From contig NZ_BCNF01000047.1 in assembly GCF_001485495.1 (NCBI RefSeq), positions 1 through 64,000 of the forward strand: a stretch of DNA of 64,000 nt. Direction: 5' to 3'. Within the stretch, counting starts at the first letter, position 1. Each line of letters begins with the position of its first letter. Made by a program: the position numbers and the translations under genes. The DNA comes from Gordonia desulfuricans NBRC 100010. GTDB taxonomy: Bacteria > Actinomycetota > Actinomycetes > Mycobacteriales > Mycobacteriaceae. The notes under the pieces were generated by a model. It did not search any database, was not told the DNA's origin, and saw nothing but the letters and a program-made list of their open reading frames with translations. Shown in pieces: positions 1-64,000 of this stretch.

Positions 1-618
1 TTTTCCGCACCCGACGGCCATCACTGCTCGGCACCCGGATGCGATCGGGCCGCGGCACACGTCGAAATCCATCATGCGGTCAACGACTTCGCCGACGGTG
101 GCCGCACCGACATCATCGAGTTGGCACCGGCGTGTCCCACCCATCATCGGATGGTGGGTGATCTACCCGGCCAGTACACCACCGGGAAAGTCAGATCGGG
201 TCCGGATGAGGGCCGCACGTGGTGGCAACGCAACGCCAAACCCGGCCGACCCCAGAACGAAAAACAGGTCAACCGACTCCCCGATGTTGGACAACAGTAT
301 GTGGAACACCTGGCACAAGTACGTGCCGAAATCCACGGCACCGACACCGGCACCACCACCAGCAGCAGCACTGAGGCTGGTCAGCCCGGCAAGGTGACTC
401 TCGACAGCACCACCGACGACGGGTACGTCATGATCGACGACGATGCCCTGGTGATCAAGGTGTTCGACCCACCCATCCACATCGAACCACCCATCGACAT
501 CACGCCGAACCCCGACCCGACAGACACTGGGTTGAGACTCCCGATCCGGGAAGTCATCACCCCCGTCGGGCCGATCGAGACCCGACTGGTCGAGATCCTG
601 GAAGGCCTCGGACTCTGA
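1..618 (+). CDS. DUF222/HNH endonuclease (13E12 repeat family), C-terminal part
   Basis: The frame is open from base 1, so the start lies outside the window; 205 codons remain. The visible part opens with an HNH zinc-binding motif: Cys-x4-Cys, then Ile-His-His, then Cys-x2-His-His. This is the C-terminal nuclease domain of the actinobacterial 13E12-repeat/DUF222 family. These proteins are multicopy in Gordonia and Mycobacterium; their role is unknown, although a DNA nuclease activity is assumed from the fold. The tail after residue 120 is acidic and Pro/Thr rich, as is common in the family. A strong hairpin follows the stop codon. Confidence 0.85.
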   Translation, partial: FSAPDGHHCSAPGCDRAAAHVEIHHAVNDFADGGRTDIIELAPACPTHHRMVGDLPGQYTTGKVRSGPDEGRTWWQRNAKPGRPQNEKQVNRLPDVGQQYVEHLAQVRAEIHGTDTGTTTSSSTEAGQPGKVTLDSTTDDGYVMIDDDALVIKVFDPPIHIEPPIDITPNPDPTDTGLRLPIREVITPVGPIETRLVEILEGLGL

Positions 619-665
619 CATGGGAACGCACACCTTCGTGCGCCACACCCGACCGCGCTCGAAAG

Positions 666-700
666 CAGCGAGACCACCTGCATGGCAGGTGGTCTCGCTG
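666..700 (+). terminator. Rho-independent terminator after the HNH gene
   Basis: A perfect 16-bp inverted repeat (666-681 with 685-700) encloses a 3-nt loop and is followed by the T-rich stretch TTCTCGTCTT. It lies 48 bases after the HNH stop codon. It also sits past the 3' end of the opposite-strand DUF779 gene, so it may stop transcription from both sides. Confidence 0.8.
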
Positions 701-732
701 TTCTCGTCTTCAGTTGTCGGTCTATCGGTCCC

Positions 733-1164
733 TCAGACGCCGGCGGTCGCCCCGGTCAAGGGCGGGTGAGCGGCGAGTACTGCGTTCTCGTCGTCACTGA
801 AAGCCCGTGAGCGAGATAGGAACCGCACTCCCTCTGGTGCCTCGAGGCTGAATCCTGCGCCCCGGCCCTTGACGACGTCGAGGACCAGCTGGGTGTGTTT
901 CCACAGTTCGAACTGGTCGCCGTTGATCCAGACCCGCACGGCGGGAAGCGGTTCCGGGAGGACGATCTCGCCCACCAGCACATCGCGCTGGCCCACCCGG
1001 TACTCGCCGACGGGATAACACATCGGGGCGGAACCGTCACAGCATCCACCGCTCTGGTGGATCATGAGGCCGCCGTGCAGCTCCGACAACTTGGTCAGGA
1101 GCTGCACGGCGGTGTCTGTGGCGACCACCCGATCAGGAACGTTCTGTTCTGACACGGGGTTCAC
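733..1164 (-). CDS. DUF779 domain protein, partner of aldehyde dehydrogenase
   Basis: A 143-residue protein with the DUF779 core, including the Gly-Gly-Cys-Cys-Asp-Gly-Ser stretch near residue 41 and later the Trp/Asn-rich segment. The function of the family is unknown; it is typically encoded next to NAD-dependent aldehyde dehydrogenases, as here, 43 bases after the dehydrogenase gene on the same strand. The vicinal cysteines suggest metal or redox chemistry, but that is inference. The start is a GTG; a second in-frame GTG lies three codons later and could be used instead. Confidence 0.8.
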   Translation of the reverse strand: MNPVSEQNVPDRVVATDTAVQLLTKLSELHGGLMIHQSGGCCDGSAPMCYPVGEYRVGQRDVLVGEIVLPEPLPAVRVWINGDQFELWKHTQLVLDVVKGRGAGFSLEAPEGVRFLSRSRAFSDDENAVLAAHPPLTGATAGV

Positions 1165-1207
1165 CTGCTTTCGGTCGAGCTGGCTCAGAAGCGGCGGGAT
1201 CTCCCGA

Positions 1208-2731
1208 TCAGAAGAAGCCCTTCGCGTTCTGAGCGTAACCGACCAGCAGGTTCTTGGTCTGCTGGTAGTGCTCGAGCATCATCAGGTGGGTCTCGCGACC
1301 GATGCCCGACTGCTTGTAACCACCGAAGGCGGCGTGGGCCGGGTAGTCGTGGTACGTGTTGGTCCACACACGACCGGCCTGGATCTCGCGGCCGGCGCGG
1401 TAGGCGGTGGCACCGTCGCGGCTCCAGACGCCGGCACCGAGACCGTAGAGGGTGTCGTTGGCGATGTGAATGGCGTCCGCGTAGTCCTTGAAGGTGGTCA
1501 CGGCCAGCACCGGGCCGAAGATCTCCTCCTGGAAGATGCGCATCTTGTTGTGGCCGTCGAAGACGGTCGGCTTGATGTAGTAGCCACCCGACAGGTCGCC
1601 TCCGAGGTCGGCGGCCTCGCCACCGATGAGGACCTTGGCGCCCTCTTCCTTACCGATCGCCAGGTACGACTGGATCTTCTCGTACTGGTCGTTGGACGCC
1701 TGGGCACCCATCATGGTGTCGGTGTCGAGCGGGTTGCCCTGCTTGATCTTCGAGACACGGTCGACGGCCTTCTCGAGGAAGCTGTCGTAGATGCTCTCCT
1801 GGACCAGAGCGCGGCTCGGGCACGTGCAGACCTCACCCTGATTGAGGGCGAACATGCTGAAGCCCTCCAGTGCACGGTCGAGGAATCCGTCGTCGGCCGA
1901 CATGACGTCGGAGAAGAAGATGTTGGGGCTCTTGCCGCCCAGCTCGAGGGTGACCGGGATCAGGTTCTCCGAGGCGTACTGCATGATCAGGCGGCCGGTG
2001 GTGGTCTCACCGGTGAACGCGATCTTGCGGATGCGGTTGCTCGAGGCGAGCGGCTTGCCGGCCTCGACGCCGAAGCCGTTGACCACGTTGATCACACCGG
2101 CCGGGAGCAGGTCGGCGATCAGGCTCATGACGTAGAGGATCGACGCCGGGGTCTGCTCGGCCGGCTTGAGAACCACTGCGTTGCCTGCGGCGAGCGCGGG
2201 GGCGAGCTTCCACACGGCCATCAGGATCGGGAAGTTCCACGGGATGATCTGGCCGACGACGCCCAGCGGCTCGTGGAAGTGGTAGGCGACGGTGTCCTCG
2301 TCGATCTCGGAGATCGACCCTTCCTGGGCGCGCAGGGCGCCGGCGAAGTAGCGGAAGTGATCGATCGCGAGCGGGATGTCGGCGGCGAGGGTCTCGCGGA
2401 CGGCCTTACCGTTGTCCCAGGTCTCGGCGACGGCGATCTTCTCGAGGTTCTCCTCGAGGCGGTCGGCGATGCGCAGCAGCACCAGCGAACGCTCGGCGAC
2501 CGAGGTCTTGCCCCACACCGGGGCGGCCTTGTGGGCGGCGTCGAGCGCGAGGTCGATGTCCTCGGCGGTCGAGCGGGCGACCTCACAGAAGGTCTTGCCG
2601 TCCACCGGGGACGGGTTCTCGAAGTACTGGCCCTTCACCGGAGGGGTCCACTGGCCGCCGATCCAGTTGTCGTAACGCGACTCGAAGCTCATCACCGAGC
2701 CCGCAGTGCCCGGCTTTGCGTAGACAGTCAT
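1208..2731 (-). CDS. NAD-dependent aldehyde dehydrogenase (ExaC/AcoD type)
   Basis: This 507-residue protein has the full aldehyde dehydrogenase set: Pro-Trp-Asn-Phe-Pro near residue 164, Glu263 in Glu-Leu-Gly-Gly-Lys-Ser, and the catalytic Cys at about residue 302 in Asn-Gln-Gly-Glu-Val-Cys. It oxidises aldehydes to acids with NAD+. Close relatives act on acetaldehyde or other short aldehydes in alcohol catabolism, and the DUF779 partner supports this group. The ATG follows GGAGAAGAG. Direct and inverted TTGCA elements lie upstream and may bind its regulator. A secondary Cys two residues after the nucleophile (CTC) is usual in this subgroup. Confidence 0.92.
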
Positions 2732-2832
2732 CTCTTCTCCAGCTCCTCAGTGCATTCATCTGGGTGTCACCGGCGGTTGGTGGCCGCCAATGTGATCTGT
2801 TGCACAGCGTAGGAGTGGTGTGGTTGCAGCCA

Positions 2833-2854
2833 CGTTGCAGATACGTTTGCAACG
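2833..2854. promoter_or_regulatory. Inverted TTGCA element upstream of the aldehyde dehydrogenase
   Basis: CGTTGCA (2833-2839) and TGCAACG (2848-2854) form a perfect inverted repeat about 100-120 bases before the dehydrogenase ATG. Two more TTGCA copies lie nearby, at about 2799 and 2824. The grouping suggests an operator or activator site. The cognate regulator is not identified. Confidence 0.4.
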
Positions 2855-2877
2855 TTGGATGCCCTCAAAACCGCAGG

Positions 2878-3873
2878 TCAGCCCCCCGCCTGAACCTGAG
2901 CTCCGGGAAGCTGGAGCCGAAGTTGCCGATCGATGAGACCGAGGATCTCGGCGCGTACCTCACCGGCGACGATCCCGGTGGCCGGCGGCGCCGCCGGCGT
3001 ACTGAACACGGTGAAGACCTGCGCCGACGACGAGGGCGGCTGGAGCGAGCCGGGCGGCCCCGGCGGTGGTGGCGTCGCCGCGGCCGTGATCCGGAACTCG
3101 AGGACGAACAGCGGCGGCCGGTCGGCGGCACCGAATGCCAGTCGGATCAGCCCCGGCCGGTTCTCCAACAGGTATCCCGCCGGGCGCGGCCCGGGCGCCG
3201 ACGGCGCGAGGATCGCCAGCAGCGCATCATGCAGTGCACTCGGCGGAACCGGAGCGGTGACGGTCTGATCCGGGCGCGATCCCTGCATACCCCGCTGCGC
3301 AGCGGTGATCGCCGACTGCGTGGAGCGCGCCAGACCCGCACCGGCCTGCCGCGCCGCGCTCCCCACCCCCGCCAGAGCGGGTCCGAGGTCACTCGGCCAC
3401 CGCACACGCCGTTTGTTCAGGACCGATCCGACGATCACCAGGATCACCCCGATGACGGCGATGGCGATCGCGCCGCCGTTCACCTGGAAGTCCGACGAGC
3501 TCGAACTACGTCCGGTGCCGAATTCGTACTCGTAGGTGTTTTCCACCGCGAACGCATACGACATGCCGGTCGCGAATGCGGTCAGGCCGAGCACGACAGC
3601 CAGGCTGCCCGGGGTACGCCCCGCGAGGACGAGGATGCCGATGACTGCGATGACCATTCCGGTGATGACCACACCGACTCCGGTCGTCACGATCCCGAGG
3701 GCCACCAGCACCAGCCCCGCCACGACGACGCCCATCGCGACCTTGCGGATCGGGACCGACCGGCGCTGAGGCCCGGGCCCCGGTGGCATGCCGCCCGGGA
3801 TGGGACCGGGCCCCGGTGGCATGCCGCCCGGGGTGGGACCAGGCGGGATCGGGGGAAAGCCGGATCGAGTCAT
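2878..3873 (-). CDS. Proline-rich multi-pass membrane protein of unknown function
   Basis: This 331-residue protein starts with a Pro/Gly-rich cytoplasmic tail (Gly-Gly-Met-Pro-Pro-Gly repeats). Four hydrophobic segments follow, in two pairs separated by a short Ser-rich loop. The C-terminal half is soluble and carries a long Pro-rich linker. I chose the Met at 3873 rather than the longer open frame, because that frame would run back into the preceding hydrolase gene. No family is recognised with certainty. The C-terminal domain may bind a partner on the cytoplasmic side. It is followed by the aldehyde dehydrogenase promoter region. Confidence 0.65.
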   Translation of the reverse strand: MTRSGFPPIPPGPTPGGMPPGPGPIPGGMPPGPGPQRRSVPIRKVAMGVVVAGLVLVALGIVTTGVGVVITGMVIAVIGILVLAGRTPGSLAVVLGLTAFATGMSYAFAVENTYEYEFGTGRSSSSSDFQVNGGAIAIAVIGVILVIVGSVLNKRRVRWPSDLGPALAGVGSAARQAGAGLARSTQSAITAAQRGMQGSRPDQTVTAPVPPSALHDALLAILAPSAPGPRPAGYLLENRPGLIRLAFGAADRPPLFVLEFRITAAATPPPPGPPGSLQPPSSSAQVFTVFSTPAAPPATGIVAGEVRAEILGLIDRQLRLQLPGAQVQAGG

Positions 3874-3946
3874 GCCGGGTAAGGGTAGGCGCCGACGGCG
3901 TCGTCGGGTATCGCCCGAAGATATGAAATCCAGGCAATTCAGGCGT

Positions 3947-5248
3947 TCATCCGGCCGCGACCCCGGCCGCCCCGGGGTCGGCATCGGCGTAGGCATCGGC
4001 ATCGGCGCCTGACGCATGGGCGAGCATCTCGTCGAGCCGATCGAACATCCGCTGCTCGGTCAGCGCCCGCGCCATCGGCTCGCAGTGTCCGCTCGCCCCC
4101 TCCGCCGCGGTGAAGGCGATCAGCGTCGCCCGGTCACCGAGCATGGCGGCCAGTCTCTCGGACTGTCCGGGCCAGAACTGTTCGTCCTCGGGTGCGGTGA
4201 TGAGCACGGGGGTGGCGATACGTGCGGCGACGTCATCGGTGAGGGTGTATTCGGCGACGGCCCGCATGGTGTCGGAGTAGCTGCCGGAGCCGTACGGGCG
4301 GGCACGCCAGTCCCACATCCGCTTGGTGGCCTTGCTCGCCTTCATCCCGATCGACATCATCGAGTCGAAGTCGGCGTACTTGCCCTGGGCGAGCTTCTTG
4401 CCCAGTGTGCCGCCGATGTTGTCCAGCCACGACGTCTGCACCTCGACGACGCCCGGGTCGACGACGGCCGCGGCGTACCGGTGCTCGAACGCCAACGCCC
4501 GCGGCACCCAGTACCCGGCCTGGCTGATGCCGTAGACCGCGAGTCGTCGCGGGTCGACGCCGGTCAGCCCGAGCACCGTGTCGGTGACCGGGGTCAGCAC
4601 CGCCTCCCAGTCGGGCCGGAAGGTCACGCCGTGCTCGAAGAGCATCGACTGCTGACCCGGTCCGTCGAACATCACCACCCGGTAGCCGCGACGCAACGCC
4701 CCGTGCGCGGCCGACGACCACAGACCCGACACCGACCCGTCGCTGCCGTTGACCACCACCAGGGTGGGTCGCGGCTCGTCGCCGGCGTCGCCGGGTGAGA
4801 GGAACCAGCCCGGCAGCGTGGTGTCCTCGTACGGGATCGTCAGCCGACGTCCCACGAAGGGCCCGTCGTCGACGAATTTCTCCCAGGCGGCCCGGTGCTC
4901 GGCGAAGACCGGCATCCGCTCGGCGTCGTCGGCGATCCCGTCGAGCGCGTCGAAGGCCTCGGACAGATAGGTGGCCGCCCGCAGGTGGGCGAATGCCGCG
5001 CTGATGCGGTGTCCGCGTGCCGCGCCGGCATCGGCGTCGGCGGCCAGTCGCCGCCCGACGCGATGCCATGCCTCGTACCAGTCACGCTGGTGACCGGCGC
5101 CGACGGTGTCGATGGTGCGCAGGACCTCGCCGGCGTCGGCCGCCCCGGAGCCGCAGTAGCCGAGCAGCAGTCGCACCGAATAGTCGCGACCGGGGTCCGA
5201 GTAGAAACCCGTGGAGTAGGCGGTGTGGGTCGGATGCAGGATGTTCAC
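3947..5248 (-). CDS. Alpha/beta hydrolase of the FrsA/pseudooxynicotine-hydrolase type
   Basis: A 433-residue serine hydrolase. An N-terminal helical cap (about residues 1-135) precedes the alpha/beta core. The nucleophile elbow Gly-Ile-Ser-Gln-Ala-Gly puts Ser242 at the active site, with Asp355 and His388 as likely triad partners. The length and cap resemble the family of 2,6-dihydroxypseudooxynicotine hydrolase and esterase FrsA, which cleave C-C or ester bonds. The substrate is not evident. The gene lies downstream of the small membrane protein at 5295-5921 on the same strand, with a 46-bp gap, so the two may be co-transcribed. Confidence 0.8.
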   Translation of the reverse strand: MNILHPTHTAYSTGFYSDPGRDYSVRLLLGYCGSGAADAGEVLRTIDTVGAGHQRDWYEAWHRVGRRLAADADAGAARGHRISAAFAHLRAATYLSEAFDALDGIADDAERMPVFAEHRAAWEKFVDDGPFVGRRLTIPYEDTTLPGWFLSPGDAGDEPRPTLVVVNGSDGSVSGLWSSAAHGALRRGYRVVMFDGPGQQSMLFEHGVTFRPDWEAVLTPVTDTVLGLTGVDPRRLAVYGISQAGYWVPRALAFEHRYAAAVVDPGVVEVQTSWLDNIGGTLGKKLAQGKYADFDSMMSIGMKASKATKRMWDWRARPYGSGSYSDTMRAVAEYTLTDDVAARIATPVLITAPEDEQFWPGQSERLAAMLGDRATLIAFTAAEGASGHCEPMARALTEQRMFDRLDEMLAHASGADADAYADADPGAAGVAAG

Positions 5249-5294
5249 GATCGATCGCTTTCGGTTTCGGTGGTGGCCCGGTCAGAGATGCCGG

Positions 5295-5921
5295 TCAGGG
5301 ACGCGGTCCGGCGTGACCGGCGGGCACCGGTGCGGGTGGGGTGTCGGCGTCGGCGATGCGCCGGGTCCGCTTGACCGCGAAGACGATCAGGACGATCGGG
5401 ATCACCCAGTTCAGCAGGACGTTGCCCGGATGACCGCCCGACACCGCGTCCGCACCGGCGAGTACTCCGGCGATCAGGTGACTGAGGGCCATGGCGAAGA
5501 TCGTCCCCGCCCACAGCAGGCTGATGGCCTTGTTCTTCGCACGGAAGATCGGGCTGGACCAGTAGCGGGGGTCGACGGTCTCACGGGCGTACTGCTCGGT
5601 GAACGGCACCGTGTAGGCCGAGACCAGCATGACCAGACCGAGGATCACCGTGGTGGCGCCACGGCCGTAGTCGGTGAGCCACACGTCCATCGCATGTCCG
5701 CCGGTGAAGCCGATCGCGGAGATGATCCCGAAGGTGACGGCACCGGCCGCGTCCAGGATCTTGATCGAACGGCCCTGCAGCACGCTGACCAGGAGGAGTC
5801 CCGCGGCGGCGGCGAAGGCTGCGAGGCCCGCCCATCCGGCCGCGTCGGGGCCGAGGTGGGAGGCGACGAGGGAGAACAGTATCCACGGCGCGAGGCCGAT
5901 GATCATGTCCTTGGCATTCAT
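5295..5921 (-). CDS. Six-helix membrane protein of unknown function
   Basis: The 208-residue protein is almost entirely hydrophobic, with about six transmembrane segments and a short charged C-terminus (Lys-Arg-Thr-Arg-Arg). I place the start at 5921 (Met-Asn-Ala-Lys-Asp-Met) behind GAAGGAC. The longer frame adds a polar stretch that does not look coding. I cannot name a family with confidence. It precedes the alpha/beta hydrolase on the same strand, and the neighbour on its other side is the GAF regulator. Confidence 0.65.
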   Translation of the reverse strand: MNAKDMIIGLAPWILFSLVASHLGPDAAGWAGLAAFAAAAGLLLVSVLQGRSIKILDAAGAVTFGIISAIGFTGGHAMDVWLTDYGRGATTVILGLVMLVSAYTVPFTEQYARETVDPRYWSSPIFRAKNKAISLLWAGTIFAMALSHLIAGVLAGADAVSGGHPGNVLLNWVIPIVLIVFAVKRTRRIADADTPPAPVPAGHAGPRP

Positions 5922-6211
5922 GGCGGGTCCTTCGGGTCTGCAGAGATCGTCTGAGGGAGGCGATGATTCGATGTGGTTCTCGAATCGGTGCTTCTCACTG
6001 TGCGCTGCACACCACATGCCCGTCGTCCGTCGGATGGCGGTGATTTCGCTGCCACAGGGCAATCCGCCACGAGCAGACCGCACGATCACCGCCCAGACGG
6101 ATGTCATCGGCAGATGCCGCTCACCACGGCCGGGCGGTCAGCACCCGGATCGTCCCGGTCGGGCCCACCGCGGGACGTCGGCGCCGGTGCGCCCTCGGCA
6201 GGGGCGGGGCC

Positions 6212-7495
6212 TCAGACGCCGTAACGACGGTCGAGCAGCCGGATGCGTCCGCCCACGACGGCGCGGTCGGGGTGCCCGACGGGCAGTCGGTGTTCCAGCC
6301 GGCGCCACGCCTGCAGGTCGTCACGCCCGTGGATCGACGACGTCCAGGTGCGCAACGCACCCACCTCGCCCTCCGCGATCACCCGGGACCGGATGTCCTC
6401 GCGCACCACCTCGAAGATCTCGACGATGCCCGGCGCACTGGATTCGACGAGGAGCCCACCGCGGCCGAGGTCGTCGATGATCGCGCGGGTGTCGGCACCG
6501 TCGGCGACGCGGCGGCGCAGGTCGGCGAGGTCGGAGACCAGGTCGGCGGTGAGTCGGTACGGCCGCGACCGCACCACGTCGGGGCCCAGATCGCGACGCA
6601 GCCGGGAGATCTCGGCGCGAACGGTGACCGGGTCGATCTCGTCGCCGGCGAGTTGCATCGCCAGCTGCTCGGTGTTGAGGCCTTCGGGGTACTCCTGCAG
6701 CAGCACCAGGATCTCGGCATGCCGCCGGGACAGCTGCCGGGCGGTCCCGCTCCCCGACTCCCAGCGATAACCGTTGTCGCCCAACACCACCAGTCGGGCA
6801 CCCGCCGGTTCCGGCGCCTCGGCGGCAAATGTCGCAGGATCGGCGAGATCGACTGCCTGCGAACGTAACTCGCGCTCGACGGCGGCGACCACCGAGCGGA
6901 CCGCGGCGAGGGCGAACGGCGCGGCCACCTCACGGCCACCGGTCACGTCGATGACGCCGATGACATGTCCGGTGATCGGATCGTGCACGGGGGCCGCGGC
7001 GCAACTGAAATCCTGTACCGGTCCGGCGAAATGCTCGGGGCCGATCACCTGCACACCCTTGTCCATGGTCAGGGCCAGCCCGGGGGCATTGGTGCCGACG
7101 ATGTCCTCACTCCACACCGAGCCCTCGACGAAGTTGATCCGGCCGGCCCGGTCCAGGGCCTCGGAATCGCCTTCCACCCACAGCAGCCGGCCGACCTGAT
7201 CGGTCAGGGCGACGACGACGCCGGTGTCGGCGATGTCGTCGAGCATCAGCGATCGCACGAGTGGGCGGATCGAGGTGATCGGATGGGTGTCGCGGTAGCG
7301 GGCGAACTCGGCCATCGTCATGGTCGCGCTGACGTCGTCCTCCGGAACGGCCTCTCCCGGGTCTATCCCACGTTTGAGTGAGCGGGCCCAGGAATCACGC
7401 ACCACCGATCGCACCGCATCAGTGGGCGGGTTGACCCCGACAAGGAATTCCTCGTAGGCACGACGAATCCGCGACGAGGGTCCAGCTTCGGCCAT
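6212..7495 (-). CDS. GAF-domain transcriptional regulator, AcoR-like N-terminus without AAA+ domain
   Basis: A 427-residue protein. Residues about 30-230 match the sensor half of AcoR-type activators: Ser-Trp-x-Arg-Ser at the start and a GAF domain carrying Gly-Thr-Asn-Ala and an Ala-Ala-Pro-Val-His-Asp core. The C-terminal half has a winged-helix-like segment (Leu-Ser-Arg-Arg-His-Ala-Glu-Ile-Leu-Val) and helical repeats. There is no ATPase domain and no Fis helix-turn-helix. Such proteins are common in Mycobacteriales near alcohol/aldehyde dehydrogenase genes. I infer a role in controlling such genes, possibly the aldehyde dehydrogenase 4 kb away. The start at 7495 is preceded by GAGAGG. Confidence 0.75.
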   Translation of the reverse strand: MAEAGPSSRIRRAYEEFLVGVNPPTDAVRSVVRDSWARSLKRGIDPGEAVPEDDVSATMTMAEFARYRDTHPITSIRPLVRSLMLDDIADTGVVVALTDQVGRLLWVEGDSEALDRAGRINFVEGSVWSEDIVGTNAPGLALTMDKGVQVIGPEHFAGPVQDFSCAAAPVHDPITGHVIGVIDVTGGREVAAPFALAAVRSVVAAVERELRSQAVDLADPATFAAEAPEPAGARLVVLGDNGYRWESGSGTARQLSRRHAEILVLLQEYPEGLNTEQLAMQLAGDEIDPVTVRAEISRLRRDLGPDVVRSRPYRLTADLVSDLADLRRRVADGADTRAIIDDLGRGGLLVESSAPGIVEIFEVVREDIRSRVIAEGEVGALRTWTSSIHGRDDLQAWRRLEHRLPVGHPDRAVVGGRIRLLDRRYGV

Positions 7496-7654
7496 ACATC
7501 CTCTCTCCGTCACCGGTGCCGTCAATTGTGCCGTGAAAAGTGTGATTGCGGCAACAACCCCCGGTTTCGACCCGGCCACACCGGAGTTCGGCACCCCCTC
7601 GCCCGCTCCCGGCGAGCAAGTGCATCGTTCGATCGACATCGCGCCGGCCGAACC

Positions 7655-9481
7655 ATGTACAGCCAGGCATTTCGCACATACGCTTCCCGGGTGAAACGCG
7701 TCGTGTTCTCACTGTTCCTGGCGATCTTCACCCTCGTCGGACTGATCGCCCCACTGTTCCGGGCGATCCCGGAGTCGGCGTCGGAATCGTCGGCCGACCC
7801 GGTGACCATCACCGACTACACCGCCACCTATGACGTGTCCGCCGACGGTCTGCTCACCGCCCGCGAGACGGTGACCACCGCATTCCCGTCGGGCCGCCAC
7901 GGGATCTTCCGGTTCTGGGACATCACCGACCCGGCCGATGCGAGGGTCCGCTACGAGCCGGAGAACATCGAGGTCACCTATGACGGCGGACCGGTCCCGG
8001 TGGAGATCGACGACAAACAGGGCCACCGGTTCGTGGTGGCGAAGATCGGCGACCCCGGCCGCTACGTGCCGCAGGGGGTGCACACCTATGTGATCACCTA
8101 CACGGTGCGCGGGGCGCTCGCCCCCGGCACCTCCGACCAGTCGTCGTCGGGCAGCCGGACCGGGGAGGGCGGCTCGCATTTCCTGTGGCGGATCGTCGCC
8201 GACGGCTGGCAGATGCCCATCCAGCGGTCGACGACCACCGTCACGCTGCCGTCCGAACCGGTGTCGGCGGCGTGCAGCATCGGTACCCGCGAGGAATGTG
8301 TGGTGACCGAACAGGGTCCGACGACCCGCGTCGTCACCACGGGCCCGCTGCCGCCGATGATCGGTGTGTCCTTCCGCGCCGACCTCGCCGGCGCCGCTCC
8401 CCCACAGATCACCGCGCCGTGGCCGCAGCCGCTCGACCTGGTGCTGGGCCGCTCACCGACCGTCGTGATCGTGCTCCTGCTGGTGTCGGCGCTCACCTTT
8501 GCCCTCGGCGTCTACTGGGTGCTGCGCAGCCGTGAGGCGACGCCGCTGCTCCCGGTGATGTACGAGCCGCCACGCGATCCCGGGCAGACCGCAGGCTTCC
8601 TCGGGCCGGTGCAGACCTACTACGTGACCCGCGAGGCCGCCCCCGCCCGCGGTCTGGTGGCGACGCTGCTGCACATGGCCGACCGGGATCTGGTGCGGCT
8701 GCAGCGGTCCGGCGACGACTGGACCATCACCTCCCAGATCGACGCCGTCACCTGGAGCACCGCCGACCCGGTCAGCCAGGCGGTGGCCACGGCATTGGGT
8801 CTGGGCGGGAAGGGATCGAGTTTCCACGCCGACGGCTCGGTGTCGGCGGGCCGACAGCTCAACACCGCCAAGGGTGCGGCGGCCGGTGCCGCGGCGACGT
8901 GGGCGGTCGGGAGCGGGGTCCTGGCCCACAGCCGATCGGAGAAGACCGGCCGATGGCTGGTGGTGCTCGCCGTCGCGGCCGCGATCGCCGCGGTGTTCCT
9001 GGCGCCGTTCTCGTTGTGGCTGTTGCCTTTCGCCGCATTCGCCGTCGGCGGCGCCGGACTGTTCGTGTCCGGGGTCGGTACCCGCCGGACCCCGCTCGGA
9101 CGCGACGTGTGGTCACGCGCAGGCGGATTCGAACGTCTGCTGTCGACGCCGTCGAATGTGGAGCGCCTCGACTTCAGTGCCCGGCGTGAGCTCTACACCG
9201 ACTACATCCCGTATGCGGTGGCATTCGACTGCGCCGACGCATGGGCACGCAAGTACCGGATCGCCACCGGTGCCGAACCGCCGCAACCGGTCTGGCTGGT
9301 CTCCTCCGGATCGGGCTCCTCGCATGGCCTGTTCGGTGGGGGCGGCGGGATCGACAGCTTCGAGTCGAGCCTGTCCTCGGCGTTGTCGGCGTACTCGGCC
9401 AGCCAGTCCTCCTCGTCGTCGAGCAGCGGCGGCGGAGGCGGGGGTGGCGGTGGAGGAGGCGGGGGCGGCGGCTCCTGGTGA
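7655..9481 (+). CDS. DUF2207 membrane protein with polyglycine tail
   Basis: About 608 residues. A signal sequence is followed by an extracellular beta-rich DUF2207 domain, a transmembrane segment near residue 280, a cytoplasmic part, two more transmembrane segments near 435-475, and a Ser/Gly tail ending in 16 glycines plus Ser-Trp. This order is typical of the DUF2207 family, often encoded beside LemA as here; the function is unknown. An in-frame GTG at 7691 would give an ideal signal peptide (Val-Lys-Arg then hydrophobic) and is a strong alternative start. The gene is divergent from the GAF regulator. Confidence 0.85.
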   Translation: MYSQAFRTYASRVKRVVFSLFLAIFTLVGLIAPLFRAIPESASESSADPVTITDYTATYDVSADGLLTARETVTTAFPSGRHGIFRFWDITDPADARVRYEPENIEVTYDGGPVPVEIDDKQGHRFVVAKIGDPGRYVPQGVHTYVITYTVRGALAPGTSDQSSSGSRTGEGGSHFLWRIVADGWQMPIQRSTTTVTLPSEPVSAACSIGTREECVVTEQGPTTRVVTTGPLPPMIGVSFRADLAGAAPPQITAPWPQPLDLVLGRSPTVVIVLLLVSALTFALGVYWVLRSREATPLLPVMYEPPRDPGQTAGFLGPVQTYYVTREAAPARGLVATLLHMADRDLVRLQRSGDDWTITSQIDAVTWSTADPVSQAVATALGLGGKGSSFHADGSVSAGRQLNTAKGAAAGAAATWAVGSGVLAHSRSEKTGRWLVVLAVAAAIAAVFLAPFSLWLLPFAAFAVGGAGLFVSGVGTRRTPLGRDVWSRAGGFERLLSTPSNVERLDFSARRELYTDYIPYAVAFDCADAWARKYRIATGAEPPQPVWLVSSGSGSSHGLFGGGGGIDSFESSLSSALSAYSASQSSSSSSSGGGGGGGGGGGGGGGSW

Positions 9482-9590
9482 GATGCCCCCACCGGACCCC
9501 GCCGGCGCCCCTACCGCCACCCACACCGATGCCCATGCCCCGCACCGACTCGCACATCACCCGGATTCCCCCGTCACAGAAAGTCCTCCG

Positions 9591-10160
9591 ATGCTCCTGA
9601 CCGTCATCGTCGTCATCGTCGTCATCGTGTTCGTCGTGGCCCTCGCACTCGCCGCCGTCGGATTCAACAAACTGCGCCGCGCCGACATCACCGCCCAGGA
9701 GGCGCTCGGCGGCATCGACGTCCAGCTGACCCGCCGCGCCGATCTCATCCCCAATCTGGTGAACACCGTCAAGGGGTACGCCACCCACGAGCGCGGCGTG
9801 TTCGAGGAGGTGACCGCCGCACGTGCCGGGGTGGCGCGGGCGGCGCAGGGCGGCAGCGTCGAGGAGAAGGCCGCCGCCGAGGGGCGCCTCGACGGCGCAC
9901 TCGGCCGGCTGTTCGCGGTGGCCGAGAACTATCCGGATCTCAAGGCGTCGTCGAATTTCGTCGCCCTGCAGACCGAGCTGTCCGACACCGAGAACAAACT
10001 GTCGTTCGCCCGACAGTTCTACAACGATGCGGTGTCGCGCCTCAATCAGCTGGTCCAGACCATCCCGTGGATGTTCTTCGCCGGGATGGCCAAGGTCGGC
10101 AACCGTGAGTTCTACCGCGCACCCGAGGGGCAACAGCAGCCTCCGGAGGTGCGGTTCTGA
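9591..10160 (+). CDS. lemA: LemA family protein
   Basis: A 189-residue membrane-anchored helical protein. One N-terminal transmembrane segment is followed by the LemA signature (Gln-Glu-Ala-Leu, Arg-Arg-Ala-Asp-Leu-Ile-Pro-Asn-Leu-Val) and the Phe-Ala-Arg-Gln-Phe-Tyr-Asn-Asp-Ala-Val motif. LemA proteins are conserved and poorly understood, and may scaffold membrane or cell-envelope processes. The pairing with a DUF2207 protein 110 bases upstream is widespread in bacteria and suggests joint function. The ATG at 9591 was chosen because the upstream frame overlaps the DUF2207 gene. Confidence 0.92.
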   Translation: MLLTVIVVIVVIVFVVALALAAVGFNKLRRADITAQEALGGIDVQLTRRADLIPNLVNTVKGYATHERGVFEEVTAARAGVARAAQGGSVEEKAAAEGRLDGALGRLFAVAENYPDLKASSNFVALQTELSDTENKLSFARQFYNDAVSRLNQLVQTIPWMFFAGMAKVGNREFYRAPEGQQQPPEVRF

Positions 10161-10163
10161 CGG

Positions 10164-10418
10164 TCAGGGAATCCAGCCGTTGCGGCGCGGATAGCGTGCC
10201 CGCAGATGGCTGTACAGATAGGTACTGACCAGCAGGGCGACCGCGCTGCCGACCGCCGGCCACAAGAAGACGTTGCCGAACGAGTCACGGACGGCGGCGA
10301 TCACCCAGAAGATGGTGAGCAGGACGGTCGCGATGGTGGCGAGCAGTCGGACGACGAGCACGAAGGTGGTGACGAGCCACCACAGTGTCGTCCGGACCTG
10401 ATCGGCATCGGGGGCCAT
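10164..10418 (-). CDS. Small two-helix membrane protein
   Basis: An 84-residue protein with two transmembrane segments (about residues 14-38 and 48-68) and a basic C-terminus (Arg-Ala-Arg-Tyr-Pro-Arg-Arg). It ends three bases after the LemA stop on the opposite strand. No family is recognised. The Met at 10418 (Met-Ala-Pro-Asp-Ala-Asp) gives the shortest plausible protein with a soluble N-terminus. Confidence 0.6.
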   Translation of the reverse strand: MAPDADQVRTTLWWLVTTFVLVVRLLATIATVLLTIFWVIAAVRDSFGNVFLWPAVGSAVALLVSTYLYSHLRARYPRRNGWIP

Positions 10419-10486
10419 GGCTCGTAACGTTAACCCGCCGCGCCGTAACGCACACCTGACGCCCCAAAGAGCGGACAATCGACGGC

Positions 10487-10894
10487 ATGCGCACCATTCT
10501 CAACGTCATCTGGCTCCTCCTCTGCGGATTGTGGATGGCGCTCGGCTACGTCGTCGCCGGGATCATCTGCTGCATCCTGATCATCACCATCCCGTTCGGC
10601 ATCGCCTCCTTCCGGATGGCGAACTACGCTCTCTGGCCGTTCGGCCGGTCCGTCGTCCGCAAACCCGAGGCCGGGGCGATGTCGATGATCGGCAACATCA
10701 TCTGGCTGTTGTTCGCCGGGATCTGGCTGGCCATCGGACACATCACCACCGGCATCGCCATGTGCATCACGATCATCGGTATCCCCCTGGGGATCGCGAG
10801 CTTCAAGATGGTGCCGATCGCCCTGCTGCCGCTCGGCGCCGACATCGTCCCGAGCGATCAGGTCGGCGCGGGTGGTGCCGCGGTGTCGGTGTGA
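10487..10894 (+). CDS. YccF domain inner-membrane protein
   Basis: A 135-residue protein with two copies of the YccF repeat: Asn-x-Ile-Trp-Leu-Leu near residues 6 and 70, each followed by an Ile-Gly/Pro-rich hydrophobic helix and Gly-Ile-Ala-Ser-Phe. About four transmembrane segments are seen. YccF proteins are small integral membrane proteins of unknown role. The gene stands alone between a small membrane gene on the other strand and the sigK operon. Confidence 0.88.
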   Translation: MRTILNVIWLLLCGLWMALGYVVAGIICCILIITIPFGIASFRMANYALWPFGRSVVRKPEAGAMSMIGNIIWLLFAGIWLAIGHITTGIAMCITIIGIPLGIASFKMVPIALLPLGADIVPSDQVGAGGAAVSV

Positions 10895-10946
10895 ACGCAT
10901 CTCGCCGTACGCCCCGGCCGTAGGACGCGCCGCGACGGGACCTCAC

Positions 10947-10973
10947 CCATCCGGATCCGTGACCGTTCCGAAT
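10947..10973 (+). promoter_or_regulatory. Candidate SigK promoter of the sigK operon, leaderless
   Basis: CCATCC (10947-10952) and CCGAAT (10968-10973) match the -35 and -10 elements reported for mycobacterial SigK promoters (CCATCC and CCGAAT). The spacer is 15 bases, slightly shorter than the reported 16-17. Transcription would begin at about 10980, at the ATG at 10981, so the message would be leaderless. This fits autoregulation of the operon by SigK, as reported for mycobacteria. Confidence 0.65.
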
Positions 10974-10980
10974 AGCGGGC

Positions 10981-12387
10981 ATGACGACATCGTTCAACGC
11001 GCTGCGCCCGCCGTCGATCGCCGTCGTGGGCAGTGGGGTCGCCGGACTCACCGCAGCCCACGACCTCTGCGAACACGCACGGGTGACGCTGTTCGAGGCC
11101 GACAGCCGACTCGGCGGTCACGCCCACACCCACCGGATCGCGACGCCGGACGGCCGCGAGGTCTCGGTGGATTCCGGGTTCATCGTGCACAACGACCGGA
11201 CCTACCCGACCCTCCTCCGTCTGTTCGACGATCTGAAGATCCCCAGCAGGGAAACCGACATGTCGATGTCGGTGCACTCGGAGATCTCCGGTCTCGAGTA
11301 CGCGGGCGCCCTCGGTGCCCGTGGCCTGTTCCCCACCCCGAGAAATCTGGTTCGCGGCCGCTACCTGCTGATGCTCGGCGAGATCGTGCGCTTCCACCGG
11401 GCCGCACGACGGGTCCTCGACTCCACCGGGTCCGACGAACCGCTCGACGCGTTCGTCGCCCGCCACCGCTTCTCGACGTACTTCCTCGACAACTTCCTGC
11501 TACCGCTGGTGGCCGCGGTGTGGTCGTGCGATTCCGATACCGCCGCGGGCTATCCGGCGCGATATCTCTTCACCTTCCTCGAGCATCACGGGATGCTGTC
11601 AGTCTTCGGGTCGCCCACGTGGCGGACCGTCGAGGGCGGATCGATCACCTACGTGGAGGCGGTCGCCGATCGTGTCCGTGACCACGGCGGTCGAGTCGTC
11701 CTCTCCGCCCCCGTCCGCCGCATCGTCGATCAGGGCGCCGGTGTCGAGATCACCGCCGGAGGCTTCGGCACCGGGCATTTCGACGCCGTCGTCGTCGCCA
11801 CCCACCCCCATCAGGCGCTCGACATGCTCGCCGCACCCACCGACGCCCAGCGACGGGTACTCGGCGCGATCGACTACAGCGCCAAATCAGCTGTGCTGCA
11901 CAGTGACACGTCGCTGTTGCCGCACTCCGCCCGGGCGCGGGCGGCATGGAACTACCAGATCCGCACCGACCAGATCCGCACCGACGCCCCCGCCCGCACG
12001 CAGACCGGGTCCGGGGTGCTCGACGGGTCCGGTGTCGCGGTCACCTACGATCTGACGCGCCTCATGCGCCTGGAGGTCCGCAGCCCCCGGATGCTGGTGA
12101 CGCTCGGCCGGACCGATCTGGTCGATCCCGGCACGGTGCACGCGGAGATGACCTACGAGCACCCGGTCTACACCACCAGATCGGTTGCCGCACAAGCATG
12201 TCTACCGACGATCGACTCGCCCGCCGTCCGCTTCGCGGGCGCCTACCACGGGTGGGGTTTCCACGAGGACGGCGCCGCCTCCGGAGCGGCTGCAGCGCAC
12301 CGGATCCTGACCGACACGATCCTTCCGGCCGGCTCCGCGAGGACCGTCCTTCCGGCCGAATCCGAGAGCTCCCTGGAGATGTCGTGA
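10981..12387 (+). CDS. FAD-dependent amine-oxidase-like oxidoreductase (Rv0449c type)
   Basis: A 468-residue flavoprotein. The N-terminal Rossmann motif Val-Gly-Ser-Gly-Val-Ala-Gly is followed by Glu at the end of beta-2 and Arg-Leu-Gly-Gly-His. The C-terminal Phe-Ala-Gly-Ala-Tyr-His-Gly-Trp-Gly-Phe-His-Glu-Asp-Gly is typical of the amine-oxidase/phytoene-desaturase-like enzymes found with cyclopropane fatty acid synthases. It is the first gene of an operon matching Rv0449c-Rv0444c of M. tuberculosis. A role in oxidising or desaturating a lipid chain is inferred from context. It overlaps the next gene by 4 bases (GTGA). Confidence 0.88.
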   Translation: MTTSFNALRPPSIAVVGSGVAGLTAAHDLCEHARVTLFEADSRLGGHAHTHRIATPDGREVSVDSGFIVHNDRTYPTLLRLFDDLKIPSRETDMSMSVHSEISGLEYAGALGARGLFPTPRNLVRGRYLLMLGEIVRFHRAARRVLDSTGSDEPLDAFVARHRFSTYFLDNFLLPLVAAVWSCDSDTAAGYPARYLFTFLEHHGMLSVFGSPTWRTVEGGSITYVEAVADRVRDHGGRVVLSAPVRRIVDQGAGVEITAGGFGTGHFDAVVVATHPHQALDMLAAPTDAQRRVLGAIDYSAKSAVLHSDTSLLPHSARARAAWNYQIRTDQIRTDAPARTQTGSGVLDGSGVAVTYDLTRLMRLEVRSPRMLVTLGRTDLVDPGTVHAEMTYEHPVYTTRSVAAQACLPTIDSPAVRFAGAYHGWGFHEDGAASGAAAAHRILTDTILPAGSARTVLPAESESSLEMS

Positions 12388-13226
12388 CCACCACGCACGC
12401 ACCGGCCCCGCCCACCACCGCGCTGGTGGTACGCACACGGATCACCCATGAACGGCGATCGCCCATCCGACACGCGTTCAGCTACTCCGGTACCTCGTGG
12501 CTGATCGACGTCGACGCACCACCGGCGATGCCGCGAGGACTGGGGTTGCTCGCCGACTTCCGTGCCGGCGACCATTTCCCGCAACCCGCCAGGCCCTCCG
12601 ACACACTGCGCAGCCGTATCGACGAGTTCGTCCGCGACACAGGGATCGAACCCGCCGACGGCCGGATCGTCGCGCTGCTGTCGCCCCGGGTGGGCGGCTA
12701 CGTCTTCAATCCGCTGAGTGTGTTCTGGTGTCATCGCCGCGACGGCACCCTGGCCCACGTCGTCGCCGAGGTCCACAACACCTACGGCGGCAGGCACTGC
12801 TACGTGGTGCACCCCGATGCCGACGGACGTGCGATGGTCGACAAGGAGTTCTACGTCTCCCCGTTCAACGACGTCTCGGGCCGGTACCGGCTGCGGGTAC
12901 CGGAACCGAGGGGCGGCCGGGTCGCGGTGTCGATCATCCTCGATCGGGTCGGGCAGTCACCGTTCGTGGCCACCCTCACCGGTCAGGGACGACCGGTCGG
13001 AATCCGCACCGTCCTCGCCGCACAGGTGCGCACCCCGATGGCCCCGCTGGTGGTGGCCGCACGGATCCGTCTGCACGGCATCCGTTTGTGGGCACGACGC
13101 CTTCCCCTCCATCCACGTCCGCCCCGGCACTCGACGACGGGGCACTCCGCCACCACCGACGGCCCGGCAACCGACCGCACCATCACCGACCGGACAGCCG
13201 CCGACATCGCAAAGGGACAGTCATGA
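12384..13226 (+). CDS. DUF1365 domain protein (Rv0448c type)
   Basis: A 280-residue protein starting at GTG inside the preceding stop. DUF1365 features are visible: Arg-Ile-Thr-His-Glu-Arg-Arg near residue 20, Tyr-Val-Phe-Asn-Pro-Leu-Ser-Val-Phe-Trp-Cys, Glu-Val-His-Asn-Thr-Tyr-Gly, and Lys-Glu-Phe-Tyr-Val-Ser-Pro-Phe. The family is almost always encoded with a cyclopropane-fatty-acid-synthase homologue and a flavin oxidoreductase; its biochemical role is unsettled. The last 40 residues are Thr/Asp/Arg rich and probably disordered. It overlaps ufaA1 by ATGA. Confidence 0.88.
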   Translation: MTTTHAPAPPTTALVVRTRITHERRSPIRHAFSYSGTSWLIDVDAPPAMPRGLGLLADFRAGDHFPQPARPSDTLRSRIDEFVRDTGIEPADGRIVALLSPRVGGYVFNPLSVFWCHRRDGTLAHVVAEVHNTYGGRHCYVVHPDADGRAMVDKEFYVSPFNDVSGRYRLRVPEPRGGRVAVSIILDRVGQSPFVATLTGQGRPVGIRTVLAAQVRTPMAPLVVAARIRLHGIRLWARRLPLHPRPPRHSTTGHSATTDGPATDRTITDRTAADIAKGQS

Positions 13227-14593
13227 GTTCATCACGTCACCACCGGCTCGGCGTCGGGCATGCACAGCCCCACCCACCGGGCGTACCCGTTGCCGAGACA
13301 CCTCCGATCGACGCCGACCGCTGGCCCGACGTCGCCGCGGTCCCCGACAGGTGGTCGGCCCGGACCCGAGAAGCCGTGGCCGCCTGGCTGTTCGCCCGGG
13401 CGAGCGCCGGGGTCGACGTGCGGATCGAGTACCCGGACGGAACCCGCAGCGGACGGTTCTCCCACGTCGTCCAGCCACGCATGATCATCCGACGTCCGGC
13501 CGATCTGTTCCGGCGGATCGGATCGCTGGGGTTGATCGGTGTCGGCGAGGCCTACATGGCCGGGGACTGGACCACCGACGACCTGGTCGGCGTACTCACC
13601 CCGTTCGCCGAGCACATCGCGCACGTGGTCCCACGCCCCCTGCAGATCCTGCGTCGTGCGGTACTGCCGCGACACCCCGCCGACGAGGAGAACACGACCG
13701 CCAACACCCGATCCAACATCTCTCGCCACTACGACCTGTCCAACGACCTGTTCGAGCTGTTCCTCGACGAGACGATGACCTACTCGGCGGCCCTGTTCAC
13801 CCCCGCACCCACCGCCGAACCCGGCCGTCCGGTCTGGAACGACCTCGCCGATGCCCAACACCGGAAGATCGATCGTCTCCTCGACCTCGCCGGGGTCGGC
13901 CCCGGGACCCGGCTGCTCGAGATCGGCACCGGGTGGGGCGAGCTGTGCCTGCGCGCAGCGCAGCGTGGTGCCACGGTCCGCTCGGTCACGTTGTCGGTGG
14001 AGCAGCGCGACCTCGCGCGAGAACGCGTCGCGCGGGCGGGCCTCGCCGACCAGGTGCGCATCGATCTGCTCGACTATCGCCACGTCGACGACACCTATGA
14101 TGCGGTGGTCTCGGTGGAGATGATCGAGGCCGTGGGCCAGAAGTACTGGCCCACCTATTTCTCCACCATCGACCGGGTGTTGGCACCGGGTGGCCGGGTG
14201 GCGATCCAGGCCATCACCATGCCGCATGACCGCATGCTCGCCTCGCGGAGCACCTACACGTGGGTGCACAAGTACGTGTTTCCGGGTGGCCAGATCCCGT
14301 CGCTACGGGCGCTCCGGACAGCGGCTGCCGAGCACACCTCCCTCCGCCTGGCCGACTCCTCGGCATTCGGCATGCACTACGCGGAGACCCTGCGGCTGTG
14401 GCGGGAACGGTTCCTCGCCCGGCGTACCCACCTGGCGCCGCTGGGATTCGATGCGACGTTCGCACGCATGTGGGACTTCTACCTGGCCTACTCCGAGGCG
14501 GGATTCCGGGCCGGATACCTCGATGTGCAGCACTTGGTCTTCCATCGTCCCTCCGACGGTCCCGACGACGCGCGGTTCGGGGGTGTCCGGTGA
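13223..14593 (+). CDS. ufaA1: Cyclopropane-fatty-acid-synthase-type SAM methyltransferase
   Basis: A 456-residue protein of the CFA synthase/mycolic acid methyltransferase family. The SAM site Leu-Glu-Ile-Gly-Thr-Gly-Trp-Gly lies near residue 233. Asn-Ile-Ser-Arg-His-Tyr-Asp-Leu-Ser-Asn near 170 and the Val-Glu-Met-Ile-Glu-Ala-Val-Gly loop are family hallmarks. It should methylate or cyclopropanate the double bond of a phospholipid-bound unsaturated acyl chain. Position between DUF1365 and DUF1295 is that of UfaA1 (Rv0447c). The first 45 residues are a poorly conserved extension. The downstream gene overlaps by 4 bases. Confidence 0.88.
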   Translation: MSSSRHHRLGVGHAQPHPPGVPVAETPPIDADRWPDVAAVPDRWSARTREAVAAWLFARASAGVDVRIEYPDGTRSGRFSHVVQPRMIIRRPADLFRRIGSLGLIGVGEAYMAGDWTTDDLVGVLTPFAEHIAHVVPRPLQILRRAVLPRHPADEENTTANTRSNISRHYDLSNDLFELFLDETMTYSAALFTPAPTAEPGRPVWNDLADAQHRKIDRLLDLAGVGPGTRLLEIGTGWGELCLRAAQRGATVRSVTLSVEQRDLARERVARAGLADQVRIDLLDYRHVDDTYDAVVSVEMIEAVGQKYWPTYFSTIDRVLAPGGRVAIQAITMPHDRMLASRSTYTWVHKYVFPGGQIPSLRALRTAAAEHTSLRLADSSAFGMHYAETLRLWRERFLARRTHLAPLGFDATFARMWDFYLAYSEAGFRAGYLDVQHLVFHRPSDGPDDARFGGVR

Positions 14594-15444
14594 CCGGGTG
14601 GGCCGGATTCGCCGCGCTGGCCGGGTGGTCACTGCTCTTCGTCGCGGTGCTGCAGGCGATCACGTGCGCGGTCGGGCGGCGCCTCGGCCGCGTCAACGTC
14701 GTCGACGTCGCCTGGGGTCTCGGCTTCGTCGGGATCGCGTGGTTGTCACTGATCCTCGGGGGCGGCGACCCGATTCGACGCTGGGTCCTCGCCGTCGGGG
14801 TGAGCGTGTGGGGTCTGCGCCTGGCATGGCACATGACGGTCAAGTCTGCCGGTAAGGGCGAGGATCCGCGATACGCCGAACTGCTGACACGCACCGGCGG
14901 GTACGGCCCCGACGGACCCCGACTGACGGTGGTCATCCGCCGGGTGTTCGCCATCCAGGGTGTAGCGCAGTGGTTCGTCTCGATCCCCCTCATGGTGTCG
15001 GCGGTCGCCGGGCCCACTCCCGGGTTCGCATGGATCGTCGCCGCGATCGGTATCGCGTTATACGTGCTCGGCCTGTTGTTCGAGGCGATCGGCGATGCCC
15101 AGCTGCGTGCGTTCAAGGCGGACCCGGCCAATCGTGGACGCATCATGGATCGTGGCCTGTGGGCGTGGACACGGCACCCGAACTACTTCGGGGACGCGTC
15201 GGTGTGGTGGGGCATTTGGTTGTTCACCGCGAGCGCCGGCGCCATGACCACCGGGACGTCGGTGATCGGCGCCCCCGGGCTCCTGTCCGTACTGTCACCG
15301 GTCGCGATGACGTATTTCCTGGTCTACGCCACCGGGGCGCGGCTGCTCGAGGAGTCGATGGGCAGCCGGCCGGGTTATCGCGAGTACCAGGAACGCACGT
15401 CGTATTTCCTGCCGCGTCCACCCCGGACGCCGGAGGTCCGGTGA
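14590..15444 (+). CDS. DUF1295 membrane protein, steroid-5-alpha-reductase-like (Rv0446c type)
   Basis: The 284-residue integral membrane protein has about seven transmembrane helices. Its C-terminal Trp-Thr-Arg-His-Pro-Asn-Tyr-Phe-Gly-Asp and Tyr-Arg-Glu-Tyr-Gln-Glu-Arg-Thr-Ser-Tyr-Phe motif is shared with steroid 5-alpha reductases and isoprenylcysteine methyltransferases. It probably reduces or modifies a lipid double bond with NADPH in the membrane. The GTG start overlaps the ufaA1 stop. It precedes sigK by 78 bases. Confidence 0.88.
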   Translation: MTGWAGFAALAGWSLLFVAVLQAITCAVGRRLGRVNVVDVAWGLGFVGIAWLSLILGGGDPIRRWVLAVGVSVWGLRLAWHMTVKSAGKGEDPRYAELLTRTGGYGPDGPRLTVVIRRVFAIQGVAQWFVSIPLMVSAVAGPTPGFAWIVAAIGIALYVLGLLFEAIGDAQLRAFKADPANRGRIMDRGLWAWTRHPNYFGDASVWWGIWLFTASAGAMTTGTSVIGAPGLLSVLSPVAMTYFLVYATGARLLEESMGSRPGYREYQERTSYFLPRPPRTPEVR

Positions 15445-15522
15445 TGGACCGTGCAGAAACCGGGACGGGCTCCCGACACCGGCCGTTGATGGGGGTCGCG
15501 GCGCCGGTTAGGGTGATCGGCA

Positions 15523-16107
15523 ATGAGCTCACAGACCCGCCCCGCGCCGGCACCGGGTACCGATGGTCTCGCCGAACTCCTCGGGCGGGTCGCCGGCGGC
15601 GACCGCGCGGCCTTCGCCGAGGTGTACGACCAGACCAGCCACCGTGTCTACGGGATGGTCTTGCGGGTTCTGCGCGATCCCGGATACAGCGAGGAGACCA
15701 CCCAGGAGGTCTACCTGCAGGTGTGGCGATCGGCCGACACCTACGATCCCCGCTTGGGTTCGGCACTGTCCTGGATCATCACTCTCGCTCACCGACGCGC
15801 CGTCGACCGGGTCCGCTCGGAGACGGCCGCCACCCGACGCGACCTGGGATTCGCCGCCGATGAACACATGCCCGACTTCGACGTGGTGACCGCGGCCGCC
15901 GAGAGCAGAGAGACGCGCGAGGAAGTCCGCGGTTGCCTCGAGAGTCTGACCGAGGTCCAACGTGAATCGATCGGCCTGGCCTACTACCGGGGCCTGACGT
16001 ATCGCGAGGTCTCCGAACATCTGTCCGTGGCCTTGCCCACGGTGAAGAGCCGGATCCGCGACGGCCTCAACCGCCTCCGTAACTGCTTGGGGGACAACCA
16101 TGTCTGA
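15523..16107 (+). CDS. sigK: ECF RNA polymerase sigma factor SigK
   Basis: A 194-residue ECF sigma factor. Region 2 (about residues 25-95) includes Asp-Gln-Thr-Ser-His-Arg-Val-Tyr-Gly and Glu-Glu-Thr-Thr-Gln-Glu-Val-Tyr. Region 4 (about 135-185) carries the helix-turn-helix Leu-Thr-Tyr-Arg-Glu-Val-Ser-Glu-His-Leu. Operon position and sequence agree with mycobacterial SigK. It overlaps the rskA anti-sigma gene by 8 bases, so the two are translationally coupled. A SigK-like promoter precedes the operon at 10947-10973. No mpt70/mpt83-like target genes are seen in the window. Confidence 0.92.
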   Translation: MSSQTRPAPAPGTDGLAELLGRVAGGDRAAFAEVYDQTSHRVYGMVLRVLRDPGYSEETTQEVYLQVWRSADTYDPRLGSALSWIITLAHRRAVDRVRSETAATRRDLGFAADEHMPDFDVVTAAAESRETREEVRGCLESLTEVQRESIGLAYYRGLTYREVSEHLSVALPTVKSRIRDGLNRLRNCLGDNHV

Positions 16108-16873
16108 CGATGAACTACTCGATCTCGCCCCGATCCTCGGCCTGCACGGACTGTCGCCGGCCGAGCTCGACTCGGTCCGCCGCAGGCGTGCCCTCGCCGA
16201 TGCGCAGACCCGTCTCGAGTTCGACGACCTGGTTCGCCACACCCGCGAGGCGATGGCCACGGTGAGCACCACCACTGTCACCGAACCTCCTGCGACGCTG
16301 CGTGTTCGGCTCCTCGAGGCCATCGGCACCGATTCCGCCGACGATTCCCCCGCCGTCGACACCGAGCCCGCACCTCCCGAGCCGATCCCGCTGGTCCCAC
16401 GGCAGGACCGCAGTCGCCGGAACCCGCGCCGCCTCGCCTATGCGGTCGCCGCCGCGGCGGTGGCGATCGCCGTCGGTGGCCTCGGTTGGGCGATCGGCAG
16501 CGGCCTGTCGACACAGCAGGCCCCGACCGAACCGGCCACCGCCCAGCAGGTGTTCACCGCGGGCGACGTGCGGTCGGCCTCCGGCGCGGTCGCCGGCGGG
16601 CAGGCGACGTTGACCTACTCCGACACCGCCGATGCCGGAGTCCTGGTGATGAACGATGTGCCGCCCCCTCAGCCGGGGTCGGTGTATCAGATGTGGCTGC
16701 TCGGTCCGAACGGTGCCACCTCGGCGGGCACCATGACCGACAAGGACGTGGCCCCGTCGACCACGGCGGTGATCCCGCATCTCGGTGACGCGACGGCGCT
16801 GGCGTTCACGGTCGAACCGCCGGGCGGGTCCGCCTCGCCCGGTGCCATCGTCGCCGAGCTGCCCCTGCGCTGA
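16100..16873 (+). CDS. rskA: Anti-sigma-K factor RskA
   Basis: A 257-residue membrane protein. A cytoplasmic anti-sigma part (1-100) precedes one transmembrane segment (about 112-134) and an extracytoplasmic RskA domain (about 148-257) with Met-Trp-Leu-Leu-Gly and Phe-Thr-Val-Glu-Pro-Pro-Gly-Gly-Ser. RskA holds SigK at the membrane and releases it after regulated proteolysis. The gene ends 15 bases from the stop of the convergent ligB. Confidence 0.92.
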   Translation: MSDDELLDLAPILGLHGLSPAELDSVRRRRALADAQTRLEFDDLVRHTREAMATVSTTTVTEPPATLRVRLLEAIGTDSADDSPAVDTEPAPPEPIPLVPRQDRSRRNPRRLAYAVAAAAVAIAVGGLGWAIGSGLSTQQAPTEPATAQQVFTAGDVRSASGAVAGGQATLTYSDTADAGVLVMNDVPPPQPGSVYQMWLLGPNGATSAGTMTDKDVAPSTTAVIPHLGDATALAFTVEPPGGSASPGAIVAELPLR

Positions 16874-16888
16874 TCCGGGCGGGTTCGG

Positions 16889-18415
16889 TCACCGCAGCAG
16901 GGCGCGGACCGCGTCGATCGTGTCGGCCTCGGCGGGGGTCTTGTCCGGCCGGTACCGCACCACCCGCGCGAAGCGCAGGGCCACCCCACCCGGATACCGT
17001 GAACTCCGTTGCGCACCATCGAGTTCGATCTCGACGACGATCTCGGGCCGCAGATACACCGCGTGCGCGTCACGGTGATCCTCGTGTCGGGGGAACTCGG
17101 CGGTCTGCCATGCCAGCAGTGCGTCGGTCATCCCCTTGAAGGTCTTGCCGACCATCACCGGCGGTCCCCCGTCGGGATCGCGGGCGCCCAGGTGCAGATT
17201 CGACAGCAGCCCGGTCCGCCGGCCCGATCCCCACTCGCACGCCAGCACCACCAGGTCCAGCGTGTGCACGGGTTTGACCTTCTGCCAGGCCTTGCCCCGA
17301 CGACCCGCGGCGTAGGGGCCGGTCAGCGACTTGACCATCACGCCCTCGTGGCCGGCGGCGATGGTGGCCTCGAGGTAGGCCTGCGCGGTGTCCGGGTCGG
17401 GATTGCGGATCGAGGAGATACGTAGTTGCGGCGCAATCGAATCCAACGCGTCGAGCCGCTCGGCGAGCGGGCGGTCGATGAGGTCGTCACCGTCGAGGTG
17501 CAGACAGTCGAAGAAGAACGGCCGGAGTACCCGGGGCGTGTCGCCGGCGTCCTGCATCGACCCGAATCTGCTCATCGTGTCCTGGAAGGGTCGCGGCCGT
17601 CCGTCGTCGGCCAGGGTGAGTGTCTCCCCGTCCAGGATCACCGACCGCACCGGCAGATCCCGTACCGCCGCAACCAGATCCGGAACACGCTCGGTGACGT
17701 CGTTCAGGGTCCGGGTGAAGACCGCGACGTCATCGCCGTCACGATGCACCTGGATGCGCGCCCCGTCGAGTTTCTGGTCGACGACGAGTTCGGGTCCCAG
17801 TGCGGTGAGTGCATCGGCGAGACCGTCGGCGGGGGTGGCCAGCATCGGCGAGATCGCCCGCCCGACCTGTAGTCCGACGGTCTCCAGCGCAGTCCGGCCG
17901 GCCACCGCGAGACGGGCGGTCGCCGACAGCGACCCGGTCAGCATGTGTGCGCGCCGCACCAGCGTGGCGGGCTGCCCCGACACCGCGATGATCGCCTCCG
18001 ACATCACCCCAGCCGAGGCGCCCTGCCGCAGCTCCCCCGACATCAGCCGGAAGAGGAAGTTCTGTTCGGATTCGGTGGCACGCGAGAACAATCGGTGCAG
18101 GAGTTCCGAGCGCACCGCAGTCGATCCGGCGCCGCTCGCCGCGGCGAGCCCGGTGAAGGCGACGTCGACGCCGGCGACGGTCAGGGCATCGGGTGCGTCC
18201 GGGCCGCCGCCCGAGGGCGTGGCCGCGAGCGATTGCAGTGTGCGCCAACCCACTCCGAGCCGGCCCTGCGGTATCTCCCCCGACAACCAGGACACCACCA
18301 CGCCGATCTCGTCGCCGGACTCCGCGAGCAGCCGACCGAGCAGTTCGGCCTTGGCATTTCGTGATCGTGTCGCGCCGACCGCCGTCGACACCTCCACCAC
18401 CCGTCCGAATCTCAT
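16889..18415 (-). CDS. ligB: ATP-dependent DNA ligase LigB
   Basis: A 508-residue ATP-dependent ligase. The N-terminal DNA-binding domain (about 1-200) is followed by the nucleotidyltransferase core with motif I Gln-Lys-Leu-Asp-Gly-Ala-Arg (the Lys takes AMP), and a C-terminal OB fold ending in Arg-Phe-Ala-Arg-Val-Val-Arg-Tyr. Length matches M. tuberculosis LigB (Rv3062). It seals nicked DNA and is usually dispensable beside the NAD-dependent LigA. The Met at 18415 was chosen because the longer frame overlaps the SulP gene; the two overlap by ATGA, so LigB is translated from a SulP-LigB message. Confidence 0.92.
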   Translation of the reverse strand: MRFGRVVEVSTAVGATRSRNAKAELLGRLLAESGDEIGVVVSWLSGEIPQGRLGVGWRTLQSLAATPSGGGPDAPDALTVAGVDVAFTGLAAASGAGSTAVRSELLHRLFSRATESEQNFLFRLMSGELRQGASAGVMSEAIIAVSGQPATLVRRAHMLTGSLSATARLAVAGRTALETVGLQVGRAISPMLATPADGLADALTALGPELVVDQKLDGARIQVHRDGDDVAVFTRTLNDVTERVPDLVAAVRDLPVRSVILDGETLTLADDGRPRPFQDTMSRFGSMQDAGDTPRVLRPFFFDCLHLDGDDLIDRPLAERLDALDSIAPQLRISSIRNPDPDTAQAYLEATIAAGHEGVMVKSLTGPYAAGRRGKAWQKVKPVHTLDLVVLACEWGSGRRTGLLSNLHLGARDPDGGPPVMVGKTFKGMTDALLAWQTAEFPRHEDHRDAHAVYLRPEIVVEIELDGAQRSSRYPGGVALRFARVVRYRPDKTPAEADTIDAVRALLR

Positions 18416-20157
18416 GATGTGCGGCCCGGCCCCGGGTCCATGGGTTCCCAGCCGGGGGGCGTGGCCTCCGGGTGGGCGACGAGGTAGGCACGCAATGCCG
18501 CACCCACGGTGACGAAGACGTGGTCGGGGTCGAGGTCGGCCAGCAGCCCCTCCACCTCGAGGGTGCGCTGCAGTTCCGGGTCGACACCGGCCAGGACGAA
18601 ATGTGCTCCGTAGGAGTGGATGTAGTCGATCAGGTCCTTCAGCACCGTCGACGCCGAGTAGTCGACGTCGCTCATCGCCGAGGCGTCGAGGACCAGCCAC
18701 TTCACCCGATCCGGGGCGGTGCGGACCAGGTCCATCACGTCGTCGGCGAAGCGACCGGCGTTGGCGTAGAACAGGTCGGCGTCGTAGCGGAACACGATGA
18801 GTCCGGGCAGGGACTGTTGTCCGGGGACGGCGGTCTCGTATCGCCGGGTTCCGCCGGAGCCGACGCCGAGGACGAATCGTTCCGGACGGTACTGACGCCG
18901 GACCAGTTCGAGCAGCGAGACCGCCATGGCCGCGACGATACCGATCTGCACACCGAAGATCACCACGATCACCGCGGTCACGGCGGCGATGCCGAATTCG
19001 ATGCGCCGCATCCGCCACAGGCGGCGTGCGCCGTCGAGGTCGATGAGACGTACCGCGATCAGTGCGACGATCGCCGACAGCACGGCATGGGGCAGATTCT
19101 GGAGCGCACTCCCGGCGAACACCACCACCATCAGGGTGATCGCCGCCATCACCAGGTTGGCCACCTGCGTGCGTCCGCGCTCGGAGTCGAGCAGCTCGGT
19201 CTTGGTGGGGCTGCCGTTGACCACGAACGTCCCACCGAAACCGGCGATCAGGTTGGCCCCCGACAACCCGAGGATGTCGCGGTTGATGTCGGCGCTGCGA
19301 CCGTGACGCTGTGCGAAACTGCGTGCGGTTGCCGCGCTCTGGGTGATGATCACCAGAGCACAGCCGAGCGCGACGGTGGCCGCCTTGCCGACGTCGGTGA
19401 CGGCCAGGCCCTCCGGCCACCCGAAGCCGGGCAGTCCACCGGACACCTCCCCGACCACGGGCACCCCATCCGACCAGCCGAACGCCGACACCATCGCGAT
19501 CGAGGCGACCACCACGATCACCGCAACCGGGACGCGCGGTGCGAATCGCGCACCCACGATCAGCACGGCCAGCGAGATGGCACCGAAAGCGACGGCACCC
19601 CAGCGAATGTCACCGAGGTGGGTGACGATATTCCACCAGCGTGTCCACAGCTGCCCGTCGGTGCCGGGGATCCCGAGCAGGCCGGGGATCTGCCCGGTCA
19701 GGACGGTCAGACCGGTACCGGCGAGAAAGCCGATCAGCACCGCCGTCGAGAGGAAGTCGCCGAGGAAACCCAGGCGCAGCACCCGCGCGATCGCGAGCAT
19801 CCCGCCGGTGACGATCGCGATCAGGCAGGCCCATTGCAGCCACTGCGTCGAATCCGGTTGCAGCCCCACCACTCCGAGGCCGGCGATACCCGACGCCAGC
19901 AGTGCCGCCGTGGCCGAGTCGGCGCCCACCACCATCAGACGCGACGACCCGACGAGGGCGAACACCACTGCGGGCAGGATGATCGTGTACAGCCCCGCCG
20001 ACACCGGGACGTGCGCGATGGAGCTGTATCCCATACATTCCGGGATCGCGACGGCGGCCAGCGTCACCCCCGCGAGGAGGTCCGCACGCAGCCAGGACCG
20101 CTGATATCCCGCGAGCGCGGGCGGCATCAGGCGCCGCAGCGGCGATGTCGTCGTCAC
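18412..20157 (-). CDS. SulP-family anion transporter with STAS domain
   Basis: A 581-residue permease with 10-14 transmembrane segments. It begins Leu-Arg-Ala-Asp-Leu-Leu-Ala-Gly-Val-Thr-Leu and has Ile-Pro-Glu-Cys-Met-Gly-Tyr, both typical of SulP proteins. A C-terminal STAS domain (about 440-560) contains Leu-Val-Leu-Asp-Ala-Ser-Ala-Met-Ser-Asp-Val-Asp-Tyr-Ser-Ala. It probably carries sulfate, bicarbonate or another inorganic or small organic anion with Na+ or H+; the substrate is not decidable. It overlaps ligB by 4 bases. Confidence 0.92.
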   Translation of the reverse strand: MTTTSPLRRLMPPALAGYQRSWLRADLLAGVTLAAVAIPECMGYSSIAHVPVSAGLYTIILPAVVFALVGSSRLMVVGADSATAALLASGIAGLGVVGLQPDSTQWLQWACLIAIVTGGMLAIARVLRLGFLGDFLSTAVLIGFLAGTGLTVLTGQIPGLLGIPGTDGQLWTRWWNIVTHLGDIRWGAVAFGAISLAVLIVGARFAPRVPVAVIVVVASIAMVSAFGWSDGVPVVGEVSGGLPGFGWPEGLAVTDVGKAATVALGCALVIITQSAATARSFAQRHGRSADINRDILGLSGANLIAGFGGTFVVNGSPTKTELLDSERGRTQVANLVMAAITLMVVVFAGSALQNLPHAVLSAIVALIAVRLIDLDGARRLWRMRRIEFGIAAVTAVIVVIFGVQIGIVAAMAVSLLELVRRQYRPERFVLGVGSGGTRRYETAVPGQQSLPGLIVFRYDADLFYANAGRFADDVMDLVRTAPDRVKWLVLDASAMSDVDYSASTVLKDLIDYIHSYGAHFVLAGVDPELQRTLEVEGLLADLDPDHVFVTVGAALRAYLVAHPEATPPGWEPMDPGPGRTS

Positions 20158-20241
20158 CGACCAAGCCTAATGCCGTCCCGGCGGCCGGGGGCACGTGTCA
20201 GACGGGGTACACCAGACCGCGCCGACCCGGCCGGGGACGGA

Positions 20242-21600
20242 TCAGACCTCGGTCAGGTCCAGCGTGCGGGTCTCCTTGACCGACCACAGGGCGATCAGCG
20301 TCAGCACGCCGGCGATCGCCAGGTAGACGCCCACCCAGAAGACGCCGTAGTCGGCCACCAGCCAGGTCGCGATGAACGGCGCCACCGCCGCACCCAGGAT
20401 CGACGACACGTTGTAGGCGATCCCCGAACCGGTGTAGCGGACGTTGGTCGGGAACAGCTCGGGCAGGATGGCGCTCATCGGACCGAAGGTCAGTCCCATC
20501 AGCCCCATTCCCAGGATGAGGAAGAACAGCATCGATCCCTGGGTCACCGACGAGGGGTTCAGCAGCCAGCCGAAGCACAGTCCGAAGATCACGATCGCCG
20601 TGGTGATCACCAGCAGCACCGATCTCCGGCCGTACCGGTCGGCCAGCCACCCGGCGATCGGAACACACAGGGCGAAGAACAGGACCGCGACCAGCTGCAG
20701 GGTGAGGAAGTCGACGTAGCTGATCGACAGCTTCGGACCGGTCGCGTCGGCGACCTTGCCGGTGCCGTACGACACGGTCCACGTGGTGACGATGTAGAAC
20801 AGCGTGTAGGTCGCCAGCATGATGAAGGTGCCCGCGATGAGCGGCCGCCAGCTGGTCTTGACCACCTCGGCGACCGGCGCCTTGACCTTCTTGCCCTCTT
20901 CCACGGCGCGGGCGAAGACCGGGGTCTCGGTGAGCTTGAGCCGCACGTAGAGGCCGACGATCACCATGATCGCGCTGGCCAGGAACGGCACGCGCCAGCC
21001 CCAGGTGAGGAAGGCGTGGTTGGTCGCGGCGTTCTTGGCGTCGAAGTCCAGGCCGACCATCAGCAGCAGGAAGGTTCCGTTGGCGAAGAAGAAGCCGATG
21101 GGTGCGCCCAGCTGCGGCCACATCGCCGCCCAGGCACGCTTGCCCTTCTCGGCGGTCTCGGTGGCCAGCAGCGCGGCCCCCGACCATTCGCCACCGAGCC
21201 CGAGGCCCTGGCAGAACCGCATCAGCGCCAGCAAGGCGGGAGCGAGATAGCCGACCGAGTCGAAGGTCGGGAGCAGACCGATCACGAAGGTGGCGATGCC
21301 CATCGTGAGCAGTGATCCGACCAGCGTCGCCTTACGTCCGACGCGGTCGCCGAAGTGCCCGAACAGGATCGATCCGATGGGGCGTGCCACGAAGGCCAGC
21401 CCGAAGGTCGCGAACGACGAGAGCAGCGCGGCGGTGTCGTCACCGGCCGGGAAGAACAGTGTGGGGAACACCAGCACCGCGGCGGTCGCGTAGATGTAGA
21501 AGTCGAAGAACTCGATGCTGGTGCCCACCATCGAGGCGACGACGATGCGGCTACGCGGTACGGGTTGGGGCTCCGTGTCCGCAGTACTGATGTGCTTCAC
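20242..21600 (-). CDS. MFS transporter, metabolite:H+ symporter (MHS) family
   Basis: The 452-residue protein has 12 transmembrane helices. The MHS signature Gly-Thr-Ser-Ile-Glu-Phe-Phe-Asp-Phe-Tyr-Ile-Tyr lies near residue 26, and Gly-His-Phe-Gly-Asp-Arg-Val-Gly-Arg-Lys between helices 2 and 3. Relatives (ShiA, ProP, KgtP) import organic acids or betaines with protons. The exact substrate is unknown. The gene lies between the SulP gene and doxX on the same strand but with gaps of 84 and 60 bases, so separate promoters are possible. Confidence 0.9.
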   Translation of the reverse strand: MKHISTADTEPQPVPRSRIVVASMVGTSIEFFDFYIYATAAVLVFPTLFFPAGDDTAALLSSFATFGLAFVARPIGSILFGHFGDRVGRKATLVGSLLTMGIATFVIGLLPTFDSVGYLAPALLALMRFCQGLGLGGEWSGAALLATETAEKGKRAWAAMWPQLGAPIGFFFANGTFLLLMVGLDFDAKNAATNHAFLTWGWRVPFLASAIMVIVGLYVRLKLTETPVFARAVEEGKKVKAPVAEVVKTSWRPLIAGTFIMLATYTLFYIVTTWTVSYGTGKVADATGPKLSISYVDFLTLQLVAVLFFALCVPIAGWLADRYGRRSVLLVITTAIVIFGLCFGWLLNPSSVTQGSMLFFLILGMGLMGLTFGPMSAILPELFPTNVRYTGSGIAYNVSSILGAAVAPFIATWLVADYGVFWVGVYLAIAGVLTLIALWSVKETRTLDLTEV

Positions 21601-21660
21601 TGTGAAAATATTATCCCCACGACCGCACCGCGTAGACGCCGCCCGTCACAAACCCTGCGG

Positions 21661-22131
21661 TCAGACGGTTTCCGGGGTGGGGGCCTCGGACCGGGAGCCG
21701 GTCGGGACCGGCTCCGGGGCAGCAGATTCGGTGCGGGAGTTCAGCAGCGATCCGAGCGCGAGGCGACCCGATCCGATGAACACCAGCAGCAGCAGCGACC
21801 AGCAGAAGAGTGCGGCGGAGTCGCCGTCGTTCTGGATCGGCAGCAGTCCGTCGCCCTGGTGCTTCCAGAAGTAGGCCACGGCCATCGATCCGGACCCGAT
21901 GAACGCCGCGGCGCGGGTACCGATGCCGGCCATGATGAGCACGCCGCCCACCAGCTGGATCGCGCCCGCCCACCACGACGGCCATGCGCCGAAGTCGGCG
22001 GTCTGTCCGCTGTAGGGAGCCACGGGCCAGGCCAGCAGGGTGGACGTCCCGTGGCAGAAGAAGAGGAATCCGACGACGATGCGGAAGATGCCGATCGCCC
22101 AGGGCGCGGCCTTATCAAGTGAGGTGAGCAT
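21661..22131 (-). CDS. DoxX family membrane protein
   Basis: A 156-residue protein with four transmembrane segments and the DoxX features Arg-Ile-Val-Val-Gly-Phe-Leu-Phe-Phe-Cys-His-Gly near residue 16 and Gly-Gly-Val-Leu-Ile-Met-Ala-Gly. The C-terminus is polar and Pro/Glu rich. DoxX proteins are quinone- or thiol-oxidation-associated membrane proteins of ill-defined role. In mycobacteria one member joins a complex with superoxide dismutase and a thiosulfate sulfurtransferase. Neither partner is nearby here. Confidence 0.85.
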   Translation of the reverse strand: MLTSLDKAAPWAIGIFRIVVGFLFFCHGTSTLLAWPVAPYSGQTADFGAWPSWWAGAIQLVGGVLIMAGIGTRAAAFIGSGSMAVAYFWKHQGDGLLPIQNDGDSAALFCWSLLLLVFIGSGRLALGSLLNSRTESAAPEPVPTGSRSEAPTPETV

Positions 22132-22252
22132 TGCCTAAATATCGCAGAGCTTGCAGAATCAACCAATAGCTGTGAAGTTACTGTGAGCCATCCCACGCAG
22201 ACCTCCCGCAGCGGCGCGAGATCCCGCATACTTGCTGGTCCTGCACGCGCGA

Positions 22253-22276
22253 ACGCCCCGGCCGAGGCCGGGGCGT
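22253..22276 (-). terminator. GC-rich terminator hairpin after the mscR/MBL operon
   Basis: ACGCCCCGGCC (22253-22263) pairs with 22266-22276, a perfect 11-bp stem with a minimal loop. It lies downstream of the MBL hydrolase stop on its strand, before doxX. The tail is not T-rich, so termination may be partial. Confidence 0.55.
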
Positions 22277-22289
22277 CCGTGTGTCCACC

Positions 22290-22338
22290 ATGTCCGATCA
22301 GATGCCGGACATGTCCGATTCATTGACCGATATGTCCG
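22290..22338. repeat. Three ATGTCCG repeats with exact 21-bp spacing
   Basis: ATGTCCG occurs at 22290-22296, 22311-22317 and 22332-22338, each 21 bp apart (two helical turns). The middle copy is the centre of the perfect palindrome CGGACATGTCCG (22306-22317). They lie just past the 3' end of the MBL gene and about 160-210 bp upstream of doxX. This may be a protein-binding array; the function is unknown. Confidence 0.6.
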
Positions 22339-22352
22339 TTCGGAAGGGCATT

Positions 22353-22982
22353 TCAGTGGCCGCGTTTGATCCATTCCTCGAGATGCGGGGCCTCGGTGGC
22401 GATGGTGGTGCCGTCGCCGTGCCCGGTGTAGACCTTGGTCTCCGGGTCGAGCGCGAAGATCTTGTCGCGGATCGACTCGATGATCGTCGGGAAGCTCGAG
22501 AACGAGCGTCCGGTGGCACCCGGCCCGCCCTGGAACAGGGTGTCGCCGCTGAACAGCACGCCGGCCTCTGGCACGTGGATGACCGATGATCCCGGCGAGT
22601 GGCCGGGGGTGTTGATCACCGTCAGGGTCGTGCCGGCCACCGCGATCTGCTGGCCGTCGGCCAGGTCGCCGTGCTCGACGCCGGGATGGGTCTCCTGCCA
22701 CAGCATGTCGTCACCCGGGTGCAGCAGCACCGGCGCCCCGGTGGCCTTCGACAGTTCGGGCGCCACGGTGATGTGGTCGTTGTGTCCGTGGGTCAGCACG
22801 ATCGCGGTGACGGTGCGGTCGCCGACGGCGGCGAGGATCGGCGCGGCCGAGTGCGCGGCGTCGACGATCACCACCTCGTCGTCGTTGCCGACCAGCCAAA
22901 CGTTGTTGTCGACGTCCCACGTGCCGCCGTCGAGCGAGAACGTGCCGGACGTGACGACGTTCTCGATCCGCAGGTCGCTCAC
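22353..22982 (-). CDS. MBL-fold hydrolase, partner of mycothiol formaldehyde dehydrogenase
   Basis: A 209-residue metallo-beta-lactamase-fold enzyme. The metal-binding motif Thr-His-Gly-His-Asn-Asp-His is followed by the later ligands His (Asn-Thr-Pro-Gly-His-Ser) and Asp (Phe-Ser-Gly-Asp-Thr) and a terminal Thr-Gly-His-Gly. The ATG overlaps the end of mscR by 4 bases. The same pair occurs in M. tuberculosis (Rv2259/Rv2260). By analogy with S-formylglutathione hydrolase it likely hydrolyses the S-formylmycothiol formed by MscR, giving formate and mycothiol; this is inference from context. Confidence 0.88.
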
Positions 22983-24076
22983 GCCTTCACCTCGACGACC
23001 GAACGCAGCACCTTGCCGGCCTCCATCGCCTCGAAGGCGGCTTCCACGTCGGTGAGGCCGACGCGCTCGGTGACGAACTTGTCCAGCGGCAGACGACCCT
23101 GCTCGTACAGGTCGATCAGCATCGGGAAGTCGCGCTCGGGCAGGCAGTCGCCGTACCAGGACGACTTCAGCGCGCCGCCGCGGGAGAAGAAGTCGACCAG
23201 CGGCATCTCCAGGGTCATCTCCGGGGTGGGCACACCCACCAGCACGACGACACCGGCGAGGTCACGGGCGTAGAAGGCCTGCTTGTAGGTCTCCGGACGA
23301 CCCACCGCGTCGACGACGACGTCGGCACCGTTGCCGTCGGTGAGGTCCTGCACCGCGGTGATCACATCGTCCACCTCGGCACCGTTGATGGTGTGGGTGG
23401 CACCGAGATCCTGGGCCCACTCCAGCTTTGCCGGGTCACGGTCGATCGCGATGATCGTGGTGGCCCCGGCCAGCTTGGCGCCGGCGATCGCGGCGTCACC
23501 GACACCGCCACAGCCGATCACGGCCACCGAGTCGCCGCGGCCGACGTTGCCGGTGTTCATCGCGGCACCCAGGCCGGCCATCACACCACAGCCGAGCAGG
23601 CCGGCGACGGCCGGGTCGGTCTCGGGATTGACCTTGGTGCACTGCAATTCGTGGATCAGGGTCTTCTCGGCAAAGGCGCCGATACCCAGCGCCGGGGTGA
23701 GCTCGGTGCCGTCGGTGAGCGTCATCGGCTTGCTGGCGTTGAAGGTGTCGAAGCAGTACCACGGGCGGCCACGCTTGCAGGCCCGGCACTCGCCACACAC
23801 CGCACGCCAGTTGAGGACGACGAAGTCGCCCGCCGCGACGTGGGTGACGTCGGACCCGACGGTCTCGACGATGCCCGACGCCTCGTGGCCGAGGAGGAAC
23901 GGGTACTCGTCGTTGATTCCACCCTGCTTGTAGGCGAGGTCGGTGTGGCAGACGCCGCACGCCTGGATCTTCACGATCACATCGCGAGGACCGGGCTCGG
24001 GGATGACGACGTCGACGACTTCGGTCGGCGCACCCTTGCTCCGCGAGATGACTCCCTTGACCGTCTGCTGCGACAT
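22979..24076 (-). CDS. mscR: S-(hydroxymethyl)mycothiol dehydrogenase / nitrosomycothiol reductase
   Basis: A 365-residue class III-type zinc alcohol dehydrogenase. Catalytic zinc ligands are Cys40 (in Cys-Gly-Val-Cys-His) and His65 of Gly-His-Glu; the structural zinc is held by Cys94, 97, 100 and 108. The NAD motif is Gly-Cys-Gly-Gly-Val-Gly. The sequence matches the actinobacterial mycothiol-dependent formaldehyde dehydrogenase, which oxidises the formaldehyde-mycothiol adduct and reduces S-nitrosomycothiol. It leads an operon with the MBL hydrolase. A perfect 20-bp palindrome lies 33 bp upstream of the start. Confidence 0.93.
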
Positions 24077-24108
24077 ATCCGCTTCTCAATCCTCTCGGTG
24101 ACAACTCT

Positions 24109-24128
24109 GGACTGTCGCACGACAGTCC
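24109..24128. promoter_or_regulatory. 20-bp perfect palindrome upstream of mscR
   Basis: GGACTGTCG, two bases, then CGACAGTCC form a perfect palindrome 33-52 bp before the mscR start codon. The position overlaps the expected promoter, which suggests a repressor operator. I do not recognise the motif as a known mycobacterial box. No regulator gene adjoins it on that side except the LuxR gene at 24301. Confidence 0.6.
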
Positions 24129-24216
24129 GGTACGCGTCCCAGTCTCGTGGGCCCGCCGAATTCATGCATCCATCCGAATGGATGGTTCTGCCTAGCCGAA
24201 AGTACAGGCCCGCGGC

Positions 24217-24290
24217 GGGGGCCGCTCATCGAGTGATGTCCGGGGCCGCTCATCACGTGCCTTCCGGGGCCGCGCGTCACGTGCCGGCCG
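24217..24290. repeat. Three imperfect 24-25 bp tandem repeats
   Basis: The unit beginning GGGGCCGCTCATC starts at 24217, 24242 and 24266, the last copy being diverged. The repeat lies between the LuxR stop and the mscR promoter. It could be translated as an 8-residue repeat on the minus strand, but nothing else supports a gene there. Confidence 0.5.
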
Positions 24291-24300
24291 AGGCTGCTCG

Positions 24301-25548
24301 CTATGCGGCGGTGATCCCGGCCTTTGCCGCGAGCAGTCCGGCCTCACCACGGTTGGAGACCCGCAGTTTCTGCAGGATCGCGGTCACATGGAATTTGATG
24401 GTGCTCTCGCTGACACCGAGATCCCCGGCGATCTGTTTGTTGCGCCGCCCCAGCGCGAGGTGTCCGAGGACCTCGAGTTCGCGGGGGTTGAGGGTGGACA
24501 GCAGGTTCTCGTCGGGCCGTTCCTCGGGGGCCTCGAGGGGCAGCCGCGCGCACACCCGACTCCCCCAGCCCGGCAGGCTCTCCACCTCGAGCCGGCCGTC
24601 GAGGGTCTGCAACCGCCCGGCCAATTGCCTGGTCAGCGCGGCGCCGTCGAGTACCCCGGCGCCATGATCGCGGATGTCGACGACGAGGTCGGTGCCGTCG
24701 AATCCCCATGCGATCCGTAGTCGTGAGACGGCCGGCTGGGCCGCGAAGGCCACCGCCACCGCACGCACGATGGCCCGCGCCCCATGGGCGATCTCGCCGG
24801 GCAGTGCGCGCCCGTCGGGTTCGGGCCGCACATAGTCCACCTCGCCCGGCAGGTGCCGCAGCACCGGTTCGAGTTCGGCCTGCAGCCGTGCGAAGGCCGC
24901 GGTCGGCACCTCGGTGGCCAGTTCCCGGTCGGAGGCGCCCACCGAGCGCAGCGCGATCAACGCCGACGACGCGGTCTCGGCGGCCGCGGCCCGAGCTGTC
25001 CGATCGTCGAGGTCGCGCGACCGCAAGGTGCCGAGGATCGACGCGAGCGTGTCCTCGTGGGTCTCGGTGAGCTGGGCGATGGTGCGGGCCCGTTCGCTCG
25101 ACGCCGCCCGCGACTCGGCGAGGTAGTCCGGGCTGGCCTGCGCCACCTGCTGGCGGATGGAGGTGGCCACGATCGCGAACCACGCACGCAGCACCTCGTC
25201 GGACGGCGGGGTGGTCGCGCGTGAGGGTTTCGCGACGACGACGAGCAGGGTGTCGGTCTCGTCGCGGACGGCCCGGACGGTGTGGGCGGCGCCGCCGATC
25301 TCGACGGTCGCGGTCACCACCTCGCCGCTGCCGACGGTCTCCCTGACGGCGTCGAGTTCGGCAATGGTCACCCGGTCGACGATCTCCCTGTCGCCGGCCA
25401 CCTTGCGGGGTCGGCCGGTGCACTCGCGGGTGAAGATCACCAGCGCGCGATGGGGCCAGTCCGGGGCGAGGAAGCGGGAGAAGCGGACCGCGATCTCCGG
25501 CAGCGGCCCGTCGATCACCTGCCGCAACTGTTCCAACCGAACGTCCAC
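24301..25548 (-). CDS. LuxR-family regulator with a histidine-kinase-like ATPase region
   Basis: A 415-residue protein. The N-terminal part (1-130) looks like a small-molecule sensor. The middle (about 150-340) resembles the dimerisation and ATP-binding parts of a sensor kinase: Asp-Leu-Val-Val-Asp-Ile-Arg-Asp-His-Gly-Ala-Gly is an N-box-like/G1 segment. A LuxR helix-turn-helix (about 348-405, Leu-Asn-Pro-Arg-Glu-Leu-Glu-Val-Leu-Gly-His-Leu) ends the protein. A conserved phospho-accepting His is not evident, so it may bind rather than hydrolyse ATP. Eight inverted GGGGAAGGT-type elements lie upstream of its start. The target is unknown; mscR and the downstream alcohol operon are neighbours. 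Confidence 0.78.
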   Translation of the reverse strand: MDVRLEQLRQVIDGPLPEIAVRFSRFLAPDWPHRALVIFTRECTGRPRKVAGDREIVDRVTIAELDAVRETVGSGEVVTATVEIGGAAHTVRAVRDETDTLLVVVAKPSRATTPPSDEVLRAWFAIVATSIRQQVAQASPDYLAESRAASSERARTIAQLTETHEDTLASILGTLRSRDLDDRTARAAAAETASSALIALRSVGASDRELATEVPTAAFARLQAELEPVLRHLPGEVDYVRPEPDGRALPGEIAHGARAIVRAVAVAFAAQPAVSRLRIAWGFDGTDLVVDIRDHGAGVLDGAALTRQLAGRLQTLDGRLEVESLPGWGSRVCARLPLEAPEERPDENLLSTLNPRELEVLGHLALGRRNKQIAGDLGVSESTIKFHVTAILQKLRVSNRGEAGLLAAKAGITAA

Positions 25549-25614
25549 CGCCCCACCCTAGCGTCGAGGGGCAGGCGAGCCGCGCCGTCGGGCCGCGCCG
25601 TCGCCCCGGCTCCA

Positions 25615-25880
25615 GAAACCAGGGGAAGGTGGACCTTCCCCGCCTTCACCGCACCGCCCACGCCCGCGTCCCCGCTCCCGGCCCCCGGCCGCGTTCCCAG
25701 CTCCCGGCCCCCGGCTCCCGGCTCCTGCTCCCGGTCCCGGCTCCCGGTCCCGAAACTAGGGGAAAGTGGCCCTTCCCCTGGTTTCACCACCTTCCCCTGG
25801 CCACAACACGGGGAAGGTCCCGAACCTCGGGGAAACTCACCTTCCCCTGGTTTCGGGGAAGCGCACCTTCCCCCAGTTTC
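25615..25880. repeat. Array of inverted repeats with consensus GAAACCAGGGGAAGGT
   Basis: About eight full or partial copies, in both orientations, are at 25615-25630 (+), 25633-25641 (-), 25752-25767 (+), 25770-25785 (-), 25789-25800 (-), 25810-25818 (+), 25839-25854 (-) and 25865-25880 (-). Several adjoining copies pair into hairpins, such as 25752-25785. Between copies lies a C-rich low-complexity stretch at 25675-25750. The array sits between the end of the alcohol dehydrogenase operon and the start of the LuxR gene. It may be a REP-like intergenic element or a regulatory array. Confidence 0.8.
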
Positions 25881-25965
25881 CGGGAAGCACACAACCCCGG
25901 CTTCCAAATGAGCCTCGACGACGTAAACGACTGCGCTCCAACACAATTCGTAACAACACAACTCA

Positions 25966-25989
25966 CCCACCGCACGAGAGTGCGGTGGG
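25966..25989 (-). terminator. Terminator of the acetone/2-propanol operon
   Basis: CCCACCGCAC and GTGCGGTGGG form a perfect 10-bp stem with a GAGA loop. It lies 19 bases past the alcohol dehydrogenase stop on that strand and is followed in that direction by a T/G-rich stretch (GAGTTGTGTTGTTAC). Confidence 0.75.
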
Positions 25990-26007
25990 CGGGTCGCGCG
26001 TGACGGA

Positions 26008-27072
26008 TCAGAACGTGATCAGCGGTTTGATGATGTCGTCCTGCTTGTCGGCCATCATCGTGAACGCGTGCTCGACGTCGTCGAATCCGAAGCGATGCGT
26101 GGTCATCGCGGCCGGATCGACCTTGCCGGTGGTCATCAGCGTGAACAGCCGCCGCATCCGATCGCTGCCGCCGGTACACAGACCGGTGCGGATGGTCTTG
26201 TCTCCCATGCCGAGTCCGAAGGCCATCAGATCCAGCTGCAACGGTGCCGGATTCTCCCCGTGATACCCGATGTTGGACAGCGTCCCACCGGCCTTCAGAC
26301 ACGCCAGCGCGGCCTCGAAGGTCTGCGGGAATCCCAGCGCCTCGATCGCCGCATCGGCGCCGACACCGCCGGTCAGATCCATGATCTGCTCCACCGGATC
26401 ACCCTCGGTGAAGTCTACGACGTCGTCGGCGCCGTACTGCCGCGACAGGGCCTGCCGCTCCGGCCGGGATTCGACGGTGATGATCCGGCCTGCGCCGAGC
26501 AACCGCGCGCCGATGGTGGCACACAGCCCCACCGCTCCCTGCGCGAAGACGACGACGGTGTCACCGATCTCTATCTGCGCATGCTCGGCACCCATGATCC
26601 CGGTGCTGAGCATGTCGCACGCATAGACCGCCGCCTCGTCGGCCAGGTCGTCGGGGATCGGCGCGAGATTGCCCGTCGCCGCAGGCACCAGGAAATACTC
26701 GGCCATGTTCCCGTCCACCTGGGCGGTGTACTTGTAGCCACCGAGCAGTCCACCACACTGGCTGGTGAATCCTCGCTGACAGTAGGAACATTCGAAGCAC
26801 GGGGTGACCGCGTTGACGGCCACCCGCTGCCCCTCGGTGAATCCGGTGACCGCGGATCCGAGCGCGGCGATCACCCCCACCGACTCGTGTCCCAGGGTGC
26901 GGCCGTTCTCCACCGGCAACGCACCCTTGACCGTGTGGACGTCGGAGGTGCAGATCAGCGAGGCGGTCGTCTTGACCAGCGCCTCGGTGGGCCCGGGGGT
27001 GGGTATGGGCTTCTCGATCACCGCGGTCTTGCCGATGTCGAGCATGGTGAAGGTCTTCATCGATCCGGACAT
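26008..27072 (-). CDS. Zinc-dependent secondary alcohol dehydrogenase
   Basis: A 354-residue medium-chain dehydrogenase. Cys-Thr-Ser-Asp-Val-His-Thr-Val near residue 41 and Gly-His-Glu-Ser supply the catalytic zinc site. The protein aligns along its length with the secondary alcohol dehydrogenases of Thermoanaerobacter and Clostridium, for example Arg-Ile-Ile-Thr-Val-Glu-Ser-Arg-Pro and Ser-Asn-Ile-Gly-Tyr-His-Gly. It likely interconverts 2-propanol (or another 2-alkanol) and acetone. It is the last gene of the operon with acetone monooxygenase and its hydrolase, and a terminator follows. A second in-frame Met at 27060 is possible. Confidence 0.88.
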   Translation of the reverse strand: MSGSMKTFTMLDIGKTAVIEKPIPTPGPTEALVKTTASLICTSDVHTVKGALPVENGRTLGHESVGVIAALGSAVTGFTEGQRVAVNAVTPCFECSYCQRGFTSQCGGLLGGYKYTAQVDGNMAEYFLVPAATGNLAPIPDDLADEAAVYACDMLSTGIMGAEHAQIEIGDTVVVFAQGAVGLCATIGARLLGAGRIITVESRPERQALSRQYGADDVVDFTEGDPVEQIMDLTGGVGADAAIEALGFPQTFEAALACLKAGGTLSNIGYHGENPAPLQLDLMAFGLGMGDKTIRTGLCTGGSDRMRRLFTLMTTGKVDPAAMTTHRFGFDDVEHAFTMMADKQDDIIKPLITF

Positions 27073-27128
27073 GTCAGAATCCGGCTCCTTTCGAGATCCA
27101 TCGGATCACTGTGTGTTCCACCGGACGA

Positions 27129-28334
27129 TCAGCCATTCAGATTCTGGTAGAACGCCGTCTCGAACTCCATGTACTTGGTGAACGACGTCGGGTCACCGAA
27201 GGGCAGGATCTGGGTGGCCCAGTACCCGCCGTAACCGTTCGCCCGGTCGATCCAGTAGAAGAGATTGGCGAGGCCGGCCCAGCCCAGTGCGCCGGCGGGA
27301 CGCCCGGTGGGCGCCTGCTCATTGTTGATCATGAACGGCAGAGACCACGACTTCGACTGCCCGGGAAAGAATTCCGCGTCGTTCGACAACGACGGGATCA
27401 CTCCGGGCAGCATGGTCACCGGCAGATCGCCGAGATGGTTCTGCACCGCCATCTCGACAGTGTCGGCGCGCAACACGCGACCATGTTCTCCCGCACCGTC
27501 GTTCAGCCACATGCGGATGAACTTCAGGTAGTCGCCGACGGTTCCGTACAGACCGTGACCGCCGAAGTCCACCTCGGGCGGCGACGGCAGTTCGAGGTCC
27601 ATCGGCGTCAGCGATCCGTCGGCATTGCGCGCATGGATCTCTGCGAGTCGTGTCCGGAAGTCCTCGCGCAGGATGAAACTCATGTTCTCGATACCCAGGG
27701 GCGCGAAGATGCGTTCGGCGAACACCTCGCCGAGTCGCTTGCCGCGCACCGCCTCCACCACCTGGCCGGCCCAGTCGATGTTGGTTCCGTACTGCCACTT
27801 CTCGCCCGGGTCGAACAGCAGCGGGGTCATCAACGCGGCCTTGGTGGCGCTGATGACACTCGGCTGCCCCTTCTCCTCCGCCAGCCGCGCATAGACCGCG
27901 TCGAAGAAGTCGTAGCCGAATCCACCCGTGTGGGTGAGGAGTTGACGAGTCGTCGGCACCGATCGCGGTGCACGCAGGATCGGTTCGCCCGCGTCGTCGA
28001 AACCCTCGATCACCTTGAGGGTGCCGATCTCCGGTGCGTAGTCACCGGCCGGGCGGTCGAGGTCGAGCAACCCCTCTTCGACGAGCTGCAGGACGGCGGT
28101 CGCCGTGATCGCCTTGGTGGTGGAGAAGATCGCGAACACGTCGTCGACGGTCAGCGCGGCCGCACCGCCGAGCCGGCGGACACCGGCCGCATGGGCGTAG
28201 ATCGTCTCGTGGCGGTCGGTGACCGCGGCGACCACACCGGGCACCGGGGCGTCGCCGCCGACCGCGGATTCGAGGATCTGATCGGCCGCGGCACCGAAGG
28301 CGGACGTGTCGAGACGAGAGAAAGTGCTGGTCAT
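27129..28334 (-). CDS. acmB: Beta-lactamase-family esterase, methyl acetate hydrolase type
   Basis: A 401-residue serine hydrolase of the class C beta-lactamase/EstB family. The nucleophile is Ser71 in Ser-Thr-Thr-Lys; the Tyr-x-Asn element is Tyr182-Gly-Thr-Asn; His-Thr-Gly-Gly replaces the usual third motif. It directly follows the Baeyer-Villiger gene (42-bp gap), the arrangement of acmA-acmB in Gordonia sp. TY-5. There AcmB cleaves methyl acetate to acetate and methanol. The second Met (28334) is the better start: AAAGGA lies 8 bases before it but abuts the first ATG at 28343. Confidence 0.83.
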
Positions 28335-28376
28335 CGGTTTCATCCTTTCGAGAATGTGATGTGGATCATAGTCCGA

Positions 28377-29978
<1,602 letters not shown>

Positions 29979-30060
29979 GATGACCTCCTGGGTTGTGGTG
30001 ACGCTGTGTTGGTGATGGCGCCGTGGTGTGACGGCGCTCACTGCGGAGAATTCTCGGCGC

Positions 30061-30161
30061 TGTCCCAGGAGGTCCCGGTGTCCCATTTTGGGACACCACA
30101 CCTGACCCTCCGCACAGTGTCGTTTCCGCCGAAATCGCTGCATAATCGGCTATGTGTCCCA
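30061..30161. promoter_or_regulatory. Cluster of TGTCCCA half-sites between acmA and its activator
   Basis: TGTCCCA occurs at 30061-30067, 30079-30085 and 30155-30161, and its complement at 30089-30095. The two central copies form a 21-base palindrome (30077-30097, 9-bp arms, 3-base centre). The likely -10 hexamer of the regulator gene, CATAAT, is at 30141-30146. The arrangement suits an upstream activator site for the AcoR-type protein encoded at 30222. Confidence 0.65.
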
Positions 30162-30221
30162 TGTCACACCTCTGCCGTATGTCACATATCCACCGGCGCC
30201 CGAGAAAGGAGGCCCGCGACG

Positions 30222-32048
30222 ATGACCGACCTGCGCGAGCGCCAGCTCCGCATCGCCGCAGCCCGCGCGGACTTCCTGGAGTACGGCCCGGCCGGTGCCG
30301 CCGGGGTCGACGATGTGGTGGCCGCATCGTGGGAACGCAGCCACGATGCCGGGGTCAACGCCGACCGCTACCACGTCGACTACCACGACGACATCGACTT
30401 CGACTCCCGCCTGGCGCGCTGTGCGCAACCGGTGATCGAGCGGCTCACCGAGGACATGAGCGATGTCCCGGTGACGATCGCCCTCACCGACGCCAAGGCC
30501 CGGATCGTCGACCGCCGGGACTGTTCGGCCGCAGTGGGACGGGTCCTCGACCGTGTCGACTTCCAGCGCGGGTTCTGCTTCGTGGAGAGCGGTGTGGGCA
30601 CCAACGGGGTCGGCACGGTCTTCGAGGTCGGCGCCCCGGTCCGGGTGATCGGCTGTGAACACTTCAACCAGAAGCTCATCCAGTTCGCCTGCACGGGTGC
30701 CCCGGTCTTCGATCCGGTGAGCGGACGTGTCGTGGGCGTCTTGGACGCGAGCATGCTCGCCGACACGTGGAATCCGTTGATGGATGCCCTGATCCGCTCG
30801 GCCGCCGGGGAGATCGGGCGCAATCTCCTGCTCGACCGCAGCCAGGCCACCCGAGCACTGTTCGAGACCTATCTGCGCGCCGACGCCCGGCCCCACCAGC
30901 CGGTGATGGCGGTCGGCAGTGGGACGCACGGTATGCGCGGCGCCGACACCACGATGGTCAACGAGGCTGCACGCGAGCTTCTCTCGCCTGACCAGCAGAA
31001 CACCGTTGCCGAGTTCGCGCAGTTCCTGATGACCCGTTCCGAGCGTGCCGCACGCCATCTGACGCTCGATGACGGACGCCGAATCCGGCTGCGTTCCACC
31101 GGGATCACCTGTAACGGCGATACCGTGGGGATGGTGCTCCTGCTCGACGAGGACGAGATCGTGATCCCGGGTTCGACTGCACCACTGTCGATTCCGGACA
31201 TCTCAGCACCCGAGTCTAAGCGAGAGCGCGACACCCGGTCGGCGGCCACGACACGCAGCCCGGCGTGGCGAACCGCCCGAGCCGAGGCCGTCGAGGCCTT
31301 CGAATCCGGTGACGGACTGCTCGCCCTCGGTGAACCGGGATCTGGCCGGCTGTCGCTGATCGCCGAGGCGTTCCGTGAGGTCCACGGCGACACGCCGGTG
31401 GTCGTCGTCGACGCCCCACGATTGGGGCGCGGTGAGCAGGTGGTGTCGCCGGACCCCACCGTCGACGGTCCGGCGCTGCTGGTGGTCCGGCGACCGGATC
31501 AGGTCGGAACCGACACCGCGGCCACCCTGTGCGGCATGGTCGACGACGCCCTCACCGCCGGATACCGGGTGGCGGTGACAATGGGATCGGGTGACACCGC
31601 GGCCGACTCTCCAGCAGCCGTCCTGCTCGATCGGCTCGACCGCTCGGTGACGGTGCCACCGTTGCGTCTGCGCAGCGCGGATCTGGAGTCGATCGTCGCG
31701 CAGATCGTGAAAGATGTTTCACCACAGAGAATCACGCGCCTGAGCCCCAAGGCGATGCGGGTGATCGCGAGCTACGGCTGGCCCGGCAACATCACTCAGT
31801 TGCGGCAGGCGTTGAGCGAGGCGTTACGCCGGCGCCCCGTCGGCGAGATCCAGCCCGAGGACCTTCCGGGTTTCTGCCGGTCCAACACCACCCGCACGCT
31901 CACCACGCTGGAGTCCGCCGAGCGCGACGCGATCGTCGCCGCACTCACCGAATACGACGGCAACCGTGTCCGCGCGGCAGCGGCGCTGGGTTTGTCACGC
32001 AGTTCGCTGTACCGAAAGATGCACAGCTACAGCATCTCCGGAGTCTGA
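30222..32048 (+). CDS. AcoR-type activator with degenerate ATPase domain
   Basis: A 608-residue protein behind AAAGGAGG. Domain order: N-terminal AcoR sensor with Ser-Trp-Glu-Arg-Ser (36-40), a GAF domain (about 75-205), a PAS-like part (about 225-310), an AAA+ remnant (about 345-545) and a Fis-type helix-turn-helix (about 565-603). The Walker A segment reads Gly-Glu-Pro-Gly-Ser-Gly-Arg (370-376), with Arg in place of Lys, and no GAFTGA loop is present. This suits actinobacteria, which lack sigma-54. Divergence from acmA and the shared TGTCCCA sites make it the probable activator of the acetone operon, sensing a ketone or alcohol. Confidence 0.88.
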   Translation: MTDLRERQLRIAAARADFLEYGPAGAAGVDDVVAASWERSHDAGVNADRYHVDYHDDIDFDSRLARCAQPVIERLTEDMSDVPVTIALTDAKARIVDRRDCSAAVGRVLDRVDFQRGFCFVESGVGTNGVGTVFEVGAPVRVIGCEHFNQKLIQFACTGAPVFDPVSGRVVGVLDASMLADTWNPLMDALIRSAAGEIGRNLLLDRSQATRALFETYLRADARPHQPVMAVGSGTHGMRGADTTMVNEAARELLSPDQQNTVAEFAQFLMTRSERAARHLTLDDGRRIRLRSTGITCNGDTVGMVLLLDEDEIVIPGSTAPLSIPDISAPESKRERDTRSAATTRSPAWRTARAEAVEAFESGDGLLALGEPGSGRLSLIAEAFREVHGDTPVVVVDAPRLGRGEQVVSPDPTVDGPALLVVRRPDQVGTDTAATLCGMVDDALTAGYRVAVTMGSGDTAADSPAAVLLDRLDRSVTVPPLRLRSADLESIVAQIVKDVSPQRITRLSPKAMRVIASYGWPGNITQLRQALSEALRRRPVGEIQPEDLPGFCRSNTTRTLTTLESAERDAIVAALTEYDGNRVRAAAALGLSRSSLYRKMHSYSISGV

Positions 32049-32083
32049 CACCAGATCGGTCCACCCGCGGGTTCAGGCGGCGC

Positions 32084-33283
32084 TCAGGCCAGGGCGGCGA
32101 GCAGTTGCGCCTTGGTCATCGACGAATAGCCCCTGATGCCCTTGCCCTTTGCCTCGGCGCGCAGCTGCGCGACCGTCGGTCCGCCACGCGCCGGCGCGGG
32201 TGCGACCCTGTGTGCCGGAGCGGTTTTCGACGCCGCCGGGGTGCTCTTGTCCACCGGGGCGGACTTCTTTGCCGGTGCGCTCTTCTTCACCGGCGCCGAC
32301 TTCTCCACCGGCCCGGGCTTCTTTGCCGGCCCGGACTTCTCCACCGACGCCGACTTCTCCACCGGCACAGGGCTCTTCATCGGTGCGGAGTTCTTCGTGG
32401 GGACAGTCGCAGGCGGCGCGCTCGTGGGCCACGACGCGGTGGCCTTGCGCGCCGGCGATTCCTCCGGAGTGGTCTCGGTGGGAATCTCCACGGGATCGAA
32501 TACGGCAACGGGTTTCGCGGGCTTGGCAGGCTTCACGGGCAATTCGGGCCCGGTCGTCCCCGGCCCCGTCGATTCGATCACGGCCGACTCGACCATGACC
32601 GCCTCAGCAATGGTCGGCTCGGGAACGGCATCCACAGCGGGCGTGGTTCTCGCCGTCTCGGCCCCCGACTTCTGCGAATCCGCCTTCTCGATCTCAGGCG
32701 TACGGGTCTCGGGTTTCTCCGAACCCGTGAGAGGCACCGGAACGGTGTTCTCCGCGGGCGCATCGCCGGCCACCGACAACTCGTCGGCAGGGCGTTCGTC
32801 GGCGGACGGCTCGTCGAGCCTGTCTCCCACCCCGGGGATCCGGCCGAGCAGCTTGCGCACTTCGTTCCGCAATGCGGCGACGTCGTTCTCGGCCTTCTTG
32901 ACCCGTTTGCGCGCAGCCCGCTCGACCTGGGCGAGCTCGTCGGCGAGGCGTCCGATCTCGGACTCGAGCCGCTTGACCGCGGCATCCTTCTTTCCGAGTG
33001 TGACATCGGCCGTCACGGCCGGCGCCGCCTTGGGGCCTGCGTCCTTCTTCGCCACGGTCCTCGGGACGGCCTCGACAGTGGCCGTGCGCGCATCCTTGAC
33101 GGCATCGCGCTTCCCGCCGCCGGATTTGGCGCCGCCCTTCTTTTCGGCGGCCTTCTTCGGCCCGATCTCGGTGGCCCCGGCCGGGGTGGCGCCGATGTCC
33201 TTCATCCCGGTCTCTTTCGACCCCGCGCCTTTCGGGCCGGCCGCTTTCACCGCTGACTTCTTGCCGCCGTCCTTCTTGCCCAT
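32084..33283 (-). CDS. Lys/Ala/Pro-rich protein with coiled coil and Rho-N/SAP-like C-terminus
   Basis: A 399-residue highly charged protein. Residues 1-95 are Lys/Gly/Ala rich and basic. Residues about 95-150 form a coiled coil (heptads with Arg/Glu/Leu). The middle is acidic and Pro/Thr rich. Residues 290-360 hold (Ser-Ala-Pro-x-Lys-Lys)-type repeats like histone H1 tails. The last 32 residues resemble the Rho-termination-factor N-terminal (SAP-like) domain: Thr-Val-Ala-Gln-Leu-Arg-Ala-Glu-Ala-Lys-x-Lys-Gly-Ile. It probably binds nucleic acid or links to the nucleoid; this is inference. The gene stands alone. Confidence 0.7.
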   Translation of the reverse strand: MGKKDGGKKSAVKAAGPKGAGSKETGMKDIGATPAGATEIGPKKAAEKKGGAKSGGGKRDAVKDARTATVEAVPRTVAKKDAGPKAAPAVTADVTLGKKDAAVKRLESEIGRLADELAQVERAARKRVKKAENDVAALRNEVRKLLGRIPGVGDRLDEPSADERPADELSVAGDAPAENTVPVPLTGSEKPETRTPEIEKADSQKSGAETARTTPAVDAVPEPTIAEAVMVESAVIESTGPGTTGPELPVKPAKPAKPVAVFDPVEIPTETTPEESPARKATASWPTSAPPATVPTKNSAPMKSPVPVEKSASVEKSGPAKKPGPVEKSAPVKKSAPAKKSAPVDKSTPAASKTAPAHRVAPAPARGGPTVAQLRAEAKGKGIRGYSSMTKAQLLAALA

Positions 33284-33620
33284 ACCCTCCGCATCCTCCC
33301 GCGCCGCCTGTTGTGTGGCTCCCAGCCTAAATGACCGATGCCTGGGCCAGTGGTCTCAGAAGGTCGATGAGCGTGTGCTCTGGCCTGCGGTGCGGTCGCG
33401 TGCCGGATGGCGGCAGTCGTGGCGAGGAACCGTCGGGCGAGGTGGTCGCAGACTCCTGTGATGGCACGTCCGCCCGGTGTTCGACGTCGAACCTGGCCCA
33501 GATCCGCGCCGGCAGTAGGGTCCCGGTGCCATCGACGACATGCGCGGAGCACCCAGCAGCCGACCCGCCGACACCGTCTGCCCCCAACGCTTTCCACGGA
33601 GCGATCCACTGTGGGCGCGT
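33284..33620. other. Intergenic stretch without recognisable gene
   Basis: These 337 bases separate the start of the Rho-N-like gene from the end of the PPOX gene. Open frames on both strands are present but have no recognisable family, no ribosome binding site and low-complexity composition. The promoter of the Rho-N-like gene should lie near 33290-33340. I see no repeat or RNA structure of note. Confidence 0.4.
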
Positions 33621-34043
33621 TCAGGGGCCGCTGCCGCTCCAGCCGGTCACCGCCTCGACGTGAAAGACCAGGACCGCGGCGAACGGCTGGTCGGCGTATT
33701 GGGGATATCGGCGGGCCAGTGCGGCGCCGAGGGCATCGGCGCGAGAGTGGTCGGGTCCGGCCCAACGCAGTTCGGCCCGCACCCACCACAACCGGGACCA
33801 GTCGTGGGCGTCCCACTGCTCGACGAGCAGGGTCGCCCGGGGATCGGCCTCCAGGTTGCGCTCCCGCTGGAGTCGGGTCGACGATTTGGGTTTGACCCGG
33901 TCGACCGGGATCCCCAGGTACTCGCCGTCCACGGCATAGACCACCGGGACCGCATCCACCCCGCGCCGCGGATGTACCGTCGCCAGCACCGCATGGTCAT
34001 GAGCGTCGAGCCGCTGCCTCGCCTGTGTCTGCGAGAGCTTCAT
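33621..34043 (-). CDS. PPOX-class F420-dependent enzyme (Rv0121 family, TIGR03668-like)
   Basis: A 140-residue split-barrel protein. Leu-Ala-Thr-Val-His-Pro-Arg-Arg-Gly-Val-Asp-Ala-Val-Pro-Val-Val-Tyr near residue 19, Asp-Arg-Val-Lys-Pro-Lys, and Leu-Leu-Val-Glu-Gln-Trp-Asp are those of the small F420-binding oxidoreductases of mycobacteria. It probably uses reduced F420 to reduce an unsaturated or quinone-like substrate. The Met at 34043 was selected from alignment with the family; the longer frame is not supported. Confidence 0.82.
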   Translation of the reverse strand: MKLSQTQARQRLDAHDHAVLATVHPRRGVDAVPVVYAVDGEYLGIPVDRVKPKSSTRLQRERNLEADPRATLLVEQWDAHDWSRLWWVRAELRWAGPDHSRADALGAALARRYPQYADQPFAAVLVFHVEAVTGWSGSGP

Positions 34044-34327
34044 CGCCCCTCGCCGGGGGCATCTGCCGCGCGCGGTGACGGTGTGACCCTGTCGGCAGCG
34101 GTCCGGATCGGCCACACGGCGGTTCCGGGGAACGCGCTCGACCGAGTCGAATCGAGAACAGGCGTCATCGGGGCTCCCTGGGGTGCATCTGGACAAGTAT
34201 GACGGTGTCCGACGCCGATGCCCGGCAGTTCCGATCACACCTGCCGCCGGCCGACTGTCACCCGATGGCCGGACCCGACGCACACCGCACGGCGGTCTGG
34301 CCGCCCAGCACGCGCGGGGTTCTCGCC

Positions 34328-34618
34328 TCAATCGGTGGCAGCACGCACCAGGTCGTCGCCGGAGCGCAACCAGCCCCATACCGCTGCGCAACCGATCAGC
34401 GACCCGAACCACCGCTCGGAGTACGCGTTCGCCGACCGCAGGGCACGGGCGAGGGACGGGATGTGCAGTCGCACCTGATCGCCGTCGACGCCACCGAGGC
34501 CGGAATGGGCCAGTGCCGCAGCAGCATCGGTCGGGGCGATGTTGTCGGCGAGGCCGATCCGGGTGTAGTCGTGGGGTTCGGAGACGCGGGCCGTCCCCGA
34601 TTCGATGACGACGATCAT
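34328..34618 (-). CDS. Small protein translationally coupled to flavin reductase
   Basis: The 96-residue protein starts at an ATG that overlaps the flavin reductase stop by 4 bases (ATGA), which is the main support for it being real. The first half is acidic, with Asp-Tyr-Thr-Arg-Ile-Gly-Leu-Ala-Asp-Asn. The second half (Ser-Ala-Asn-Ala-Tyr-Ser-Glu-Arg-Trp-Phe-Gly) looks like an amphipathic helix. No known family is recognised. By position it may be a subunit or accessory factor of the flavin monooxygenase system. Confidence 0.6.
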   Translation of the reverse strand: MIVVIESGTARVSEPHDYTRIGLADNIAPTDAAAALAHSGLGGVDGDQVRLHIPSLARALRSANAYSERWFGSLIGCAAVWGWLRSGDDLVRAATD

Positions 34619-35112
34619 GGGTGTGCTCGATTCGTTCCGAAGGTCCGACGGTGATAGGTGAGCGGTTCGACGGTGTCGTGGGCGACGTCGGCGACCTCGC
34701 CGAAGACCACGGTGTGATCACCGCCGGACACGAAATCTGCTGCGACACAGGCCACCCAGCCGGTGGTGCCGTCGAGGGACGGCAGTCCGGCGCGGGCGCG
34801 CCACGGTACCGCGGCGAACTTGTCGTCGCCTTTGCGGGCGAAGTTCAGGGCCAGTTCCGACTGTGCCGAACCCAGCACGTTGACCCCGAACCTGCCGTGA
34901 TCGCGGATCAGGCGCAGCACATCCGAGCCGTGGTCCAACGCGACCGCCACCATCGGCGGCCCCACCGACAGCGACATGAATGCGCTGACGGTGGTGCCGT
35001 GCGGCCGGTCGCCGTCGAAGGTGGTGATGACGGCGACCGGGGCACACACGTTGGACATCGCCTCACGGAATGCGGTGGCGAGGGTATCCGATTGTGCGAG
35101 AGGAGAACTCAT
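34615..35112 (-). CDS. Flavin reductase (HpaC/NtaB-type)
   Basis: A 165-residue flavin reductase-like split barrel: Pro-Val-Ala-Val-Ile-Thr-Thr near residue 27, Gly-Thr-Thr-Val-Ser-Ala-Phe-Met-Ser-Leu-Ser near 39, Phe-Gly-Val-Asn-Val-Leu near 75, and Gly-Asp-His-Thr-Val-Val-Phe-Gly-Glu-Val near 130. It reduces FMN or FAD with NAD(P)H and passes it to a monooxygenase. The natural partner is the luciferase-like oxygenase, whose stop lies 4 bases upstream of the reductase start on the same strand. The two form a two-component flavin monooxygenase. Confidence 0.9.
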   Translation of the reverse strand: MSSPLAQSDTLATAFREAMSNVCAPVAVITTFDGDRPHGTTVSAFMSLSVGPPMVAVALDHGSDVLRLIRDHGRFGVNVLGSAQSELALNFARKGDDKFAAVPWRARAGLPSLDGTTGWVACVAADFVSGGDHTVVFGEVADVAHDTVEPLTYHRRTFGTNRAHP

Positions 35113-35116
35113 CGTT

Positions 35117-36283
35117 TCAGGCCTTTGCAGAGACTTCCTGCTGGTACTTGCGCGTCATGTGGTCGACGGCCTCCAGCTGCTTCTTGGCATGTCCTTCGCG
35201 CACCGCACGGGCCGCGGCCGCCGCATCCAGGGTCGGCTGTGCCTGCTCCTGGAAGTGCGGGAAGACCTCGTCGGCGAACAGCTGCGCGGAGCGCTTGGTG
35301 TCCTCGGGGTTGGCCCAGTCGTGGCCCATCTGCAGCATGCAGCCGAAGCCACCGGACTGATCCCACAGGCGCTGCACCTGTGCGCGGGCCTGTTCGGGAG
35401 TGCCGATCACGCCGACACCGGAGGTGTTGATGAAGTCGATCATCTCGTCGAGGCGACTGCCCGACACCGCCATCTGCGGGAACGCCGCGACGTGCTGGAA
35501 GTAGTCGAACCACTCCTCGATGCCGTAGGCGACCTGCTTGCGGGCCTGCTCCTCGGTCTCGGCGAGGTGGAACGGTCCGGCCAGACGCCACTGCGACCGG
35601 TCGACGGTGGTGTCGTTGGCCGCAGCCCGCTCCTCCATCACGTTCCAGTGCAGGGCCAGCGCGTCGAAGCCGTCCGCCGACAGCGTCGCGCCCAGCGAGA
35701 TCAGACCCAGACCGTACTTGCCGGCCAGACGCGGACCGGTCGGTGAGGCGACCGCGGCGAGCGCGATCGGCACCCCGCCCGGTGAGTACGGCGCGAGTTG
35801 CAGCTTGGCGTCGAACAGTTCGTGCGTGCGGGTCTTGGCGCTGACGGTCTCCCCGCGCAGCAGCCTGACGACGATGTCGAGGTTGTCGCTGAGCAGTTCG
35901 CGGGTCTCGGTGGGGTCGAGGCCGATCATCGCCGAGTCGGTGGGCAGTGATCCGGGACCGATACCGAAGATGGTGCGGCCGCGGGTGAGGTGGTCGAGCT
36001 GCATGATGCGGTCGGCCGCCCACAGCGGGTTGTGGTACGAGAGCGAGGTGACGCCGGTGCCGAAGTGAATCCGCGGGGCACGCTGGGCGGCGGCGGCGAT
36101 CATGATCTCCGGCGAGGCGATGATCTCGCTGCCCGCGGAGTGGTGCTCGCCGTACCAGACCTCGTCGTAGCCGAGGCGATCCAGGAGTTCGGCCATCTCG
36201 AGGTCCCGCTCGAGGGCGGCGGTGGGGTTGCGGCCGGGAACGTGGAAGGGGGCCATGAAGTAGCCGAAGCGAAGCCTGCTCAT
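35117..36283 (-). CDS. Luciferase-like (LLM class) flavin-dependent monooxygenase
   Basis: A 388-residue TIM-barrel protein of the bacterial luciferase family. Phe-Gly-Tyr-Phe-Met-Ala-Pro-Phe-His at the N-terminus, Glu-Val-Trp-Tyr-Gly-Glu-His-His near residue 42, and Gly-Arg-Thr-Ile-Phe-Gly-Ile-Gly-Pro-Gly-Ser near 100 are characteristic. Length and motifs are close to limonene 1,2-monooxygenase (LimB) and LadA-type oxygenases. It uses FMNH2 or FADH2 from the reductase encoded next. The substrate is unknown. AGGAG precedes the ATG. The gene is divergent from a LuxR regulator. Confidence 0.87.
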   Translation of the reverse strand: MSRLRFGYFMAPFHVPGRNPTAALERDLEMAELLDRLGYDEVWYGEHHSAGSEIIASPEIMIAAAAQRAPRIHFGTGVTSLSYHNPLWAADRIMQLDHLTRGRTIFGIGPGSLPTDSAMIGLDPTETRELLSDNLDIVVRLLRGETVSAKTRTHELFDAKLQLAPYSPGGVPIALAAVASPTGPRLAGKYGLGLISLGATLSADGFDALALHWNVMEERAAANDTTVDRSQWRLAGPFHLAETEEQARKQVAYGIEEWFDYFQHVAAFPQMAVSGSRLDEMIDFINTSGVGVIGTPEQARAQVQRLWDQSGGFGCMLQMGHDWANPEDTKRSAQLFADEVFPHFQEQAQPTLDAAAAARAVREGHAKKQLEAVDHMTRKYQQEVSAKA

Positions 36284-36505
36284 CGTGCATTTCTCCTGGT
36301 CATCGGGTGATCGGTGGAATGTCATCGACACTAGATCCGGTGTGACCGGTGCCACAGTGCACCAAAGTGGACAGTTTTGGCGGACTGCCGGCCGATGCAA
36401 CGTCGGCCAACCTTGCGCGCGCGGGGCCGGGTGAGTTCTATGGAGTACACACCATGATCCAGATCACAGTCCCTACCAGCTGTGACGACAGGAGGGAGGC
36501 GGCCG

Positions 36506-37267
36506 ATGACACCGGCGACCGCCGAACCGCTGCCCGGCGTCGAGTACGAGCGCGTCTTCGCCGTTCTCGATCACTGTGCGCAGGCCCGCGACCTCACGCG
36601 GTTCAAGCATCTGCTGATGGATGCGCTGCACACCCACTACGGCTTCCCCAACACCACGTTCCTGGCCGGGCACACCTTCCGGAACGCCTTCGCCGACCCC
36701 GACCCGGTGGTGACCGGCCGGATCACCCCGATCCTCGACGAGTACCACTCCGGCTGGTACCGCACCGACATGTTCTCGGCACCGGAGTCGTTTGCCGCAC
36801 TGAGCACCGCACGTGCCATCACGCACACGCAGCTGCGCAGCCTGCCGTCCACCGCCGTCGAGTACATGGATCGGTTCCTCTACCGGCGCCAACTGCACAG
36901 CGCCGCGGTGATGCATCTGGGTCTGGCCGACGACGCGCATGCGCTGATCGGGATCTTCGACTCGGCCGGCCGTGAGGTCCCGCCGCAGCAGGTCCGCGCG
37001 CTGGGGCTGCTCGCCGGGCAGCTCTCGACGTTCGCCAAGACCCTCCCCGGCGGTCCCGTCCTGTCGTGGCGTGAACGGCTGTCTCCACGTCAGCAGGAAC
37101 TGGCCGAACTGCTCGCCGACGGCCTGACCAACGAGGAGATCGCGGCCGCGCTGCGCATCGAGGTGGACTCGGTGAAGAAGTATGTGAGTCGCATCTTCAC
37201 CATCACCCGCGTCCGCAATCGGGTGGAGCTGGCGAAACTCGTCTACACCGAACGCCTCGCACAGTAG
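36506..37267 (+). CDS. LuxR-family regulator, probable controller of the LLM operon
   Basis: The 253-residue protein ends in a LuxR helix-turn-helix (about 193-248: Leu-Ser-Pro-Arg-Gln-Gln-Glu-Leu-Ala-Glu-Leu-Leu, then Asn-Glu-Glu-Ile-Ala-Ala-Ala-Leu). The N-terminal 180 residues resemble an autoinducer-binding or GAF-like sensor. The ATG at 36506 has AGGAGGGAGG upstream, better than the GTG at 36482. It is divergent from the flavin monooxygenase gene with a 222-bp intergenic region, the usual layout for a dedicated regulator. The palindrome-like CCAAA/TTTTGG at 36361-36378 is a possible binding site. Confidence 0.78.
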   Translation: MTPATAEPLPGVEYERVFAVLDHCAQARDLTRFKHLLMDALHTHYGFPNTTFLAGHTFRNAFADPDPVVTGRITPILDEYHSGWYRTDMFSAPESFAALSTARAITHTQLRSLPSTAVEYMDRFLYRRQLHSAAVMHLGLADDAHALIGIFDSAGREVPPQQVRALGLLAGQLSTFAKTLPGGPVLSWRERLSPRQQELAELLADGLTNEEIAAALRIEVDSVKKYVSRIFTITRVRNRVELAKLVYTERLAQ

Positions 37268-37310
37268 TCGGTCCGCCCGACCCCAGAAACCGCCCGGAGC
37301 AGCGCAGACG

Positions 37311-38123
37311 TCAGGGCAGCAGCCCGGCGCGCCGCGCGATCACGACCGCCTCGAGCCGACCGGCCGCGCCGAGTTTGCGCAGCACGTCCTTCATGTAGCC
37401 CTTCGCGGTGTGCACCCCGATCCCGAGGTTCTCCGCGATCCGCGCATTGGTGTAGCCGAGCGCGGCCAAGGCCAGTACATCCTGTTCGCGGCGGGTCAGT
37501 TCCACGGCGACGGCGGTGGCCTGGGCCTCGTCGTCGAGCAGTGTCCGGGTGATCTGGGTGATCTGGGTGGCCAGCGCCTCGTCGTCGACCGACCGGGCGA
37601 GGTCGCGCAGCTGCGCATAGGCCTCGGTCAGGCGGATACGCAGGGAATCGGCGTCGGCGTCCGCACCGGCCGCGGCGACACTCGCCCGCGACGCGACGAT
37701 CCGCTGCTCGAGCGCCCGGGATTCGACGGCGAGGGCGTCGAGGGCACGGTCACCGATCGGGTCGTCGGTGTGCACGGCCAGATACAGCACCGCGATCGGT
37801 GCGCGGTCGACGACGACGGGTGTCGCGGCCATCGCCCGGAGTCCCTCGGCGGCGATCACCGAGTTGTACCGGTGGGTGATCCGCGGGGTGCGCAGGTAGT
37901 CGTCGACCACCATCGGCCGGTTGAGCGTGACCACCTTGCCGCCGAGTCCGTGGCCGAGTTCCACCGCGACCCCGTCGAGCGCCCCGACCGTCGGTCCGAC
38001 GAACCGGCTGAGCCGCACGCCGCGGCCGTTCTGCACCATCCCGGCAAAGGCGAGCGAGACACCGCTGGAGCGTTGCACGCGGAGCAGGGCGTCGGTGACC
38101 GGCGCGGCCAGGGATTCGGTCAT
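37311..38123 (-). CDS. GAF-LuxR regulator, divergent to the acyl-CoA synthetase
   Basis: A 270-residue protein behind AGGAAGGAG. The GAF domain (about 12-145; Leu-Gly-Gly-Lys-Val-Val-Thr-Leu-Asn-Arg-Pro) is followed by a helical linker and a LuxR helix-turn-helix (about 208-262: Leu-Thr-Arg-Arg-Glu-Gln-Asp-Val-Leu-Ala-Leu-Ala). Similar GAF-LuxR proteins are found next to acyl-CoA synthetases in Rhodococcus and Gordonia. The gene lies 137 bp from the divergent acyl-CoA synthetase and likely regulates it. Confidence 0.78.
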   Translation of the reverse strand: MTESLAAPVTDALLRVQRSSGVSLAFAGMVQNGRGVRLSRFVGPTVGALDGVAVELGHGLGGKVVTLNRPMVVDDYLRTPRITHRYNSVIAAEGLRAMAATPVVVDRAPIAVLYLAVHTDDPIGDRALDALAVESRALEQRIVASRASVAAAGADADADSLRIRLTEAYAQLRDLARSVDDEALATQITQITRTLLDDEAQATAVAVELTRREQDVLALAALGYTNARIAENLGIGVHTAKGYMKDVLRKLGAAGRLEAVVIARRAGLLP

Positions 38124-38260
38124 CGCCGGCTCCTTCCTGTTCCCCGCCATTCTCCCGGTTCGCCCGCTTCCCCCTCTTTGGGGGGTGCCACAGGTCACAT
38201 GACGGGTCCAGAATGGTCGTCGAATGTGATTCAGCTTACTCGTGAGACATAGGTGCGACC

Positions 38261-39823
38261 ATGACACAGACCGCTCCCGCCCAGCACGGCGCCGACGCCG
38301 ACGTCCAGGCGTGGCTCGAGATCTTCGGCAGCCCGGAGGCCGATGCGGCCACACTGCTCGTCGACCGTCATGACCCCGACAGCGTCGCCTTCGTGACGGT
38401 GGGTGTCGACGGCGACGAGCTGACCACCACGAATGTCACCTACGGGGAGCTCGCCGCCCAGTCGCGGCGGCTGGCCACCGCACTCGCCGGTCTCGGTGTG
38501 GAGCGCGGCTCGCGGGTGGGTGTGCTGATGGGCAAGCGCACCGAACTGGTGGTCACCCTGCTGGCGCTGGCACGCCTCGGCGCGGTGTACATCCCGCTGT
38601 TCACCGCGTTCGCCACCCCGGCCATCGAGATGCGGTTGCGCGGCGGTGACGCCACCGTCGTGGTGACCGAACCCAGTCAGGCCGCCAAGCTCGAGCCGAT
38701 CGACGGCCTCACCACCGTCGTCGCCGGTGAGCAGTTCGATTCGCTTGTCGCACAAAGTGACCCGATCGACCGGTCGGTGGCCGTCGGCGGCGACGGCGCA
38801 CTGATCCTGCTGTTCACCAGCGGCACCACCGGCGCGCCGAAGGGTGTGCCGGTGCCGGTGAAGGCGCTGGCGTCGTTCGTCACCTACATGCGTTACGGCC
38901 TCGACGTCTCCGCCGACGACGTGTTCTGGAACGCCGCCGATCCGGGGTGGGCGTACGGGCTGTACTACGGCATCCTCGGGCCGCTGGCGATCGGTCGCCC
39001 GAATGTCCTGCTGCAGGCCGGTTTCACACCGGAGACCACCGCCAAGGTGCTCACCGAGCTGGGCGTCACCAACTTCGCCGCCGCCCCCACCGTGTACCGG
39101 TCGCTGAGCAAGAGCAGCGCCGTCGACGGATTCGGTCTGCGGCGTGCGTCGTCGGCCGGCGAGCCGCTGACCCCGGACGTGATCGACTGGGCCAAGCAGG
39201 CATTGGGAACCGAGGTGCGCGACCACTACGGCCAGACCGAGCACGGCATGTTCATCAACAACCACTGGGCCGACGAGGTGCGCCGCCCGCTGATCCCCAG
39301 TTCGATGGGGCAGCCGATGCCGGGCTTCGCGGCCGGGATCGTCGACGGCCAGATCGCGATCGACGTCCCCGCCAGCCCGCTGATGTGGTTCGCCGGATAT
39401 CTCGATGCGCCGGAGAAGACCGCGGCCCGGTTCACCGAGGACCGGCGCTGGTACCTCACCGGCGACACCGGCCGCGTCGACGACGACGGCAACTTCTACT
39501 TCTCCGCCCGCGACGACGACGTGATCATCATGGCCGGCTACCGGATCGGACCGTTCGACGTGGAGAGCGTGCTGATCACGCACCCGTCGGTGGTCGACGT
39601 GGCCGTCGTCGGCCGGCCCGACGACCTGCGCGGAGAGGTCCTGGAGGCCTTCGTGGTGGTCGCCGACGGGGTGGTCGGGGACGACGCCCTCGAAGCCGAG
39701 CTGCAGCAGCTGGTCAAGACCGGATTCGCCGCGCACGCCTACCCGCGCACGGTGCACTTCGTCGATGCCCTGCCGAAGACCCCGAGCGGCAAGATCCAGC
39801 GATTCATCCTGCGCCGGCAGTAG
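38261..39823 (+). CDS. AMP-forming acyl-CoA synthetase
   Basis: A 520-residue adenylate-forming enzyme. The P-loop Leu-Phe-Thr-Ser-Gly-Thr-Thr-Gly-Ala-Pro-Lys-Gly is at about 185. Other motifs are Asp-His-Tyr-Gly-Gln-Thr-Glu-His-Gly near 325, Tyr-Leu-Thr-Gly-Asp-Thr-Gly-Arg near 400, and the catalytic Lys in Pro-Ser-Gly-Lys-Ile-Gln-Arg. It activates a carboxylic acid to its CoA thioester. The subgroup is acetyl-/medium-chain-type; a short-chain or aromatic acid is possible. A hairpin terminator follows. Confidence 0.9.
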   Translation: MTQTAPAQHGADADVQAWLEIFGSPEADAATLLVDRHDPDSVAFVTVGVDGDELTTTNVTYGELAAQSRRLATALAGLGVERGSRVGVLMGKRTELVVTLLALARLGAVYIPLFTAFATPAIEMRLRGGDATVVVTEPSQAAKLEPIDGLTTVVAGEQFDSLVAQSDPIDRSVAVGGDGALILLFTSGTTGAPKGVPVPVKALASFVTYMRYGLDVSADDVFWNAADPGWAYGLYYGILGPLAIGRPNVLLQAGFTPETTAKVLTELGVTNFAAAPTVYRSLSKSSAVDGFGLRRASSAGEPLTPDVIDWAKQALGTEVRDHYGQTEHGMFINNHWADEVRRPLIPSSMGQPMPGFAAGIVDGQIAIDVPASPLMWFAGYLDAPEKTAARFTEDRRWYLTGDTGRVDDDGNFYFSARDDDVIIMAGYRIGPFDVESVLITHPSVVDVAVVGRPDDLRGEVLEAFVVVADGVVGDDALEAELQQLVKTGFAAHAYPRTVHFVDALPKTPSGKIQRFILRRQ

Positions 39824-39851
39824 TCCCGGGGCGTCACCACCGAAACGGCGC

Positions 39852-39886
39852 CGGCGCCGGCCGACCGACTGCGTCGACCGGCGCCG
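39852..39886. terminator. Bidirectional terminator between convergent genes
   Basis: CGGCGCCGGCCGAC (39852-39865) pairs with 39873-39886 with one mismatch over 14 bp and a 7-base loop. It lies between the acyl-CoA synthetase stop and the stop of the convergent small exported protein. Confidence 0.65.
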
Positions 39887-39896
39887 ACTGCCCGGG

Positions 39897-40244
39897 TCAG
39901 CGACCGCGCAGTGCGGTCAGGCCGACACTCGGGTCGGCGGGCACACCGGTGACGGTCACCCGCACCGCACTGTTCGGGGTGCGCGCGGCCCAGTCGGCGT
40001 AGCGATCGAGGCCACGACCGATCGATTCGCCGTCGTCGGCGCGGTATCCCGGCAGCACACCGTCGACGAGGCCGGCGACATTCGCATTACCGACGGCTGC
40101 GGCCTCGCCGCGATCGAGGGTCACCGATCCCCCACCCGGTGCCGGTGCCACGGTGAACGCCTGCGCGGCCGGCGCCGCGACGAGTCCGGCGACGCCCAGA
40201 CCCAGCGTGGCTGCGCCGATCATCACCATGCGTCGAATGTTCAT
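39897..40244 (-). CDS. Small secreted protein with signal peptide
   Basis: A 115-residue protein starting Met-Asn-Ile-Arg-Arg, with a hydrophobic core and an Ala-Gln-Ala cleavage site near residue 29. The mature part (about 86 residues) contains Gly-Gly-Gly-Ser-Val-Thr-Leu-Asp-Arg-Gly-Glu and a Tyr-Ala-Asp-Trp-Ala segment. No catalytic motif or family is recognised; similar short exported proteins are common in Gordonia. AGGGGGA precedes the ATG. Confidence 0.7.
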   Translation of the reverse strand: MNIRRMVMIGAATLGLGVAGLVAAPAAQAFTVAPAPGGGSVTLDRGEAAAVGNANVAGLVDGVLPGYRADDGESIGRGLDRYADWAARTPNSAVRVTVTGVPADPSVGLTALRGR

Positions 40245-40423
40245 CAGATTCCCCCTGGGTGAGTGTTGCCGTCGGCCCATACCGAGCGGCATATGCACGG
40301 TAGCAACTTTTTCATTTATTGTCTCGAACCCGAGTCGCCGGTGTTCGACGGACGATTGCGGACCGAATCTGTCCTCATCGATCCTTAGTCTGGGTGCACA
40401 GTCACAGAGGAAAGGGAATCCCC

Positions 40424-40966
40424 ATGGCCGGCACCTACACCCACGTCACCCTCCCGACCGATGTCACCGGCGAGAAGGCCGACCTGCTGACGCTGCTCAC
40501 CGACCAGCGGGCGATGTTCCTGATCACCGTCCGCGGCCTCGATGACGAGCAGGCGCGGCGGCGCAGCACGGTCAGTGAGCTCACTCTGGGTGGCCTGGTC
40601 AAGCATGTGGCCCAGGTGCAGGCGGACAATGCGACGATCATCGTCGAGCGCGACGAGAACGCGGTCTTCGACCCCTCTCGGATGGGTGGTGCCTACGAGT
40701 TGCTCGACGGCGAGACCCTGGCCGACTGGGTCACCGCCTTCGAGAAGTCGTCCGAGGAGTTCGACAAGGTGATCCTCGAGGTGGGCAGCCTCGACGAGTT
40801 GATCCCCCAGGCGACCGCGCCCTGGCAGCCCGAGCGCGAGTGGTGGTCGGTACGGAAGATGGCGCTGCACCTGCTGCGCGAGATCGCCCACCACAGTGGA
40901 CATGCCGATATCATCCGGGAGGCGCTCGACGGGCAGACGACGATGTCGGCCCTGCGCGCCGGATAG
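40424..40966 (+). CDS. DinB/DUF664-type putative metal-dependent protein
   Basis: The 180-residue four-helix protein matches the actinobacterial DinB/DUF664 family: Asp-Glu-Gln-Ala-Arg-Arg-Arg-Ser-Thr-Val-Ser-Glu-Leu-Thr-Leu-Gly-Gly-Leu-Val-Lys-His-Val near residue 40, and Leu-Leu-Arg-Glu-Ile-Ala-His-His-Ser-Gly-His-Ala-Asp near 150. The three conserved histidines bind a metal. The fold is shared with mycothiol-dependent maleylpyruvate isomerase and bacillithiol transferases, so a thiol-transfer role is possible. AGGAAAGGGA precedes the ATG. The neighbours offer no hint. Confidence 0.85.
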   Translation: MAGTYTHVTLPTDVTGEKADLLTLLTDQRAMFLITVRGLDDEQARRRSTVSELTLGGLVKHVAQVQADNATIIVERDENAVFDPSRMGGAYELLDGETLADWVTAFEKSSEEFDKVILEVGSLDELIPQATAPWQPEREWWSVRKMALHLLREIAHHSGHADIIREALDGQTTMSALRAG

Positions 40967-41182
40967 TTTCCGGTTGTCGGCTGACGCTCCGGGACGCGTG
41001 GCGAGAGTTTGCCATGGTAGATCGTGGTGGTCGCGGTGTTCGTTACCCCGGTGTCGTCCGTTCGGGTGGATTTCTCTGTTGGACGGCTGAATTCGTGGCC
41101 CGTGCTTGATCGCGCATGACGACGCTCCCGATACTTGGGGCTCGGGAAGACCCGCCGATCAGCCGCAGGAGCCGAGATCCCC

Positions 41183-42826
41183 ATGTCCTATAACCCACCC
41201 GGGCCGCCGTCCTACCCGCCGCCGTCCGTGCCGTTCGGCGCGCTGCCCCCGGAGCACCAGCCCCGCAACCGGCGGAACCTCACGCTGATCCTCGCCGCGA
41301 TCGTCGCGGTGCTGGCGCTGGTGTTCGCATCGGTGGTGGTGATCGTGCTGAAGACCAAGAAGGACGGCTTCGATCTGCCGTTCCTCTCGCTCACCTCGGC
41401 CGAATCGGCGGGCGAGAACCCGTTCACCCCCAATGCGTCGTTGTCGAACAAGCCGCTGGACAACGGCCTGCGGTTGAGTTCGCAGACCGGCGCCCCCGAT
41501 CAGGGCACCCGGGTGGTCAGCGGCACCACCCCCGGCCTCTACGCCGGCGGTTCCAACACCTGCGACACCGCGGCGCTCGGCAACTACCTGGCCAACAATC
41601 CGTCGCAGGCGCGGGCGTGGGCCAGTGTGTTCGGGATCAGCACCGGCGCCATCCCGTACTACCTGGACACCCTCACCCCGGTGGTGCTGACCGCCGACAC
41701 ATGGGTCACCAACTACTCGTATCAGGGCGGTTCGGCCCACGCGTACCAGGACGTGTTGCAGGCGGGGACCGCGGTCCTCGTCGACGGCGCGGGTGTCCCG
41801 CGCGTGCGGTGCGCGTGCGGCAATCCGTTGGCGCCGCCATCGGCTGCACCGGTCGGCGGGTTCCGCACCCGTGGGCAGCCGTGGCCCGGCTACCAGGTCA
41901 ACTACATCACCCGGGTCGCCTACAACACACAGAACGTGACCGTCGTGAACAACACGACCACCGTCATCAACCAGGCACCGGCGCAGGCACCGGCCAACCA
42001 GACCTCGCTGACCCTGGTCAACCTCGACACCCGCCAGCTGTTCGAGCGGACCGTCGGCGGGCTGCTCGACCTGTCCGGTCAGGCGCCGCTCACCGAGGCG
42101 CTGCCGACCCCGGCCGCACTCAACGTGCCCCTGCAGGTCGATGACGACTCCGAGGCGCAGACCAATGGTCTGGCCCGGGCCGGTTCGCCCGAGGTGGCCC
42201 CGCAGGTGGAGCAGGAGGCCGAGGCCCGCAACAACGTGCCCCTCGCCGAGAGTGAGAACTCGTCCGACTCTTCCGACCCGTCCGCCTCTGCCGGTGCTCC
42301 TGTCGAGGGCAGCAATCCGGTCAGCTCGGATGCCTCGAGCCCGTCCGACAGCAGCACGTCCGCGAGCAGTTCCTCGTCGGCGCAGGCGTCGCCGACGGTG
42401 TTCTCCGGCAGCGGTGATTCGATCGGTAGCTTCAGCTTCACCAGCGGCTCCCGTTCGGTGACCTGCCGTGCACCGTCGGAGGAGAGCACCGGATCGGTGT
42501 CGCTGACCTGTAGCGACAGTGCATCCCGTTCGGTGTCGCAGAGTTCGCTGTCGCAATCCTCGGTCAGCTCCTACACCGGTTCCGACGGTGTGTGGAAGTT
42601 GACGCTCACCGAGGGCAGCAGTTCGACGACGGTCGAGGTCACCTCCGCCACCTGGCAGACACTGGCCACGACCACCACGTCGACCACCACCACCGAGACG
42701 ACGGTGGAGACCACCACTCCGGAGACCACCACGACGACGGAGACCACCACCGAGGAGACGACCACCGAGACCACCACGGAGGAAACGACCCTCGATACGA
42801 CCACCACCACGACGCCGGCATCCTGA
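41183..42826 (+). CDS. DUF6777 membrane-anchored protein with Thr-rich tail
   Basis: A 547-residue protein. A Pro-rich cytoplasmic N-terminus (1-30) precedes one transmembrane segment (33-57) and an extracellular DUF6777 domain (about 100-320). Key stretches of that domain are Asn-Thr-Cys-Asp, Leu-Thr-Pro-Val-Val-Leu, Gln-Ala-Gly-Thr-Ala-Val-Leu-Val-Asp, and Arg-Val-Arg-Cys-Ala-Cys-Gly-Asn-Pro-Leu. A Ser-rich linker and a final 65 residues made almost only of Thr and Glu follow. The function of DUF6777 is unknown; the architecture suggests a surface protein with a wall-spanning or glycosylated stalk. A strong terminator follows. Confidence 0.82.
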   Translation: MSYNPPGPPSYPPPSVPFGALPPEHQPRNRRNLTLILAAIVAVLALVFASVVVIVLKTKKDGFDLPFLSLTSAESAGENPFTPNASLSNKPLDNGLRLSSQTGAPDQGTRVVSGTTPGLYAGGSNTCDTAALGNYLANNPSQARAWASVFGISTGAIPYYLDTLTPVVLTADTWVTNYSYQGGSAHAYQDVLQAGTAVLVDGAGVPRVRCACGNPLAPPSAAPVGGFRTRGQPWPGYQVNYITRVAYNTQNVTVVNNTTTVINQAPAQAPANQTSLTLVNLDTRQLFERTVGGLLDLSGQAPLTEALPTPAALNVPLQVDDDSEAQTNGLARAGSPEVAPQVEQEAEARNNVPLAESENSSDSSDPSASAGAPVEGSNPVSSDASSPSDSSTSASSSSSAQASPTVFSGSGDSIGSFSFTSGSRSVTCRAPSEESTGSVSLTCSDSASRSVSQSSLSQSSVSSYTGSDGVWKLTLTEGSSSTTVEVTSATWQTLATTTTSTTTTETTVETTTPETTTTTETTTEETTTETTTEETTLDTTTTTTPAS

Positions 42827-42845
42827 TCTTCCGGTAGGTGAGACA

Positions 42846-42877
42846 AGGCGGGTGCCCACACACGTGGGCACCCGCCT
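42846..42877 (+). terminator. Strong terminator after the DUF6777 gene
   Basis: A 14-bp perfect stem (42846-42859 with 42864-42877) encloses the loop ACAC, followed by TCGTCATC. It starts 19 bases after the stop codon. Confidence 0.8.
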
Positions 42878-42913
42878 CGTCATCTGACGGGCACAACCCG
42901 GCCGGCATTCGCC

Positions 42914-43265
42914 ATGTCACCCCTGGTCGAGCACGCATCCCCACAAAGCGATACCGACCAACGATGGCTGAGTAGGCATCCTCCTAAAGCCACACGCCAC
43001 CAACGATGGTCGAGCACACGTCCTCGCAAAGCGATACCCGATCCACGATGGTTGAGCCGGGACCGAGCCCGAAGGGCGAGGACCCGAGTCGAAACCTCCT
43101 CCACCACAACACCACTCACTGATCCGACTCGCGGCCAAGACCTCCGCACCACGAACGATGGTTGAGCCGGGACCGAGCCCGAAGGGCGAGGACCCGAGTC
43201 GAAACCTCCTCCACCACAACACCATCCGCAACAACCCCACACCGATGGTCGAGCAGGACGAAGGT
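42914..43265. repeat. Dispersed-repeat region between DUF6777 and nagA
   Basis: The stretch is built of 40-70 bp modules that each begin ACGATGGTTGAGC or a variant (TCGAGCA, CTGAGTA). The best pair is a 70-bp direct repeat at 43045-43114 and 43155-43224, identical as far as I can read, spaced 110 bp apart. It holds the small hairpin GCCCGAAGGGC. No credible gene lies here. Similar modules are scattered between genes of Gordonia and other actinobacteria. Confidence 0.85.
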
Positions 43266-44408
43266 TCACACTCCGCCGCGTACCACCCGCCGAACCATCA
43301 AATCCTCATCCAGCACAACACAATCCGCCCGATATCCAGGCAGAAGATCTCCGACCCCATTGATGCCCAACGCGCGCGCCGGTGTTCGCGCACACATCTC
43401 CACCGCAGCGACCAACGACGTATCGGTCGCCCCGCCACCACATCCGAATCCACCTGCCGCACGTCGAAATACACCGGCCGGCGTCGCAGTACTCCCGGCA
43501 ATCACGTCGGAGCCCTGAACTCGTGCCACCCCGCCCGACACCTCGACATCCACCGGCCCCAGACGATAGTCACCGTCGGCCATCCCTGCCGCCGACATCG
43601 CATCAGTGACGAGCGCAACCCGTTCCGCTCCGACGACGCGCACCACATGCGCCACCATCTCGGGCCGCACATGCACACCGTCGGCGATGAGTTCCACCGT
43701 CACCCGGGCGTCGTCGAGCAATGCCAACACCGGCCCGGGTTCGCGGTGGTGGAGTGACGGCATCGCATTGAACAGGTGCGTGGCCACCGTCGCGCCTGCC
43801 TCGATCGCCGCGGCGGTCTGCTCGTAGGTGGCATCGGTGCGCCCTACCCCCACCACCACCCCGGCTGCCACCAGGCGGGCGATCGCCGCGAGCGCGCCGT
43901 CGAGTTCGGGTGCGAGCGTGACCATTCGGATTGCCCCTCCCCCGGCGGCGAGCAAGTCGTCCACCGCGTTCGCGGACGGCGCGACCAGCACGTCCGGATC
44001 ATGTGCGCCGCACCGTTCGGCGGCCAACCATGGCCCTTCCAGGTGGATACCCGCCACGGTCCCGTCGACGACGTGGGTGCGTAGCTCCCGGATCTGGTCG
44101 AGGAGGGTCGGGATCGGTGCGCTCACCAGACTCGCGACCAGCGTCGTCGTGCCCCGGGCCCGGTGGAAGTCGACCACCTGGTGCGGGCCGTCGGTGAACG
44201 AGGCCCCGCCGCCTCCGTGCACGTGCATGTCGACGAACCCGGGAACCACGGTGTGCCGCGGGTAGTCGTGGTCGGCCGGAGTCGGCGGTGATCCTGCGCC
44301 CACGTCTCCGATGTGGCCGTCGACGATCGTGAACCATCCCGGCCGTAGTACCTGGCCGCCGCTGACCACGCACGCCGCCGACACCGTGACCGGCCGGGTC
44401 ATCGTCAT
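43266..44408 (-). CDS. nagA: N-acetylglucosamine-6-phosphate deacetylase
   Basis: A 380-residue amidohydrolase. The metal-binding Met-His-Val-His-Gly-Gly-Gly-Gly is near residue 58, followed by Leu-Glu-Gly-Pro-Trp near 124, Ala-Thr-His-Leu-Phe-Asn-Ala-Met near 203, and the catalytic Asp in Val-Thr-Asp-Ala-Met-Ser near 287. It removes the acetyl group from GlcNAc-6-phosphate in amino-sugar catabolism. The ATG at 44408 overlaps the stop of the GlcNAc kinase gene by ATGA. No nagB is seen in the window. Confidence 0.92.
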   Translation of the reverse strand: MTMTRPVTVSAACVVSGGQVLRPGWFTIVDGHIGDVGAGSPPTPADHDYPRHTVVPGFVDMHVHGGGGASFTDGPHQVVDFHRARGTTTLVASLVSAPIPTLLDQIRELRTHVVDGTVAGIHLEGPWLAAERCGAHDPDVLVAPSANAVDDLLAAGGGAIRMVTLAPELDGALAAIARLVAAGVVVGVGRTDATYEQTAAAIEAGATVATHLFNAMPSLHHREPGPVLALLDDARVTVELIADGVHVRPEMVAHVVRVVGAERVALVTDAMSAAGMADGDYRLGPVDVEVSGGVARVQGSDVIAGSTATPAGVFRRAAGGFGCGGGATDTSLVAAVEMCARTPARALGINGVGDLLPGYRADCVVLDEDLMVRRVVRGGV

Positions 44409-45334
44409 GCTCCGGACCGGCCGAGGATCGCCCGGCCCAGCCGCACCGCGCCCTGAACGGGTTCGGCCCCGAGCGCTCGCACGTCGCTGATGCCTGCCGC
44501 CGCGAGCCGTTCCCGAAGGCGGCTCTGCAGCATGTCCTGATGGACGACTTGGCCTCCGCCACACACCACGGGGCCGTCGATGTCGAGGATCTGCGCGACA
44601 CGGATGACCAGCCCGGCCAGCGCATCGGAGGACCTGTCGACGATGTCGGTACAGCGTGGTTCACCGGCTGCTGCCTGCTCGAACACCAGGTGTGCGCGTT
44701 GCGCCCAGTATCGGGGAGTCCGGGTGTAGAAGGCGTCGAGGAAGTCGACCACGGCGCCGAGGTCGCATTCGGCCAGCAGCAGACCGGCCAACTCGGATTG
44801 TGGGCGACCGGCGTCGTGGTCGGCGAGCGTGAGCCGGATGGCTTCGCGGGCCACCCAGTAGCCGCTGCCCTCGTCGCCGAGGAGGTGACCCCAGCCGCCG
44901 GCCCGTCCGGTTGCCTCGCCGCGACGTCCCCACGCGACGGCGCCGGTCCCGGAGATCAGCGCGATCCCGTCGTCGAGGCCGGCGGCGCCGAGGATCAGCT
45001 GGGTGTCGTTGACGACGCGGATCTGCGCAGTGGTGAACCGTTCGGCCAGCAACCGCTCCAATCGCGCGGCGGCCGACGGTGCGTCGATCCCCGCCGAGCC
45101 CGCCACCACCACGTCCACCCCGCCGGCCCCGCCCATCCCTGCGATGGCCTGGTCGAGTTGCTTGCCGGCTTCGCCGTCGCCCATGGACGAGATGTTCGCG
45201 CTCCCCACGATCACCTCGGAGACGACGCTCGACGCCGACGCGCGCATCGCATGCGTCTTGGACCCGCCGATATCAAAGGCAACGATCGGACCACCGGCGT
45301 CTGATTCAGTCACGTCGTCCATCCCACCATCCAC
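44405..45334 (-). CDS. nagK: N-acetylglucosamine kinase (BadF/BadG ATPase family)
   Basis: A 309-residue sugar kinase of the ASKHA superfamily. The phosphate-1 motif Ala-Phe-Asp-Ile-Gly-Gly-Ser-Lys-Thr is near residue 18, Asn-Asp-Thr-Gln-Leu near 108, Gly-Thr-Gly-Ala-Val-Ala near 128, and Leu-Gly-Asp-Glu-Gly-Ser-Gly near 150. It phosphorylates GlcNAc (or glucosamine) at O6, feeding NagA. The GTG at 45334, 6 bases after AAGGAGG, is my preferred start; the ATG at 45322 is an alternative. It is the first gene of the pair. Confidence 0.85.
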   Translation of the reverse strand: MDGGMDDVTESDAGGPIVAFDIGGSKTHAMRASASSVVSEVIVGSANISSMGDGEAGKQLDQAIAGMGGAGGVDVVVAGSAGIDAPSAAARLERLLAERFTTAQIRVVNDTQLILGAAGLDDGIALISGTGAVAWGRRGEATGRAGGWGHLLGDEGSGYWVAREAIRLTLADHDAGRPQSELAGLLLAECDLGAVVDFLDAFYTRTPRYWAQRAHLVFEQAAAGEPRCTDIVDRSSDALAGLVIRVAQILDIDGPVVCGGGQVVHQDMLQSRLRERLAAAGISDVRALGAEPVQGAVRLGRAILGRSGA

Positions 45335-45413
45335 AAGTTGCCTCCTTGTGCTGCCGAACACACTCATCTGCAGTTACGATGCTCACACTTACGGGGAGCA
45401 CCAGGGGGAAAAG

Positions 45414-45818
45414 GTGACCGATTTCTTGTCGTTGCCGGGCAACACCGTGCCCATGGACCACGAAGGCGGTCCACTCGGGCCAGGGGGCACCGCGCCGCTC
45501 GACGGCAGTACGGACGGTGGCGGAGTTGTGAGGTTCACGTCGCCCGAGTGGAGGTGGCGAGCGAGTGTTGCGGCCGAGGGGGCGGACCAGTTGCGAGCCG
45601 CAGCAGATCTGATTAGCGACGTGGCTATCAACAATTACTTCGGCGAGTGCGTCGAAGGCAGGGAGATGCACATCAAGGCCATGCAAATCACCAGCCACTG
45701 GCGACTCTCAATATCGAATAAGTCAAACGAGCTCATGCGTTTGAGTAGCGATTGTCAAGATGCCGACACTACACTCGAAACTGCAGACAAGAACAATGGT
45801 GCGATCCTCCAAGGGTAA
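45414..45818 (+). CDS. Hypothetical helical protein, low-GC pair with DUF3558 lipoprotein
   Basis: A 134-residue protein starting at GTG behind AGGGGGAAAAG. After a Gly/Pro-rich N-terminus the body is alpha-helical: Ala-Ala-Glu-Gly-Ala-Asp-Gln-Leu-Arg-Ala-Ala-Ala-Asp-Leu-Ile, later Ser-Asn-Glu-Leu-Met-Arg. Size and helical content recall small type VII secretion substrates or their partners, but no WxG motif is present. It overlaps the DUF3558 lipoprotein gene by 23 bases. Base composition is markedly less GC-rich than the surroundings from about 45600 on. Confidence 0.6.
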   Translation: MTDFLSLPGNTVPMDHEGGPLGPGGTAPLDGSTDGGGVVRFTSPEWRWRASVAAEGADQLRAAADLISDVAINNYFGECVEGREMHIKAMQITSHWRLSISNKSNELMRLSSDCQDADTTLETADKNNGAILQG

Positions 45819-46449
45819 GTCCGGTCCGGCCCTATTTGCAGTTTCTGCTTTTATTCCAGTCCTCCTATCGGGCTGCGAAGTATATGGAACCGCAGTTTCA
45901 CAGGAATCCATCTCTGCCACTTTAGCCCAGCCGACGCCAACTCCTCCGATCCGACAGACCGACACCCAAGGGAATTTTCTTCCATTCCAAACAACCTTTC
46001 CAAATCGCTGGAATACGAACAATGACGGCACAGAGTACGAGCCCTGCACGGCCGTGGCCGAGACCACAGTAAGCTCATTCGGTGCCCTGCCCAGCACAGT
46101 TCGCGATGTTGCGGTGGCAAACTTCCAGACCGCGCGCGGTTGTCGATGGTATTTCGGCCCCTCCCGTACACCTTCAATTTCGCAATCAGTCGGCAACGCA
46201 CCTCCTATAACCGAGTATAAGGAGAGGTTAGCTACTACATTCTATTGGTTCCCAGATCAGCAATTCCGCGGGCGGACAGTCGCGATCGGATCGTTAGGCC
46301 CTGACGTGTGCACCACCTTTGTTCGATCAGGAAACGCAAACATCACGAGCTCGTATTCCGACCTGAACAGACCTACCCCACCCCTCCCCACCCTCTGCGC
46401 CAAGGCCCTCGAGTTCACTCGGGCGACTATCGACAAGATGCCGCCGTGA
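45796..46449 (+). CDS. DUF3558-family lipoprotein
   Basis: The 217-residue lipoprotein has a basic N-terminus, a hydrophobic segment and the lipobox Leu-Leu-Ser-Gly-Cys (Cys at about residue 27). The mature domain has the DUF3558 pattern: Tyr-Glu-Pro-Cys-Thr-Ala near 80, then Gly-Cys-Arg-Trp-Tyr, and a later Cys pair. It should sit on the outer face of the membrane. Function is unknown; members occur in many copies in Gordonia and Rhodococcus. Its GC content is clearly low for this genome, as in the overlapping upstream gene, which suggests joint acquisition. Confidence 0.78.
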   Translation: MVRSSKGKSGPALFAVSAFIPVLLSGCEVYGTAVSQESISATLAQPTPTPPIRQTDTQGNFLPFQTTFPNRWNTNNDGTEYEPCTAVAETTVSSFGALPSTVRDVAVANFQTARGCRWYFGPSRTPSISQSVGNAPPITEYKERLATTFYWFPDQQFRGRTVAIGSLGPDVCTTFVRSGNANITSSYSDLNRPTPPLPTLCAKALEFTRATIDKMPP

Positions 46450-46457
46450 CATGGCCG

Positions 46458-46508
46458 AGAAGTGGTTGCGTTTCGGCTCGGCTTCCGGACCAGAACGCAA
46501 CCACTTCT
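46458..46508. terminator. Bidirectional hairpin terminator, 15-bp stem
   Basis: AGAAGTGGTTGCGTT (46458-46472) pairs perfectly with 46494-46508 around a 21-base loop. It lies between the DUF3558 gene and the convergent EthA-like gene, with T runs on both sides. Confidence 0.75.
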
Positions 46509-46512
46509 TTGC

Positions 46513-48024
46513 CTATGCGGAGACGGCGTCCGCCTTCTCCTGCACGTCGGCGGCAGGCAGCTGCTTGGTGAACTCGAGGTTCGGGTCGGCAACGTCCATG
46601 GCGAACGACTTGCGGTCCTTATAGTAGCTCATCGACATCGACCACGGCTCGGAAACACCCTGCCGCGGAAGCCAATCCATCGAGCGCTGGACGTAGCCGG
46701 CGCCAAAGTCGAGGAGCGGGCGGGTCTCCATGGTGGAGTCGGCAATCGGCCGCACCGCCGGGTAGCCACGCGCATCCATGTAGGCGAGCAGCCGGACGAA
46801 GTGCTCGCACAGCAGGCCGACCTTCAGCGTCCACGACGAGTTGGTGTACCCGATGGCCAACGCAAAGTTCGGGATACCGCTGAGCATGAAGCCGCGGTAG
46901 ACGATCGACTCGTTGATCGCGATCGGCTCACCGTCGAGGTTGAGTTTCACCCCGCCGAACAGCTGGAGGTTGAGACCCGTTGCGGTGACGATGATGTCGG
47001 CTTCGAGTTCCTGGCCGCTCTCGAGCAGGATGCCCTTCTCGGTGAAGGTCTTGATCCGGTCCGTCACCACCGACGCCTTGCCCTGCCGGATGGTGCGGAA
47101 CAGGTCGCCGTCGGGCACGGCGCACAGACGCTGATCCCACGGGTTGTACGGCGGGTTGAAGTGGGTGTCGACGTCGAAGCCCTCCGGCAGCAGCTTCTTG
47201 TTGACACCGCGGATGACCCGACGAGCGGTCTTCGGGAATCGCTGGCACGCCTCGAACAGCACGCGCTGCTGCAGGATGTTCTTCCACCGTGCGAGCGCGT
47301 AGCCGCGCTCGTCGCCGAGCACGGCGCGACCGATGTTGGCCACCGGATCGTGCTTGGGCAGCGGCAGGATGTAGCTCGGTGTGCGCTGCAGCATGGTGAC
47401 GTGGTCGGCCTTCTCGGCCATCGCCGGCAGCAACGTGACCGCGGTGGCACCGGATCCGATCACCACCACCTTCTTGCCGGCGTAGTCGAGATCCTCGGGC
47501 CAGTGCTGAGGATGGATGACCTGCCCGGTGAAACGGTCGCGGCCCTCGAACTCGGGGGTGTAGCCCTCGTCGTAGTTGTAGTAGCCGGCACCGGAGAACA
47601 GCCAGCGCGCCTTGATCTGCGTGGTCTCGCCGGTGTCGCCGCGCTCGACGTCAACGGTCCAGCGGCACTCCGCCGACGACCAGTTCGCCGAGATCACCTT
47701 GTGCTGGTACCGGATCTTGTCGCCGATGCCGTCCTCGCCGATCGCCTCCTGCAGATAGTCCAGGATGCGCGAGGCGTCGGCGATCGACTGCTTGTCGGTC
47801 CACGGCTTGAACGCGAACCCGAAGGTGTGCAGGTCGGAGTCAGACCGGATCCCCGGGTACTTGAAGAGGTTCCAGGTGCCGCCCATACGGTCGCGGCCCT
47901 CCAGGATCGCGAACGATGTCCCCGGCAGCTGGGTGGTCAGATAGTGGGCTGCTCCGATCCCGGAGATCCCGGCGCCGACGATCAGCACGTCCAGTGCATC
48001 GACGGTGGTGGCGGTTTCGGTCAC
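46513..48024 (-). CDS. EthA-like Baeyer-Villiger flavin monooxygenase
   Basis: The 503-residue flavoprotein aligns throughout with EthA of M. tuberculosis (Rv3854c). It has Gly-Ala-Gly-Ile-Ser-Gly at 17-22, Tyr-Pro-Gly-Ile-Arg-Ser-Asp-Ser-Asp near 57, the Baeyer-Villiger fingerprint Phe165-x-Gly-x3-His-Pro-x2-Trp-Pro, and Gly-Ser-Gly-Ala-Thr-Ala near 190. It should insert oxygen into long-chain or phenyl ketones and oxidise sulfides. The GTG start is chosen because of the GAGGAGA before it; the ORF upstream is not conserved. It is divergent from a PucR regulator, not from a TetR as ethA is in mycobacteria. Confidence 0.88.
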
Positions 48025-48154
48025 TGATGTCTCCTCGGAATTCGGCCGAATATGACATCCGGCGTTGTCAGGTTCCAGAATGCCACTGTTGCGCCCATCA
48101 CACCATGTGCACTCTGCCCACAATGAGACGATTCGCTGTTACAGTCTGCCCCAT

Positions 48155-49363
48155 ATGACCACTCCCTGGCCGACGACGTCGCCTGCCGTGCGCGACCTGA
48201 TCCGCCGCGGCGCCGAACTCATCCTCGATCCGCCCGCCGACTGGGTCAAGGAGATCCACGAGGCGTCCCTCAGCGGCGACCGCATCCGGGCAGTGGCCGA
48301 GGACCCCGTGCTCGCCGACGGCATCCGCCGCACCAACATGGCCAACGTGATGCGCTGGGCCACCTACACCGCCGCCCACCCGGGCGAGCGCGTCCCCATC
48401 GCCATCACCGCGGAGATCCTGACCGGCGCCCGTGACCTGGTTCGACGCGGCCTCGACGAGGCATCCCTCGACGCTTTCCGGACCACACAGGCGGTGGCCT
48501 GGCGCCGCTGGATGGACATCGCCTTCCACCTCACCGACGACCCGGTGATACTTCGCGAACTCCTCGACGTGTCGTCGCTGTCGATCTCGACGTTCATCGA
48601 CGACACCGTCAACGCCATGTCCGAACGGATGCGCGCCGAACGTGAAGAACTCACCCGAGGCAGCCACGCCGAACGCCGGCAGGCCGTCTCGCTGGTCCTC
48701 GAGGGGGCGCCCATCCCGCACGCCCGCGCTGAGGCGCAACTCGGGTACCGGCTGTCCGGTCCGCAGGTCGCCGCGGTGGTGTGGAGCATGGTCCCCGACG
48801 CGACGGAGATGCTGGAGGCGGCCTGCGACGTCCTGGCCCGCTCGGCCCGTGTGACCACCCGGCTCACCGTCGCGGCCAGCGCGACATCGTGGTGGATCTG
48901 GCTGCCCACGCATGACGTGGGTACGCCCGACCTCGGCGACCTGCCCGAGGTCCGGGTGTCACTCGGACGGTCCGGCGACGGCGTCGACGGGTTCCGCTCG
49001 GCGCATTTCCAGGCCGTCGCGACCCAACGACTGCACGCGCAGCTCGGCGTCCGACGCCGACAACTCGTCACCTACGACGACATCCGCCTGGTCTCACTGC
49101 TGATCCGCGACTCAGCCGCCACCGAGGAGTTCGTCGATGACATCCTCGGTGATCTCGCCACCGCCGACGACGATCTGCGCACCACCATCCACACGTGGAT
49201 CTCGGTGCAGTGCAACACCTCACGCACCGCCGAACTGCTGTACACGCACCGCAACACCATCATCCGACGACTCGCCCGAGCCGACGAGCTGCTCCCCCGA
49301 CCTCTCGCCGAGAACATGGTCGACGTCGCGGTGGCCCTCGAACTCCTGCGCTGGCGGGAGTGA
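48155..49363 (+). CDS. PucR-family transcriptional regulator
   Basis: A 402-residue protein. The N-terminal part (about 1-170) is an RsbT-like/CdaR sensor region. The middle (about 185-300) is the GGDEF-like CdaR domain. The C-terminal PucR helix-turn-helix (about 335-400) contains Ser-Val-Gln-Cys-Asn-Thr-Ser-Arg-Thr-Ala-Glu-Leu-Leu-Tyr-Thr-His-Arg-Asn-Thr. It is divergent from the EthA-like gene with 130 bp between, and probably regulates it. Its stop codon lies in a hairpin shared with the convergent whiB-like gene. Confidence 0.85.
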   Translation: MTTPWPTTSPAVRDLIRRGAELILDPPADWVKEIHEASLSGDRIRAVAEDPVLADGIRRTNMANVMRWATYTAAHPGERVPIAITAEILTGARDLVRRGLDEASLDAFRTTQAVAWRRWMDIAFHLTDDPVILRELLDVSSLSISTFIDDTVNAMSERMRAEREELTRGSHAERRQAVSLVLEGAPIPHARAEAQLGYRLSGPQVAAVVWSMVPDATEMLEAACDVLARSARVTTRLTVAASATSWWIWLPTHDVGTPDLGDLPEVRVSLGRSGDGVDGFRSAHFQAVATQRLHAQLGVRRRQLVTYDDIRLVSLLIRDSAATEEFVDDILGDLATADDDLRTTIHTWISVQCNTSRTAELLYTHRNTIIRRLARADELLPRPLAENMVDVAVALELLRWRE

Positions 49364-49383
49364 CGGGCTCCCCACGCCCGTCA
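49361..49383. terminator. Hairpin joining the stop codons of pucR-like and whiB-like genes
   Basis: TGACGGGC (49361-49368) pairs with GCCCGTCA (49376-49383). The stem contains the stop codons of both convergent genes, so it may end transcription from both sides. Confidence 0.5.
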
Positions 49384-49644
49384 CCCCCGGCCGTTCTGCA
49401 ACCGCACGCCGCCCCAGATACCGGTCATCCGGTTGCTGCGGCCCCACATCAGGCATTCCTCATGAATCGGGCACGAGGCACACTCCCTCTCCGCATAGCC
49501 GGAATCGTCTGTGGGGAACGGGAACCAGTCGTCGGGGTTCTCACCGGGCGCCGCACAGCGGGCCTGTGTCCAGTCGACGTCGAGGGTCGGCAGCAGCAGC
49601 GCGGTGAGCGGGACAGGCAACGGACGGAGGTCGAATGCGGTCAT
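49381..49644 (-). CDS. WhiB-family iron-sulfur regulator
   Basis: An 87-residue WhiB-like protein. The four cluster ligands are Cys30, Cys55, Cys58 and Cys64 (Cys-x24-Cys-x2-Cys-x5-Cys). The conserved Gly-Ile-Trp-Gly-Gly turn follows at 75-79. The basic tail after the turn is very short, so DNA contact may be weak. It binds a 4Fe-4S cluster and usually acts through sigma factor region 4. AAGGAG precedes the ATG; the HNH gene lies 42 bp upstream on the same strand. Confidence 0.9.
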   Translation of the reverse strand: MTAFDLRPLPVPLTALLLPTLDVDWTQARCAAPGENPDDWFPFPTDDSGYAERECASCPIHEECLMWGRSNRMTGIWGGVRLQNGRG

Positions 49645-49686
49645 CCCACAACTCCTTCCGTCTGCGGCGGGCCGATCCCGCTCACC

Positions 49687-50184
49687 TCATGGGGTGCGCG
49701 CCCCGAGGGCGAACAGTTCCCATACCTCTTTCTGATCGGCTGCCCACGGATCGTGGACGAACGGCGCGTGCCGCATCGCCATCCCGGCCTCGCGCGGGGT
49801 GCGGTCGGCCTTGAACCCGTTGCAGGAGCGGCAGGCGGCGACCTGGTTGCCGAATGTGCTGGCACCACCCCGCGATTGCGGAACGATGTGGTCGACGGTG
49901 TCGGCCGGACCCTCGCAGTAGGCGCAGATCCACTGGTCACGCCGCAGGATCGTCTGGCTGGACGCGTGTGACTCCATCGTCTTGCCGGCATACGGCCGGT
50001 ACGCGTTGTGCTTGATCGCGACGACCCGATGGATCGGGAGCGTCAGCGTGGGTGAATGCACCACCCGCACAAGCGGTGTGCCCTCCATGTTGCGGGCGAC
50101 ATCGGTGGTCAGCAGGATCGCGGCGCGACGCCAGGTGACGCGCGCCAGGATCTGGAGTCCGGCGTTGGTGACGAAGACGGTCAT
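49687..50184 (-). CDS. HNH endonuclease domain protein
   Basis: A 165-residue protein. After a beta-rich N-terminus (1-80), the C-terminal HNH domain has Cys-Ala-Tyr-Cys, Thr-Val-Asp-His-Ile-Val-Pro-Gln-Ser-Arg-Gly-Gly, and Cys-Arg-Ser-Cys-Asn-Gly-Phe-Lys, i.e. a Cys4 zinc knuckle around an H-N-H core. It probably cleaves or binds DNA. Similar stand-alone HNH proteins are conserved in actinobacteria. It is paired with the WhiB-like gene downstream. GAGGAG precedes the ATG. Confidence 0.85.
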   Translation of the reverse strand: MTVFVTNAGLQILARVTWRRAAILLTTDVARNMEGTPLVRVVHSPTLTLPIHRVVAIKHNAYRPYAGKTMESHASSQTILRRDQWICAYCEGPADTVDHIVPQSRGGASTFGNQVAACRSCNGFKADRTPREAGMAMRHAPFVHDPWAADQKEVWELFALGARTP

Positions 50185-50594
50185 GATCACTCCTCGAGAC
50201 GATGGCAGGGAACCAGCCACCCGTCGAGGATCGACCCTCGGTGAGATCAGCCGATCGGAATCGGTACCTCTCGGGTGGCGCGGCCGCGGGACATTCCGCG
50301 GACGGGACGATGGTCAGGCGACAGTCGATACGTCGACAGCTCACGCCGACAACCGAATTCGTTGCCATCTCGACGCGTCGTTTCGACGATCATGTGCGCC
50401 ACCTCCTCTCCGTGCTCGTTGTTGTGCGGGCGTGCCCACGGTATGGGCATCTGGTCGGCTTGTCCAGTGATTTCGTCGCGCAGAAGCGGATCAGTCGACC
50501 ATCACCAGATCTGCCAGACCTGCGACGATCCGGCCGGGCTCGGCAACGACGCCTCCCCGCATCACCCCCGGCGGCCCACGTCCCCCCTTTCGAA
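50185..50594. other. Intergenic stretch without recognisable gene
   Basis: About 410 bases lie between the divergent HNH gene and the methyltransferase. The open frames here lack family similarity and ribosome binding sites. The stretch should carry the promoter of the HNH/whiB pair near 50200-50260; the iron-box-like operator lies at its other end. No RNA structure or repeat was recognised. Confidence 0.4.
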
Positions 50595-50616
50595 TTAGGT
50601 CAACCTAAGTTAGGCT
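50595..50616. promoter_or_regulatory. IdeR/DtxR-type iron box and likely leaderless promoter
   Basis: TTAGGTCAACCTAAGTTAGG begins here. It agrees with the 19-bp DtxR/IdeR consensus at about 14 positions and also contains the palindrome CCTAAGTTAGG (50604-50614). It lies 9 bases before the methyltransferase ATG. The TAGGCT end may serve as the -10 hexamer, in which case the message would begin at or near the ATG and iron-loaded repressor would block it. Confidence 0.65.
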
Positions 50617-50624
50617 CTGCCGGT

Positions 50625-51434
50625 ATGGCCGCACCCGAACTCGGTGAGATCCAGGAAACGCTCCTCATCCCCCTCTACGGCCGCGCCCGCGACGCTGCCG
50701 AGTCCGGTGGAGGCGTCCTCAAGGACACCAAAGCGGTCGAGCTGGTCGACTCCATCGACTACGACTTCACCAAGTTCCGCGGACCGTCACTCGGCGGTTC
50801 CGTGCTGCGTGCATCGATCTTCGACGGTTACATCCGCGAGTTCCTCCAGCGGCACCCCGAGGGCACCGTCGTCGACCTCGGTTGCGGACTCTCCACCCGT
50901 TTCGACCGTCTCGACAACGGCCGGTTGCGGTGGTTCGATCTCGACGTCGATGACACGATGACGTTGCGCCGCAGGTTTTTCGACGATTCCGACCGCTACA
51001 CGATGATCGCCGCCTCGCTGTTCGATCCGTCCTGGCACGAGCAGGTCACCGAACGCGGCGGCCCCCTCATGCTGGTCAGTGAGGCAGTGCTGCTGTACTT
51101 CTCGGAGTCCGAGGTCTTCGACGTGCTGCGCTCATGGGCCCGACGCTTCCCCGACAGCCCACTCGCCCTCGACACCGGTGGCCGACTGATGATGCGGTCG
51201 CAGGACCGCAATCCGGTCTTCAAAGCGGTTTCGGCACGGATGAAGTGGGAGTGTGATGATCCGACGACGCTGGAACACTGTGGATTACACCTTCAGCAGT
51301 CCCGGATCTTCGCCCAACCCCAACCCGCTGTCGCCGCGACGTGGCCGGCCAAACACCGCTACGTCATGCGCCTGATCGGTTGGACGCCGATGGTCACCGG
51401 GTACAAGATCAACCTGTTCGCACTGACGTCGTAG
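50625..51434 (+). CDS. TcmP/LCMT-family SAM-dependent O-methyltransferase, iron-regulated
   Basis: A 269-residue methyltransferase of the leucine-carboxyl-methyltransferase/TcmP family. Val-Val-Asp-Leu-Gly-Cys-Gly-Leu-Ser-Thr-Arg near residue 85 binds SAM; Trp-Phe-Asp-Leu-Asp-Val near 105 and Ser-Glu-Ala-Val-Leu-Leu-Tyr-Phe near 153 are family marks. It methylates a carboxyl or hydroxyl group of a small molecule. The iron-box-like operator in front suggests expression under iron starvation, as for siderophore genes, though none are nearby. It ends before a hairpin shared with the convergent ABC operon. Confidence 0.83.
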   Translation: MAAPELGEIQETLLIPLYGRARDAAESGGGVLKDTKAVELVDSIDYDFTKFRGPSLGGSVLRASIFDGYIREFLQRHPEGTVVDLGCGLSTRFDRLDNGRLRWFDLDVDDTMTLRRRFFDDSDRYTMIAASLFDPSWHEQVTERGGPLMLVSEAVLLYFSESEVFDVLRSWARRFPDSPLALDTGGRLMMRSQDRNPVFKAVSARMKWECDDPTTLEHCGLHLQQSRIFAQPQPAVAATWPAKHRYVMRLIGWTPMVTGYKINLFALTS

Positions 51435-51469
51435 GCGGGCCGCACCCACACAGGAGCAGAATTCGAGCT

Positions 51470-51535
51470 CCCCATTCCGTTCCCGATCATCGGCGCCGCC
51501 AATCGGGAACGGAATCGGTACGCGGGAAGCCGCCG
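51470..51535. repeat. 66-bp element, left copy, containing a perfect 14-bp inverted repeat
   Basis: ATTCCGTTCCCGAT (51474-51487) pairs exactly with 51502-51515. The element is about 83% identical (55 of 66 by eye, no gaps) to 60556-60621, in the same orientation. It lies between convergent genes (methyltransferase and ABC permease) and can act as a bidirectional terminator. Confidence 0.8.
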
Positions 51536-51559
51536 TCCAGGACACCGCCGAGCCGACGG

Positions 51560-53152
51560 TCAGAACTCCGCTGCAGACAGTCCCAGCCGGTGACACACCA
51601 TGCGCTCGACGACCCTCGACATACCGCCGAGGATCAGCGAACAGCAGGTCAGCACGACCACCGCCGCCCACAGCTGGTCATAGTCGAAGGCGGTGCCGGC
51701 TTCCACCATGAGGTGTCCGAGCCCGTTGTCCAACGCCAGATACTCGGCCAATACAGCGCCTGCCAGTGATGCCGGGACCGCGATGCGCGCGGCGGAGATC
51801 AGCGCCGGAACCGCGAAGGGTATCCGTGTTCGCAGGACCGACGACACATCTCCGAACCCGTTGGCCTGCATCAGATCCAGAGCACTTCGGGGTGTCCGGG
51901 ACAACGCCGCGTCGAGGGTGATCAGCATCGGGAAGAAGCCGACGAGGGCTGCGGCGACCGCGGCCGTGGCCGACCCTCGTCCCAGAACGGTGATGACCAG
52001 CGGGAGGATCACCACGAACGGCGTCGCCTGCCCGAACACCGCCAGTGGCAGCAGCGCTGATCGGGTACCGCCGACCACGGTGAACAGCACAGCAACGGCC
52101 AGTGCGGCAACGGTGCCGATGACGAACCCGAGTCCCGCGTGCATCAGAGTGGCCACAGTCTCCTCCCACAGCGTGGTCCGTGTGGAATCCGTTGCAGTGC
52201 GGAAGTATTCGATGATGTCAGCCGGGGTTCGCCGAATGAACTCCGGGACAAAGGGGCCGGCGAGGACCCCGTACCAGACCGCGAGAATGGCACCGGTCGA
52301 CAATCCCAGCGACACGCACTTTCTGCCGATCGTCGGCTCCGGAAGACGTAGAGGTGTGGTGATCTTCGGTGATCGACCGGAGACCCGGTCCGACACGGAT
52401 CGGGCGAGCGCGAAGACCGCGCCGACGGCGACCGCAGTCGCCAGGGCCATCGCCCAGGTGCGCGTGGTGAGGCCGGCACGCTGCGAGGTCACCAACGCGA
52501 CTCCGACGCCTGTGGTGCCGCCCATCATCTCGGCGATCACTGCGCCGAGTACTGCCGCGGGGACCGCGAGTGCCATTCCCGTGGCCACGTTGGGGACGGC
52601 CGAGGGCAGATAGATCTTTCGAAATGTGCTGATGGGGCCAAGTCCGGCGACCGCGGCCACCTCGACCGAGGATCGGCTGGCGGCGGCCAGTCCGGTGACC
52701 GTTGCCAACGTGGTGGTGAAGAGAACGTACACGGCAGCAACGGTGATCCGAGGGATGAGTCCCGAGAAGATGGTGGTCAGCACCACCGACAGTGCCACCA
52801 CGGGGACCGTGTACGCCAGCATTGCCGTGTTCAGCAACGGTCGGGTGAGCATGCGGACACGTCCGGCTACGATCCCCAGGGTGATCGCGACGACCACACC
52901 GATCGCGTATCCGATGCCGGCCGACGTCGCCGTGGACTGCAGGTTCGTCGCGTAGAAGGCCACGCCGTCGGCACGGATCTGGGTCACGATCATCGACGGG
53001 CTCGGAACCGTGGCGGTGCCGAACACCGCGCAGGCGAGGGCCCAGCCAAGGCAGCCGACCGCCACTGGCAGCAGCACACTCACGATCGAGGACGCCGAGA
53101 CGGCGGGCACCGGCCTGATCCGGATACGTGCAACTGGGATCTCGACGGTCAT
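51560..53152 (-). CDS. ABC transporter permease, two fused binding-protein-dependent domains
   Basis: A 530-residue membrane protein with about 12 transmembrane helices in two halves. Each half carries the ABC coupling loop: Ala-Ala-Val-Ala-Gly-Leu-Gly-Pro-x-Ser-Thr-Phe-Arg-Lys-Ile-Tyr-Leu-Pro-Ser-Ala near residue 170, and Met-Gln-Ala-Asn-Gly-Phe-Gly near 420. Single-chain double permeases replace the usual homodimer of SsuC/ThiX-type systems. The ATPase gene overlaps by 4 bases. Together with the binding protein it forms an importer for a small organic compound of the nitrate/sulfonate/pyrimidine class; the real substrate is unknown. Confidence 0.87.
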   Translation of the reverse strand: MTVEIPVARIRIRPVPAVSASSIVSVLLPVAVGCLGWALACAVFGTATVPSPSMIVTQIRADGVAFYATNLQSTATSAGIGYAIGVVVAITLGIVAGRVRMLTRPLLNTAMLAYTVPVVALSVVLTTIFSGLIPRITVAAVYVLFTTTLATVTGLAAASRSSVEVAAVAGLGPISTFRKIYLPSAVPNVATGMALAVPAAVLGAVIAEMMGGTTGVGVALVTSQRAGLTTRTWAMALATAVAVGAVFALARSVSDRVSGRSPKITTPLRLPEPTIGRKCVSLGLSTGAILAVWYGVLAGPFVPEFIRRTPADIIEYFRTATDSTRTTLWEETVATLMHAGLGFVIGTVAALAVAVLFTVVGGTRSALLPLAVFGQATPFVVILPLVITVLGRGSATAAVAAALVGFFPMLITLDAALSRTPRSALDLMQANGFGDVSSVLRTRIPFAVPALISAARIAVPASLAGAVLAEYLALDNGLGHLMVEAGTAFDYDQLWAAVVVLTCCSLILGGMSRVVERMVCHRLGLSAAEF

Positions 53153-53964
53153 CGATGCAGTCCCAACAGCAGATCACGCAAGTACTTTGCATGGCCGTTG
53201 AATTCCGGCGTATCCATGGTCTCGGCCGTCCGCGGCCACGGGAGGTCGACGTCGATGGTCTCTGCGATACGTCCCGGCCGTGGCGACAGGACCACGATCT
53301 GCGTCGAGAGGATCACCGCCTCCGTGATCGAGTGGGTCACCAACAATGTGGTGAATCGCTTTCCTTCCCAGATACGTTGCAGTTCGAGATTGAGACGCAA
53401 TCGAGTGAACTCGTCCAGCGCGCCGAAGGGCTCGTCGAGGAGGAGCAGGTCCGGATCTGCGGCCAGGGCCCGAGCAATGGACACTCGCTGCTGCATCCCG
53501 CCGGACAGCTCGTAGGGCCGCGCTCCGGCGAACTGCTCGAGTCCGACCAGATCGAGCAACTCCGCTATACGTTTGGCGGTGTGCGACTTGTCGCGACGGC
53601 GCTCGAGCGGAAGCGCGACGTTGCGTTCCACCGAGCGCCAGGGCAGCAGCGACGCGTCCTGGAAACTGACGCCGAGCCGCCCCGACCTGGCGAGGGCAGC
53701 CGGGGACTCGCCGCCCACCGAGACCGTTCCGGCCGTGGGCTGTTCGAGCCCCGCAGCCATTCGCAGCAGGGTGGACTTGCCGCACCCGGATGGACCGAGC
53801 AGTGTTGTGAACGATCCATCCGGAACCGTGATCGTGACGTCGTCGAGCGCCTGCATCGTTCTCTTACCATGCCCGTATTCCTTTGACACAGAATCGAATC
53901 GGAGCCCCTCGGTCATCGTGAGGTCTGCCCCATCGGCGTCGACGTGCGACTGGATCGCGGTCAT
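53149..53964 (-). CDS. ABC transporter ATPase (SsuB/TauB/NrtD class)
   Basis: A 271-residue ATPase. Walker A is Gly-Pro-Ser-Gly-Cys-Gly-Lys-Ser-Thr (57-65), the signature is Leu-Ser-Gly-Gly-Met-Gln-Gln-Arg, Walker B is Leu-Leu-Leu-Leu-Asp-Glu-Pro-Phe-Gly-Ala-Leu-Asp, and the switch His is in Val-Thr-His-Ser-Ile. It powers the importer. Start and stop overlap both neighbours by 4 bases, so the three genes are translationally coupled. Confidence 0.93.
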   Translation of the reverse strand: MTAIQSHVDADGADLTMTEGLRFDSVSKEYGHGKRTMQALDDVTITVPDGSFTTLLGPSGCGKSTLLRMAAGLEQPTAGTVSVGGESPAALARSGRLGVSFQDASLLPWRSVERNVALPLERRRDKSHTAKRIAELLDLVGLEQFAGARPYELSGGMQQRVSIARALAADPDLLLLDEPFGALDEFTRLRLNLELQRIWEGKRFTTLLVTHSITEAVILSTQIVVLSPRPGRIAETIDVDLPWPRTAETMDTPEFNGHAKYLRDLLLGLHR

Positions 53965-54986
53965 TGCGCGATCTCCGGATTCTCCGCGTAGATCTCGTCG
54001 ACGATACTCAGGTCGAACAGGCCGTCGACGTCAACCGGAACGCCGGCCTTCCGAAGAGATTCCACGGTCGCCGAGGCACGGTCGGGGGTGACCTGCAGGA
54101 CCCTGTTCGTGGTCCCCGGAACAATGATGAGCGGGGCCATGGCCTGGAGCTTCGCCGTTTGGTCGTCGAGGGTCAAGCCCAGACTCTCACCGTAGTGGTC
54201 GACGATCACCGACGCCGTACCGGACGGATCTGCCGCAGCTGCCTGCCATCCCAGGATCACCGCGTGGATGAGTTTCTTGACCTCATCACGACGCGACGTC
54301 AGGCTGCTCTCGTCCACCATGATCGTCTCGCCCACCGACGGATAGCCGTTCTTGTCGAACGGCATCGAGACATAGTCGACGCCCTTGGTCTTCAGCGTGA
54401 CCTCATCGTTGGTCACGAACGCCAGGTATCCATCCACTTTTCCGGTCGTCAGCAACGACAGATCATAGTTCGGCGGAACGGTTTTGACCGATTCGGGATC
54501 GATCCCGTTGACCGCGAGGAATCCCCGCCACGGCGTCATGGCGGTGGGCTCGACCGCGATGGTCTTACCCACCAGATCCTGGGGGCGGCGGATCGGGTCG
54601 CCTGCCAGGGACAGCACGGTGTACGGGTTCGATTGCAGGGTCGCGGCCACGATCTTCAGGTTCGCGCCACCCTTGTTCGCCGCCGCGGTGACCTCGGGCG
54701 AGGACACCCCGACGAGTGCTTTGCCGCTGGCGACGATGGGGTCGGGAGCGATGTTGCTGCCACCCGGTTGCAGTTGGACGTCGCCCGCACCGGTCTTCGC
54801 AAAGTACTTGTCGACCTCTGCCAGCACAGGGCCGGCGGCCGCGAAGTCGTAGACCCAGTTCAGCTGCATGGTCGGGGCAGCCGTGCCACCGGTTGTCGAG
54901 CACGCGGCCACAGTCATGACCGTCCCGAGGGCGACAACGCCACAGGCCGCGTTCATGATGCCGCGCAGAAAGTTTCGTCGGTTCAT
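53961..54986 (-). CDS. Substrate-binding lipoprotein, NMT1/SsuA-like, with Tat motif
   Basis: A 341-residue binding protein and the first gene of the transporter operon. The N-terminus Met-Asn-Arg-Arg-Asn-Phe-Leu-Arg-Gly is a twin-arginine motif and is followed by a lipobox ending Ala-Ala-Cys near residue 29, so it may be folded before export. The NMT1/SsuA fold is seen in Leu-Asn-Trp-Val-Tyr-Asp near 42, Thr-Ile-Ala-Val-Glu-Pro near 140, and Gly-Lys-Val-Asp-Gly-Tyr near 180. Trp and Asn residues in the cleft suggest a flat or aromatic ligand; this is inference. GAGGAAGAG precedes the ATG. Confidence 0.9.
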   Translation of the reverse strand: MNRRNFLRGIMNAACGVVALGTVMTVAACSTTGGTAAPTMQLNWVYDFAAAGPVLAEVDKYFAKTGAGDVQLQPGGSNIAPDPIVASGKALVGVSSPEVTAAANKGGANLKIVAATLQSNPYTVLSLAGDPIRRPQDLVGKTIAVEPTAMTPWRGFLAVNGIDPESVKTVPPNYDLSLLTTGKVDGYLAFVTNDEVTLKTKGVDYVSMPFDKNGYPSVGETIMVDESSLTSRRDEVKKLIHAVILGWQAAAADPSGTASVIVDHYGESLGLTLDDQTAKLQAMAPLIIVPGTTNRVLQVTPDRASATVESLRKAGVPVDVDGLFDLSIVDEIYAENPEIAQ

Positions 54987-55149
54987 CTCTTCCTCATTGA
55001 CGAATGCCAGGAAGACCCGTTCATGCCGCACGCGTGTGATCGGTACGAGATGCGCTCGGTCGATCACGACCGGGGTTCAACAGGTTGCCTCATGGACGTA
55101 GCTGGTCGCACACCGATCGGCCGGGCCCTCCCGATCTCGATGCACATCG

Positions 55150-55182
55150 GCATTCAGATTATTGCCGACAGCATTCAGATTG
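55150..55182. promoter_or_regulatory. Two direct CATTCAGATT operators before the ABC operon
   Basis: CATTCAGATT occurs at 55151-55160 and 55172-55181, 21 bp apart, each preceded by G. They lie about 165-195 bp upstream of the binding-protein start in a 317-bp gap that holds no gene. A near-identical site is at 55970-55980, upstream of the XRE-cupin gene. The likely binder is that regulator. Confidence 0.6.
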
Positions 55183-55303
55183 CGGGTGTCGAGTTACAGG
55201 GAGGTTTCCTTCGGGTCAAACCTTGTTGCCGGCACACCCGCAGCGCTCACGACCCTCGACGCAGAGGCCCCACCGCACCAACGACTCGACAGAACCGACG
55301 ACC

Positions 55304-55939
55304 TCAGCGCTCACGACGACGAGCTATCACATGCAGCAGACTCGTGCCCGCGGGATCCAGTGCAGTCCAGCGCGAACGCGAACCGGCGCGACAGAAAATC
55401 ACGTCACGGCGACCCAACACCCACTCCCCGCCGTTCTCGACCTCCACCCGCAGCTCCCCGGTCATCACGTAGGTCGCCGCCTCGGCGATGTGGTCGAACC
55501 ACTCGGAGTTGTTCTGTTCCGGCAGGATGTCGAACTCCGAGATCTCCAGTTCGTGGTCGGCATCGGTGAACAGTAGACGGCCTGCCGACGACACCGCACC
55601 ATCGACGCTGTGGATGGGATGGCCCTCACCAGAACGAAAGACCACAGCGCCGGGCGTAACCGGCTCATCTGGGAGGAGGTCGCCCGGCGCCACCCCCAGG
55701 GCCTTTGCCAGCTTGTACAGACTCAGCATCGACGGCGACGACACACCACGTTCCAGCTGACTCAGAAATGGCTGCTTCAGATCGGCGAGCGGAGCCAGGG
55801 TGCGCATGGACATCCCCTGCGCCACGCGCAACTCACGGATCCGCGCCCCGATGGCGCGCGCCAGGTCGGAATCATCCCGTGCGGCAGTCGGTCCGTCCAC
55901 ACCGTCGAACCGATCCCCGTGAACACGCGACTTTGACAC
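55304..55939 (-). CDS. XRE-family regulator with C-terminal cupin
   Basis: A 211-residue protein. The XRE helix-turn-helix (about 30-87) contains Met-Ser-Met-Arg-Thr-Leu-Ala and Leu-Lys-Gln-Pro-Phe-Leu-Ser-Gln-Leu-Glu-Arg-Gly. The cupin domain (about 125-205) carries Trp-Phe-Asp-His-Ile-Ala-Glu-Ala-Ala-Thr-Tyr-Val and Gly-Asp/Arg-Arg-Asp-Val. Proteins of this build (PuuR-like) usually repress catabolic genes for the ligand bound by the cupin. It lies between, and on the strand of, the transporter operon, and is divergent from the oxygenase operon. The GTG at 55939 behind GAAGAGG is preferred over the ATG at 55963. Confidence 0.82.
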   Translation of the reverse strand: MSKSRVHGDRFDGVDGPTAARDDSDLARAIGARIRELRVAQGMSMRTLAPLADLKQPFLSQLERGVSSPSMLSLYKLAKALGVAPGDLLPDEPVTPGAVVFRSGEGHPIHSVDGAVSSAGRLLFTDADHELEISEFDILPEQNNSEWFDHIAEAATYVMTGELRVEVENGGEWVLGRRDVIFCRAGSRSRWTALDPAGTSLLHVIARRRER

Positions 55940-55969
55940 CTGCGAAACCTCTTCGTAATACATGAAGCT

Positions 55970-55980
55970 CAATCTGATTG
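55970..55980. promoter_or_regulatory. Palindromic CAATCAGATTG operator before the XRE-cupin gene
   Basis: On the minus strand it reads CAATC-A-GATTG, a perfect 5+1+5 palindrome, 31-41 bp before the GTG start at 55939. It matches the two direct sites upstream of the ABC operon at 10 of 11 positions or fewer. The site would control both the regulator and the divergent oxygenase operon. Confidence 0.6.
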
Positions 55981-56011
55981 CCGTGAACAGTCGGTGACTG
56001 CTTATATGCAT

Positions 56012-56042
56012 CTTACTGGCCCGCTCTCCTCAGCTTACTGGC
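56012..56042. promoter_or_regulatory. Direct repeat CTTACTGGC before the oxygenase operon
   Basis: CTTACTGGC occurs at 56012-56020 and 56034-56042, spaced 22 bp. TATATG at 56004-56009 lies just before. The pair is 110-140 bp upstream of the first oxygenase. It might be a second regulator site or part of the promoter. Confidence 0.4.
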
Positions 56043-56151
56043 TGTCGCGTGCCGGGCGACCACCGCCGACAGCGTTCACATCGCCACAGGACCACATTCC
56101 AGAACCGACCCTGCCGACACAGCGACGTCGGCGTCCGAGAGGAGCCCCCGT

Positions 56152-57078
56152 ATGGCACGCACCGTACCGATCATCGACCTGACCCCATTTCGGTCGAACA
56201 CCGACACCCAAGGCGTCGTCGACAAGGTCCGGGCCGCTTGCACGAACACCGGGTTCCTGGTCGTCACAGGACACGGCGTACCCACCGAGCTCGTCACCGC
56301 CGCGACTGCAGCCGCTCGCGAATTCTTCGACTCCCCAACCGATGTGAAGCGTTCGTACCGCAATCCCGGTCGGGGTTCGGGATACGAGGAGTTCGCCAAC
56401 ATGTCCCTGGGCCAGTCGCAGGGAGACCTCGCGCCGGCCGACCTTCGCGAGGGATACACCGCACGTCGGGTCGACATCATCGATTGGCGCTCGCCGGTGT
56501 GGGGCGCATCAGAGCCCGATACCGCGCTGAGAGAGACCATCTCGAACTACTACTGCGCAATGGACCAGCTGGCCGACACCATCATGGAGGTGTTCGCACT
56601 CGCCCTCGATCGGCCCCGAGACTTCTTCCGCGCGTTCACCGACCGACACGACAGCCAGGTCGCGCTCTATCACTATCCGCCGATGTCACGAGAGCCGCTC
56701 CCCGGCCAGCTGCGCGGCGGCGCCCACACCGACTTCGGCAGTCTGACACTGCTGCATGGAGATCCGTCGGTGGATGGCCTGGAGGTCTGGAACGGGACCG
56801 AGTGGGACGCCGCGCCGATCGTGGCGGACTCCTTCGTGGTCAACATCGGAGACCTCATGCAGCGCTGGACAAACGACACGTGGAAGTCCACCGTTCACCG
56901 GGTCGCGAACCCCGCGGACGGCGACTGGGACAAGACCCGCTACACCATCGCCTTCTTCCACCAGCCCAATCACGACGCCGAGATCACCAGCCTCGACTCC
57001 GTGCATCCGGCCAAGTACCCGACGGTCACCTCGGGCGCGCATTTCACCATGAAGCTCGAGGCCATGGCGCTCACCTGA
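56152..57078 (+). CDS. Isopenicillin-N-synthase-like Fe(II)/2-oxoglutarate oxygenase (1 of 3)
   Basis: The 308-residue oxygenase has the DIOX_N-type N-terminus (Val-Pro-Ile-Ile-Asp-Leu; Gly-Phe-Leu-Val-Val-Thr-Gly-His-Gly-Val) and the iron-binding triad His192-x-Asp194...His249. Arg263 in Arg-Tyr-Thr is the likely 2-oxoglutarate carboxylate ligand. It should oxidise a small molecule by hydroxylation or desaturation using O2 and 2-oxoglutarate. It is the first gene of a five-gene operon, divergent from the XRE-cupin gene. GAGAGGAG lies upstream of the ATG. Confidence 0.9.
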   Translation: MARTVPIIDLTPFRSNTDTQGVVDKVRAACTNTGFLVVTGHGVPTELVTAATAAAREFFDSPTDVKRSYRNPGRGSGYEEFANMSLGQSQGDLAPADLREGYTARRVDIIDWRSPVWGASEPDTALRETISNYYCAMDQLADTIMEVFALALDRPRDFFRAFTDRHDSQVALYHYPPMSREPLPGQLRGGAHTDFGSLTLLHGDPSVDGLEVWNGTEWDAAPIVADSFVVNIGDLMQRWTNDTWKSTVHRVANPADGDWDKTRYTIAFFHQPNHDAEITSLDSVHPAKYPTVTSGAHFTMKLEAMALT

Positions 57079-57158
57079 CACGGCACTCACCCGAGATGGC
57101 ACCCACCCGACAGGGCGATACGAGTCCCTACCGACGAAACCCGGAAAGAACCCCCAGC

Positions 57159-58211
57159 ATGACACCACTATTCGAAGTTCCCACCATCGACATCAGCCCC
57201 TTCATCCGAGCCGGATCTCCCGACGAGAAGCGCTCGGTCAGCGCCCAGATGGACCAGGCATGCCGACAGGTGGGCTTCGTCCAGATCGTCGGACATGGCG
57301 TTCCCGCAGACGTTCTCGCCGGCCTCGCCGATGCGGTCGAAGCCTTCTTCGGTCTGCAGCTCGAGACCAAGAAGACCTACCGCGTCGACGGCGCCAATCG
57401 TGGCTACAGCCCCCCGCGCAGCGAAACACTCAGTCTGAGCTTGGGTCTGGAGTCGACGAGTGGGATGAACGACTTCTTCGAGGCATTCAACGTCGGGTCG
57501 CAGGCCGGCGACTTCCCCCAACTCGATCTCCCCCAGCCCGACTACGCGCCGAACGTCTGGCCCGATGTCGAGGGGTTCCGTGCGGGCGTCGAGGCGTACT
57601 ACGTCGAGGCCGCACGGGTCGCCCGGACACTGACCACGATCTTCGCGCATGCGCTCGGTCTCGACGACGGATTCTTCGAGTACCTCACCGACCACTCGAT
57701 CGACGTCCTACGGATGAACAATTATGCTCTGCCGCAGGGGATCACAGCCCCGGATGGCGACATCACCGGCATGGGCGAACACACCGACTTCGGATTGGTC
57801 ACGGTCCTGTGGGCCGACCAGGTGCAAGGACTCCAGGTCCTCGGGACCGACAACACCTGGCACGACGTCGCCCCCGCCGATGACGCGCTGCTGGTCAACC
57901 TCGGCGATCTGACGGCGCGACTGACCAATGATCGATGGATGTCCACCTTGCACCGCGTCAAACCACCGATCGTGGACGGTACCGTCGTCCGACGCCGGTC
58001 GGTCGCGTTCTTCCACGACGGCAATTTCGATGCCGTGATCGGCACGCTACCAAGCCATCTCGATCTCGCCGACGGGATGGCGTACGAACCGATCACCGTC
58101 GGCGAGCACATCAAGGCCAAGCTCGCGGGTTCGCGTCAGGGAAAAGCGAACACCCAAGCCGTCCGTGAGGCGGCCCGAGTTCTGAGCGCTCAGGGAACAC
58201 CGGCGCGTTGA
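57159..58211 (+). CDS. Isopenicillin-N-synthase-like Fe(II)/2-oxoglutarate oxygenase (2 of 3)
   Basis: The 350-residue member is the longest of the three. The triad is His208-x-Asp210...His265; Arg280 precedes Ser-Val-Ala-Phe-Phe at the usual 2-oxoglutarate position. The N-terminus Val-Pro-Thr-Ile-Asp-Ile and Gly-Phe-Val-Gln-Ile-Val-Gly-His-Gly-Val fit the family. It is clearly divergent from its two neighbours, so the three are not a recent duplication. Its C-terminal 25 residues are an Ala/Arg-rich extension. The stop overlaps the TTG start of the hydrolase. Confidence 0.9.
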   Translation: MTPLFEVPTIDISPFIRAGSPDEKRSVSAQMDQACRQVGFVQIVGHGVPADVLAGLADAVEAFFGLQLETKKTYRVDGANRGYSPPRSETLSLSLGLESTSGMNDFFEAFNVGSQAGDFPQLDLPQPDYAPNVWPDVEGFRAGVEAYYVEAARVARTLTTIFAHALGLDDGFFEYLTDHSIDVLRMNNYALPQGITAPDGDITGMGEHTDFGLVTVLWADQVQGLQVLGTDNTWHDVAPADDALLVNLGDLTARLTNDRWMSTLHRVKPPIVDGTVVRRRSVAFFHDGNFDAVIGTLPSHLDLADGMAYEPITVGEHIKAKLAGSRQGKANTQAVREAARVLSAQGTPAR

Positions 58212-58993
58212 CGACACATCTCGTCCTGGTCCATGGCGCGTGGGCTGGTCCCTGGGTGTGGGATTCGATCCTCGATGCGGTGCGCTCGGCCGGTCACCAC
58301 CCACACGTGGTCACGTTGCCGGGAGTCGGTGACCTGTCCGGTCCCGTCACGCTCGACGATCTCGCCGACACCGTCGTCGCGCAGATCGACGAGCTCGGCG
58401 GGGACGTCGTCATCGCGGGGCATTCCGGGGGTGGGATCGTAGCGACCGAGGTCGGCGAACGCATTCCCCATCGGGTGGCCGGAATCGCCTATGTCGCAGG
58501 GATGATGCTTCCCTCCCAACTCGGCTACGTCGGCCTGTGCGAGCAGATGGGCCTGACCGCACCGCCCGGCGTCGGCCCGTACCTGACGGGGATCGACACC
58601 CGCTTCGGCCCCGCCACGGCGGTTCCCCCGGAAGTGGCCACCGCGATCTTCTTCCAGCTCGCCGGGCCGGATGCAGCGATCACTGCAGCCCGGCGGCTCG
58701 GTGTCCAGCTCGAGTCGGCTCGCCGCATCGCTCCCGTCTGGACCGCCGAGCGCTACGGCCGAATCCCCACGCTGTACATCGAGGCGACGCAGGATCGATC
58801 GCTCCCGCTTCACATCCAGCGCCGGATGCAGGCCCTCGTACCCCCGACCGCCACCGTCACCCTCGATTGCGATCATGCACCGCAATTGTCTGCACCCACC
58901 GAACTCGCACAGACCCTCATCGCATTCTGCGAGACAGAAGCCCGCGGCTCGCACATCCACGGTGTCCCGGGCGGGAATCCCTCCGACAAGTAA
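58208..58993 (+). CDS. Alpha/beta hydrolase, operon with oxygenases
   Basis: A 261-residue alpha/beta hydrolase of the methylesterase/hydroxynitrile-lyase-like group. It begins Val-Leu-Val-His-Gly-Ala-Trp-Ala-Gly-Pro-Trp; the nucleophile elbow is Gly-His-Ser73-Gly-Gly-Gly; the terminal His is in Cys-Asp-His-Ala-Pro. It likely cleaves an ester or amide intermediate of the pathway. The start is TTG in the stop of the previous gene (TTGA); no in-frame ATG lies early enough to make a complete core. Confidence 0.85.
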   Translation: MTTHLVLVHGAWAGPWVWDSILDAVRSAGHHPHVVTLPGVGDLSGPVTLDDLADTVVAQIDELGGDVVIAGHSGGGIVATEVGERIPHRVAGIAYVAGMMLPSQLGYVGLCEQMGLTAPPGVGPYLTGIDTRFGPATAVPPEVATAIFFQLAGPDAAITAARRLGVQLESARRIAPVWTAERYGRIPTLYIEATQDRSLPLHIQRRMQALVPPTATVTLDCDHAPQLSAPTELAQTLIAFCETEARGSHIHGVPGGNPSDK

Positions 58994-59004
58994 GGACTCG
59001 ACCA

Positions 59005-59997
59005 ATGCTCATCTACAGCGCTCCCTCAACCGCGACGTCGATCCCCGTGATCGACCTCGCCGAGAGCTTCTCCGACGATCCCGAGGCCCGCGGGCGCGTC
59101 GCTTGGGAGATCCACAAGGCCAGTAGAGACACCGGCTTCTTCTACGTCACCAACCATTGTGTGCCCCAGGAGATCATGGACGGGCAGCTTGCCATAGCCC
59201 GCGACTTCTTCGACCTCACGCTCGACGAGAAGATGACCGCCGACGCGCGCCGGTCCCCGTGCCTGCGTGGATATGAGGCGATGGCCATCCAGGCACTCGA
59301 CGAGGGCTCGCAGCCAGATCTCAAAGAGGGTTTCCAGGTCGGTCGTGACCTCGCCGACGACCATCCCTACGTGGCACGCGGATTCGCCAACCACGGAGCC
59401 AACCAGTGGCCAGAGGTGATGCCTGCCCTCCGTGGTGTGACCGAGAACTACATCGAACACATGCGCTCACTCGGCACACACCTTGTTCGACTCCTCGCTC
59501 TGTCTCTCGAGCAACCGCAGGACTACTTCGATGCAGCACTCGACGAGGTGGTCGTGACCACACGCATGCTCCACTACCCACCGCAACAGTCCGTCGGTGC
59601 CGGAAACCAGCTGGGCGCAGGGGCTCACACCGACTGGGGATTGATCACCCTGCTTCTCCAAGACGAGGTCGGCGGCCTCGAGGTCCAGAACGCCGACGGC
59701 GAGTGGATCCGCGCACCGCACATCCCTGGGACATTCGTGGTCAACCTCGGCGACATGGTTCCGGTCCTGACCAACGGCCTCTACCACTCCACCATGCACC
59801 GGGTACTCAACTGCTCGTCCGCGCGAGATCGCTACTCGGTCCCCACCTTCTTCGATCTCGACTACGAGTACGTCATCGAGCCGGTCCCGTCATGTGTCGC
59901 CGACGGTGTGCCCACACGCGAGCCCGTGACGGTGGGCCAACACATCGCGGAGATGTTCCGGCGGACCTACACCAACGTGAGCAGCGAGATCTCGTAA
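59005..59997 (+). CDS. Isopenicillin-N-synthase-like Fe(II)/2-oxoglutarate oxygenase (3 of 3)
   Basis: The 330-residue oxygenase has the triad His208-x-Asp210...His265 and the classical Arg276-Tyr-Ser278 for 2-oxoglutarate. Ser-Ile-Pro-Val-Ile-Asp-Leu and Gly-Phe-Phe-Tyr-Val-Thr-Asn-His are at the N-terminus. Tyr-Pro-Pro-Gln near 191 is typical of the plant-like subgroup. It follows the hydrolase by 11 bases. Several successive oxygenations of one compound, or three steps on related intermediates, would explain keeping three paralogues. Confidence 0.9.
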   Translation: MLIYSAPSTATSIPVIDLAESFSDDPEARGRVAWEIHKASRDTGFFYVTNHCVPQEIMDGQLAIARDFFDLTLDEKMTADARRSPCLRGYEAMAIQALDEGSQPDLKEGFQVGRDLADDHPYVARGFANHGANQWPEVMPALRGVTENYIEHMRSLGTHLVRLLALSLEQPQDYFDAALDEVVVTTRMLHYPPQQSVGAGNQLGAGAHTDWGLITLLLQDEVGGLEVQNADGEWIRAPHIPGTFVVNLGDMVPVLTNGLYHSTMHRVLNCSSARDRYSVPTFFDLDYEYVIEPVPSCVADGVPTREPVTVGQHIAEMFRRTYTNVSSEIS

Positions 59998-60050
59998 CCA
60001 CATCGTCGCCCACCTCCGCACCGTTCCGACGCACCGTGAGAAAGAAGGCC

Positions 60051-60458
60051 ATGTCCGTCACCCTCGGCTTCGTCAGCATGATCTGTAGGGACATCGACCA
60101 CCAATCCGGCTTCTACCGTGAAGTGTTCGAGCTTCCCGAGGCCACTGAGCTCTTCTCCGAACATTTCTGCGCACTCCGTATCGGACCGACGATCCTCGCA
60201 TTCCACTCGCCGGCCGCAATCGACCTGCTCGGCCTTCCCGCCGACACCGAGCCCGGGAACTCGAACAACTCCTTCTGGACGTTCGAAGCCGAATCCGACG
60301 ACGCCGTCGGAACACTCACCGACCGGGCGGTGCGTGTCGGAGCGGCCGTGGTGAAGGCCCCGTATCGCACCTACTACGGTGCGTGGCAGTCGGTACTGTC
60401 GGATCCTGAGGGAAATGTCTTCAGGATCAACCGGACCGATGCCCGGCTGCCGGGCTGA
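60051..60458 (+). CDS. VOC-family (glyoxalase-like) protein
   Basis: A 135-residue vicinal-oxygen-chelate fold: Leu-Gly-Phe-Val-Ser-Met-Ile-Cys-Arg-Asp-Ile near residue 5, Phe-Tyr-Arg-Glu-Val-Phe-Glu-Leu-Pro, and a final Leu-Ser-Asp-Pro-Glu-Gly-Asn-Val-Phe-Arg. Members are lyases, isomerases, dioxygenases or binding proteins. It is the last gene of the oxygenase operon and may process a later intermediate. A GTG 15 bases upstream is an alternative start. Confidence 0.85.
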   Translation: MSVTLGFVSMICRDIDHQSGFYREVFELPEATELFSEHFCALRIGPTILAFHSPAAIDLLGLPADTEPGNSNNSFWTFEAESDDAVGTLTDRAVRVGAAVVKAPYRTYYGAWQSVLSDPEGNVFRINRTDARLPG

Positions 60459-60555
60459 CCCGTCCGCCGTCGTCGGCGGGAGTCCCGGCCGCCCAAGACG
60501 GTGGTCGTGAGATCGACTGTCGGACGAGCGCCCACCGCTACGCGACTTCCCACTC

Positions 60556-60621
60556 CCCCATCCCGTTCCCGCTCATCGGGCCCGATACGCGGGAACGGAA
60601 CCGGTACGCGGGAGGCCACCG
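60556..60621. repeat. 66-bp element, right copy, overlapping the 3' end of copB
   Basis: About 83% identical by eye to 51470-51535, with an inner inverted repeat (CGTTCCCGC at 60564-60572 with 60589-60597). Here it encodes the last 16 codons of the copper ATPase, including the stop. As with the left copy it lies between convergent genes and may terminate both transcripts. Confidence 0.75.
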
Positions 60622-62681
60622 CCCACCCGCTCCGGACGGAGATCCAACCGGCGGAGGAGTTGCGCGTTGAGCGCCACCACCACCGTCGACGCCGACATCA
60701 GGAGGGCACCGACGCTCATCGGCATCACGAAGCCGATCGGCGCGAGCACCCCGGCGGCGAGCGGCACCGCGATCAGGTTGTATCCGGCTGCCCACCACAG
60801 GTTCTGCTGCATCTTGCGGTAGCCGGCGCGCGACAGTTCGATCACCGACAGCACCGACCGCGGGTCCGACGACGCGAGGATCACCCCGGCCGACCCGATC
60901 GCGACGTCGGTGCCGGCACCGATCGCGATTCCGACGTCGGCCTGCGCCAGCGCGGGGGCGTCGTTGACGCCGTCGCCCACCATCGCCACCGTGTGGCCCT
61001 CGTGTTGCAGCTCGGCAACCTTCGCGGCCTTGTCCTCGGGTCGCACCCCGGCGTAGATGCGGTCCACGCCGAGGTCGGCGCCGACGCTCTCGGCGACGGC
61101 CTGGGCATCGCCGGTGATCATCACGACCTGCACTCCCCGCGCGTGCAGGGCATCCACGGCGGCACGGGATTCGGGCCGGATCTCATCGGCCAGCGCCAGT
61201 GCGCCGATCACCTCGTCGCCGTCGAGGACATGCAGGATGATCGCGCCCCGCGCACGCCACGGCACGACGTCTGCCAACTCCGACAGACCGTACTCGGCGA
61301 GCAGATGCGGCCCACCGACATGGATGCGGCGACCGTCGACGAGCGCCGACACCCCCACGGCCGGCGAAGCCGTGAACCCGCTCGCCCCCGGTATCGGGCG
61401 GCCGAGCTGCTCCCCGGCACGCACGATCGCCCTCGCGAGGGGATGTTCGCTGTCGGTTTCGGCCGCGGTGGCCAGGGCCAGCACCTCGTCCGGTTCGTGG
61501 CCGGGGGCGGCGGCGACGTCGGTGACGACGGGCTCACCCTTGGTGAGCGTGCCGGTCTTGTCGAAGAGGACCGCGTCGACGGTGCGCATGGTCTCCAGCG
61601 CGAGACGGTCGGTGATCAGCACGCCGCCGCGGGCGGCGCGTTCGGTCGCGATGGACACCACCAGAGGGATGGCCAGCCCCAGGGCGTGCGGGCAGGCGAT
61701 TACCAGCACGGTGATCACGCGGACCACCGCGTCGTCGGGCATGCCGAGCGCCGTCCACACGATCGCGGTGAGCAGCGCGGAACCGAGCGCGTACCAGAAC
61801 AGCCAGCCGGCCGCGGTGTCGGCGAGACGCTGTGCGCGTGACGACGATGCCTGGGCGTCGGCGACGAGCCGTCGGATCCCGGCCAGCGCGGTGTCGTCAC
61901 CGGTCGCGGTGACCTGCACGCGCACACCGGAATCGGTGGCGATGGTCCCGGCCACCACCTTGTCGCCGGTCTCCCGGCGCACGGCGATCGACTCACCGGT
62001 CACCATCGATTCGTCCATCGCGGCAGCGCCGTCGACGATGACGCCGTCAACGGGCACCGAGGCGCCGGGCCGGACGATCACCACGTCACCGACGGCGAGA
62101 TCGCCGGGCGCCACGGTCACCACCTCGTCGCCGACCACCTTCTCCGCCTCGTCGGGCAGCAGCGCGGCGAGCGAGTCCAGCGCCGACGTCGTCTGGGCCA
62201 GCGACCGCATCTCGATCCAGTGGCCGAGCAGCATGATCACCACCAGCAGCGCCAGCTCCCACCAGAAACTGAGCTCGTGGTCGAGCAGATGCAGCGTCGA
62301 TCCCCACGACGAGAGGAACGCCACGGTGATCGCCAGCGCGATCAGCAGCATCATGCCGGGCCGGCGGGACCGGATCTCGCCGACGGCACCGGTGAGGAAC
62401 GGTCGCCCACCCCAGAGGTAGATGACGGTGCCCAGGACCGGCGGTATCCAGGTGACCCAACCGCCGTCGGGGAGCCGGTAGCCGAGTAGATCGGCGAACA
62501 TGGCGTCGAGGCCGACCGTCGGGAGGGCCAGGACCAACATGATCCAGAACAGCCGGCGGAACTGCCCCACGTGATCGGACATGGTGTGGCCGGCCATGTC
62601 GTGATCGGACATGGCGTGCTGGGCCATGTCGTGACCGGCGTGGTCCATCACGACCGGATGGTGGTCGGGATGCTCCGTCAT
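60573..62681 (-). CDS. copB: Copper-exporting P1B-type ATPase, CopB subgroup
   Basis: A 702-residue heavy-metal ATPase. The N-terminus (1-37) has nine His and several Met. The transmembrane metal site Cys330-Pro-His marks the CopB (P1B-3) group for Cu+/Cu2+ or Ag+. Met-Val-Thr-Gly-Glu-Ser (226-231), Asp374-Lys-Thr-Gly-Thr-Leu-Thr (phosphorylated Asp), Ser-Glu-His-Pro-Leu and Gly-Asp-Gly-Val-Asn-Asp-Ala-Pro complete the ATPase core. It pumps copper out of the cytoplasm. The ATG lies 10 bases after a CsoR-type operator. The C-terminal 16 codons are supplied by the 66-bp repeat. Confidence 0.92.
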   Translation of the reverse strand: MTEHPDHHPVVMDHAGHDMAQHAMSDHDMAGHTMSDHVGQFRRLFWIMLVLALPTVGLDAMFADLLGYRLPDGGWVTWIPPVLGTVIYLWGGRPFLTGAVGEIRSRRPGMMLLIALAITVAFLSSWGSTLHLLDHELSFWWELALLVVIMLLGHWIEMRSLAQTTSALDSLAALLPDEAEKVVGDEVVTVAPGDLAVGDVVIVRPGASVPVDGVIVDGAAAMDESMVTGESIAVRRETGDKVVAGTIATDSGVRVQVTATGDDTALAGIRRLVADAQASSSRAQRLADTAAGWLFWYALGSALLTAIVWTALGMPDDAVVRVITVLVIACPHALGLAIPLVVSIATERAARGGVLITDRLALETMRTVDAVLFDKTGTLTKGEPVVTDVAAAPGHEPDEVLALATAAETDSEHPLARAIVRAGEQLGRPIPGASGFTASPAVGVSALVDGRRIHVGGPHLLAEYGLSELADVVPWRARGAIILHVLDGDEVIGALALADEIRPESRAAVDALHARGVQVVMITGDAQAVAESVGADLGVDRIYAGVRPEDKAAKVAELQHEGHTVAMVGDGVNDAPALAQADVGIAIGAGTDVAIGSAGVILASSDPRSVLSVIELSRAGYRKMQQNLWWAAGYNLIAVPLAAGVLAPIGFVMPMSVGALLMSASTVVVALNAQLLRRLDLRPERVGGGLPRTGSVPAYRAR

Positions 62682-62691
62682 GATCGAACCG

Positions 62692-62710
62692 TATACCCCT
62701 TGGGGGTATA
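62692..62710. promoter_or_regulatory. CsoR-type copper operator before copB
   Basis: TATACCCC and GGGGTATA flank a 3-base centre, a close match to the CsoR box reported for copper-responsive genes in Gram-positive bacteria. It lies 11-29 bp upstream of the copB start. Binding of copper to CsoR would release the operator. No csoR gene is in the window. Confidence 0.8.
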
Positions 62711-62781
62711 AGGCAACCGCCGTTCTCCCGAACCGCACCCACCGACCCCGATGTGCGCCTAGACTCTCGGTGAAACACTTA

Positions 62782-62794
62782 GAACATTTTGTTC
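62782..62794. promoter_or_regulatory. GAACA/TGTTC inverted repeat before the P450 gene
   Basis: GAACA (62782-62786), three T, and TGTTC (62790-62794) form a palindrome of the kind bound by TetR-family repressors. It lies about 50 bp upstream of the P450 ATG. The spacing differs from the KstR motif, so I do not assign a regulator. Confidence 0.45.
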
Positions 62795-62842
62795 CAATGG
62801 TCGGATCGAGGGGACCCGGCCGACGATCGCGGGGAGGCCACG

Positions 62843-64000
62843 ATGCCAACGGCAACAAAGCAGATACAGAAAGTCCTGGCCACGGCGAGCAACGCCTACC
62901 CGAGCCACGACATCCCCCTCGCCGTACCGCCACCCGGCTCCGGCCTCAAACCCGTGATGGGCAACCAGGGCATGCCCTGGCTCGGCAACACCCTCGACGC
63001 CCTGTCGGATCCGCTGGGCAGCGCGATGAAGCGCTACGAGAAGTACGGACCGGTCTCCTGGTCCGGCGCCCTGGGCATGAAGATGGTGACGCTGGTCGGC
63101 CCCGAGGCCATCGAGGCCGCCTGGATGAACCGCGACAAGGCGTTCTCCAGCGAGCAGGGCTGGGAACCGATGATCGGCCCGTTCTTCCGCCGCGGGATCA
63201 TGCTGATGGACTTCGGTGAGCACATGCACCACCGGCGCATCATGCAGCAGGCCTTCGCCCGGCCGCGACTCAACGGCTACCTCGACATGATGACCCCGCA
63301 CATCCAGAAGTCCCTGGCCAACTGGGATGTGGGCAAGGGATTCCCGATGTACACCCGCACCAAGGAACTGCTCCTCGAGCTCGCCTCGGAGGTGTTCGTC
63401 GGTTCCACGCTGTCGGAGGCGGAGAACCATCGCCTCGAGGACGCCTTCGAGGCCGCGGTCCGCGGCGGGCAGGCGATCATCCGCGCCGACGTCGGCAACT
63501 TCACCTGGGCCCGTGGGCTGCGCGGCCGCGAACTGCTGCAGGAGTACTTCCGTTCGGAGATCGCCACCCGCCGCCAGGGCGACGGCGACGACCTGTTCAC
63601 CGTGCTCTGCCACAGCGAGGACGACGAGGGCAACACCTTCAGCGACGAGGACGTCGTCAATCACATGATCTTCGTGATGATGGCCGCCCACGACACCTCC
63701 ACCATCGCGCTGTCGATGCTGACCCACTACCTGGGCCGCCACCCCGAGTGGCAGGACCGGCTCCGCGCGGAGTCCCTCGCCCTGGGCAAGCCCACCCTGG
63801 ACTTCGACGACCAGGATGCTCTGCCCAGCCTCGATCTGGCGTTCAAGGAGACCCTGCGGATCAACGCGCCGGTGGGCATGCTGTTCCGCAAGGCCGTCGC
63901 CGACACCCAGATCCTCGACCACTACATCCCGGCCGGCACGCTCGTGGCCATCCATCCGTGGGCGACGATGCTGCGCGAGGAGTGGTGGCCCAACCCCCGG
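62843..64000 (+). CDS. Cytochrome P450, 3' end outside the window
   Basis: The first 386 codons are present and no stop is reached. Pro-Pro-Pro-Gly-Ser-Gly near 30 and Trp-Leu-Gly-Asn-Thr near 48 form the N-terminal hinge. The I-helix Ala-Ala-His-Asp-Thr-Ser-Thr is at about 279-285 and the K-helix Glu-Thr-Leu-Arg at about 336-339. The haem-binding Cys would lie beyond the end. There is no membrane anchor, so it is a soluble bacterial P450. The substrate cannot be told; Met-rich helices and length suggest lipid- or sterol-like substrates (CYP136- or CYP125-like), with low certainty. Confidence 0.9.
   Translation, partial: MPTATKQIQKVLATASNAYPSHDIPLAVPPPGSGLKPVMGNQGMPWLGNTLDALSDPLGSAMKRYEKYGPVSWSGALGMKMVTLVGPEAIEAAWMNRDKAFSSEQGWEPMIGPFFRRGIMLMDFGEHMHHRRIMQQAFARPRLNGYLDMMTPHIQKSLANWDVGKGFPMYTRTKELLLELASEVFVGSTLSEAENHRLEDAFEAAVRGGQAIIRADVGNFTWARGLRGRELLQEYFRSEIATRRQGDGDDLFTVLCHSEDDEGNTFSDEDVVNHMIFVMMAAHDTSTIALSMLTHYLGRHPEWQDRLRAESLALGKPTLDFDDQDALPSLDLAFKETLRINAPVGMLFRKAVADTQILDHYIPAGTLVAIHPWATMLREEWWPNPR

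Follow-up and report, generated by a model that had tools for sequence, protein, structure and literature searches.

A block of nine genes within the stretch of DNA analysed here (64,000 nt, in the following called the window) probably constitutes a catabolic cassette, likely put together by transfer, that imports a purine-type nucleobase, possibly an N-methylxanthine or a close relative, and oxidizes it by means of Fe(II)/2-oxoglutarate (2OG) oxygenases. Domain searches and gene calls located an importer, a regulator, three oxygenases, a hydrolase and a VOC protein at 51560-60458. All nine genes are arranged as the sequence-only reading had described, with the XRE-cupin gene between the importer genes and a divergent oxygenase-hydrolase-VOC run. 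The features are:

51560-53152, minus strand, ABC permease of 530 aa with two fused BPD_transp_1 domains (Pfam domains)
53149-53964, minus strand, ABC ATPase (ABC_tran; best NCBIfam matches of nitrate/Sao/taurine type, all of those listed below cut-off)
53961-54986, minus strand, NMT1/THI5-like substrate-binding protein (Pfam NMT1)
55304 to about 56011, minus strand, regulator with XRE-type HTH and cupin (domain search)
56012-56151, no strand, divergent intergenic region, presumed promoter/operator
56152-57078, plus strand, oxyA, IPNS-like Fe(II)/2OG oxygenase (PF14226 and PF03171)
57159-58211, plus strand, oxyB, IPNS-like Fe(II)/2OG oxygenase (PF14226 and PF03171)
58208-58993, plus strand, alpha/beta hydrolase (Abhydrolase_6) with a TTG start (domain search)
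59005-59997, plus strand, oxyC, IPNS-like Fe(II)/2OG oxygenase (PF14226 and PF03171)
60051-60458, plus strand, VOC (glyoxalase-like) protein (domain search)

Genes overlap by 4 bases at the permease/ATPase, ATPase/binding protein and oxyB/hydrolase junctions, which supports translational coupling, a feature already proposed for the importer. The double fusion of the permease had not been mentioned before. The block has a G+C content of 64.5%, compared to 67.8% in the remainder of the window, and is the lowest in G+C among 8.9-kb segments taken in 500-base steps across the window. Counts of promoters and terminators showed no excess over shuffles, and no inverted repeat was found in the intergenic region between the XRE-cupin gene and oxyA (56012-56151).

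All three oxygenases match PF14226 and PF03171 above cut-off, which identifies them as IPNS-like Fe(II)/2OG enzymes. The His-x-Asp...His metal triad and the 2OG Arg, reported earlier to be kept in each of them, were located at H192/D194/H249/R263 in oxyA, H208/D210/H265/R279 in oxyB and H208/D210/H265/R276 in oxyC. oxyA carries RYT in place of the RxS of oxyB and oxyC. Because pairwise identity is just 32–38%, the three genes are not recent duplicates, in agreement with the sequence-only reading. An aromatic sandwich was considered as a substrate marker and dropped: an aromatic residue after HxD is present in 94 of the 98 oxygenases carrying the motif in the comparison set of this analysis and, being so widespread, says little about the substrate.

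Several parts of the block recur in other genomes (oxyB with the hydrolase, oxyB with an XRE-cupin gene, a VOC gene with an oxygenase, and oxyC), several of them in nucleobase or methylxanthine neighbourhoods, and this suggests a substrate class. Pseudomonads N-demethylate methylxanthines with Rieske enzymes. In a tree of 67 rows chosen from 99 proteins, the oxyC clade (100/100) joins plasmid genes of methylxanthine-type clusters, while oxyA obtained no placement. Hits of <600 bases, proteins with internal stops and proteins of <230 residues were dropped from the collection; no protein was obtained from L091, L095, L100 and L110, which are therefore absent from the tree. Genes of the oxyC clade lie inside methylxanthine N-demethylase clusters of Klebsiella, Pseudomonas and Paraburkholderia, and the TIM-barrel gene of methylxanthine clusters is also present in 48/48 close plasmid records with an oxyC homologue. 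Like the block, the Alx (ndmABCDE) clusters of Pseudomonas and their plasmid relatives (Klebsiella, Paraburkholderia) have a dedicated transporter and regulator, and the plasmid relatives carry an oxyC homologue at 57–62%. Unlike these clusters, the window contains no Rieske Ndm (tblastn with five proteins of the Klebsiella cluster at E ≤1e-3 and with NdmA-E of L186 at E ≤1e-6), no TIM barrel and no CafP/NCS2 match (E ≤1e-6); the nine genes include an ABC importer instead of an NCS2 permease.

Cluster stretches of Acinetobacter and Moraxella hold three IPNS-like 2OG oxygenases and an NCS2 permease. These plasmid clusters keep the caffeine-type permease, an OmpK-type porin and the TIM barrel, but no close NdmA-E was found in the fetched stretches, so that their substrate is itself presumptive. 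Their other two oxygenases are not orthologues of oxyA or oxyB (31–37%), and oxyC alone is common to both. Tentatively, and with rather low probability, the oxygenases of the block, and likewise those of Acinetobacter and Moraxella, may be a 2OG counterpart of the Rieske N-demethylases that strips N-methyl groups from methylxanthines or oxidizes the xanthine ring. A one-for-one replacement of Ndm proteins by 2OG oxygenases was rejected. The counts fit L186 (NdmA, B and C, no 2OG gene), L173 (NdmB and C, one 2OG gene, NdmA not found in the stretch), L172 (NdmC and a distant Rieske protein, two 2OG genes) and L174/L180/L184 (three 2OG genes, no close NdmA-E; Acinetobacter keeps a distant Rieske protein, 28–31%), but strict replacement is contradicted by L170, which has a complete NdmABC set (75, 78 and 68%) and yet one 2OG gene, the oxyC homologue. 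L185 has, besides a 41% match, just a 53-residue match to oxyC.

In the same tree oxyB belongs to a 100/99 clade of 10 rows with homologues linked to xanthine permeases or to the hydrolase. Relatives of oxyB in Gordonia and on a Rhodococcus plasmid adjoin xanthine-family permeases, XRE-cupin regulators and a related hydrolase. The hydrolase gene, which follows oxyB directly at its 3′ side here, adjoins oxyB in 5/5 other copies of the genus. The XRE-cupin/PbuX/oxyB cassettes (Gordonia, plasmid of Rhodococcus qingshengii RL1) have oxyB (66–72%), the hydrolase (49–54%) and the XRE-cupin gene in common with the block, whereas their importer is an NCS2 permease and the block has an ABC importer and no PbuX. 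To our knowledge, no function of such a cassette has been tested. The cassettes of L111, L114 and L171 contain a further 2OG oxygenase, which is neither oxyA nor oxyC, and a VOC protein 57–63% identical to that of the block. L114, in which the XRE match is split in two pieces, is a near copy of L111.

Nucleobase markers (a set from which carbamoylase and PucR were excluded) were found near 13 of 40 oxyB loci, 0/20 random regions and 0/20 other oxygenase loci; the Fisher p value of 7.6e-5 is too strong because the oxyB loci share kinship. Against the nucleobase reading, 27 loci have no such marker, among them 7/7 of L117-L123 and 6/6 of L124-L129. Carbamoylase occurs near 0/40 oxyB versus 1/20 other-IPNS loci, and PucR near 0/40 versus 4/20. 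The 40 loci were hand-picked from overlapping lists of 61 and 50 places and leave out loci of G341 and G347 contig C87; some are shortened by contig ends (L103, L112, L113, L119).

Among the genomes searched, the exact nine-gene set was found in the source genome only. Outside the source genome, oxyC had no match among the genomes of the genus (58 of 59; E ≤1e-60) or of the order (396 of 397; E ≤1e-75). At the limits used, no match outside the source genome exceeded 44% identity for oxyA (298 genomes of the order, 59 of the genus and one genome-contig scan), which therefore failed as a marker of the module, or 39% for the binding protein. Eight loci from the contig scan with oxyA showed no clear nucleobase operon, as judged from gene calls and N-termini alone. 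By these searches, the three oxygenases and the importer do not form a conserved module. Thus, the view of the block as an uptake-plus-oxidation unit of catabolic appearance holds, while the expectation that the set is conserved across genomes was not borne out. In agreement with the sequence-only reading, no described pathway with this set was found in the open-licence literature among the matches listed, nor was any description of 2OG oxygenases acting in the catabolism of methylxanthines.

According to the favoured model all nine genes would serve one pathway. The NMT1-type binding protein would capture the base, most probably an N-alkylated xanthine or a near relative of one, and the ABC permease and ATPase would import it, while the XRE-cupin protein may sense the base or a product and thereby release the divergent promoters. 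oxyB and oxyC, and probably oxyA too, would hydroxylate the base in turn, either at N-methyl groups, with release of formaldehyde, or at ring carbons. The hydrolase, as partner of oxyB, would cleave the oxidized intermediate, the VOC protein would process a product, and purine/pyrimidine catabolism encoded elsewhere in the genome would complete the breakdown. frmA/frmB are absent from the block. Against the model, no uricase (PF01014) was found in the genome of the source strain. If the model is correct, a nucleobase or methylxanthine oxygenase function could be tested for many bacterial genes that so far carry no annotation beyond isopenicillin N synthase family oxygenase. Non-Rieske chemistry (iron and 2-oxoglutarate, no dedicated reductase) would then join purine-alkaloid breakdown, and the block would exemplify how catabolic cassettes arise by shuffling of oxygenases, transporters and regulators.

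A pyrimidine substrate (thymine, a methylated pyrimidine or the thiamine pyrimidine), oxidized in the manner of thymine-7-hydroxylase (T7H) and then subjected to ring opening, is unlikely. It would be consistent with those relatives of the binding protein that have solved structures (E ≤0.001), namely 4nmy and 3ix1, a binding protein for the pyrimidine FAMP, with no purine binder among them, and with the predicted fold of oxyA, which is nearest to T7H in the sole fold comparison, made for oxyA only. Fungal T7H and oxyA share 28–29% identity; aromatics as in the T7H substrate sandwich are present in oxyA, the one after HxD being widespread in the compared set, whereas Arg190 is missing, its place being taken by alanine according to our own reading. 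Furthermore, other oxygenases of the source genome adjoin dihydropyrimidinase, an NCS2 permease and RutA, and an oxyB homologue (65%) in L092 lies near an AtzD/barbiturase-family gene, a family assigned via L095, which itself has an FdrA family-model match below the model cut-off. Nevertheless, the closest oxyB and oxyC homologues adjoin xanthine-type permeases and methylxanthine-type clusters, and neither RutA nor a ring-opening amidohydrolase, as expected for a Rut/barbiturase route, is present among the nine proteins.

Slightly less probable again is a juxtaposition of two unrelated units, an importer of sulfonate, nitrate or thiamine-precursor type and a nucleobase oxygenase operon. The binding protein, which has a lipoprotein-like N-terminus as judged by eye, occurs together with an ATPase and a BPD_transp_1 permease, which identifies an NMT1/THI5 ABC importer. 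Importers of this kind (thiamine-precursor, sulfonate, taurine type) are alike in Pfam NMT1, ABC_tran and BPD_transp_1, but differ from the present one in its fused double permease and its scores below every NCBIfam model cut-off listed. Importer and oxygenases lie on opposite strands, homologues of the binding protein (≤39%) occur in genomes with neither oxyC nor a close oxyA match, and close oxyB relatives pair with an NCS2 permease instead. Against two separate units, the XRE-cupin gene sits between importer and oxygenases, and NMT1-type binding proteins and XRE-cupin genes were found near 7/40 and 11/40 oxyB loci, respectively, versus 0/40 control loci in both cases. Degradation of a plant or xenobiotic compound other than a nucleobase (hormone, ester or sulfonate), with the hydrolase opening an ester, is improbable. 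Among the relatives of the hydrolase are plant methylketone synthase 1, methylesterase and hydroxynitrile-lyase proteins as well as a pyrethroid hydrolase, and the IPNS-like family has many substrates, with auxin and gibberellin oxidases among the matches, but the gene neighbourhoods of the oxyB and oxyC homologues argue against such a compound. IPNS-like oxygenases are also frequent in biosynthesis; a small cluster for natural-product tailoring is nevertheless very improbable, given that the nine proteins include no scaffold-building enzyme, that the block contains an importer and that close homologues lie in catabolic clusters.

VOC homologues adjoin IPNS-like oxygenases in other genomes. 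Since they were found in 3/40 oxyB loci and 3/20 other-IPNS loci, the VOC protein is not special to oxyB. The canonical Alx cluster also has a VOC-family protein, to which homology was not detectable (score 39 versus 40 for the best of 50 shuffles). A VOC homologue with 46% identity is present in L085, one of the loci from the oxyA contig scan.

The nine genes that the sequence-only reading had placed at positions 51560 to 60458 of the window were all found as described, and the block is a real, well-formed unit. Its gene content, catalytic residues, family memberships and neighbourhoods are established. On the two strands the genes follow each other in this order:

minus strand: XRE-cupin regulator gene, 317 bases, NMT1 substrate-binding protein, ATPase, permease (51560-53152)
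plus strand: oxyA, oxyB, alpha/beta hydrolase, oxyC, VOC (glyoxalase-like) protein

The importer is an NMT1-type ABC system, and its permease carries two BPD_transp_1 stretches within a single chain. Overlaps of 4 bases link permease and ATPase, ATPase and binding protein, and oxyB and hydrolase. The metal triad and the 2-oxoglutarate (2OG) arginine are kept in all three isopenicillin-N-synthase (IPNS)-like oxygenases, which, judged by these residues, are predicted to be active, as had been proposed; pairwise identities of 32-38% among oxyA, oxyB and oxyC bear out that they differ. At 64.5%, compared to 67.8% for the rest, the G+C content of the block is lower than in any other 8.9-kb window taken in steps of 500 bases, a value consistent with acquisition by transfer though no proof of it. 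A PucR-type regulator (HTH_30 and GGDEF_2; window 48065-49363) lies about 2.2 kb from the block, and genes for an amidohydrolase and a BadF/BcrA-type ATPase family protein are located on the minus strand at 43269-45367.

Proteobacterial plasmids carry close homologues of oxyC with identities of 57-62%; of the 48 records at E≤1e-95, 38 are from Acinetobacter, four each from Klebsiella and Pseudomonas, and one each from Paraburkholderia and Moraxella. Since many of the Acinetobacter records are near copies, this amounts to five genera and not to 48 independent cases. In a 67-row tree oxyC groups with four of these plasmid genes at 100/100. On Klebsiella MS6671 plasmid A the oxyC homologue follows NdmB of the Rieske methylxanthine N-demethylase system (E 1.4e-186 to 6icl), a TIM barrel, proteins resembling NdmC and NdmD, the latter with Rieske, NAD-binding and Fer2 domains, and a GST. 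The TIM-barrel gene of this cluster yielded 51 records at E≤1e-80, which by visual comparison of the two lists include all 48 oxyC records; the best places of both genes lie within about 5 kb in 47 of these and 34 kb apart in CP051864. In Paraburkholderia caffeinilytica the oxyC homologue adjoins homologues of NdmA (75%), NdmB (78%), NdmC (68%), NdmD (52%) and NdmE (70%), with the P. putida MT178 cluster as reference. In P. putida 1290 it is accompanied by NdmC (59%), NdmE (61%), an NdmD split into pieces, a permease of the PbuX family (518 bits against a cut-off of 414) and HpxO, a urate hydroxylase (566 bits against 500). No close NdmA-E was found within the fetched stretches of the Acinetobacter and Moraxella clusters (L174, L180, L184). 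These clusters contain three 2OG oxygenases of the IPNS-like type, a TIM barrel, an OmpK-type porin and a CafP-type NCS2 permease, the last with 60-62% identity in L180 and L184 and as a piece of 70 residues where the L174 stretch ends; the Acinetobacter cluster retains a Rieske protein distantly related to NdmA-C (28-31%). These plasmid stretches possibly encode a 2OG-based methylxanthine route. The fetched stretch of the canonical cluster from P. putida MT178 holds no 2OG gene, and none appears among the genes that a review tabulates for Pseudomonas sp. NCIM 5235 (PMC10380055).

A second oxyB copy (69%) is present on another contig of the own genome, preceded by a permease of the PbuX family (TIGR03173, 419 bits against a cut-off of 414) and followed by a hydrolase copy (54%), with an XRE-cupin gene divergent from it. 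Of the 59 genus genomes five contain hydrolase homologues (E≤1e-25), at six places in all, and the five places outside the window all adjoin an oxyB. Two nearly identical loci of two genus genomes (L111, L114) and a Rhodococcus qingshengii plasmid (L171) combine oxyB with XRE-cupin, PbuX, a further 2OG oxygenase and a VOC gene, the last 57-63% identical to that of the window. PbuX and/or the hydrolase are present in 9 of the 12 fetched loci with an oxyB of at least 66% identity, and neither in L091, L096 and L110.

For a controlled comparison, 40 oxyB loci were hand-picked from genus and order search results, and 20 random regions of oxyB-yielding genomes and 20 loci of other IPNS-like oxygenases served as controls with identical marker proteins. 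Eight markers were derived from oxyB loci, and each one's own locus was left out of its count. Nucleobase markers (NCS1/NCS2 permease, adenosine-deaminase family, AtzD, FdrA/AllG, dihydropyrimidinase, XDH, RutA) were detected at 13 oxyB loci, XRE-cupin at 11, NMT1-type binding proteins at seven and the hydrolase at four, compared to 0/20 in either control for each. The Fisher p of 7.6e-5 for the nucleobase markers exaggerates the association, because the loci are related. The remaining 27 of the 40 oxyB loci lack any nucleobase marker, including all seven of L117-L123 and all six of L124-L129, where ABC genes adjoin oxyB. An opposite trend was seen for PucR regulators (0/40 versus 4/20 other IPNS-like loci) and carbamoylase (0/40 versus 1/20), and VOC homologues showed no oxyB preference (3/40 versus 3/20). 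Some of the markers are confirmed by family models, namely an adenosine deaminase and an NCS1 permease in L098 and AllG in L092 and L095; AtzD/TrzD of L095 is above and FdrA below its cut-off, and the carbamate kinase of L092 passes one subfamily cut-off. In L092 and L095 oxyB (65%) lies near a ring-opening amidohydrolase of the AtzD/barbiturase family and FdrA-like and AllG proteins, in L092 also near carbamate kinase, perhaps a ring-opening route ending in carbamoyl phosphate.

The neighbours of oxyB, the neighbours of oxyC and the fold of oxyA all point to a free nucleobase. The main rival is a pyrimidine substrate, since the pyrimidine binder 3ix1 is among the binding protein's solved relatives and other oxygenases of the own genome sit with pyrimidine genes. 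Two of the three lines point to a xanthine-type purine, and we therefore consider the block rather probably a cassette for the uptake and oxidation of a purine-type base, with N-methylxanthines favoured; its substrate, reactions, step order and regulation we infer. It is best called a variant nucleobase/methylxanthine catabolic cassette, with 2OG oxygenases in place of, or besides, Rieske enzymes. The own genome gave no match to uricase (PF01014) and has two genes of the xanthine-dehydrogenase family, neither of which reaches the cut-off of any model shown.

As a whole the block is not conserved, and its exact set of genes has so far been found in the own genome only. Among 59 genus genomes (E≤1e-60) and 397 order genomes (E≤1e-75), none but the own genome gave an oxyC match. 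Outside the own genome nothing exceeded 44% identity to oxyA (298 order genomes; 59 genus genomes, E≤1e-40; genome-contig scan), and nothing in order or genus exceeded 39% to the binding protein. Unlike these, oxyB recurs, with identities of 40-72%: counts that include the own genome are 34 of the 59 genomes in the genus (E≤1e-55) and 46 of the 298 in the order (E≤1e-60).

Related oxygenases were also seen in other settings. A probable pyrimidine-oxidation cluster on contig C15 of the own genome (L062:8550-17298) comprises two IPNS-like oxygenases, a 94-aa ferredoxin-like protein, a VOC protein (54% to that of the window), an NCS2 permease, a dihydropyrimidinase, an LLM oxidoreductase and a carbamoylase. 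Two oxygenases and a VOC gene likewise occur in L151, L153 and L154, where PucR is present. On Neorhizobium and Terrarubrum plasmids (L177, L178) oxyA-like 2OG oxygenases (35-36%) adjoin a pseudouridine-5′-phosphate glycosidase, a carbohydrate kinase and an ABC binding protein, and are possible pseudouridine-related oxygenases.
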